From an uncultured Cocleimonas sp. (lineage in GTDB: Bacteria > Pseudomonadota > Gammaproteobacteria > Thiotrichales > Thiotrichaceae), in assembly GCF_947495625.1 (NCBI RefSeq), contig NZ_CANLZW010000047.1, positions 1-34,489 on the forward strand: a DNA stretch of 34,489 bases, read 5' to 3'. This document shows positions 1 through 34,489 of this stretch, piece by piece (within the stretch, counting starts at the first letter, position 1; each line of letters starts with the position of its first letter). A model generated the notes under the pieces. The model saw only the letters and a program-made list of their open reading frames with translations. It was not told where the DNA came from and ran no database searches. The position numbers and the translations under genes were made by a program.

Positions 1-3000
1 GTAACGATAACTCAGACAGAAGGTGTTGGCAGTAGCTTCACGATGCCGGATGAGAGTGTCACGTGTACCTTAACGAATACGCGAAAGAGTGCGACCTTGA
101 CTTTACAGAAAACATGGGTAGATGGCGAATCAGGTGATACCGCGAGTCTAACAGCGGATGGAAGTACAGACGGTCCGGTAGATATTACTCATAACTCAAT
201 TTCAACGGGTAGTAATACAGATAAAGACACAGATACTCTAACTATTTTTGCAGGTGATACAGTATCGGTAGAAGAATCGTTAGGTTCTACTAATTTAGGT
301 AGTTACGATTCAGTCCTATTGTGCACAAATGGAGCGTCAGGTTCTACAACTGGTAATTTCATCGTACCAGAAACCCCAGTAGATGTGACATGTACCTTTA
401 CTAATACTCGTAAAGATGCAGAACTAATTCTAATTAAGACATCTGACTACTTAACTTCGGGTGATACTGATGGTTCTGGTGATTTGAGTGTCGGTGATGT
501 GATCACCTATACCATGACTGCCACCAACAGTGGTGCCACGGCGTTAACCAATGTGACGATTACGGACGACTTTATCAGTGGTGCATTGAGTTGTACGCCA
601 GCCAATGGTTCAACATTGGCGATTGGTGCAACCCTGGTGTGTGAAGGTACGTATACCGTTGTAGCAGGGGATGTGGGTACTACCATCATCAATACTGCGA
701 GTGCCACCTCCGATCAGGATGATGCCCCGGATGCCACCGTGAACAACCCGGTCGCAAGTCCAGAATTAAGTCTTACCAAGACCTCCGACTACTTAACTTC
801 GGGTGATACTGATGGTTCTGGTGATTTGAGTGTCGGTGATGTGATCACCTATACCATGACTGCCACCAACAGTGGTGCCACGGCGTTAACCAATGTGACG
901 ATTACGGACGACTTTATCAGTGGTGCATTGAGTTGTACGCCAGCCAATGGTTCAACATTGGCGATTGGTGTAACCCTGGTGTGTGAAGGTACGTATACCG
1001 TTGTAGCAGGGGATGTGGGTACTACCATCACCAATACTGCGAGTGTCACCTCCGATCAGTATGATGCCCCGGATGCCACCGTGAACAACCCGGTCGCAAG
1101 TCCAGAATTAAGTCTTACCAAGACCTCCGACTACTTAACTTCGGGTGATACTGATGGTTCTGGTGATTTGAGTGTCGGTGATGTGATCACCTATACCATG
1201 ACTGCCACCAACAGTGGTGCCACGGCGTTAACCAATGTGACGATTACGGACGACTTTATCAGTGGTGCATTGAGTTGTACGCCAGCCAATGGTTCAACAT
1301 TGGCGATCGGTGCAACGCTGGTGTGTGAAGGTACGTATACCGTTGTAGCAGGGGATGTGGGTACTACCATCACCAATACTGCGAGTGCCACCTCCGATCA
1401 GGGTGATGCCCCGGACGCAACCGTGAACAATTCGGTGGAAACACCAGAAATAACTTTAGTCAAAGAAGAGCCTACTAATAATGATGCTGATGGTAGTGGA
1501 AATGTTAGTGTTGGAGATACTCTGACTTATACAGTAACTGCTACTAACGGTGGTTCGGTTTCTTTGACAAACGTTATTGTGAGTGATCCTAAGATTACAC
1601 AAACTGGTGGTACAACACCTTGTGATGTTGTTGCACCAGGTGGAACGTGTACTTTAATTGGAACCTATCTAGTAACAGCTGCTGATGCAACTAACGGCAA
1701 TATAGTTAATATTGCAACTGCGAATAGTGACCAAACTGATCCTGTAGATGCGGAAGTTACTACACCTGTAGTCAATCTAATCCCAAGTCTTTCTATTAAT
1801 AAGGCATTTACATCAAATGCTGATGAAGATGGTAATGGTCAAGTCAGCCTTGGTGATACATTAACTTACACTGTTACAGGAGTTAATGATGGTCAACTAA
1901 CATTGACTAATGTCACCATTAGCGATGCCAAGATAAGTCCAAGCAATGCGACTTGTGCCTCTTTACCAGTTGGAAGTTCATGTGTCTTGACTGGTACTTA
2001 TACAGTTACTTCAGCTGATGTTACTGCGGGTAGTATCCTAAATACCGGAACAGTAAGTAGTAATCAGACACCACCCGCAGATGATAGTGTAACGGTGGAT
2101 GTGCCTAGACCAAGTCTTGCTATAGATAAAGTTCTGACTAGTAATGCTGACGAAGATGGAAGTGGTAATGCCAGTGTAGGAGATACATTAACTTATACTA
2201 TTACTGCTACCAATAATGGTGCAGCCGTACTTACCAACGTTATTGTTAGTGATCCACAGTTGACTCCTAAAACTTTGACTTGTCCTATTTTACAAGTAGG
2301 AGAGAAGTGTACTTTAGTGGGCACCTACGTAGTTACCTTGGCAGATGCTGCTGCGGGTGAATTCAAGAATACAGGTACGGGTGATACTGCTCAAACAGCA
2401 CCTGTGAATGACTCAGTTACCATTGAAATCTTTAAGCAACCGCTGAAAATATCTGGTGTGGTTTACGACAGTACAACTCGTGACCCAATAGAAACTGTGA
2501 TACTACAATTAGTGAATTCTGCAGGAATTCCAGTTGATGATGCTTGTCTTGGTGCAGATCAACAAAATCAGGTGACGAAAGTCGATGGATTCTATCAATT
2601 TGATATTCTTCCGTCAGCTCATGAGTCTTGTGATGAGGATGATACCTATAGAATAAAAGTTGTTACTGTTCCAGAAGGATATTTCCCCGGTAGTTCAGTA
2701 ATACCTGTAGAGACTACGTCATTTGATAGTCATCCTACTGAACCTGTATGTACATTAGATATGATTGCTAATAGTTCTAATTGTGAAGTACAGGTGCAAG
2801 GGATTGCTCCAGTTGACCAACAAGATACGACTTACTTTGTTGAATTTGTTCTTCACTCAGATGATAACGATGTTATTAATAATCATATTCCATTAGATCC
2901 ACCAAATTTATTGGTCTTTGATGAAAACTCAATTCTATTGAGCAAGACTGTTAATAAGAAGCAGGTAAGTATTGCGGATCAGCTTTACTACACACTCCGT

Positions 3001-4464
3001 GCAGAAAATCTGGTAGATGGTGAAGTCACTGCTGATATTAAAGATGATTTACCAACAGGCTTTAAATTAGTTTCAAGAAACGTGAAACTAACAAGAGCGG
3101 GTGTCGATAAAAAGTTAGGTACAAAAGATGATGTCGTAACGACAGTTCCCGTAAAAGGTTATGATCCCGTTCGATTTGGTCCTATAGATTTTGTACCATT
3201 CGAAATAGTTCAGGTTGGTTATCTACTTAAGGTTGGCACGGGGGTTCGTCAAGGTAACTGGATTAATACTGCGCAAGTATTTGATACAGGCACTACTACA
3301 CCAATTAGTAACATTGCGACTGCGAGTGTCCAGGTTGTTGCTGATAGTGTGCTTGATGATGCAACCCTGATCGGTAAAGTCTTCCATGATAGAGATGGTG
3401 ATGGTTATCAAGACCCTGCGAACGCAACGGGTATCACGGTTAAGAGTGATTACTTTGGTTGGAATAGCCTACACCTTGGTGGATTGACAGGAAGAGTCAG
3501 TGTTCTGGATGACCCTGCGAAGCATCGTAAGATTATTCGTATGCCTTACTCGAAGAATAACCGCTATAGAGTGACTACTCAGCAAGGTACAGTTATTAAT
3601 GTTGATCATAAAGGTCAGATTTCTGAAGCGCATGTAGGCGCTAAAGCTAAAGGTCTCACGGGACAAGACTTACGTGTTACTACTCGTAGGATTAAGGGTA
3701 TACCAACACCTACCAAAGTTGCCAAAATGAAGAGACCTGCTGTTAATGCTGATGTGCTTGAAATCACTATCACTAACATGGGTATTCATGAGGAAGGTAT
3801 ACCAGGCGTCCGTCTAGCTACCGTTAAAGGTTTAGTGATAGAAACAGATGGGTTTGGTCGATATCACATACCAGATGTCGATGCTGGTAGACGTGGTTGG
3901 GGCAGGAACTTCATCATTAAAGTTGATGCCGCAACATTACCTAAAGGTTCTAAATTCACAACAGAGAACCCACGTGTATTAAGGATTACAAATACTGCAC
4001 TCAATAAGATTAATTTCGGTGTGAAGTTACCGGTACAGGATCCATGGATAAAACGTATACATCAACCTGCTAAGTATCGTAAAGAAACCAGGAAGCATGT
4101 TACTAAACGTCAAGTCCCTGTCTATCAAATGGTAGAAGTGAATTTAGGCTCGATCTTCTTCGATAAAGATAAGCACCATATCCGTGCTGATCAACTTGGA
4201 AATATGAACCTGATGGCAAATCGTATTAAACAATATGGTCATGGACATATAACCATTGATGCACATACCGATTCGCGTCATACCGCTAAATACAATGTTG
4301 ATCTTGCAAGACGACGGGCATTTACCGTGAGGCAAGAATTACAGAAGCGATTAGGTTCTAGGTTGATGAAAAATGTGAAAGTGGAGGTTGACCCTCGAGC
4401 TCTCAGAGAGGTACCGCATAACGATCCGAGATCTATTGATTATAACGTATCAGGGCAGAGGTAA
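1..4464 (+). CDS. Giant DUF11-repeat surface protein with C-terminal OmpA-like domain (5' truncated by the window)
   Basis: The frame is open from base 1, so the start lies outside the window; the ATG at 43 is internal. The order seen is: prealbumin/SpaA-like beta modules ending in VTCT(F/L)TNTRK (about 1-420); six DUF11 ('conserved repeat') modules (about 424-2440), each with the signature S-x-GD-x-(I/L)-TYT...N and NTA/NTG endings; a Cna-B/carboxypeptidase-regulatory-like module (about 2440-2900); further DUF11-like and Cna-B-like segments, including a DRDGDGYQDP stretch; and an OmpA-like domain (about 4130-4380) with FDKDK, the HTD aspartate and the LARRRA arginine that bind peptidoglycan in this family. 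DUF11 and Cna-B modules are typical of long extracellular stalks. I infer a stalk anchored to peptidoglycan at its C terminus. The next gene starts 5 bases after the stop, so the two are probably co-transcribed. Ligand and role are unknown. Confidence 0.85.
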   Translation, partial: VTITQTEGVGSSFTMPDESVTCTLTNTRKSATLTLQKTWVDGESGDTASLTADGSTDGPVDITHNSISTGSNTDKDTDTLTIFAGDTVSVEESLGSTNLGSYDSVLLCTNGASGSTTGNFIVPETPVDVTCTFTNTRKDAELILIKTSDYLTSGDTDGSGDLSVGDVITYTMTATNSGATALTNVTITDDFISGALSCTPANGSTLAIGATLVCEGTYTVVAGDVGTTIINTASATSDQDDAPDATVNNPVASPELSLTKTSDYLTSGDTDGSGDLSVGDVITYTMTATNSGATALTNVTITDDFISGALSCTPANGSTLAIGVTLVCEGTYTVVAGDVGTTITNTASVTSDQYDAPDATVNNPVASPELSLTKTSDYLTSGDTDGSGDLSVGDVITYTMTATNSGATALTNVTITDDFISGALSCTPANGSTLAIGATLVCEGTYTVVAGDVGTTITNTASATSDQGDAPDATVNNSVETPEITLVKEEPTNNDADGSGNVSVGDTLTYTVTATNGGSVSLTNVIVSDPKITQTGGTTPCDVVAPGGTCTLIGTYLVTAADATNGNIVNIATANSDQTDPVDAEVTTPVVNLIPSLSINKAFTSNADEDGNGQVSLGDTLTYTVTGVNDGQLTLTNVTISDAKISPSNATCASLPVGSSCVLTGTYTVTSADVTAGSILNTGTVSSNQTPPADDSVTVDVPRPSLAIDKVLTSNADEDGSGNASVGDTLTYTITATNNGAAVLTNVIVSDPQLTPKTLTCPILQVGEKCTLVGTYVVTLADAAAGEFKNTGTGDTAQTAPVNDSVTIEIFKQPLKISGVVYDSTTRDPIETVILQLVNSAGIPVDDACLGADQQNQVTKVDGFYQFDILPSAHESCDEDDTYRIKVVTVPEGYFPGSSVIPVETTSFDSHPTEPVCTLDMIANSSNCEVQVQGIAPVDQQDTTYFVEFVLHSDDNDVINNHIPLDPPNLLVFDENSILLSKTVNKKQVSIADQLYYTLRAENLVDGEVTADIKDDLPTGFKLVSRNVKLTRAGVDKKLGTKDDVVTTVPVKGYDPVRFGPIDFVPFEIVQVGYLLKVGTGVRQGNWINTAQVFDTGTTTPISNIATASVQVVADSVLDDATLIGKVFHDRDGDGYQDPANATGITVKSDYFGWNSLHLGGLTGRVSVLDDPAKHRKIIRMPYSKNNRYRVTTQQGTVINVDHKGQISEAHVGAKAKGLTGQDLRVTTRRIKGIPTPTKVAKMKRPAVNADVLEITITNMGIHEEGIPGVRLATVKGLVIETDGFGRYHIPDVDAGRRGWGRNFIIKVDAATLPKGSKFTTENPRVLRITNTALNKINFGVKLPVQDPWIKRIHQPAKYRKETRKHVTKRQVPVYQMVEVNLGSIFFDKDKHHIRADQLGNMNLMANRIKQYGHGHITIDAHTDSRHTAKYNVDLARRRAFTVRQELQKRLGSRLMKNVKVEVDPRALREVPHNDPRSIDYNVSGQR
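439..1438 (+). repeat. Three nearly identical 342-bp tandem copies encoding DUF11 modules
   Basis: Copies begin at 439, 781 and 1123, each 342 bp (114 codons), and differ at only a few bases (for example around 970 and 1312, and in the codons near 715, 1057 and 1399). The third copy breaks down near 1436. The three DUF11 modules that follow (about 1440-2440) keep the protein pattern but have quite different DNA. By eye the identical copies are also richer in G and C than their flanks. This fits recent amplification or gene conversion; copy number may vary between strains. Confidence 0.95.
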
Positions 4465-4469
4465 TAGAG

Positions 4470-7400
4470 ATGAAAAAGAATTTAACAAAAACTAGCCTTA
4501 AGCATCAGCCTCTAAAAGAGAATAGAAGTGTAGAAATATATAAATTGTTCTCAGGCTTAGCTTTATGCAGTATTGCGGCTGTTACTGGTGTGGTATATGC
4601 AGAAGAAAATACACCTGACGCATTTACTTTGCGTATTACCACACATGGTGAGGGTGTTAATAGATCCGATAACATGAGTGAGCCTGCACGACAGGATAAT
4701 CGTCGAACTGATGTAAAAATTAAAACAAAAGTTCAAACAGGGACGCGAACTGTAACCGATGAAACATTTGAGGAAGTAAATGTAAAAGTCAGTGATGCTA
4801 TAAATAGATCAATTCGCTTAAATGATGGTGGCTCAATTTGGGTAACAAAAGACCCTGCTTCTTTGACGCCGGTTTTAAATGTAACTAGCAGTCAAACTGT
4901 AAAAATGGATTCAGGAAAATTTGAAACCCCATTAAATTTCAATATTTATACTAACTATGCTTATTTTATTGATACATGGGAATTGTCTGTATATAGAAAA
5001 GCGGATGAGGCACAAGAAAAACCTTTAGTCATTTTTACAGGTAAAGATTTAGATAATGGTCGAGTAGTTAAATGGAATGGCTCAGTAGATAAGGGTGAAA
5101 AGCTGTTAGCAGGAGATGAAGTTACTTATGTTTTAACTGTTAAAGATAAAACAGGGCACTTTGACGAAACACATCTACGAACCATTAGACTCGCTGGTCC
5201 TGAAGAAAATATTACGGAAGTACAAAATGATACTAGTAATACCGGTAAATACGATAATAATTTAGCACGCCAGACTATTCCAATTCAGGGTTCACGAGTT
5301 CGTATTCATGGACGTGATATTGCTACTGGAAATAGAGTCCAAGTTGGTGAAGAGCAAGTTAGCATTGTTGATAATAAGTTCGTTGTTGAAAAATTGTTAC
5401 CAGATGGAAAGCATCAATTTGATATAAACATAGTTGACAATAATAAAGAAAAATATAACAAGCCACTTAAGGTTGAGCTTGATAGTAAGTATATGTTTAT
5501 GGTCGGCTTAGCTGACGTTACTATTGGTGAGAGTGAGGTAAAAGGTAATTTAGAAACACTCAGTGACGGTGATGAAAGACTTGATGGTGATATTTTCGTA
5601 GACGGACGTTTGGCCTTTTACCTAAAAGGAAAGATAAAAGGAAAGTATCTGGTAACTGCTCAGATGGATACCGGAACAGCTCCTATCGAAGACTTGTTTG
5701 ACGATATTCATAAAAAAGATCCACGTAGTTTATTCCGTAGACTCGATCCGGATAAATATTACCCCGTCTATGGTGATGATTCGACGTTAATTGATGACAC
5801 AGATAGCCAGGGTAAGCTCTATGTCCGAGTTGATTGGGATAAATCTCGTGCTATATGGGGTAACTACAACACAAGTATCACGGGTACTGAATTAAGCTCA
5901 TTTAATCGTAGCTTATATGGCGCAAAACTTGCCTATAAAAGCACCCAGATTACTAAAGAAGGTGATCATAAAAAAGCGCTTACAGTTTTTGCCTCAGAGG
6001 CCCAAAGTGCATTTCGACACAATCAATTTTTAGGTACAGGTGGTAGTCTTTATTACCTTAAAGACACAGATATTGTTGATGGTTCAGAAAAAGTCTGGAT
6101 AGAGATTCGCCAAAAAGGCAGCGATCGAGCGATTAGTAAGATTGAGATGGAAGAAGGTCGAGATTATGAAATCGATGATTTCCAAGGTCGCATTATTCTC
6201 CATCGTCCCTTATTACAAATTGCCGCACAGTCGAATCCATCATTGATCAAAGATACACCACTTGACGGTGATCAAGTCTACTTAATGGTAGATTATGAGT
6301 ATGTGCCTGATGACTTTGCGACGGATAAAGCGAGTTATGGCGCAAATGGTAAAATCTGGTTAACTGATACATTTGCAGTAGGTGGTACCTATGCTCATGA
6401 AAATAGAGATCTAGATGATTATGATTTAAAAGGGATAGACCTCACTTATAAGAAAGGTAAAGGAACATACATAAAAGGCGAGTACGCAGAGAGTGAATCT
6501 TCGCAAACTCAAGGAAGTTTTTTCTCAGAAGATGGTGGATTAAATTTCAATTCTTTCAATGATACTACCTCTCCACCAAATAAAAGTGGAAGTGCTTTTA
6601 GTCTAGAAGCTAGAGCTAATTTGCAAAATTTTACCAATAAAGAAGGTTCCATTGGGGCTTGGTATAAAGAAAGGGAAGCAGGTTTTTCTACGTCACGATT
6701 AGATAATGGTGAAGAGACGATAGAAGCCGGGCTCGAGGCAATATTAAAAGCAACTGAAAAGTTGAATGCTTCTGTGCGTGCTACCTTGCTCGATAGAAAA
6801 GAAACCTTGAAGACAATAACAGCTAGTGTTCAAGCTGATTACAAGCTAAATGATAAGACTACTCTCAGTGGTGAAATCAAGCATATAAAAGAAGAAGATT
6901 ATCTTGATAACACTAAAGATGGAGACGGTACATTAGCTGCTTTTAAAGTTGGTTATGACTTAAATAAAGATGTAAATCTATATGCAATACTTCAAGGAAC
7001 ACTAAATAAAAGTGGAGCATATGAAGATAACAATTTACTTACACTAGGTGCAAAAGCCAAGCTGAGTGATAAGCTTGATTTCAACGCTGAATTCAGCACG
7101 GGTGACCGTGGTGAAGCTGGTACTTTAGGCGCTAGTTATAAAATGAGTAAAGACTATAGTTTATACACGAACTATACGTTATCTACTGATCGTACAGATG
7201 GTGAACGAAATATTTTCACTGTAGGTCAACGTAGATCTGTCACTAATCAACTTAAAGTATATACCGAACATCAATTCACACATGAAGATAAACAAAGTGG
7301 AACAGGACATACATTCGGTTTAGATTACGACATAAATAAAGCAACCACTTTAAATACGTCTTTTCAGACAGCTAGACTCGACAAGAGAGACACTGGTCTA

Positions 7401-8123
7401 GTTGATAGAGATGCATTTTCTGTAGGTTTAACACATAAAAATGATAAGACAGATGCTAGTACTAAACTTGAGTATAGACGTGATAAAGGCACCAATGAAA
7501 GCACAGAACAATGGGTAACTACTAACCGTATTAGTCATCGTTTAAGTCCATCTTTCAGATTACAAGGTAAGCTAAATTTCTCTGAAACAAAAGATAAAAT
7601 AAGTAGTCAACTCGATGCTCGATTTGTAGAAGCAGGTTTTGGTTTTGCATATAGACCAGTACATAACGATCGTCTGAATCTACTAGGTCGATTAACCTAT
7701 TTATATGATTTACAGCCATTATCTCAAAGTACTTTAGCAGATGAGAAGTCGCTTACATTTAGTTTGGAAGGAAACTATCAACTCAATCAAAAGTGGGGTG
7801 TAGGAGGAAAGCTAGCTCATAAGTTAGGAGAAACCCGAGCAGACAGAAATGCTGGAGCATGGGAGAAAAATGATGCTACCTTAGCTGCAGCACGTGTTAG
7901 ATACCATTTAACTAGTAAATGGGATGCAATGGCTGAATATCATTGGATGAATTCTGATGAATCACAAGATACCCAGCACGGCGCAATGATATCCTTAGAT
8001 CGGCATATAGGAAAAAATATGAAAATTGGAATAGGTTATAACTTTTCTGACTTTGATGATGACCTAAGCAATACAACTGGATCTACGAAAGGATGGTTTA
8101 TTAATCTTGTAGGAAAGTATTAA
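4470..8123 (+). CDS. Large outer-membrane beta-barrel protein, partner of the DUF11/OmpA protein
   Basis: This 1217-residue protein has an extended signal peptide: a basic N-region of about 25 residues, then a hydrophobic core ending VVYA before Glu45. Residues of about 45-340 look like periplasmic beta-sandwich modules, including RIHGRDIATG and a stretch of short KDxTG/NIVDNN-type strands. The rest, from about residue 345, alternates polar and hydrophobic residues in repeated amphipathic strands (for example LDARFVEAGFGFAYRP). It ends GWFINLVGKY, with the terminal aromatic residue typical of barrels recognised by the Bam machinery. It lacks a clear TonB box and plug domain, so I do not call it a TonB-dependent receptor. 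It starts 5 bases after the upstream stop with a weak GAGG ribosome site. I infer that it displays or exports the upstream stalk protein, or forms an envelope complex with it. An intrinsic terminator follows at 8241-8266. Confidence 0.75.
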   Translation: MKKNLTKTSLKHQPLKENRSVEIYKLFSGLALCSIAAVTGVVYAEENTPDAFTLRITTHGEGVNRSDNMSEPARQDNRRTDVKIKTKVQTGTRTVTDETFEEVNVKVSDAINRSIRLNDGGSIWVTKDPASLTPVLNVTSSQTVKMDSGKFETPLNFNIYTNYAYFIDTWELSVYRKADEAQEKPLVIFTGKDLDNGRVVKWNGSVDKGEKLLAGDEVTYVLTVKDKTGHFDETHLRTIRLAGPEENITEVQNDTSNTGKYDNNLARQTIPIQGSRVRIHGRDIATGNRVQVGEEQVSIVDNKFVVEKLLPDGKHQFDINIVDNNKEKYNKPLKVELDSKYMFMVGLADVTIGESEVKGNLETLSDGDERLDGDIFVDGRLAFYLKGKIKGKYLVTAQMDTGTAPIEDLFDDIHKKDPRSLFRRLDPDKYYPVYGDDSTLIDDTDSQGKLYVRVDWDKSRAIWGNYNTSITGTELSSFNRSLYGAKLAYKSTQITKEGDHKKALTVFASEAQSAFRHNQFLGTGGSLYYLKDTDIVDGSEKVWIEIRQKGSDRAISKIEMEEGRDYEIDDFQGRIILHRPLLQIAAQSNPSLIKDTPLDGDQVYLMVDYEYVPDDFATDKASYGANGKIWLTDTFAVGGTYAHENRDLDDYDLKGIDLTYKKGKGTYIKGEYAESESSQTQGSFFSEDGGLNFNSFNDTTSPPNKSGSAFSLEARANLQNFTNKEGSIGAWYKEREAGFSTSRLDNGEETIEAGLEAILKATEKLNASVRATLLDRKETLKTITASVQADYKLNDKTTLSGEIKHIKEEDYLDNTKDGDGTLAAFKVGYDLNKDVNLYAILQGTLNKSGAYEDNNLLTLGAKAKLSDKLDFNAEFSTGDRGEAGTLGASYKMSKDYSLYTNYTLSTDRTDGERNIFTVGQRRSVTNQLKVYTEHQFTHEDKQSGTGHTFGLDYDINKATTLNTSFQTARLDKRDTGLVDRDAFSVGLTHKNDKTDASTKLEYRRDKGTNESTEQWVTTNRISHRLSPSFRLQGKLNFSETKDKISSQLDARFVEAGFGFAYRPVHNDRLNLLGRLTYLYDLQPLSQSTLADEKSLTFSLEGNYQLNQKWGVGGKLAHKLGETRADRNAGAWEKNDATLAAARVRYHLTSKWDAMAEYHWMNSDESQDTQHGAMISLDRHIGKNMKIGIGYNFSDFDDDLSNTTGSTKGWFINLVGKY

Positions 8124-8240
8124 GGTGATTTTCTTAAGAGGGTATATTTGAGGGTATTTATATAACTACTTAAGTAATAAAGTGTTAAATATCAGTATTA
8201 TAGTTATTCATATTGGTAGTCGCCGCCCCACCAATTTAAA

Positions 8241-8266
8241 AGCCCGAGCTTGTCTCGGGTTTTTTT
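8241..8266 (+). terminator. Intrinsic terminator after the barrel gene
   Basis: A stem CCCGAG / CTCGGG with loop CTTGT is followed by seven T (8260-8266). A run of A before the stem gives it some bidirectional character, so it may also stop transcripts arriving from the convergent gene at 8355-9965. Confidence 0.9.
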
Positions 8267-8273
8267 ATGTCTT

Positions 8274-8304
8274 AAAAAAGTTCTCTAAAGTAGGGGGGGG
8301 ACCT
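8274..8304 (+). repeat. Intergenic G-tract element, copy E1
   Basis: It has six A, then GTTCTCTA, then AAGTAGGGGGGGGACC. This copy has the longest G run (8). It sits between two convergent genes, just beyond the terminator of the barrel gene. No gene product or standard signal explains it. Confidence 0.8.
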
Positions 8305-8354
8305 TGATGACTTTTAATTATTCTGTTTATCTTAGTTCATCAGATATATAACTT

Positions 8355-9965
8355 TCAATTCAGATTTTTCAATTTTGCATATATTTCAATGCCGTTATTG
8401 TTACCCATATCAGCTGCTTTTTTAGCATTTCTTTTAGCCGATTTAATATCTCTGTTGTGATAATAAGTACCTGCAACTTCAGCATAGGCTCGGGCATCAT
8501 TGGGTTTTAATTCTATATATTGATTCCAGTATTGGATTATGAGATTCCAGTCTCTGTTAGATTTAACGACTAAGTAATCCAGCATAAGATAATGATTATA
8601 ATTTTCTGGCTCTAATTCAATAGCTGTTTTGATATCTGCTAAAGCTAGCGCATGTTTGCGTTCGTCATAATAGGCTCTAGCTCGTTGGTTAAATAGATCA
8701 CCATTGTCAGGATCGTATTTTATTGCAGTAGAGTATTTTTCTATCGCTGACTTTGTGTCTCCTTCACTTTTAACATCATAAGCTTCTCTTGAAAGTTTAG
8801 ACGCAACCCAGCGTTTTTTATCTCTAATCGAGTTATCGTAAGGGTCTAACTCATAGGCGTAATTAAGGTCATCTGCTGCTTTATTGTATTGATTCAAACC
8901 GATGTATGCTTTTGCTCTCCAATAGAAATATAAGGGCCAATCTGAGCTAATTTCAATTGCTTTATTTAAACTGTTTATCGCTTTTTTATACTCTTCAAGT
9001 CTGACGTAGTTTTCGCCACGCTCGTAAAATGCACCACTATTCTCTCCAAATTTTGTACCTGAGTTAAACATGAGACTTGCAAGTTCATATTCTTTTTTGA
9101 GGGCTAGTACATTACCTTTATCAATATAGATTGCAGATTCAAGTTGTTTTAACTTCGGATTTAGTTTCACAAATTGTGCAGTTTCATTTATAAAATTTTG
9201 CATTTCTTGATATGAGCCACCCCAGCGTGGAGTTAAAGATGCGAGATATATATTTCTTAGATTATAAGTAGCTGGATATAGTGTAAGTGCTTTCTTGAGT
9301 ACAGCTTTTGCATCTTCATTAGAGCCTTGAGATTTAACCACTCTCATCAAGATTTCATATAATACGATTGAGTCATCGTTAAGATCTAATCCTGTGTTCA
9401 GATCATTAGCTGCTTTCTTCAAGTATTGTCCCATTTCATATTTTTGTTTTTCAGGAGTACTAAAGGAATAATTATTACCACGGGCTTTCCATGACATAGC
9501 GTAGCGATACTTTGCCCTTGCTGCATAAGGAATATAAGAATCAGGCGTTGCCTTTACCCAATTATCGAATAAAGATTCGAATGATTCTTTTTTGATGAAG
9601 AATGATTCATATGCCATGAATAATTCTCCCTCATTTTTTATGTCTTTCTTAAATGATTGATCTAATTTACTAAGAATCTTATTTAATTTTACAAATTCCT
9701 TTTGTTTTAACAGCGTTCTTAATCTTATTCTGATGCTTTTAGTAGTCGTTTTCTGAGAGTTAGTAAGAGATTTTTTAGTGTTTTTTGAAACAGGTATAAC
9801 CTTCACTTTCCCTGAGCCATCAACTTTTATTTTTTTTGCTGACACATGGGGTTTATCACTAAAGTGGGTTTGACCGTTAGCATCAATCCATTTATACATC
9901 TGGGCATTTGCTAAAGTAGAAGATAAAAGTATCGAGCAGACTGTTAGAGCTTTATATATTTTCAT
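8355..9965 (-). CDS. Secreted DUF4124/TPR-repeat protein
   Basis: This 536-residue protein has a signal peptide (MKIYKALTVCSILLSSTLANA, cleavage near residue 21/22). A DUF4124 motif follows directly (MYKWIDANGQTHFSDKPH), a small domain common at the N terminus of gammaproteobacterial periplasmic proteins. A basic linker leads to many tetratricopeptide repeats over roughly residues 115-530, with clear TPR helices such as AFYERGENYVRLEEYKKAIN and the LNKAIEIS-type second helix. TPR arrays bind proteins; the partner cannot be read here. It is a single gene that converges on the barrel gene, with no obvious operon mate. The start is supported by the signal peptide; its ribosome site is weak. Confidence 0.85.
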   Translation of the reverse strand: MKIYKALTVCSILLSSTLANAQMYKWIDANGQTHFSDKPHVSAKKIKVDGSGKVKVIPVSKNTKKSLTNSQKTTTKSIRIRLRTLLKQKEFVKLNKILSKLDQSFKKDIKNEGELFMAYESFFIKKESFESLFDNWVKATPDSYIPYAARAKYRYAMSWKARGNNYSFSTPEKQKYEMGQYLKKAANDLNTGLDLNDDSIVLYEILMRVVKSQGSNEDAKAVLKKALTLYPATYNLRNIYLASLTPRWGGSYQEMQNFINETAQFVKLNPKLKQLESAIYIDKGNVLALKKEYELASLMFNSGTKFGENSGAFYERGENYVRLEEYKKAINSLNKAIEISSDWPLYFYWRAKAYIGLNQYNKAADDLNYAYELDPYDNSIRDKKRWVASKLSREAYDVKSEGDTKSAIEKYSTAIKYDPDNGDLFNQRARAYYDERKHALALADIKTAIELEPENYNHYLMLDYLVVKSNRDWNLIIQYWNQYIELKPNDARAYAEVAGTYYHNRDIKSAKRNAKKAADMGNNNGIEIYAKLKNLN

Positions 9966-10065
9966 TTGATCACTTTATGTTTTTTTATAATTAGAACTAA
10001 TTTAATTCATTACAATAAATTATAAATCAGATGTTATTTTCGATCTAAGGCAACTGCTTAAAGGT

Positions 10066-10290
10066 ATGCACATCATAAAAAAGGGCGGTAGGTCCGATGG
10101 ATCTGCTTTGATTTTATGGAGTTTATATCTATTTCTGTTTTGGTTTTTACCTGCCTTGAGTGCGTATGCTTTTGAGCTGAATAAAGAAGAATTTGGCAGT
10201 GTGTATTTGAGTAGTGTTATATTAACCAGTAAAAGACCCAAATGTAATGAGAGCTTTGCTTGCCCAAAAAAACTTTGGTATTACATGTAA
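10066..10290 (+). CDS. Possible small secreted protein or gene remnant (74 aa)
   Basis: An ORF in the 586-bp gap between 9965 and 10552. It encodes a basic N-terminus, a strongly hydrophobic stretch (about residues 14-34, ending LSAYA) and a 40-residue polar tail with two cysteines (PKCNESFACPKK). This looks like a signal peptide plus the start of a mature protein. There is no convincing ribosome site, an antisense ORF of similar length overlaps it, and I recognise no family. It could be the 5' remnant of a decayed gene. Confidence 0.3.
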   Translation: MHIIKKGGRSDGSALILWSLYLFLFWFLPALSAYAFELNKEEFGSVYLSSVILTSKRPKCNESFACPKKLWYYM

Positions 10291-10448
10291 GAACCAGATG
10301 CGAAAATAGAAAACCTACGTCATTTAAATGGATAGCATCTAGAACTAAATGAATATCCTGTGTACTTACAAACAAGGGCTGTAGGTTGTATTAGGAACAA
10401 CATTCGACATTACTTAGACTACTTGTATCAAAATAATAATTAAATCTT

Positions 10449-10476
10449 AAAAAAACACCTAAAAGTCGGGGAGTGA
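10449..10476 (+). repeat. Intergenic G-tract element, copy E2 (diverged)
   Basis: It has seven A, then CACCTAA, then AAGTCGGGGAGTGA. The A run, spacing and TGA are kept, while the G run is interrupted. It lies about 75 bases upstream of the CAP-protein start. Confidence 0.6.
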
Positions 10477-10483
10477 TATTTAG

Positions 10484-10502
10484 TCTATAGTATTTCTATA
10501 GA
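10484..10502. promoter_or_regulatory. Perfect inverted repeat upstream of the CAP-protein gene, possible operator
   Basis: TCTATAG, five bases, CTATAGA: a 7-bp perfect inverted repeat directly after copy E2 and about 50 bases before the ATG at 10552. The position suits an operator or promoter region. No known regulator site is recognised; AT-rich palindromes of this size can occur by chance. Confidence 0.35.
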
Positions 10503-10551
10503 GCCTGATTTTAATTTTTTATAAAGTTGCTTTTAAAGGAGTGAGTTAATT

Positions 10552-11136
10552 ATGCTAAAACGTTTTGTAATATTCGGAGCGAGCTCGGTGTTGTTATTTG
10601 CTTGTAATACTAGCGAAGTGAAGGATTCTGATGCGGGCAGTGTTGCAAGCTCTAAAGTAAGCAAGGGTGCAAATGCCAAAGAGTTTTTGGCTGCTCATAA
10701 CAGGGCGAGAGCAGCTAAAGGTGTACCTGCTTTGGTTTGGTCTGAGAGCCTTGCACGTTATGCGAAGCAATGGGCTGAAGAGCTTAACCGGAGTAAGAGT
10801 TGCGATATAGTGCATCGTCCCAGGTCTGGGAAATTTAAACAGTTGTATGGTGAGAATTTGTATTATGCGAGTGCAATACGCTGGAGCAGTGGCAAAAGAG
10901 AGCTTCAAAACATATCTTCAACTAAAGTTGTAGGTGATTGGGTTTCTGAGAAAGCTGATTATAATTACAAAACGAATACCTGTAATGCAGGTCAAATGTG
11001 TGGACATTATACGCAGGTGATGTGGAAGAATTCTACGGCTGTGGGTTGTGCGGTTTCGGTATGTGACAATAAGTCACAGGTTTGGGTGTGTAATTATAAT
11101 CCACCAGGGAATTACGAGGGACAACGTCCGTTTTAA
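10552..11136 (+). CDS. CAP-domain (SCP/PR1-like) lipoprotein
   Basis: This 194-residue protein has a lipoprotein signal with lipobox LFAC (Cys18), followed by a Ser/Lys-rich linker. The CAP domain begins near residue 43: FLAAHNRARAAKGVPALVW, a histidine near 88, the glutamate of GENLYY near 101, the CAP1 signature GHYTQVMWKNSTAVGC and the CAP2 signature WVCNYNPPGNYEG at the C-terminus. These supply the His/Glu cluster typical of CAP proteins, and several cysteines could form disulfides. Bacterial members are secreted or surface-exposed; activities vary (binding, proteolysis, envelope roles) and none can be assigned here. An AAGGAG ribosome site lies about 10 bases before the ATG. It is a single gene with E2 upstream and E3 downstream. 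Confidence 0.9.
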   Translation: MLKRFVIFGASSVLLFACNTSEVKDSDAGSVASSKVSKGANAKEFLAAHNRARAAKGVPALVWSESLARYAKQWAEELNRSKSCDIVHRPRSGKFKQLYGENLYYASAIRWSSGKRELQNISSTKVVGDWVSEKADYNYKTNTCNAGQMCGHYTQVMWKNSTAVGCAVSVCDNKSQVWVCNYNPPGNYEGQRPF

Positions 11137-11311
11137 AAGAAATTTTCATACTTTAAATGCGGTAGGTTTGATAAGGCATCCATCCGAAATTTTTGTGGCA
11201 TCTATCAATTGGTGCCTAATAGCACTGTGTTTATCCAATCTGTATACCATTGGTGATTAAAGTGCTTAGGCTCAATTTAATGAAAAAGTGCCTATAAGTA
11301 CGGGGGTGACT
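11137..11311. other. Gap between convergent genes
   Basis: This stretch holds copy E3 at its right end and no strong intrinsic terminator for the CAP gene; only a weak GTGC/GCAC hairpin near 11213-11226 was seen. An ORF that overlaps the CAP gene from 11048 runs through here but has no coding character. Confidence 0.4.
11283..11310 (+). repeat. Intergenic G-tract element, copy E3
   Basis: It has five A, then GTGCCTAT, then AAGTACGGGGGTGAC, continuing as TTTAAT. The TTTAAT tail overlaps the stop codon of the minus-strand gene ending at 11312, so the element abuts a coding sequence exactly. Confidence 0.8.
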
Positions 11312-12313
11312 TTAATCCCAAAACATCCCCCACAATAACTTTATCGCCGCACCACTATCTCCACGTTCATGATAGTAATCAACGTGCTCATCAGCTTTAG
11401 CTGTGCGTGATAACTCTATGCCCCATAAGGGTTTAATCTGTTGCGGTAATAAGGAATATCGAATATCAACTACACGATTAGGGTTTTGTTTATCTAAGGC
11501 GATATAATCGGTTGAAAACCAACGGAATCTTTCTATGTCTTTTCTTTGTTGTGATTGTTTATCTAGCCACGGTAAGTCCTTTTCAATCGACAATTTTTCT
11601 ACCGAATCACCTTCCCAAATTTTAGATTCGTTTAAGCCAATTCTAATCGCATCAACATGGTAGGAACTCTCTGTTTCGGTGATGATTTTCCAGATGAGGA
11701 TATTGGCAAAACTAGGTTTGGCTTCTATGCTCAATGTTTTTAATCCGCGAGACGCAGCGAGCTTTTCACCTTCTTCCAAAGCACGTGAATGTTGATAGGT
11801 GGATAAGCCAAAATAAAGCCCAACCCAGATAAAGCCGTAAGCCACATAACGACGTGCTTTTCTTCTTGCGGCGAGAATCACCATTGCTAATAAGGGTAGA
11901 GTTACCAAGGGGTCGACTACGGAAATCACATCCCAGGCAAAACGTTTATCCGTCAACGGCCAGAGTAACTGAGTGCCGTAACTGGTGCACCCATCTAAAA
12001 GTCCATGCGTGGCATAACCGATGATGCACCAGAATAGGGTTTGCCAAAACGGGACGCCAAACCATCGACCTAATGTCGGGTGTAAAACCAGGCTACAGAT
12101 TAATCCACCAATGGGAATAAACAGTAGTGAATGGGTGAAATGACGATGATATTGCAAAGCCTGTAATGGATCATGATCAGAGCGAATTAGAATATCTAAA
12201 TCAGGTGCCATACCAGCAAGTGCACCAATCACGGCTGCTTTGGCTAAATTTTTTGCATTGCCCTGAGTTTGGGCGAAGACAGCTCCGAAAGCGCCTTGAG
12301 TAATCGGGTCCAT
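11312..12313 (-). CDS. YdjM/DUF457-family inner-membrane metal-dependent hydrolase-like protein
   Basis: This 333-residue protein starts MDPITQGAFGAVFAQ and carries the family's conserved acidic and histidine residues: GMAPDLDIL (about 54-62), YHRHFTHSLLF (about 75-85) and the ATHGLLDGCTSYGTQLLWP segment (about 121-139). About five hydrophobic segments lie in the first 180 residues, and a soluble domain of about 150 residues follows. This family is annotated as membrane-bound metal-dependent hydrolase; its substrate is not established. The ribosome site AGGAAAG lies close before the ATG. The gene at 12372-12779 is on the same strand 58 bases upstream and may share a transcript. Confidence 0.85.
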   Translation of the reverse strand: MDPITQGAFGAVFAQTQGNAKNLAKAAVIGALAGMAPDLDILIRSDHDPLQALQYHRHFTHSLLFIPIGGLICSLVLHPTLGRWFGVPFWQTLFWCIIGYATHGLLDGCTSYGTQLLWPLTDKRFAWDVISVVDPLVTLPLLAMVILAARRKARRYVAYGFIWVGLYFGLSTYQHSRALEEGEKLAASRGLKTLSIEAKPSFANILIWKIITETESSYHVDAIRIGLNESKIWEGDSVEKLSIEKDLPWLDKQSQQRKDIERFRWFSTDYIALDKQNPNRVVDIRYSLLPQQIKPLWGIELSRTAKADEHVDYYHERGDSGAAIKLLWGMFWD

Positions 12314-12371
12314 ATCTTTCCTATCTTTTTTATAGGACAGGATTCTACGTTAGATAGAAAGACATTTCCCG

Positions 12372-12779
12372 TTAGGATTCACTTTTTGAATATTTGCCAC
12401 CGAGCATTGTAGCGATAAACATCAGAATGGTTAGTGCGATACCGATAATGCTTAATTCTGCATTTTCTAAAGCTACCCATAAGAACGCAACACTGCTGAT
12501 TAATCCAACAATTGCACAGTGAATCAAAACATTAGAAGTGGATAAATTGCCGGTGATATATCCACCCAAAAACATCACTCCAAAAATTGCCGGGAATATG
12601 GCAACAAATTTTAAAGCTGTCGCTATGCTATGCAACCTCGGGTAACTCGTCGCTAGACTGTTGTAACCGACGGCAACTAAAATAAAGGTTAACTGCAATA
12701 CTAATATCGCAACGATGACAAAGAAGATGCCCGAGGCAATGGCTTTTAAACTGTTCATATTGCTATAGTAACAACTCAT
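12372..12779 (-). CDS. Small four-helix membrane protein of unknown function
   Basis: The predicted 135-residue protein is almost entirely hydrophobic, with four likely transmembrane segments (near residues 13-37, 52-75, 80-103 and 108-127) and short charged ends (GGKYSKSES). I recognise no family. A second in-frame ATG lies seven codons in (MNSLKAIASG) and could be the true start. It lies just upstream of the YdjM-like gene on the same strand and diverges from the EamA transporter. Confidence 0.65.
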   Translation of the reverse strand: MSCYYSNMNSLKAIASGIFFVIVAILVLQLTFILVAVGYNSLATSYPRLHSIATALKFVAIFPAIFGVMFLGGYITGNLSTSNVLIHCAIVGLISSVAFLWVALENAELSIIGIALTILMFIATMLGGKYSKSES

Positions 12780-12858
12780 TACGCATAGGCATTGATGTAG
12801 CTCATGTCTAGAAAAAATTCACTATGTTTTGAGTTATTTGCGATATTTAATAGGTGCC

Positions 12859-13713
12859 ATGATGAAAACGATATTACTTACCGTCCTAGCACTTATAGCT
12901 TTTGCCGGAAATTCTGTTTTATGCAGACTGGCATTAAACGATGATGTGATCGATGCGGCTAGTTTTACCTCAATAAGATTACTCTCTGGGATTATATTTT
13001 TATTGATTCTAGTAGCCATTAGAACAAAGGGAGAAGTTAATCTTAAAAATGGCAATTGGTTATCTGCGGTTCTTTTGTTTCTGTATGCGATTGCCTTTTC
13101 ATATTCCTATATTTCTTTGGATACTGGTATAGGAGCCTTAATATTATTTGGCACCGTTCAAGTAACAATGATTATGGCAGGCTTTTTAAAAGGCCATCGA
13201 CTCACACTTATCGAGTGGCTGGGTTTGTTCATAGCATTTTCAGGGTTAATCGTTCTATTAATGCCGGGCGCTTCGGCTCCGTCATTATTGGGATTTGGAT
13301 TGATGGTTATCTCGGGAATAGCCTGGGCGCTCTATACACTAGCCGGAAAGGGTGCAAAAAATCCGTTACTAGATACGGCTAACAATTTTTTAAGAACGCT
13401 GCCCTTTGTTTTGTTACTAACCGTGTTAACGTTTAATAATGCCCAAATATCTAATCAGGGTATTTTTCTAGCCATACTCTCAGGTAGTGTAACTTCAGGA
13501 TTGGGTTATGCTATTTGGTATTCTGCACTCGCAGGGTTGCATGTAACACAGGCCGCTATTATTCAGTTAACAGTGCCTATAATCGCAGCTATCGGAGGTT
13601 TGCTTTTTTCAAATGAAGTAATTACATCGAAATTAATAATCTCATCTATGCTGGTATTGGGTGGCGTTTTACTTGTGATTGTTGGCAAAAAGAAAATGGA
13701 AAAAAGCACCTAG
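12859..13713 (+). CDS. EamA-family (drug/metabolite transporter superfamily) permease
   Basis: A protein of about 284 residues with about ten transmembrane segments arranged as two EamA repeats. The first begins with FAGNSVLCRLAL and the second starts near the LLGFGLMVISGIAWALYTLAGKGAK region. Family members export metabolites, amino acids or drugs; the substrate cannot be predicted. The reading frame also opens at a TTG at 12829, but ATG codons at 12859 and 12862 follow a TAGG ribosome site and start the first membrane helix, so I prefer them. It diverges from the minus-strand membrane gene and converges on the lipoprotein gene at 13847. Confidence 0.85.
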   Translation: MMKTILLTVLALIAFAGNSVLCRLALNDDVIDAASFTSIRLLSGIIFLLILVAIRTKGEVNLKNGNWLSAVLLFLYAIAFSYSYISLDTGIGALILFGTVQVTMIMAGFLKGHRLTLIEWLGLFIAFSGLIVLLMPGASAPSLLGFGLMVISGIAWALYTLAGKGAKNPLLDTANNFLRTLPFVLLLTVLTFNNAQISNQGIFLAILSGSVTSGLGYAIWYSALAGLHVTQAAIIQLTVPIIAAIGGLLFSNEVITSKLIISSMLVLGGVLLVIVGKKKMEKST

Positions 13714-13796
13714 CCGAGGCGCAATCGAGAAACGTCGGTATGTAATGACAACGGTAATGATAATGCTTCAAAGGGTGAGATTTTCATTTAACTATG

Positions 13797-13825
13797 AAAA
13801 AACCTGATGAAAGTAGGGGGGTGAC
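13797..13825 (+). repeat. Intergenic G-tract element, copy E4
   Basis: It has six A, then CCTGATGA, then AAGTAGGGGGGTGAC, followed by a TTGATTAAT tail. It lies between convergent genes, 22 bases from the stop of the lipoprotein gene. Confidence 0.85.
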
Positions 13826-13846
13826 TCTTGATTAATACTTTGTTTA

Positions 13847-14581
13847 TTACAGCTTTGTGTAACGGTGCGCAGATTGAACTGTTTGATCAAATGACACGTT
13901 TTCTCCTTTTTTTAGACGCTCAATCAAGTCATGTAAACCGACGGCGCCAACACTGTTATACCAGTTTTCCATAGCTTGTCTGGCTATATTATAAACGGGC
14001 TTGTCATTGCGTACAGCGTCTAGCCATTGATCGTGAGTCTTAAGTTTATTCAATGACATTCTTGGGACTATTTTTGTGTATTTGGGGTTTTTGCAAATTA
14101 ATACAGCCAAGCCTTCATCGAACCACATCGGTACTTTATTCCAGTGAGATCTTCCCAGGCGTTTATTGAATTCTGCATGGGCGAGCTCATGGGTGATGGT
14201 GGTTTTGTTCTGTCCTTTGTTGGATAGGAAAACGGTATCATCGTTGATGGTTTTGGCATTTGCATAAACGCCACCGAATTTTTTGAAGCACTTTTTGGTA
14301 GAACAGGCATATATCTTGGGTGATGATTTAGTGCTACCGAAAAAGGTGTTAACGCTATCTTTAGATTTTTTGACCGTTTTTAATAGTTCTGTTCTTTGCT
14401 TTACCGACATTTTAGGGTCAACGAAGATATCTGGGGCAATACGCATCATGCCAATGCTAAAACGATTGGCATTAGATTTTGTGGTTGGTTCTGGATTCTT
14501 ATTACTGAGCTTGGTGGGGGCATGGCTGCAGGCAGAAAGAAAACTTAACGATATTGTTAGTAGGGTTAAGACTTTAAACAT
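13847..14581 (-). CDS. Lipoprotein with gluzincin-type metallopeptidase motif
   Basis: Starting at the ATG at 14581 gives about 244 residues with a clean lipoprotein signal, MFKVLTLLTISLSFLSAC (lipobox LSAC, Cys18). The frame is open 14 codons further, but that extension lacks a ribosome site and would bury the signal. HELAH (about residues 131-135) is followed 20 residues later by WFDEGLA. This is the HExxH...E zinc site of gluzincins with the (W/F)xxEGLA form seen in Peptidase_MA-like families. Two cysteines near 93 and 98 could form a disulfide. I infer a cell-envelope zinc protease; substrate unknown. It is a single gene, divergent from folP. Confidence 0.75.
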   Translation of the reverse strand: MFKVLTLLTISLSFLSACSHAPTKLSNKNPEPTTKSNANRFSIGMMRIAPDIFVDPKMSVKQRTELLKTVKKSKDSVNTFFGSTKSSPKIYACSTKKCFKKFGGVYANAKTINDDTVFLSNKGQNKTTITHELAHAEFNKRLGRSHWNKVPMWFDEGLAVLICKNPKYTKIVPRMSLNKLKTHDQWLDAVRNDKPVYNIARQAMENWYNSVGAVGLHDLIERLKKGENVSFDQTVQSAHRYTKL

Positions 14582-14758
14582 ATATGGAACGTTGTTTTCC
14601 AATGGTAAGTATTTGCTAATCATAATATAGAGAATTTGTTTTAAGCAAATAAAATAAAATTATAAATGGTTCGTTTCTCATTCTATTTAACTCTCTACTG
14701 AGCATTCTCGTAACTAATCAGAATCGGAACAAGAATCAGTTATTAGAATTAAATGATG

Positions 14759-14785
14759 AAAAATGCGCCAAAAGTAGGGGGGTGT
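14759..14785 (+). repeat. Intergenic G-tract element, copy E5
   Basis: It has five A, then TGCGCCAA, then AAGTAGGGGGGTGTG, followed by CTTTAATTAAT. It lies about 40 bases upstream of the folP start, between divergent genes. The final bases are TGTG rather than TGAC, as in E8. Confidence 0.85.
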
Positions 14786-14822
14786 GCTTTAATTAATAAT
14801 TATTGTAATTCTCTACGTTTAA

Positions 14823-15761
14823 ATGTGTATGACAGAACAAATAAAAAATTCAAAGCCCCAGAAAGCCGTGCCTAAGATAGCTATGCCTAGAATAGACATG
14901 TCAACGTTAACGACGCCACAGATAATGGGAATCCTCAATGTGACGCCTGATAGCTTTTCTGATGGCGGACAACATTACCAAACCGAAGTTGCGGTGAAAC
15001 GCGCATTTCAAATGAAGCAAGAGGGGGCCACGATTATTGATATCGGCGGTGAGTCTACTCGTCCCGGTGCGGATCCTGTTTCTGCAGATGAGCAGATTGC
15101 TCGTGTTATTCCCGTTATCCAAGGCATTCGCCAGCAAGATAAAGACATCACGATAAGTGTTGATACCACTTCTAATACAGTCGCTGAAGTTGCGATTGAT
15201 GCGGGTGCTAACTGGATTAATGATATTTCTGCAGGAGAAGATTCAATAAATGCTGATGGTTCAGAGGAGATTCTGCGACTAGCTGCGAACAAGAATGTAC
15301 CTATTGTGTTAATGCATCGTCAGGGTAAATCGAAAACCATGCAAGATGCACCTTATTATGATGATGTCTGTGCTGAGGTGAATGACTATTTACAAGAGCG
15401 CGCCGAGCTGGCTTTAAAAATGGGTATTGCAAAAGAGAATATTATTCTCGATCCCGGTATTGGCTTTGGTAAGTTGTTAGAACACAATCTGGCTTTACTG
15501 GCAAATCTCGAATCCTTGGTTGATTTAGCTTATCCAATTTTATTGGGTACCAGCCGCAAACGTTTTATTGGTGAAATTATTAGCCAAGAGAGTGTTGATA
15601 AGGCAGGTAAAGATAACCCGGAAAAACGTGTAGCAGGTACATGCGCGACGACTGCATTGGGCGTTCAGGCAGGCGTTTTGATATTTAGAGTGCATGACGT
15701 TATTGAGAATAAACAGGCTTTGGATGTTGCATTTCAGATTAAATCTAAAATTAATCAATAA
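14823..15761 (+). CDS. folP: Dihydropteroate synthase
   Basis: Joins 6-hydroxymethyl-7,8-dihydropterin diphosphate with p-aminobenzoate to give 7,8-dihydropteroate in folate synthesis; this is the sulfonamide target. The 312-residue protein shows the family motifs: MGILNVTPDSFSDGG (about 35-49), IDIGGESTRPGA, a DINDISAG-like loop (WINDISAG), ILDPGIGFGK (about 208-217), LLGTSRKRFIGE (about 240-251) and a C-terminal RVHDV. It carries about 30 extra N-terminal residues before the barrel compared with compact FolP proteins; a second ATG at 14829 would change little. In E. coli folP lies with ftsH and glmM; here it stands alone, while folB and folK lie about 16 kb away. Confidence 0.97.
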   Translation: MCMTEQIKNSKPQKAVPKIAMPRIDMSTLTTPQIMGILNVTPDSFSDGGQHYQTEVAVKRAFQMKQEGATIIDIGGESTRPGADPVSADEQIARVIPVIQGIRQQDKDITISVDTTSNTVAEVAIDAGANWINDISAGEDSINADGSEEILRLAANKNVPIVLMHRQGKSKTMQDAPYYDDVCAEVNDYLQERAELALKMGIAKENIILDPGIGFGKLLEHNLALLANLESLVDLAYPILLGTSRKRFIGEIISQESVDKAGKDNPEKRVAGTCATTALGVQAGVLIFRVHDVIENKQALDVAFQIKSKINQ

Positions 15762-15800
15762 AAATAAATAAGATTTATTCGACAAGGAATGGAGTACGCC

Positions 15801-15809
15801 TGCTATACT
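15801..15809 (+). promoter_or_regulatory. Extended -10 promoter-like sequence
   Basis: TGCTATACT matches an extended -10 (TGn plus a TATAAT-like hexamer). No well-spaced -35 is visible; TCGACA lies 19 bases upstream of the hexamer. It could drive the DUF924 gene or a short transcript in this gap. Confidence 0.4.
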
Positions 15810-15853
15810 CTCTAAAATGGAGCGAACGCTCGCTTTATTATTTGTGTTGAGTC

Positions 15854-16000
15854 GTGATACGTTGTTATTCTAAATTTGCTAGTAGTTATTTGAATATTGT
15901 ACGTCTACGATTCTTACAGGAATTAACAAAGGATTATCCTGATTTAGCTAATATTAAGAAAGTCACCCCCCCACTTATGGAGGTTTTTTATGAACATTGA
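15854..16000 (+). CDS. Possible 48-residue ORF overlapping the DUF924 start
   Basis: It starts at GTG and ends at TGA within the first codons of the DUF924 gene. The predicted peptide has ordinary protein composition (for example RFLQELTKDYPDLANIKK). Copy E6 lies in its last third and is read as VTPPL. There is no strong ribosome site and I recognise no family. It may be a remnant or a chance frame. Confidence 0.2.
   Translation: MIRCYSKFASSYLNIVRLRFLQELTKDYPDLANIKKVTPPLMEVFYEH
15962..15989 (-). repeat. Intergenic G-tract element, copy E6 (opposite strand)
   Basis: Read on the minus strand: six A, then CCTCCAT, then AAGTGGGGGGGTGAC and CTTTCTTAAT-like sequence. It is the only clear copy with its G-rich strand on the minus strand. 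Its A run (T on the plus strand) touches the DUF924 start codon, so on the plus strand the GGAGG of the element's spacer may serve as the ribosome site of that gene. Confidence 0.8.
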
Positions 16001-16544
16001 TAATCGAATTTCTGAAGTACTGTCATTCTGGTATGGCGATGAAATGAAGAAACAATGGTTTTCATCTACGCCAGAACTGGATGCTGATATCAAACAACAG
16101 TTTGAATCTTTGTGGGAAGAGGCGGCCAATCATAAACTGGATTCGTGGAAGCAGACCGCAGAAGGCTGTTTGGCTTTGTGCATTGTTCTGGATCAATTTC
16201 CCTTGAATATGTTTCGCGGTGAAGCGAAAGCGTTTGATACTGAGCAACAGGCAGTGGCAATTACCAAACATGCGATTGAGAAAGGTTTTGATAATGATAT
16301 CGATGACAGTACAGTTTCATTTTTGTACATGCCTTTAATGCACAGTGAAAACCTGAATGATCAGGATTTGTCCGTTAAAAGTTTTAAGCGAAGAAAGCTG
16401 GATGGCAATATCCGATTTGCCGAACACCACCGCGGACTTATTGTTGAGTTTGGACGATTCCCACATCGAAATGAGACATTAGGTCGAGTAAATACCGCTG
16501 AAGAAGTCGAATATCTGCAATCTGAAAGAGCCTTCAAAGGCTAA
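15990..16544 (+). CDS. DUF924-family protein
   Basis: This 184-residue soluble protein matches the DUF924 pattern from end to end: VLSFWYGDEMKKQWF near the N-terminus, the CLALCIVLDQFPLNMFRG segment (about 59-76), FLYMPLMHSEN (about 110-120) and the closing HRGLIVEFGRFPHRNETLGR (about 148-167). The family is widespread in proteobacteria and is all-helical with a TPR-like appearance. Its biochemical role is not known to me. A GGAGG lies 8 bases before the ATG and is part of the repeat element E6. A terminator-like hairpin follows the gene. Confidence 0.9.
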   Translation: MNIDNRISEVLSFWYGDEMKKQWFSSTPELDADIKQQFESLWEEAANHKLDSWKQTAEGCLALCIVLDQFPLNMFRGEAKAFDTEQQAVAITKHAIEKGFDNDIDDSTVSFLYMPLMHSENLNDQDLSVKSFKRRKLDGNIRFAEHHRGLIVEFGRFPHRNETLGRVNTAEEVEYLQSERAFKG

Positions 16545-16574
16545 ATTATAAATCAAATACAACTATACTAATTA

Positions 16575-16616
16575 ATAGAAAAATAGCGCATAAGTAAGTT
16601 ATGACTGCGCTTTTTA
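16575..16616. terminator. Bidirectional terminator after the DUF924 gene; also a possible decayed copy of the G-tract element (E7)
   Basis: AGCGCA ... TGCGCT, with an inner CATAA/TTATG pairing, is flanked by five A on the left and five T on the right. The same sequence reads A5, then TAGCGCAT, then AAGTA and TGAC at the positions expected for the G-tract element, with the G run replaced. The terminator is well supported; descent from the element is a guess. Confidence 0.65.
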
Positions 16617-16626
16617 AGGAGCACGT

Positions 16627-17148
16627 TTGGAATCTACACATCAGCAAGCTACAAGCACATCACAAGAACCGGGACATCGCGTTATCCAGTTGTGGAATAA
16701 ACTGGGGCACAACAAAGCAGGTCGTTTTCTCTATAATATTATTCTCGGTCGTGCAGTACCCTATACAGGATCTATTGGCGCTCAGGTGTTAACACTTGAA
16801 CCGGGTTATGTGAAAGTAGCGCTTAAAGATAGAAGAGCAGTGCGCAATCATTTGAAAAGTATTCATGCTATTGCGCTGGCTAATCTGGGGGAAATGGCTA
16901 GTGGTTTGGCGATGATGTCGTGCATTTCGGCATCTACGAAAGCCATCGTGGTTAACCTTGAAATTGAATATGTAAAAAAAGCTCGTGGTCGTTTAATTGC
17001 AGAAGGGCATGCTAATCCACCGGCAAATGTCACAGAGAAAACCACTACGATTGTTGAAGCTATCATCAAAGATGCTGAAGGGGATGTGGTGTCACGTTTG
17101 AAAGTACATTGGTTACTTTCACCTGAGGACAAGAGTAAATCTGCATAA
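16627..17148 (+). CDS. DUF4442 hotdog-fold protein, thioesterase-like
   Basis: A 173-residue protein with TTG as its start: an AAGGAG ribosome site lies six bases before it and no better ATG fits. The hotdog-fold core runs about residues 40-165: GAQVLTLEPGYVKVALKDRRAVRNHLKSIHAIALANLGEMASGLAMM, then a beta-rich half (IEYVKKARGRLIAEG) and the closing VVSRLKVHWLLSP strand. DUF4442 belongs to the acyl-CoA thioesterase-like hotdog clan. The HAIALANLGEMASG helix carries the residues that usually form the active site. The acyl substrate is unknown. Its neighbours, a nitronate monooxygenase-like enzyme and FadD, suggest lipid or acyl metabolism. Confidence 0.85.
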   Translation: MESTHQQATSTSQEPGHRVIQLWNKLGHNKAGRFLYNIILGRAVPYTGSIGAQVLTLEPGYVKVALKDRRAVRNHLKSIHAIALANLGEMASGLAMMSCISASTKAIVVNLEIEYVKKARGRLIAEGHANPPANVTEKTTTIVEAIIKDAEGDVVSRLKVHWLLSPEDKSKSA

Positions 17149-17224
17149 TGGTTGATACTTCTATACGTTCTGATTTTACAGACTTACGTACTCTTTCAAC
17201 AATAAAAATTCGGGCTATTCACTT

Positions 17225-18199
17225 ATGAAAACTGCATTTACTGATCATGCAAAGGTAGAAGTTCCTCTGATTTGCGGGCCTATGTATCCGTGTTCAAATT
17301 TTGAATTAGTGGCTGCTGTATCAAAAGCAGGTGGACTAGGTGTGGTTCAGCCAGTCTCTCTGACGTTTGTACATAAGCAGGATTTCAGGCAAGCGCTGCG
17401 AGATATCAAAGCGATTACAGATAATCCCATTGGTATGAACGCATTGATTGAAAAATCATCAAAACGCTACCATGATAAAATGGTGGAGTGGGTCGATATC
17501 GCTTTGGAAGAGGGCGTGCGCTTTTTTATCACGTCTTTGGGAAATCCGAAATGGGTGGTCGATGCGGTAGAGCCACATGGTGGCATTGTTTATCACGACG
17601 TCACTGAAAAGAAATGGGCGCAAAAAGGTATTGATGGCGGTGCGCATGGTTTGATCGCGGTGAATAATAGAGCAGGTGGACATGCAGGTGCTAAAAGCAA
17701 GCAACAACTGCTGGATGAATTAGGCAGTTTTAATGTGCCGATTGTGTGTGCCGGAGGTATAGGTAACGAACAACAATATGCCGAGGCAATGGAAATGGGT
17801 TTTGCGGCATGTCAGTTAGGAACCCGTTTTATTGCAACCAAAGAGTGTACTAGTAGCGTACCTTATAAGGAGGCGATTGTTGAAGCTGATGAAGATGATA
17901 TAGTACTGAGTGAACGCATAACTGGCGTTCCTGTTTCCATTATCAATACCGATTTAATCCAGTCACAGGGAACAAAACCTGGAAAATTTGCCAGCTGGTT
18001 ATTGAAACATCCCAAAGGCAAGCACTGGATGAGAATGATTTATACGATTAGAGCCGCGTTTAAATTACGCAAGTCATCGATGGATGAAACGGGTAAGCAA
18101 GAATACTGGCAGGCCGGAAAAAGCGTTGCCGGAATTGATAAGATAGAACCAGCGGGAGATATCGTTGAACGTTTTAAACAGGCCTTATTAAAACACTAA
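17225..18199 (+). CDS. Nitronate monooxygenase / FabK-like flavoprotein (2-nitropropane dioxygenase family)
   Basis: This 324-residue TIM-barrel flavoprotein has family motifs in order: PLICGPMYPCSNFELVAA near the N-terminus with AGGLGVVQ (FMN loop), the NNRAGGHAG loop (about 146-154) carrying the catalytic-type histidine, VCAGGIG (about 175-181), and MGFAACQLGTRFIATKE (about 192-208), the FMN phosphate-binding end. Members oxidise alkyl nitronates or, in the FabK group, reduce enoyl-ACP. Sequence reading alone cannot separate these. The insert after ITGVPVSIINTDLI is long, and the tail is shared with NMO-like proteins. It lies 76 bases after the DUF4442 gene on the same strand and may be co-transcribed with it. 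Confidence 0.85.
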   Translation: MKTAFTDHAKVEVPLICGPMYPCSNFELVAAVSKAGGLGVVQPVSLTFVHKQDFRQALRDIKAITDNPIGMNALIEKSSKRYHDKMVEWVDIALEEGVRFFITSLGNPKWVVDAVEPHGGIVYHDVTEKKWAQKGIDGGAHGLIAVNNRAGGHAGAKSKQQLLDELGSFNVPIVCAGGIGNEQQYAEAMEMGFAACQLGTRFIATKECTSSVPYKEAIVEADEDDIVLSERITGVPVSIINTDLIQSQGTKPGKFASWLLKHPKGKHWMRMIYTIRAAFKLRKSSMDETGKQEYWQAGKSVAGIDKIEPAGDIVERFKQALLKH

Positions 18200-18391
18200 T
18201 ATGTAATTAATCTATTTAACATTAATTACTGGTTATCCATCTGAAAAACCAATAAAAAATTGATAAATTGAGCTATATTAAATAACGAGACATGTATAGT
18301 TAAATACCAAGCAAAGAAGTTTAGAAATAGACTCAACAAATAAACATAAAAAACAAAAAGATAAATAGAAAAATTACCAAGGAGATATTTA

Positions 18392-20083
18392 GTGGAAAAG
18401 GTATGGTTGAAGAATTACCCACCAGGGGTTCCAGAGTTTATAGATACGAATGAGTATAAGTCCTTAGGTGATTTATTCGAGCAATCGATAAATCAATTCA
18501 GAGATAGACCTGCTTATTCCAATCTTGGTACCACTATCTCCTATGATGAACTCGATCAAATGTCTCGTGATTTTGCTGCATACCTTACTGATGTTAGAGG
18601 TTTAAAAAAAGGCGATCGCATTGCGATTATGATGCCGAATCTTATTCAGTATCCAATCGTTTTGTTTGCGGCTTTACGTGCTGGATTAATCGTAGTGAAT
18701 ACCAACCCACTTTATACAGATCGTGAGCTTGAACATCAGCTTACAGATTCTGGTGCTATAGCCATAGTCATTCTGGATAACTTTGCACATACCTTAGAAG
18801 AAGTTATCGAACATACCGAGTTAAAAACAGTAATCACGACTAAGATCGGCGATATGGCGCCTTTCCCTAAATCATTACTGGTTAATTTCGTAGTGAAGTA
18901 TATAAAGAAAATGGTGCCAGCATTTAAATTACCCATGGCTATCAGTTTTAAAACGGCATTGGCAGAAGGTAAGGGCAAAACTTTCGCAGAAGCTGAAATC
19001 GGTCATGACGATGTTGCTTTCCTGCAATACACCGGTGGAACAACGGGTGTCGCTAAAGGAGCAGCATTAACGCATGAAAATATGATTGCGAATTTACTCC
19101 AGGCTTATCATTGGGCGTCTAAAGATTTAATTGATGGCAAAGAAACGTTCATCACCGCTTTACCGCTTTATCATATCTTCTCATTAACGGCGAATGCGAT
19201 GTTCGCAGTTAAGATTGGCGCTAAAAGTGTGTTGATTACGAACCCAAGAGATATGGCGGGTTTTGTTAAAGAACTATCCAAGGAAAAGTTTTCGTTTATC
19301 ACGGGAGTAAATACTTTATTTAATGGTTTATTGAATACACCGGGTTTTGATAAATTAGATTTTTCGAATCTTAAGCTAGTATTAGGCGGTGGTATGGCCG
19401 TTCAGGAATATACTGCTAAAAAATGGAAAGAAGTCACTGGTCATGTGTTAATCGAAGCATATGGATTAACCGAGACTTCACCAGCAGCAAGTATTAACCC
19501 GTTAGATCTTGAAGGTTTTAACGGCAGTATTGGTTTTCCTATTTCCTCAACCGAGATCAGTATTCGTGATGAGAGCGGCAAAGAATTAGGGTTTGGTGAG
19601 CCAGGTGAGCTATGTATTCGTGGACCACAGGTAATGAAAGGTTACTGGAATCGTCCTAAAGAAACGGCCAATGTATTAAGTGATGATGGTTGGTTGCGCA
19701 CAGGTGATGTCGCCGTTGTTTCAGAAGACGGTTATGTAAAACTTGTCGATCGTTTAAAAGATTTGATTATTGTTTCTGGTTTTAATGTTTATCCAAATGA
19801 AATTGAAAATGTTGTGGCGCTTCATCCCAAGGTACTTGAAGTCGGTGCGATAGGGGTAAACCATGAAAAATCTGGAGAGGCCGTAAAGATATTTGTCGTT
19901 AAGAGCGATGACAGCCTGACCGAAAAAGAACTTCAAGATTACTGTCATGAAGAAATGACCGGTTATAAATGCCCTAAGTACATTGAGTTTGTTAATGATT
20001 TACCAAAGAGTAATGTTGGTAAAGTTTTACGAAAAGATTTACGTAAATTAAACGAAAAGAATGAAACTGATAAGAGTGCTTAG
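18392..20083 (+). CDS. fadD: Long-chain-fatty-acid--CoA ligase
   Basis: ATP-dependent activation of long-chain fatty acids to acyl-CoA at the inner membrane. The 563-residue protein is close to the length of E. coli FadD. Adenylate-forming motifs are intact: YTGGTTGVAKGAALTHEN (about 212-229), AYGLTETSP (about 355-363), GWLRTGDVA (about 433-441) and DRLKDLIIVSGFNVYPNEIE (about 453-472), with the catalytic lysine region GKVLRKDLRK near the C-terminus. The start is GTG at 18392, preceded by AAGGAG seven bases away. A 192-bp AT-rich upstream gap may hold its promoter, but I could not place convincing -35 and -10 boxes. It is transcribed alone, with no clear terminator seen after it. Confidence 0.95.
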   Translation: MEKVWLKNYPPGVPEFIDTNEYKSLGDLFEQSINQFRDRPAYSNLGTTISYDELDQMSRDFAAYLTDVRGLKKGDRIAIMMPNLIQYPIVLFAALRAGLIVVNTNPLYTDRELEHQLTDSGAIAIVILDNFAHTLEEVIEHTELKTVITTKIGDMAPFPKSLLVNFVVKYIKKMVPAFKLPMAISFKTALAEGKGKTFAEAEIGHDDVAFLQYTGGTTGVAKGAALTHENMIANLLQAYHWASKDLIDGKETFITALPLYHIFSLTANAMFAVKIGAKSVLITNPRDMAGFVKELSKEKFSFITGVNTLFNGLLNTPGFDKLDFSNLKLVLGGGMAVQEYTAKKWKEVTGHVLIEAYGLTETSPAASINPLDLEGFNGSIGFPISSTEISIRDESGKELGFGEPGELCIRGPQVMKGYWNRPKETANVLSDDGWLRTGDVAVVSEDGYVKLVDRLKDLIIVSGFNVYPNEIENVVALHPKVLEVGAIGVNHEKSGEAVKIFVVKSDDSLTEKELQDYCHEEMTGYKCPKYIEFVNDLPKSNVGKVLRKDLRKLNEKNETDKSA

Positions 20084-20227
20084 CACTTTTCAAATCTTAC
20101 ATGACTTAATCGCAGAAAGGCTCAGCGCTAAAGCTTTGGTGTATGACCTATGACCTTGAACTCAGGAAAGATGATTGCAATTTTAGTGTTTGTAAAAAGA
20201 CTAATTGAGTGGAGTTTATTGTTTAAT

Positions 20228-20255
20228 AAAAAACTGCCCTAAAGTAGGGGGGTGT
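20228..20255 (+). repeat. Intergenic G-tract element, copy E8
   Basis: It has six A, then CTGCCCTA, then AAGTAGGGGGGTGTG. In this copy CCCTA and the inner TAGGG can pair around a three-base loop; other copies do not keep this pairing, so the hairpin is not the conserved feature. Confidence 0.85.
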
Positions 20256-20354
20256 GTTTATTTTATATTCAGGCGTAAAATCTAAAGAAAGTATTTTGCA
20301 TGTCATGTATCCGACTAGCTGTAATGACTCTAGCGTTAATTTATGAGAAAATAG

Positions 20355-20360
20355 TATAAT
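20355..20360 (+). promoter_or_regulatory. Candidate -10 box for galU
   Basis: TATAAT about 70 bases before the galU ATG, in an AT-rich stretch. No good -35 lies at 16-18 bases, so support is limited to the hexamer and its position. Confidence 0.3.
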
Positions 20361-20430
20361 AATTAAGCAGATCATTTGTATTTGATTTGCTGGGCTTAAT
20401 TATTTTTTTAATTTTGGAATAATACTAATA

Positions 20431-21330
20431 ATGAAAAAAACAAAAGAAATCCGTAAAGCAGTCATTCCTGTAGCTGGTTTGGGTACGCGCATGCTTCCTG
20501 CCACTAAAGCAATTCCTAAGGAAATGTTACCTGTCGTTGATAAACCGATGATTCAATATATTGTGAATGAGTGTATTGCAGCAGGTATTACAGAAATTGT
20601 ACTAGTGACTCATTCAAGTAAGAATGCCATCGAAAACCATTTTGATACGAGTTATGAACTAGAGTCTACGCTTGAAAAGCGTGTGAAGCGTTCATTGCTT
20701 GATGAAGTAAGATCTATTTGTCCTCAACATGTGACTATCATGCATGTAAGACAAGGCGTTGCTAAAGGCCTAGGCCATGCAGTTTTGTGTGCAAAACCTC
20801 TTATCGGTGATAACCCTTTCGCGGTTGTGTTACCTGATGTTTTGATTGATGAAGCGAGCAGTGATCTGACGACTGAAAACATGGCTGAGATGCTTAGATT
20901 ATTTAATGAAAACGGCGAAAGCCAGATTATGGTCGAGCCTGTTCCTATGGAATTGGTTAGCAGCTACGGTGTAGCCGATTGTAATGGGCATGAAATTTCT
21001 GCAGGTAAATCAGCAAAAATGACACAGGTTGTTGAAAAACCTCCAGTGGATCAGGCGCCATCTAATCTGGCTGTGGTGGGTCGATATGTTTTACCTGCTT
21101 CTATTTGGGATTTACTGGCACATACTCCGGCAGGTGCTGGAGACGAAATCCAGTTAACGGATGCTATTGCGATGTTAATGGAAAAAGAAACAGTAAATGC
21201 TTTCCATATGACGGGTAAAAGTCATGACTGTGGATCTAAGCTGGGTTATATGATGGCGAATGTTGAATATGGTCTACGTCATCCAGAAATTGGTGATAGA
21301 TTTAAAGAGTATCTGAAGTCTGTAAAATAG
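20431..21330 (+). CDS. galU: UTP--glucose-1-phosphate uridylyltransferase
   Basis: Makes UDP-glucose from UTP and glucose 1-phosphate, feeding lipopolysaccharide and other glycans. The 299-residue protein has the nucleotidyltransferase signature [20 protein letters not shown] (about 15-34), the [13 protein letters not shown] segment, [12 protein letters not shown] with the metal-binding aspartate region (about 130-141), VVEKP (about 196-200) and the [10 protein letters not shown] motif typical of bacterial GalU. The gene precedes the surface-glycan cluster by 431 bp, which fits a supply role. A 9-bp hairpin follows it. Confidence 0.96.
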
Positions 21331-21373
21331 TATTTCTTTATACTTCTATCTCATAGAATCAGAATCTCAAAAA

Positions 21374-21397
21374 CTACTAGTCTTCCTGGACTAGTAG
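21374..21397. terminator. 9-bp hairpin after galU, possible terminator
   Basis: CTACTAGTC / GACTAGTAG with a six-base loop is a perfect inverted repeat about 44 bases after the galU stop. The following sequence is only moderately T-rich (AATATTTCT), so it is either a weak intrinsic terminator or an RNA-protecting stem. Confidence 0.55.
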
Positions 21398-21761
21398 AAT
21401 ATTTCTCATAGGTATTACTGCAACTCATTGAATGTCTTTGCAGTAGCCATTCTCTAGTGACCCCCCTTCTTTGTTAAAATAATACTCTCTTTAATCTCTC
21501 TATTTAACTGTGTAAGTATCTAATATTTAATAATATTTTACCTTGTTATCTAAAATGGTATTTACTACTTAAATACTCTCTCTTTCATAGATATTTCACC
21601 AAAATATCATTCTGTCCATATTACCTTTCTGTTAAAACCTACCTATTAAATGGTGCATGCTACCAATTGTCTCAACTCGATTTGGTTAATCTTTGATCAG
21701 TTTTAGAATATTCGCATAACAAAAATAATCTATTTAAATTCTAACAAATATAAAAAATATT
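21398..21761. other. Leader region of the glycan cluster
   Basis: A very AT-rich stretch with no ORF of coding character. It carries a C6 tract at 21461-21466 that partly resembles the G-tract element on the minus strand (E9: AAAGAAGGGGGGTCAC; A run missing, last bases altered). No JUMPstart/ops sequence was found here. The promoter of the cluster is probably within it but could not be placed. Confidence 0.4.
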
Positions 21762-22856
21762 ATGATCTATGTAACCAAAATATACATGCCAGACAGGGAA
21801 AAGTTTAAGTCATATATCGATGGTATCTATGAAAGCGGATGGCTGACGAATAATGGTCCTTTAGTTCAAGAACTTGAGAAAAAGTTAGAAGATTTCCTCG
21901 GAGTAAAAAACTTACTGTGCCTTTCTAGTGGTACTGATGCGCTTCAATTTGCGTATCGTTTACTTGAAGAAGAAGATAAAGAGGTAATAACAACGCCTTT
22001 TAGTTTTGTATCTACAGTTAGTGCAATAGCAGCTGAAAGGTTAACACCTGTATTCGCTGATATTGATAAGGATACATACAATATGGATCCTAAAAATATT
22101 GAAAGGTTAATTAATGAGAAAACCTGTGCGATTGCACCTTGTCATGTGTTTGGTAACGCTTGTGAGATAGATGAAATTGACGCTATCGCAAAAAAGCATG
22201 ACCTAAAAGTGATCTACGATGCTTCTCATGCTTTCGATGTGGAATACAAAGGTAAACATATACTGGGATATGGCGATATGTCGATCATCAGCTTCCATGC
22301 GACTAAGATGTTCCATACGGTTGAAGGCGGAGCTATCGTTATAAAAGATGATGCACTCTACGAAAAGGCTAAAGTTGTTCGTAACTATGGTATCGACGCA
22401 CCAGATTCTGTTTCGATGCTGGGTGTAAATTCGAAGTTAAATGAAGTAGGCGCTGCAATGGGTCTATGTATGCTTGAAGAAGAAGATATTATTCACAAAG
22501 AGCGTAAAAAGAGCCACGAATTCTATACGCGAAAACTCAAAGAGTTCGTACAGTTACAGCAAAATAATCCATCAGCTGACCAAAGCTACAGTTATTTCCC
22601 TGTTGTTTTTGATGATGAAAATGAAATGGATCAGGTAAGAACAGCATTGTTTGAAAGGGGCGTGGCAGCTCGTCAATACTTCAAGCCATCTTTAGATACA
22701 CTACCTTATGTAAATTGTAGTGAAGTTATGGAAAACTCTAGAGATATCGCTAGCCGTATTTTGGTTATCCCAATGCATTCAGGGGTAGAGCCAATGGTTG
22801 CCGAAACGATTATTGATACGCTGAGCAATATGCGCACTTATGAGCAGGCTAGCTGA
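21762..22856 (+). CDS. DegT/DnrJ/EryC1-family sugar aminotransferase (VioA/FdtB-like)
   Basis: A PLP-dependent transaminase of 364 residues that probably aminates a nucleotide-linked keto-deoxysugar. Motifs: SGWLTNNGPLVQELE near the N-terminus, LCLSSGTDALQ (about 52-62), the TTPFSFVSTVSA loop, VIYDASHAFDVEY (about 153-165), and SFHATKMFHTVEGG with the PLP-binding lysine near 182. The SGWLTNNGP...SFHATK pattern is that of the VioA/FdtB-like branch acting on dTDP-4-keto- or 3-keto-6-deoxyhexoses, but the exact sugar is inferred. No matching dehydratase or ketoisomerase lies in the window. No clear ribosome site precedes the ATG; another in-frame ATG lies 8 codons in. It is the first gene of the cluster, and its stop is 2 bases before the next start. 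Confidence 0.9.
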   Translation: MIYVTKIYMPDREKFKSYIDGIYESGWLTNNGPLVQELEKKLEDFLGVKNLLCLSSGTDALQFAYRLLEEEDKEVITTPFSFVSTVSAIAAERLTPVFADIDKDTYNMDPKNIERLINEKTCAIAPCHVFGNACEIDEIDAIAKKHDLKVIYDASHAFDVEYKGKHILGYGDMSIISFHATKMFHTVEGGAIVIKDDALYEKAKVVRNYGIDAPDSVSMLGVNSKLNEVGAAMGLCMLEEEDIIHKERKKSHEFYTRKLKEFVQLQQNNPSADQSYSYFPVVFDDENEMDQVRTALFERGVAARQYFKPSLDTLPYVNCSEVMENSRDIASRILVIPMHSGVEPMVAETIIDTLSNMRTYEQAS

Positions 22857-22858
22857 AA

Positions 22859-23548
22859 GTGCTAGTTGGGAGTAATCAGCCTTATTTGTTTCCATATATT
22901 GGCTATTGGCAGCTAATGAATCTGTCTGACACATACGTGATATCAGACAGCATGCAATACATAAAAAAAGGCTATGTAAATAGAAACTATATTTTGTTAA
23001 ACGGCGAGCGTCATAGATTTAGTCTGGAAGTTATGGGCGTTAATGGAACATCGCCTATTAATGAAGTAAAAGTTGGAAATAATGCTCGTAAAATAATTAG
23101 CACGATTAAGCTCAATTATAAAAAGGCGCCACATTTCAATGAGGTTTTTCCGATGATCGAAGCATTATTACAAAATGAAGAGAAAAACTTAGCCAGATAT
23201 TTGGGGCATTCAATTCAAGAGATTGCAAAATACCTTGGAATGAACACCAAGTTTGTCTATTTAAGTGATTTACAAGGCGAGACAACGTTAAAGTCTCAAG
23301 ATAGAACCATTGATATTTGTAAAAGGGCAAATGCTGAAAAATACGTCAATGCCATAGGTGGCCAAAGTCTCTATGACAAAGAGTCATTTAAAAAAGAAGG
23401 AATGGAATTGTCCTTTTTAGAAGTGGCTGATGTTGAATATAAGCAGTTTCATAATGACTTTGTCCCTCATTTATCAATCATCGATGTTTTGATGTTCAAC
23501 TCTAAATCTGAGGCGAATAAACTGCTAGGTCAGTTTGTTCTTAAATGA
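22859..23548 (+). CDS. WbqC-family protein
   Basis: This 229-residue protein begins at GTG two bases after the aminotransferase stop, implying coupled translation. It has the WbqC pattern: VGSNQPYLFPYIGYWQL at the N-terminus, the GYVNRNYILLNG segment (about 38-49), NEVKVGNNARKIISTIKLNYKKAPHF, IGGQSLYDKESF (about 162-173) and SIIDVLMFNS near the end. WbqC-like proteins recur in polysaccharide clusters with 4-amino-sugar genes. Their reaction is not firmly known to me; a role in N-acylation or amino-acid decoration of the amino sugar has been suggested by context. Its position between an aminotransferase and an acyltransferase fits that idea. Confidence 0.85.
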   Translation: MLVGSNQPYLFPYIGYWQLMNLSDTYVISDSMQYIKKGYVNRNYILLNGERHRFSLEVMGVNGTSPINEVKVGNNARKIISTIKLNYKKAPHFNEVFPMIEALLQNEEKNLARYLGHSIQEIAKYLGMNTKFVYLSDLQGETTLKSQDRTIDICKRANAEKYVNAIGGQSLYDKESFKKEGMELSFLEVADVEYKQFHNDFVPHLSIIDVLMFNSKSEANKLLGQFVLK

Positions 23549-24007
23549 ATGAGTTCTCAGGAAATAAAATTTGAAATTAAAGAATTATCAGTTCTGGAAA
23601 TCAGCGATTTTTTCAAAGCGCATGATAATGATTATTTCGAGAAACTCAGCGATCGAGTAAATATAAACGAATACAGCGAAAAATTACTAGAAAGTTCCAT
23701 TCAGTTTACTTTATGGGATAACGTTAATTTGATAGGTCTCTCACCTTGTTATTTCAATAACGTTGAAGAAAAGGTGGGATACATCTCTTCCTTAACGATT
23801 AAAGAAGGATTTAGAGGTCGAAAACTAGGCTCAAAGTTGATTGCCAGGATTGGTGAGTACGCTAAAGAACATGGTTTTAATGTAGTGATGGTCAAAATCC
23901 ATTACTTAAACGAAATGAGTCATCAATTTTATAAAAAAAATGGGTTCACTGACTTCATTGCAGATAAAGAAAATGCCTTTCGATTATTAAGACTTGAAGT
24001 AGAGTGA
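23549..24007 (+). CDS. GNAT-family N-acyltransferase
   Basis: A 152-residue protein whose ATG directly follows the WbqC-family stop with no gap. The acetyl-CoA-binding core is visible: a beta strand VGYISSLTIKEGFRG, then RKLGSKLIARIGEYAKEHG (motif A, about 92-110), then VVMVKIHYLNEMSHQFYKKNGF (about 112-133), which is motif B with the usual C-terminal FYxxxGF. It probably acylates the amino group made by the aminotransferase. The acyl donor and sugar are inferred from context only. Confidence 0.85.
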   Translation: MSSQEIKFEIKELSVLEISDFFKAHDNDYFEKLSDRVNINEYSEKLLESSIQFTLWDNVNLIGLSPCYFNNVEEKVGYISSLTIKEGFRGRKLGSKLIARIGEYAKEHGFNVVMVKIHYLNEMSHQFYKKNGFTDFIADKENAFRLLRLEVE

Positions 24008-24085
24008 TTCAAGTTATTCATCACTCATTATTTTTAAAGTTTCATCTTTAAGACTATAAAAAACAATAATTTAGGAATACACCCA

Positions 24086-25849
24086 ATGAAAGTATCAGAT
24101 TATGTGATTCAGTTTTTAGTAGACAATCATATTGATAAAGTCTTTAGCTATATCGGAAAAAATGCGCATTTATGTGATTCTATTGATAAGCATCCTGAGA
24201 TAGAGAATGTCTTTACGATTCATGAGCAGGGAGCAGGATTTGCCGCTGATGCGTATGCGCGTGTTACTGGCAAAAGTGGAGTGGCAACGGTTACAAGTGG
24301 CCCAGGTGCGACTAATTTGCTGACCTGTATTGCAGATTGCTATTTCGATTCAGTGCCCACCCTATTTATCATTGGGGATGTTCCTCCGAGTGAATGTAAA
24401 GGTGATAGAAATATCCGCCAGTTTGGATTTCAGGAAACCGATATGGTCGTTCTTTCTGAATCAATAACAAAACATGCCATTCAGATAACTGATTTAAAAG
24501 ATATGCGATATGAGTTAGAAAAAGCCTATTTTATTTCACAGGAAGGTCGAAAAGGTCCTGTTTTAGTGAGTATCCCAGAGAATTTACAGTTCTTAAGTGA
24601 TTTTAATCCAGTAGAAATTGAATCGTTTTTTGGTAGTGATGAGCATAAAGAATTACTAGAGAAAAATGCGGTTAATACTAAATTAGCGGCTGATATAGAG
24701 AAGACGGTTAAGCTAATCAATCAAGCAGAAAGACCGGTCGTTTTAGTAGGTGGTGGGGTACGACTTGCTGGTGCAGAAGCTGAATTAATGAAGTTTCTTG
24801 AAGCGACTCAAATTCCGATGGTTTACTCCTTAATGGGTAAAGATTCTATTACCAGCGAATATAAATATAATCTGGGTTTTCTAGGTAATTTCGGTACGCG
24901 TCACGCAAACTTAACAATCGCAAATTCTGATTTATTAATAGTGCTTGGATCTCGTTTAGATAACTTGCAAACAGGTAGAAAAATTGAAACGTTTGCTCGT
25001 GAAGCTCAGAAGATTCAAGTTGATATAGATGCTAATGAGTTAGGTATCAGGGTCGATATGGATTTATTGATAAAGGAAGATGTGCGTGAATTTCTGTATC
25101 AATTGAATCTTCGAAAGTATTCAAATGAAATCGACTTTTGGCATGAAAAGGTCTTAAGCTACAAAGCGCAATATCCAGCAGAATACAATAATGATAAAAC
25201 TGATAGATTGGGTAACCAGATCGTTTACCAAATTTCTAAACATTTAGAAGATGATGATTGTGTTTGTGTCGATGTAGGCGAGCACCAAATGCTGGTTGCG
25301 CAATCACTTAAACCTAAAGCTAAACAACGTGTTTTGTTCTCTGGTGGTTTTGGCTCGATGGGGTTTGCACTTCCTGCGGCAATTGGCGCAACCCTGGCAA
25401 CAGGGAAAAGAGCGATTGTCATTACTGGTGATGGTGGTTTCCAAATGAATATTCAGGAATTGGAAATCATAAAAAGACGAAAACTACCAATTAAGATATT
25501 CGTGATTAATAACGAAAGTTTACACATGGTTAAACTTCGTCAGGATGCTTACCTAGAAGGAAACTCTGTAGGTTCAATCAATGATTATAGTGTACCTAAT
25601 TTTAAGAAAATCGGTAAGGCTTATGGCATCAAGAGTCATCAAGTGACTGAGTTAGAAAAAATTAAAAAGAGAATCGATAAAAGTTTACAAAATGATGATT
25701 GTGAAATAATCGATATTCGTGTGCAGGCGGACATTACAACCGTTGAACCGAGATTAGACTTTAATCGTTCTTTTGAAGATATGAGACCGTATTTATCAGA
25801 AGAAGAAATGAGTGATCAAATGGTCATAGAGCCAAGTAAAGTTAGCTAG
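24086..25849 (+). CDS. Thiamine-diphosphate-dependent enzyme, acetolactate-synthase-like
   Basis: This 587-residue protein has the three domains of the acetolactate synthase/pyruvate decarboxylase family: an N-terminal Pyr domain with the catalytic-type glutamate (HEQGAGFAADAYARVTG, Glu47) and VTSGPGATNLLT; a central domain (RPVVLVGGGVRLAG, then LGSRLDNLQTG); and a C-terminal PP domain with GDGGFQMNIQELEIIKRR and NN, the metal/ThDP motif (about 448-475). No small regulatory subunit gene is next to it. It sits inside a glycan cluster, so a biosynthetic carboligase seems more likely than valine/isoleucine synthesis. YerE, which adds a two-carbon branch to a deoxysugar, is a known precedent. Making an unusual acyl group for the GNAT enzyme is an alternative. 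A TAGGA ribosome site lies about 11 bases upstream. Confidence 0.88.
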   Translation: MKVSDYVIQFLVDNHIDKVFSYIGKNAHLCDSIDKHPEIENVFTIHEQGAGFAADAYARVTGKSGVATVTSGPGATNLLTCIADCYFDSVPTLFIIGDVPPSECKGDRNIRQFGFQETDMVVLSESITKHAIQITDLKDMRYELEKAYFISQEGRKGPVLVSIPENLQFLSDFNPVEIESFFGSDEHKELLEKNAVNTKLAADIEKTVKLINQAERPVVLVGGGVRLAGAEAELMKFLEATQIPMVYSLMGKDSITSEYKYNLGFLGNFGTRHANLTIANSDLLIVLGSRLDNLQTGRKIETFAREAQKIQVDIDANELGIRVDMDLLIKEDVREFLYQLNLRKYSNEIDFWHEKVLSYKAQYPAEYNNDKTDRLGNQIVYQISKHLEDDDCVCVDVGEHQMLVAQSLKPKAKQRVLFSGGFGSMGFALPAAIGATLATGKRAIVITGDGGFQMNIQELEIIKRRKLPIKIFVINNESLHMVKLRQDAYLEGNSVGSINDYSVPNFKKIGKAYGIKSHQVTELEKIKKRIDKSLQNDDCEIIDIRVQADITTVEPRLDFNRSFEDMRPYLSEEEMSDQMVIEPSKVS

Positions 25850-25860
25850 TGATAAGCTAA

Positions 25861-25895
25861 AAGGTGAAATTAAGCAATTTTTCATATTTCGCCTT
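25861..25895 (+). other. Intergenic hairpin between the ThDP-enzyme and flippase genes
   Basis: AAGGTGAAAT and ATTTCGCCTT form a 10-bp stem with one G.U pair and a 15-base loop, ending next to the flippase ribosome site (AGGAA). There is no T run, so it is not an obvious terminator. It may stabilise RNA or tune translation of the flippase. Confidence 0.5.
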
Positions 25896-25909
25896 AGGAA
25901 ATCATAATA

Positions 25910-27382
25910 GTGAGTGATCTAAAAACAAAAGGTCTAAAAGCATTTATCTGGGATTTACTTGGTAACTTAGGTACGCATGCTTCTAGCCTGATCGTAACTA
26001 TATTTCTGGCAAGACTCTTAGAACCTAGTGATTTTGGTTTAATTGCGATCATTATGGTTATTGTTTCAGTCGCCACTATATTTTCAGATGTAGGTTTGGG
26101 TGGCGCTTTGATTCAGCGCTCTAAAGTATTACCGATACATTATTCATCGGTATTCTTTTTTAATATTACAGCGGGTTTTTTATTGACCTTGCTAACGTAT
26201 TTATCTGCAGGTCAAATATCACTATTTTACAATAGCCCACAACTGTTACCGTTAATACAAGTGATGTCGTCACTGTTTATTATTAGCGCTTTCCATGCAG
26301 TGCAAAGTGTCATATTAAGAAAAGAACTTAATTACGAATTACTGACAAAAGTTAATTTAATCGCCTCGATAATCAGTGGCGTCATTGGTGTGTTATTAGC
26401 GTTTTGGGGTGCTGGAGTATGGAGCTTAGTTGCTCAATTGATTTCTAGAGAAGTATTGATCAATATTTTAATTTGGAGCAGAAGTAGCTGGGCTCCCTCG
26501 TTAACCTTTTCTTTTAAAGCATTAAAGCAACTGTGGGGCTATGGGATGAATATGTTCCTCGCAGGGCTTTTGGATACCATCTATGAGAGGGCAGACTACC
26601 TGATCATTGGAAAGCTGTTTGCTCCTGCAACCTTAGGTTTCTTTCATCAGGCGAAGCAGTTGAATATGCTGGTGGTAAAGTACTCTGCGGGTAGCTTGAT
26701 GTCAGTGTTATTTCCTGTTTTGAGTAAAATTCAAAATGATCTGGAACAATTCAGAAGAGTCGTTATTAAATCCACAGGTATTATCAGCTTTGTGACTTTT
26801 CTGATTATAGGTGGCTTATTCTTGGTGGCAGATGAATTAATTGTTTTGTTATTGGGCGCCAAATGGGAAGCATCTATCTTCTATTTTAAAATACTGGCTC
26901 TCAGTGGTTTTGCCTATCCTATCAGCGCGCTCATGGTGAATGTGCTTAGTAGTCGCGGTAAATCCAGAGCTTTCCTAAAGCTGGAAATTTATAAAAAAAT
27001 AATTCAATCAATCACATTCTATGTGTTGTTTGCCTTTGGTATTAAGGCGTTTTTATATAGCTTGATCGTTACATCTGCATTGGGTACATCATTGAATATC
27101 TTTTTTGCAGCGCGCGAATTAGATTTGTCATTTTGGACAATAGTTAGACCGATCTTAATTCAAGCGTTTATTGTTTTTCCTGCAGTCATTATTACTCTAT
27201 TGCTTACTGCGCAAATGGATCTCTCAGATTTCCCCATAATGCTGCTGAAAGGAACAATATTTTTAGTGCTTTATCTTTTGATCAATGGGCTTTTAAAAGT
27301 TAATGCATTCAAAGATGTTTTAGAACAATTTGAATCACTACTCACTATGTTTAAAAGTAGAAAAAAAGAAAAACTCACATGA
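25910..27382 (+). CDS. Wzx-type lipid-linked oligosaccharide flippase
   Basis: This 490-residue protein has 12-14 predicted membrane segments. It starts GTG (AGGAA upstream) and reads KGLKAFIWDLLGNLGTHASSLIVTIFLARLLEPSDFGLIAI, a pattern typical of the polysaccharide-synthesis/MOP flippase family, with the conserved GLGGALIQR and the TLGFFHQAKQL segment near residue 243. It moves undecaprenyl-linked units across the inner membrane in the Wzy-dependent route. No wzy-like polymerase is seen in the window. Its stop overlaps the next start (ATGA), so the two are translationally coupled. Confidence 0.9.
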   Translation: MSDLKTKGLKAFIWDLLGNLGTHASSLIVTIFLARLLEPSDFGLIAIIMVIVSVATIFSDVGLGGALIQRSKVLPIHYSSVFFFNITAGFLLTLLTYLSAGQISLFYNSPQLLPLIQVMSSLFIISAFHAVQSVILRKELNYELLTKVNLIASIISGVIGVLLAFWGAGVWSLVAQLISREVLINILIWSRSSWAPSLTFSFKALKQLWGYGMNMFLAGLLDTIYERADYLIIGKLFAPATLGFFHQAKQLNMLVVKYSAGSLMSVLFPVLSKIQNDLEQFRRVVIKSTGIISFVTFLIIGGLFLVADELIVLLLGAKWEASIFYFKILALSGFAYPISALMVNVLSSRGKSRAFLKLEIYKKIIQSITFYVLFAFGIKAFLYSLIVTSALGTSLNIFFAARELDLSFWTIVRPILIQAFIVFPAVIITLLLTAQMDLSDFPIMLLKGTIFLVLYLLINGLLKVNAFKDVLEQFESLLTMFKSRKKEKLT

Positions 27383-28398
27383 TAAATAAAACAGAAAAAG
27401 AAATAACTCAAAACTGGGAAGGGAATGAGATAAAGGTCAGCGTTACATGTGTTGCCTTTAATCATGAGTACTGTATTAGTGAAGCACTCGATAGTTTTTT
27501 AATGCAAGAAACAGACTTTGCATTTGAAATTCTGATTAATGATGATGCTTCAACGGATAGAACCGTAGAAATATTAAAAGAGTATGAAAATGCTTATCCC
27601 AATATTGTAAAGCCAGTTTATCAAGCAGAAAATCAATTTTCGCAAGGTGCTAACACCATGGCAATTCTCTTTCCTAAGATTCAGGGAGAGTATGTTGCAT
27701 TTTGTGATGGGGATGATTATTGGATAGATAAAGATAAATTAAAAATTCAAGTGGAAGAAATAGAGAAATATCCTGATATCGATATGTGTTTTCATTCTAC
27801 TTATAAACTTGTCGATAATGTGAGGGAAGAAATAACATCAAGGCATGCTGAAGAAACAAAAGTATTTACACCTCAAGAAGTCATTTCTGGAGGAGGTGTC
27901 TTCTGCCCAACAGCATCATTACTATTTACTAATCGTTTAATTTCATCGTTACCTGATTGGTTTCAAACTGCACTACCAGGTGACTTCGTTTCGCAAATAA
28001 TGGGGGCAGCTAGAGGTGGAGCATTATATCTAGATCGTCCTATGGCTGTTTATAGAGTGGGTGTTGAAAGTAGTTGGACTGTTGGAGAGTCACTAAAAAC
28101 TTCTAAACGAAGGCAGAGTGGTTTGAATAAATTTAAGGAGCAATTGGACTTTATCAATCAGTATTTAGACTTTAAGTTCAAGGATGAAATAGAGGAAGTT
28201 TTACATGATGCAAATTTGGATTTTATAAAAACAAGAACGATAGATGTGTCAGTGAGAGCAGAAGTCTACGAGCAAAACAAGGCATCTTTCTCAGTGAAAA
28301 CTAAAGCTCTATGGTACGTCCTTTTTAGAAATCAACATTTACTTAATTCTTTGAAATTTGTGGCTACATTAAAAGATAGACTTTTATCGCGAGCATAA
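27379..28398 (+). CDS. Family 2 glycosyltransferase
   Basis: A 339-residue GT-A-fold enzyme: VSVTCVAFNHEYCISEALDSFL at the start (nucleotide-sugar strand), LINDDASTDRT (about 50-60) and the DGDDYW metal/nucleotide motif (about 110-115), followed by a variable acceptor half. It adds a sugar to the cluster's oligosaccharide; donor and acceptor are unknown. It overlaps the flippase by 4 bases (ATGA). It is the only glycosyltransferase here, so other steps must be encoded elsewhere or the glycan is very short. A strong terminator follows. Confidence 0.93.
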   Translation: MINKTEKEITQNWEGNEIKVSVTCVAFNHEYCISEALDSFLMQETDFAFEILINDDASTDRTVEILKEYENAYPNIVKPVYQAENQFSQGANTMAILFPKIQGEYVAFCDGDDYWIDKDKLKIQVEEIEKYPDIDMCFHSTYKLVDNVREEITSRHAEETKVFTPQEVISGGGVFCPTASLLFTNRLISSLPDWFQTALPGDFVSQIMGAARGGALYLDRPMAVYRVGVESSWTVGESLKTSKRRQSGLNKFKEQLDFINQYLDFKFKDEIEEVLHDANLDFIKTRTIDVSVRAEVYEQNKASFSVKTKALWYVLFRNQHLLNSLKFVATLKDRLLSRA

Positions 28399-28418
28399 GT
28401 ATTTCGTTTGAAATTTAC

Positions 28419-28454
28419 AAAAAAAAAGCGACCTTATAAGGTCGCTTTTTTTTA
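28419..28454. terminator. Bidirectional intrinsic terminator
   Basis: A perfect 20-bp palindrome (AGCGACCTTA and its complement, 28427-28446) is flanked by a run of A on the left and a long run of T on the right. It ends the glycan cluster on the plus strand and the bufferin-type operon on the minus strand. Confidence 0.97.
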
Positions 28455-28469
28455 GCTTTTAAAATTCTA

Positions 28470-28949
28470 TCAACTATTTTTCCAACGATTACTAATCATC
28501 TTGTCAATTGATAAACCACCTGGGCCGAATGCAAATAACACAGCTATCATGGTACCCCAAGTAATATGCTGCCATTGACCAGCGGCAGAAAAATCATCTG
28601 CGACAGAAACAATGTAATAGGTAGCAACAGCATTAAGAATGAAGAGTGCCAAGGCAGCAGGTCGTGTTAAGAAACCTAGTACAAACAGTACAGGTATAAT
28701 GATTTCAGCATATGTTGCGAGATAAGCACCTGTAGTTGCTATTTGTTCGGATGCATAAGGCATGTACTCCCATTTGAATAGGTCAATGGTGCTGGATGTC
28801 AGCATAAAATCACTACCTATTTTTGTAAGGCCTGACTTAAAAAATACGTAAGCAAGATATAGCCTAAAACCTAACAACATGAGTGGTTTTAAAAATAAAT
28901 TGAGCGGAGCACAGTCACCAATTAAAAAACCTGCTAAAAAATTCTTCAT
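28470..28949 (-). CDS. DoxX-family membrane protein of the bufferin-type operon
   Basis: A 159-residue protein with four membrane helices and the DoxX pattern: LMLLGFRLYLAYVFFKSGLTKIGSD (about 24-48), TYAEIIIPVLFVLGFLTRPAALAL (about 80-103), and a closing WGTMIAVLFAFGPGGLSIDKMI stretch. DoxX proteins often accompany DUF2282/DUF692/DUF2063 genes, where they probably act with a redox or quinone partner in the membrane; the activity is not established. It is the last gene of the minus-strand operon, 43 bases after the DUF2063 stop, with a good AGGAGAAGGAA ribosome region. Confidence 0.9.
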   Translation of the reverse strand: MKNFLAGFLIGDCAPLNLFLKPLMLLGFRLYLAYVFFKSGLTKIGSDFMLTSSTIDLFKWEYMPYASEQIATTGAYLATYAEIIIPVLFVLGFLTRPAALALFILNAVATYYIVSVADDFSAAGQWQHITWGTMIAVLFAFGPGGLSIDKMISNRWKNS

Positions 28950-28992
28950 ATTTCCTTCTCCTGAAACAATATATTAAGTAATAAAATGTTTT

Positions 28993-29760
28993 CTAGTTTC
29001 TATTAAAAGACTTTATCCAACCTTCTTGAATACACCTATTTAAATGACTAGGTAAGTGCTCACCAAATTTACCGGCTAGCTGCGTAATGTTGTTTTTTTC
29101 TGAGATAGCCGTTAGGAAATCCCAGTAATCCTGATAATTAGTATCAAGTTGTGTAATCTTGATACCATCAGTTCCTTTCCAGATTAAAAGTTGCACACCT
29201 TCGTCTATATTCACATCTTCAAGTTTTATCTCACTTCCATCTTGGTGAGCAAACCATATGAGATCAATACGATAACCTGACTCTATTAGACGCAAACTTT
29301 GCTTTAATTCGAACCAAACGGTAGCTTGTTCTTCTTCAGTGAGGCTTGCCATCTCTGAGAAATCCACTGACTCTAGAATGACTTCGTGCCAAACTTGGTG
29401 TCGTGCCCATTCTAATGCTGCTACATCAGATAAATATGAAATTGATTTTGCAGGTTCAAATTGTTCTAAGAATTCTGAAAAGGCACCCCCGTACTTTACG
29501 AAGAATGGGCTTGTAGGTGGATATTTATCAATAAAGACATCGCACATATGATCAAAGAATTTCTCACCAACGAGACTTTTGGTTACAGGAAATGTAACTC
29601 CAAGAGAGCTAGTCAATATGCCGTGCACACTACCTCGATAGATACCTAAGCGTTGCTCTGCAGTTAGCCTGTCATCACCCGTTACATGTTTAGCAGCAGT
29701 ACTATTATTCTTTTCAAAAATTGCACTGATAAAATCTTGCTGCAGCTCTTCTAAATTCAT
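28993..29760 (-). CDS. bufC: DUF2063-family partner of the MNIO enzyme (BufC-like)
   Basis: A 255-residue soluble protein with the N-terminal DUF2063 DNA-binding-like helical domain: LEELQQDFISAIF, then RLGIYRGSVHGILTSSLGVTFPVTKSLVGEKFFDHMCDVFI (about 38-78), and YGGAFSEFLEQF. A second domain of about 100 residues follows. In MNIO systems the DUF2063 protein helps present the precursor peptide to the enzyme. It lies between the MNIO gene (52 bases upstream) and the doxX-like gene. The symbol follows bufferin naming by family and position. Confidence 0.88.
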   Translation of the reverse strand: MNLEELQQDFISAIFEKNNSTAAKHVTGDDRLTAEQRLGIYRGSVHGILTSSLGVTFPVTKSLVGEKFFDHMCDVFIDKYPPTSPFFVKYGGAFSEFLEQFEPAKSISYLSDVAALEWARHQVWHEVILESVDFSEMASLTEEEQATVWFELKQSLRLIESGYRIDLIWFAHQDGSEIKLEDVNIDEGVQLLIWKGTDGIKITQLDTNYQDYWDFLTAISEKNNITQLAGKFGEHLPSHLNRCIQEGWIKSFNRN

Positions 29761-29812
29761 ATTCGAATACCTGCAAGTCTAATTCTGTGTTCGTGCAAAT
29801 TATAGGGGTAGC

Positions 29813-30682
29813 TTAAGCACACAATGGTAAAACCTTCTGTTGGATAGCTTTTGCTTTATTGGCTTCTTCCATGACGCGTTGTAAAGAGGGGATGTCGCTA
29901 TCCCATTCTATCAATACAGGTACATCACCAAAATGTTCGACAGCTTTAGTGAATAAGTCCCAGACCGGGTCAGTGACAGGTCTACTGTGTGTATCTAGTA
30001 AATGTGTGCCATGATCTTCATAACCTGCTAAATGCATTTCAGCTATTCGTTCTTGAGGCATCGCATACAAGTATTCGTCTGCATCAAATAGATGATTTTG
30101 AGAGCTTACATAAATGTTATTAACATCGAGCAGTAATTTACAATCACTTTTGCGTGTAACTTCATTTATGAAGTCCCATTCTTTCATTTCTGAATCTTTA
30201 AATTGTAAATAGCTTGATACATTTTCAATCACTATTTGTTCACCCAAATAATCTTGAACTTGCTTAATTCTATCTACGATATGAGTGATTACTGATTTAG
30301 TGTAGGGCAGGGGAATCAAATCATGTGTAACAACACCATGAGCTGAAGTCCAGCATAAGTGATCAGAAATCCAGGCAGGTTGTACTTCATCTTTTAGTTT
30401 TTTTAAGGATTTTAGAAAATCCATATTAAGTGGATCAGTCGACCCAATGGATAGTCCTACTCCGTGAAAAGTTACAGGGTAGTCTTCACGAAATTTGTAT
30501 AAGTATTCCCTTTGGCTAGTGCCTTCTATCAAATAGTTATCACTAAGTATTTCAAACCAAGGTATATCGGGTTTTTGTTCTTTTATCTCATCGAAGTGTT
30601 CTAAACGTAAACCTATGCCGCAACCCTGAATGGTTGGCAGTGCATTTGTTTGTATCGTTTTTTCTGAGTTTTGATTTCCCAT
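29813..30682 (-). CDS. bufB: MNIO (DUF692) multinuclear iron-dependent oxidase, BufB-like
   Basis: A TIM-barrel enzyme of about 289 residues that, in characterised systems, uses iron to oxidise cysteines of a ribosomal peptide. Family motifs are all visible: CGIGLRLEHFDEI (about 21-33), FHGVGLSIGS, AWISDHLCW, the IVIENVSSYL glutamate/asparagine pair (about 146-155), LLLDVNNIYVS (about 173-183), MHLAGY, LDTHSRPV and PVLIEWDSDIP (about 261-271). These carry the His/Glu/Asp iron ligands. The frame also opens at TTG one codon earlier; I use the ATG at 30682, with AGGG 8 bases upstream. It follows the precursor gene but is separated from it by an intrinsic terminator. Confidence 0.93.
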   Translation of the reverse strand: MGNQNSEKTIQTNALPTIQGCGIGLRLEHFDEIKEQKPDIPWFEILSDNYLIEGTSQREYLYKFREDYPVTFHGVGLSIGSTDPLNMDFLKSLKKLKDEVQPAWISDHLCWTSAHGVVTHDLIPLPYTKSVITHIVDRIKQVQDYLGEQIVIENVSSYLQFKDSEMKEWDFINEVTRKSDCKLLLDVNNIYVSSQNHLFDADEYLYAMPQERIAEMHLAGYEDHGTHLLDTHSRPVTDPVWDLFTKAVEHFGDVPVLIEWDSDIPSLQRVMEEANKAKAIQQKVLPLCA

Positions 30683-30747
30683 CAAAATGACCCTGATCTC
30701 CCAAAACGAGGCAATTATACTCTATTGGAATTTTTAATTCTTAAGAT

Positions 30748-30777
30748 AAAAAATTACCCCCAAAGAGGGGGCAATTA
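30748..30777 (-). terminator. Intrinsic terminator between the precursor and MNIO genes
   Basis: On the minus strand the stem UUGCCCCC / GGGGGUAA (one G.U) with loop UCUUU is followed by six U, 38 bases past the precursor stop and 66 bases before the MNIO ATG. Partial read-through would give much precursor RNA and less enzyme RNA, as is usual for RiPP operons. Confidence 0.88.
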
Positions 30778-30814
30778 TGGTTTCACTACTAATTTTTAAG
30801 TATAAAAAATCAGT

Positions 30815-31081
30815 TTAGCTTTTTTTAGCTTTAACTGTTCCACCAACAATCTTTGTACAGGTTCCCTCTGGAACGTATACCCATTCTTCAGCTTCACCAT
30901 CAGTCTTAGCCATTCCAGCACAAGCGTGTTGGCTAGTTCCACAGTCATTCTTACCTGCTTTTGAGATACCTGTACACTTTTCCATTCCTGGCTTGCCAGC
31001 TAGAGCAGCAGATGAAACAGTTACAAGGCCGATAGCCATAGCGCTAGTTAGTGCTGTTTTGATTAGGTTCTTTTGACTCAT
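30815..31081 (-). CDS. bufA: DUF2282-family bufferin-type precursor peptide
   Basis: An 88-residue peptide with a Sec signal (cleavage after ALA, about residue 29). A short mature part keeps four cysteines, C36, C47, C54 and C75, in the family pattern: [20 protein letters not shown] and a closing [10 protein letters not shown]. In known bufferins, MNIO enzymes modify cysteines of such peptides before export, and the product binds copper. Copper binding here is inferred. A good AAGGAG ribosome site lies 8 bases before the ATG. It is the first gene of the operon, divergent from folB across a 308-bp AT-rich gap, and is followed by a terminator. Confidence 0.92.
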
Positions 31082-31389
31082 TTGTATAACTCCTTTGTAA
31101 GTAATTGTATTTGTTAATTTTAATTAATAGAAAATGAAATTATTTCTGTTCTTTTTCACTGGTAATACTCAATGAAAAAATTCACAAGCTTTTAGAATTG
31201 ATCAGTGTAACTTGTTTAGCAATATACGAAGTATTAATAATATCTGGATGCAAAAAAAGAAAATTATTTTTAAAGAAATATTAAAAGTCTTATATTTCGA
31301 TCATATGGGGTATGCTTATTCCATAAGCTTTTTAGCTAACTATTTCACCTGATCTAGTATAATTTGTAGAAAATATAAAAGGAATTTGA
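31082..31389. promoter_or_regulatory. Divergent promoter region of the bufferin-type operon and folB
   Basis: Very AT-rich. A perfect TATAAT at 31358-31363 lies about 27 bases before the folB ATG and is a candidate -10, but no good -35 is spaced to it. A small GCTTA/TAAGC hairpin followed by five T lies at 31314-31333. I could not place the promoter of the minus-strand operon or an operator, and no G-tract element occurs here. Confidence 0.4.
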
Positions 31390-31749
31390 ATGGATATTGT
31401 TTATATTCGTGATTTACGTTTGGATGCAGTAATAGGGATTTATGACTGGGAAAGACGTATTCAACAACAAATTAACGTAAACATCGAAATGGGCTGGGAT
31501 AACCGTAATGCTGCTCAATCTGATGATATTAAAGACACCTTAAATTACAAAGAAGCTGCAAAGCTAGTGAAAGATCTTGTCGATAAAAGCGAATTTCAAC
31601 TGGTAGAGGCGCTTGCAGAACACATAGCCGAATTATTGTTGGATAAAATGAGTATTCCCTGGATAAAAGTTTCTCTCGGTAAACCCATGGCAGTCACAGA
31701 TTCTGCAGAAGTAGGTGTTATTATAGAAAGAACACGAACGCCAGTTTAA
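31390..31749 (+). CDS. folB: Dihydroneopterin aldolase
   Basis: Converts 7,8-dihydroneopterin to 6-hydroxymethyl-7,8-dihydropterin and glycolaldehyde in folate synthesis. At 119 residues it has family length. Motifs: VYIRDLRLDAVIGIYDWERR (N-terminal strand and the catalytic-region glutamate, about 4-23), the DTLNYKEAAKLV segment (about 48-59), FQLVEALAEHIAELLL with the pterin-binding glutamate (about 69-84), and VSLGKPMAV with the catalytic lysine (about 94-102). An AAGGA ribosome site precedes the ATG. folK follows after 54 bases, so the two probably form an operon. Confidence 0.95.
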   Translation: MDIVYIRDLRLDAVIGIYDWERRIQQQINVNIEMGWDNRNAAQSDDIKDTLNYKEAAKLVKDLVDKSEFQLVEALAEHIAELLLDKMSIPWIKVSLGKPMAVTDSAEVGVIIERTRTPV

Positions 31750-31803
31750 TTGTCTTTAGTAAATAAGTTTTTATAAATGTTAGACCTGATTAAGGTATAG
31801 AAA

Positions 31804-32304
31804 ATGGTTGCTGTATTTCTCGATATTGGGAGCAATATCAATCGAGAGGCGAATATTCAGTCTTGTGTCGATGAACTAATTAATAAATTTCCTGATATCT
31901 TTTTTTCTAAGTCATACGAAAGTGAAGCCTTTGGTTTTGAGGGAGATGCCTTTATTAATCTATCTGCAGGTTTTGAAACAGATTTGAGTTACCCAGAATT
32001 AAAAATATTTCTTAAGGGAATTGAGAATCAGCATGCACGTAAGAGAAGTCAAACTAAATTTATATCGCGTACCCTGGATGTTGATGTGCTTTTATATGGA
32101 GATCAGATTTTACATCCGGATAATGATGTTCCGCGTGCTGAAATTCTAAAATTTCCATTTGTACTGTTTCCTTTAGCTGAAATAGCTGCAGAAATCGTTC
32201 ATCCAGAGCAAAATAAAACCATTGCTGAACTAGCAAATGAGTCTGAATTAGATAAAAATAGCATCACTGAAGTACCTGGTTTTCCAAAGCTCAAGATTCG
32301 ATAA
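31804..32304 (+). CDS. folK: 2-amino-4-hydroxy-6-hydroxymethyldihydropteridine diphosphokinase (HPPK)
   Basis: Transfers diphosphate from ATP to the pterin made by FolB; its product is the substrate of FolP. The 166-residue protein has the HPPK pattern: FLDIGSNINREANIQ at the N-terminus, FINLSAGFETDLSYPEL, LKGIENQHARKR and SRTLDVDVLLYGD (the two magnesium-binding aspartates), ending in FVLFPLAEIAAEIVHP. This is slightly diverged from E. coli FolK, as the usual R-x-GP-R before TLD is RSQTKFISR here. It lies between folB and ispG on the same strand, 27 bases before ispG. Confidence 0.93.
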   Translation: MVAVFLDIGSNINREANIQSCVDELINKFPDIFFSKSYESEAFGFEGDAFINLSAGFETDLSYPELKIFLKGIENQHARKRSQTKFISRTLDVDVLLYGDQILHPDNDVPRAEILKFPFVLFPLAEIAAEIVHPEQNKTIAELANESELDKNSITEVPGFPKLKIR

Positions 32305-32331
32305 AATCCTAAACAGAAAAGCTAATTCATA

Positions 32332-33546
32332 ATGCCAAAAACAAATCGTAAAAAGACACTTGCTGTTAACGTAGACAATATAATTATTGGTGGAGATGCG
32401 CCTGTCGTGGTGCAATCAATGACGAATACGGATACAGCTGATGTAGTCCGAACCGTTAAACAGGTTGCTGAATTAGCTAAAGCAGGTTCTGAACTTGTGC
32501 GTATCACCGTGAATACCATGGAAGCCGCTGAAGCAGTTCCGGAAATCAGAGAACGTCTGGATAAAATGGGGTGCGATGTCCCATTGATTGGTGATTTTCA
32601 TTTTAACGGACATAAGTTGTTAAGTGCGGTGCCTGAATGTGCCAAAGCCTTAGCCAAATACCGTATTAATCCCGGAAATGTGGGAAAAGGTAAGCGCGGT
32701 GATGAACAGTTCGCACAGATGATTGAGTTTGCGGTTAAATACGATAAAGCGGTTCGTATTGGCGTGAACTGGGGATCATTAGATCAGAAGTTATTGGCAA
32801 GAATGCTGGATGAAAATCATCAGCTAGATGAGCCAAAAGAGTTGTCAGAAGTACAACATAATGCATTGATTGAATCCGCATTAGGCAGTGCCGCAAAAGC
32901 AGAAGAGTATGGATTGCCAGATAATAAAATTGTTATTTCATGCAAACTCAGTAGTGCTCAAGAACTAATTAAAGTGTACGAAGAGCTTTCGTCTAAGTGT
33001 GAATACCCGCTGCATTTAGGGTTAACAGAAGCGGGAATGGGTAGCAAAGGTATTGTTGGATCTACTGCAGCACTCGCTATTTTATTACAACAAGGCATAG
33101 GGGATACGATACGTATTTCACTGACACCTAAGCCGGGTGAAGCGCGCGAAAAAGAGGTGATTGTAGGTCAGCAAATTTTACAGTCTCTTGGTCTGCGCTC
33201 ATTTACGCCTCAAGTCGTCGCGTGTCCGGGTTGTGGTCGCACCACAAGCGATTATTTTCAGCTTTTAGCGCAAGATATTCAAACTTATTTACTCGAACAA
33301 ATGCCAATCTGGAGAGATCAATACCCGGGTGTTGAAGAAATGTCAGTCGCTGTCATGGGGTGTGTGGTTAACGGTCCAGGTGAAAGTAAACAAGCAAATA
33401 TAGGCATTAGTTTACCCGGTAGTGGTGAAAAACCAGTAGCTCCCGTTTATGAAGATGGCGAGAAAACAGTGACTTTGAAAGGCGATAGCATTGCTGAGGA
33501 ATTTCAGCAGATAGTTGAAACCTACGTTCAAAGTCATTACTCCTGA
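32332..33546 (+). CDS. ispG: 4-hydroxy-3-methylbut-2-en-1-yl diphosphate synthase (flavodoxin)
   Basis: Converts 2-C-methyl-D-erythritol 2,4-cyclodiphosphate to HMBPP, the penultimate step of the MEP isoprenoid pathway. The 404-residue protein is of the short bacterial type. It opens with [21 protein letters not shown] and continues through [46 protein letters not shown] and ISLTPKPGE. The 4Fe-4S ligands are present in CPGCGR (about 298 and 301) and [10 protein letters not shown] (about 344). It shows no insertion or truncation. trmJ follows 68 bases later. Confidence 0.98.
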
Positions 33547-33613
33547 TTGATTCACTCATAATCCACTACTCAAAATCTTTCATTCATAACTTTTAATTCA
33601 TAGAAAAAATATC

Positions 33614-34366
33614 GTGCTAAATAATATTCGTGTTGTGCTCGTACGCACTTTTCATCCTGGTAATATCGGCTCTGCGGCCCGTGCGATGAAGACAATGGGC
33701 TTAAGTGAGCTTTACTTGGTTGCCCCAAAAGATTTCGAAACGCAACAAGCCAGAGATGAAGCGACAAAGATGTCGACAAGTGCTGACGATATTGTGAAAA
33801 GCGCAACACAAGTCGATAATTTATTTGATGCAATAAAAGACTGCACGGTGGTTGTTGCGAGTACGGCAAGAACACGCGGTTATGATCTGCCTGTTTTGAA
33901 TCCTGAAGAAACGGCAGAAAAGCTGTATACAGCCTCAGCCACGAATAAGGTAGCTTTGGTCTTTGGGCCGGAAAGAATGGGGCTTATCAACGAGGACCTC
34001 TCCCTGTGTAAATATCGTGCGACTATTCCGACAAATCCTGATTACAGCTCTTTGAATATTGCAGCGGCAGTTCAAACTTTTTGTTATGAAATATTTAAGC
34101 AACACCTGGCTGTATCGGGGGATGGGACGCTAAATTCAGATGACAGAAATAAAGCGCCAAAACAATACCCTAATACACAACAGATGGATCTGTTTTACAC
34201 GCATCTTGATGAAACATTAACAGAGACGGGGTTCATTTTTAAGAAGCATCCCGGTGAAATAATGCAGAAGTTACAGACCTTGTTTAATCGCGCAGAGATG
34301 GATGAGACTGAATTGAATATCATGCGAGGCATTCTCGCTTCTATTCAAAAAGAACTTAAAGACTAA
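33614..34366 (+). CDS. trmJ: tRNA (cytidine/uridine-2'-O-)-methyltransferase TrmJ
   Basis: Methylates the 2'-OH of position 32 in certain tRNAs. The 250-residue SpoU-class protein has a trefoil-knot SAM site: VRTFHPGNIGSAARAMKTMG at the N-terminus (motif 1 with N and R), VALVFGPERMGLINEDLSLC (motif 2, about 115-134) and TIPTNPDYSSLNIAAAVQTFCYEIF (motif 3, about 138-162). A C-terminal helical extension of about 80 residues fits TrmJ rather than TrmH. The start is GTG at 33614 with no strong ribosome site. In several gammaproteobacteria trmJ lies beside iscR and the isc genes; the window ends before that can be checked. Confidence 0.93.
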   Translation: MLNNIRVVLVRTFHPGNIGSAARAMKTMGLSELYLVAPKDFETQQARDEATKMSTSADDIVKSATQVDNLFDAIKDCTVVVASTARTRGYDLPVLNPEETAEKLYTASATNKVALVFGPERMGLINEDLSLCKYRATIPTNPDYSSLNIAAAVQTFCYEIFKQHLAVSGDGTLNSDDRNKAPKQYPNTQQMDLFYTHLDETLTETGFIFKKHPGEIMQKLQTLFNRAEMDETELNIMRGILASIQKELKD

Positions 34367-34399
34367 AAGCGTTATTCAATAACAAAGTAATATCATTAG

Positions 34400-34428
34400 A
34401 AAAAAGTGCTCCAAAGTAGGGGGGTGAC
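34400..34428 (+). repeat. Intergenic G-tract element, copy E10
   Basis: It has six A, then GTGCTCCA, then AAGTAGGGGGGTGAC. It lies 34 bases after the trmJ stop. A small GTTAT/ATAAC hairpin lies just before it. The rest of the window has no gene. Confidence 0.85.
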
Positions 34429-34489
34429 CAATGCCGTTGAATTAAGACTATAAGCCATTGATAGACATAGTATACTACCTTTCTTATTA

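Follow-up and report, generated by a model that had tools for sequence, protein, structure and literature searches.

How are a giant repeat-bearing stalk protein and a very large outer-membrane beta-barrel, encoded directly behind it, held together in the cell envelope? The question is raised by the first two genes of a stretch of 34,489 nucleotides from an uncultured Cocleimonas sp., the whole of which we call the window. The gene layout described in an earlier note on this DNA was confirmed: the stalk frame is open at the first base (1-4464, + strand; 1487 amino acids in frame), its 5′ end being lost because the window begins at base 1 of contig C47, and the barrel frame (4470-8123, + strand; 1217 amino acids) starts five bases past the stalk stop. 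A search of the same genome for the 5′ continuation of the stalk yielded matching frames on contigs C56, C7, and C57, none of them a clear continuation. A tandem array (436-1430, + strand) of approximately 2.9 copies of a 342-bp DUF7507/DUF11 unit, with 97% matches, sits near the contig end at which the stalk is cut. The genome carries a second copy of the pair on contig C12 (locus L003; 69% DNA identity over the queried 2124 bases) as well as a third, remote relative on C8. An Rfam scan of the window gave no match at gathering scores.

The suggestion that the two genes form a dedicated pair is strongly supported by their co-occurrence across genomes. The pair is widespread in Pseudomonadota, and a near full-length barrel was found in at least 31 of 369 genomes at the class level (counted by hand) and at least 22 of 398 at the phylum level, both counts being lower bounds because at most 2 candidates were scored per genome. 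Cocleimonas flava (L005; strain DSM 24830) is a cultivable carrier of the pair. Among 61 barrel frames, 44 are directly preceded by a stalk-type frame, and in 12 the two are fused; the remaining 5 comprise 3 cut by contig ends, 1 with a DUF11-looking frame just downstream, and 1 without a stalk. With the reversed-order neighbor included (judged by eye), stalk and barrel are linked in 57 of the 58 loci uncut by contig ends, and the fused loci occupy 4 separate places in the barrel tree. The set of 61 leaves out near full-length loci whose flanks were not covered or that lie on a cut contig (G038/L024, G268, G214, one of the two G201 loci, G737, and further loci), the L014 duplicate L049, the fragment L053_10, the weak L127 (842 positions), and the more distant relatives L076-L082 and L128.

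In a Pfam scan, DUF7507/DUF11 repeats and an OmpA match were found in the stalk. The DUF11 matches lie far above their cut-offs (PF01345, 105.3 bits against 24.6; TIGR01451, 145.7 bits against 24), and a CooC_C match lies below its own (15.8 bits against 29). A home-made HMM places an SdrD-B/carboxypeptidase-regulatory-like module towards the C-terminus (3793-4020, + strand; limits approximate); the stalks of the 44 pairs and those of the 12 fusions have it as well. With its repeats and C-terminal SdrB-like module, the stalk resembles DUF11/SdrD-B surface proteins, but it differs from them in being coupled to a dedicated barrel. The longest stalk frames reach 3668 amino acids, and one fused frame reaches 11777.

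The second protein had been described as a barrel with periplasmic modules of its own. Its N-terminus is signal-peptide-like by eye (4470-4601, + strand; an extended, charged N-region precedes a hydrophobic core that ends in VVYA), and its structural model contains beta modules (4809-5384, + strand; limits approximate) ahead of a large outer-membrane beta-barrel (5487-8120, + strand; C-terminal end WFINLVGKY), which upholds the modules and the barrel, the periplasmic placement of the former being presumed. A strand count, which had been proposed as a check, indicates a very large barrel in this moderately confident model (mean pLDDT 71.0, pTM 0.60), with 34 strands of at least 7 residues from model residue 557 or 43 from residue 296.

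A possible connection between the two proteins is provided by the OmpA domain, which the earlier note had placed at the stalk C-terminus. The first two thirds are indeed present there (beta1-alpha1-beta2-alpha2; 4153-4356, + strand; with the motif TD...N..L..RRA), covering positions 1-68 of 98 in Pfam PF00691 and 78-169 of 206 in NCBIfam YiaD; the remainder of the beta-alpha-beta-alpha-beta-beta domain is absent from the stalk. Sequence homology makes it very likely that, in a clade that includes the window, the domain has been cut in two and that the mature barrel protein begins with its last third (beta3-beta4, ...SDN...ARQDNRRTDVKIK; 4623-4724, + strand). An OmpA HMM built from 49 complete domains, to which the split loci contributed none, matched stalk ends from position 3-4 to 73-78 (to 90 in L010 and 98 in L051) and 6 of the 24 barrel N-termini tested from 75-86 to 114-118 of its 120 positions. 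The scores of these N-termini were 23.2 bits for L012, 22.8 for L010, 20.0 for L052, 10.8 for L018, 9.8 for L009, and 7.3 for the window, compared with 6.6 bits for the best of 2400 shuffled controls and 1.4 for the best of the window's own 100. The barrel N-termini of L051 and L053 were not matched by this HMM.

Profile-profile comparison of 11 loci with OmpA gave 97.7% for the stalk ends (E 1.5e-12, columns 3-79) and 96.3% for the barrel N-termini (E 1.6e-9, columns 85-114), placing the cut in the loop between helix 2 and strand 3. For the barrel part, the reversed profile reached 0.3% and the best of 100 column shuffles 27.2%; the match stood at 91.3% when L010, L012, and L052 were removed, and the 5 Xanthomonadaceae-like rows alone gave 23.6%, under the best shuffle. 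Among the curated models of NCBIfam, L010 barrel residues 51-84 (approximately) matched the C-terminal ends of YiaD (173-205 of 206, E 1.9e-6), TssL (105-136 of 137), and YfiB (126-158 of 163). Curated OmpA models gave no match to the window's barrel N-terminus, and the Pfam OmpA model detected no last third in any of the 4 barrel N-termini scanned (L009, L010, L012, and L018). The window's barrel half is thus weak by itself, and the case for a split domain leans on its relatives, L010 and L012 among them.

The two halves align in order to the PF00691 domain (OmpA, Pal, YfiB, and TssL), and the motif residues Asp and Arg, which bind the wall in 3TD5, are retained in all 11 split stalk ends (alignment, by eye). 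The difference is that the domain is shared here by 2 secreted proteins. In classical OmpA and OprF, barrel and OmpA domain belong to one chain; the arrangement described here would likewise link an outer-membrane barrel to the wall by an OmpA domain, but the barrel is far larger and C-terminal, the OmpA part lies N-terminal of it, and a giant stalk is attached.

The domain is found complete where both proteins form a single chain. Fused loci L014 and L015, which belong to the window's clade, combine stalk and barrel in one frame with a whole OmpA domain (Pfam 1-98 of 98 in L014), and the L014 model was matched to OmpA by VIA (3td3_A; Z 16.0, rmsd 2.9, 120 aligned). On this model, the split site falls between the helix at 176-195 and the strand at 202-207; the VIA rows for the model were taken up by OmpA, with none for the beta modules. 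L052 and L050 are single frames with a signal-peptide-like segment at the split site, and the halves of L050 are degenerate. No second fusion with an internal signal was found in the near relatives of G112 and G126, whose families were represented by only 2 and 1 genomes, themselves included, and the joins in these two genomes may reflect assembly or sequencing errors.

We propose that the two gene products make up a single envelope machine, in which a giant DUF11 stalk is combined with a very large outer-membrane barrel, and that the split OmpA domain is a concrete candidate mechanism for the anchoring of the stalk by the barrel. Both proteins would be exported by Sec, and in the periplasm the two halves would come together to restore a single peptidoglycan-binding domain; such rebuilding probably takes place in the cell. 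The C-terminus of the stalk would thereby be fixed to both barrel and cell wall, with the N-terminal repeats reaching the surface through or beside the barrel; exposure through the barrel is a plausible route, short of a probable one. Taken as a whole, docking by complementation of a split domain is the reading that we favor on balance, the homology of the halves being its firmest part. Among the literature matches listed, as far as titles and the beginnings of abstracts go, there was no precedent for docking by a split wall-binding domain. If correct, this would be a new docking principle, in which a wall-binding domain becomes whole only once a surface stalk meets its outer-membrane pore. 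A pair of giant genes that is common yet without a name would become an envelope system open to testing, with a barrel whose size may match that of the largest known.

The barrel could well serve mainly to export the stalk, with the N-terminus of the stalk lying furthest out and the OmpA part doing no more than fix its base, a role that has a nearly even chance of being correct and is compatible with docking. Besides the large size of the barrel in the model, this is suggested by the 12 fusions, in which a stalk module precedes a frame-ending barrel (the search covered modules ahead of the barrel), much as a C-terminal barrel comes after a long stretch of repeats in type Va autotransporters. 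Moreover, the 11777-residue fused frame, were it to fold into a string of Ig-like modules, would be too long for the periplasm. The locus differs from type V systems (Va and Ve), however, in that their translocator family is absent among the matches listed, 44 of the 61 loci have two genes, and, in the window's clade, an OmpA domain separates the repeats from the barrel.

Less probable, and on our assessment rather unlikely, is that an old gene fission cut the OmpA domain and left the barrel part as a roleless leftover, while the stalk part folds alone with an extra strand and binds the wall. Split stalks do contain a strand-like piece after helix 2 (NVKVEVDP, by eye), so that the stalk part might close its own sheet. 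Furthermore, the OmpA halves are degenerate in the second copy of the window's own genome (L003) and in L005-L008, with the pair nonetheless retained. Against such a relic stands the conservation of OmpA-typical residues in both halves of the window, L009, L018, L010, L012, and L052, whose branches lie well apart in the barrel tree. It is improbable that the stalk is a periplasmic spacer, lying between outer membrane and wall or along the wall beside a porin-like channel: while the stalk ends in part of OmpA, a domain of periplasmic type, stalk frames of 3668 residues and the longest fused frame would exceed the span of the periplasm if extended. That an error of gene calling or sequencing split one gene in two is hardly credible despite the existence of fused versions, since 10 two-gene loci are cut at the same place, their barrel N-termini are signal-peptide-like (by eye), and in 18 of the 44 pairs the two genes share exactly 4 bases, as is normal for neighbors in an operon.

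Docking by a split OmpA domain may be confined to part of the family. In L112-L114, the stalk stops 6-11 residues past the SdrB module; together with the pairs kept despite degenerate halves, this indicates that not every member of the family needs such docking. In other Gammaproteobacteria and presumed Alphaproteobacteria, the stalk tail is weakly similar to the first part of OmpA (hhalign, 52% against OmpA and 26% against split stalks, with at most 2.4% in 60 column shuffles each). Outside the clade, the barrel N-terminus has a conserved element, from whose set L118 was excluded because the pattern missed it; this element matched neither the last third of OmpA (1.7%) nor the split barrels (2.0%), and a family-wide split is therefore not claimed. 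Pairing of cysteines between stalk tail and barrel element was also considered and rejected: read by eye across the gene pairs, the cysteines showed no clear covariation, and L064, L067, L115, and L117 have barrel cysteines without stalk ones. Only tentatively do we envisage an unnamed envelope system, present in Gammaproteobacteria and in one or more further classes of the phylum, that uses a split peptidoglycan-binding domain to lock a giant stalk onto an outer-membrane barrel of the largest kind, the split perhaps being ancient and family-wide and later re-fusions leaving internal signal peptides as scars.

The barrel itself has no Pfam or NCBIfam family above cut-off. In agreement with the view that this is neither a TonB nor a type Va/Vb system, no TonB-dependent receptor plug or barrel family was among the Pfam and NCBIfam matches listed for the window barrel at E 1, nor were usher or type V translocator families among those listed, and the matches listed for a 16-row barrel alignment likewise contained no TonB, usher, or type Va/Vb family; the TonB_dep_Rec match of relative L055 is below threshold (16.5 bits against 27). 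Sequence comparison with the PDB gave weak matches only (profile E 0.066, single sequence E 0.26), which were disregarded. For the barrel model, the top row by Foldseek was Deinococcus SlpA (E 1.0e-7, TMq 0.25), and by VIA it was FimD, tied with porins (Z 14.6, rmsd 12.0, 379 aligned). SprA, the type IX translocon with 36 strands, is found in both lists (VIA, 6h3i_A; Z 12.6, rmsd 11.3, 500 aligned). SlpA and SprA are very large barrels, like the one modeled here, but no sequence relation was found, TM-scores are low, and the model is of only moderate confidence. Finally, 1 of the 16 barrel rows matched NCBIfam TIGR04273, the OmpO family porin, with an E of 6.1e-6.

The stalk and the barrel form a real, conserved and unnamed two-gene system, which in the clade of the window contains an unexpected split domain. 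In the window (contig C47, bases 1-34489), Pfam assigns DUF7507/DUF11 repeats and a C-terminal OmpA match to the stalk frame (1-4464, plus strand, 1487 aa; open at base 1). Five bases separate its stop from the barrel frame (4470-8123, plus strand, 1217 aa). The barrel protein starts with a signal-like stretch, as judged by eye; Pfam assigned it to no family above cut-off, and the NCBIfam scan, run at E 1, listed none. A 342-bp tandem array lies close to the start of the contig and may have caused the assembly break there; a second copy of the pair is found on contig C12 of the same genome. A TPR protein with DUF4124 at its N-terminus (8355-9965, minus strand) and a CAP-domain protein (10552-11136) are encoded beside the pair.

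The coupling of both genes was analyzed for 61 barrel frames, with a stalk-type frame defined by the C-terminal SdrB-like module. Such a frame lies directly upstream of the barrel in 44/61 cases, and in 12 the module is fused N-terminally to the barrel within one frame, at four places of the barrel tree (loci L119; L071-L075; L063; and L013, L014, L015, L050 and L052). For three of the remaining five (L004, L011, L060), contig ends cut the locus. In L124, a frame that looks like DUF11 by eye follows the barrel, its first possible start being 45 bases past the barrel stop; L017 has no stalk among its neighbours. There, a CRISPR-like array (L017:9305-9989; the repeat GTCTCAATCCGCGCCCGGTTTGGGGCGGAGGCTGAAC occurs 10 times at a spacing of 66-75) extends into the start of the barrel gene, representing either an insertion or an assembly chimera. 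Stalk and barrel overlap by exactly 4 bases in 18 of the 44 pairs and are -11 to +32 bases apart in 15 more; the other 11 lie at +69 to +212 or at -35 to -229, the latter owing to the use of the first possible start. In L053 (G224), a frameshift or a sequencing error splits the barrel into two frames of 1122 and 180 aa that overlap.

The OmpA domain of the window's stalk is incomplete, covering Pfam positions 1-68 of 98 and ending at 169 of 206 in the NCBIfam YiaD model, and the mature N-terminus of the barrel protein (FTLRITTHGEG..SDN...ARQDNRRTDVKIK) resembles the end of an OmpA domain. Pfam did not find this last third in the barrel N-termini of L009, L010, L012 and L018. An HMM of 120 positions, built from 49 complete OmpA domains outside the split loci, aligned to stalk ends from position 3-4 to 73-78 (90 in L010, 98 in L051). 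Its last third was matched by 6 of 24 barrel N-termini tested (L012, 23.2 bits; L010, 22.8; L052, 20.0; L018, 10.8; L009, 9.8; window, 7.3); L051, L053 and the wider family were among those without a match. Of 2400 shuffled barrel starts, none scored above 6.6 bits; the maximum was 1.4 bits for 100 shuffles of the window's own start and 1.5 bits for 71 other barrel segments. Profile-profile comparison of 11 loci matched the stalk ends to OmpA columns 3-79 (97.7%, E 1.5e-12) and the barrel starts to columns 85-114 (96.3%, E 1.6e-9). Controls on the barrel starts gave 0.3% for the reversed profile and 27.2% for the best of 100 column shuffles. The barrel-start profile gave 91.3% when its three best rows were removed, and 23.6%, under the best shuffle, when confined to the five Xanthomonadaceae-like rows, which group with Pseudoxanthomonas in the barrel tree. 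Curated NCBIfam OmpA models agree with the last third in L010 and L012, with L010 residues ~51-84 matching the ends of YiaD, TssL, YfiB and others (E from 2.9e-7, far under whole-protein cut-offs); matches were weak for L009, L018 and L109, and none was found to any of these models for the window, L111 and L051. The Asp and Arg of the OmpA motif, which are implicated in wall binding by work on 3TD5, are present in 11/11 split stalk ends in an alignment read by eye.

The position of the cut was derived from the one-chain relative L014, which has a complete OmpA domain (Pfam 1-98/98). Its model (mean pLDDT 73.1) shows strands 117-123 and 152-159, helices 133-146 and 176-195, and strands 202-207 and 227-234, and resembles the OmpA domain of Acinetobacter (Foldseek TM by target 0.77-0.80; VIA Z 16.0, rmsd 2.9, 120 aligned). 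The gap between the halves, HMM positions 79-82, falls on model residues 197-200, placing the predicted cut site in the loop that joins helix 2 to strand 3.

The split is found in part of the Cocleimonas/Leucothrix group and in L010/L012, as well as, with weaker support, in the Xanthomonadaceae-like group. Fusion looks derived under the midpoint root, since L013/14/15/50/52 form a fused group nested next to the first two (FastTree support 0.95 for this join, 0.78 for the fused loci themselves, and 0.60 when the Xanthomonadaceae-like group is added). In the fused frame of L052 (G112:C2; 11777 aa in all), a signal-peptide-like segment, MMKNLGGLLLSAVVGTAHA, lies between both OmpA halves at about locus base 10433, in one continuous frame, and L050 (G126:C20), with degenerate halves, has NWRAGLGLALGLMFASANA at the matching place (about locus base 4094). 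Kyte-Doolittle maxima over 13 residues are 1.88 and 1.79, respectively; L014 has no signal-like segment there, and the maximum of L015 (1.29) is located within an OmpA domain. We read these segments as scars of re-fusion; they may instead reflect an assembly error or an internal translation start.

Several pairs lack the split domain. Both halves are degenerate in L003, the second copy in the window's own genome, and in L005-L008; the stalk terminates right behind the SdrB module in L112-L114; and no OmpA was seen by Pfam or HMM in the fused L013. As the pair persists in these cases, other stalk-barrel contacts must exist. Outside the clade, the stalk tail weakly resembles OmpA (52%, against no more than 2.3% for shuffles); the N-terminal element of the barrel gave no support for the last third (1.7%). 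In another group (L056, L059, L061-L063, L065-L070, L115), the HMM detects three OmpA-like domains in tandem on the N-terminal side of the barrel. In L010 (3954-21347) and L012 (3987-22346), two more OmpA-domain proteins follow the pair (629 and 1723 aa in L010), placing it within a larger cluster of wall-anchored proteins.

Among 25 frames that carry a stalk and begin inside their locus, a crude rule found a signal peptide in 15; some of the other 10 are truncated or have one apparent by eye. We infer all steps of the following mechanism: both proteins would be exported, the OmpA part of the stalk could be completed by strands 3 and 4, supplied by the barrel protein, and the domain rebuilt in this way would grip the wall and tether the stalk to the barrel, with the stalk repeats then extending outward through or beside it. 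The 11777-aa fused frame makes a wholly periplasmic stalk unlikely.

The barrel model (residues 46-1217, 16 sequences; mean pLDDT 71.0, pTM 0.60) consists of beta modules followed by the barrel. Strands of at least 7 residues number 34 from model residue 557 on and 43 from 296 on, and many VIA rows with porins cover residues 295-1172, which fits a barrel closed between those ends; this leaves the number of strands uncertain. For comparison, SprA has 36.

One barrel scan of genome contigs yielded 15 relatives, from sources including Cocleimonas, Leucothrix, Granulosicoccaceae, Pseudoxanthomonas and a Caulobacterales bin; this bin leads us to infer Alphaproteobacteria as the other class of carriers. 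At E 1e-30, the barrel profile (16 rows, 1169 positions) matched 47/369 class-level and 53/398 phylum-level genomes, with near full-length barrels (at least 900 of 1169 positions; hand count) in at least 31 and at least 22, respectively, four genomes being common to both sets. The other matches are shorter ones, chiefly to related frames of ~2000 aa, or else fragments. A match, whether near full-length or shorter, is present in 15 of 39 relatives. Remote frames of ~1700-2260 aa (G000:C8:5700-6683, L076-L082 and L128) share the conserved core of the barrel (profile ~245-650), and 6/8 fetched loci of this class also contain an OmpA domain.
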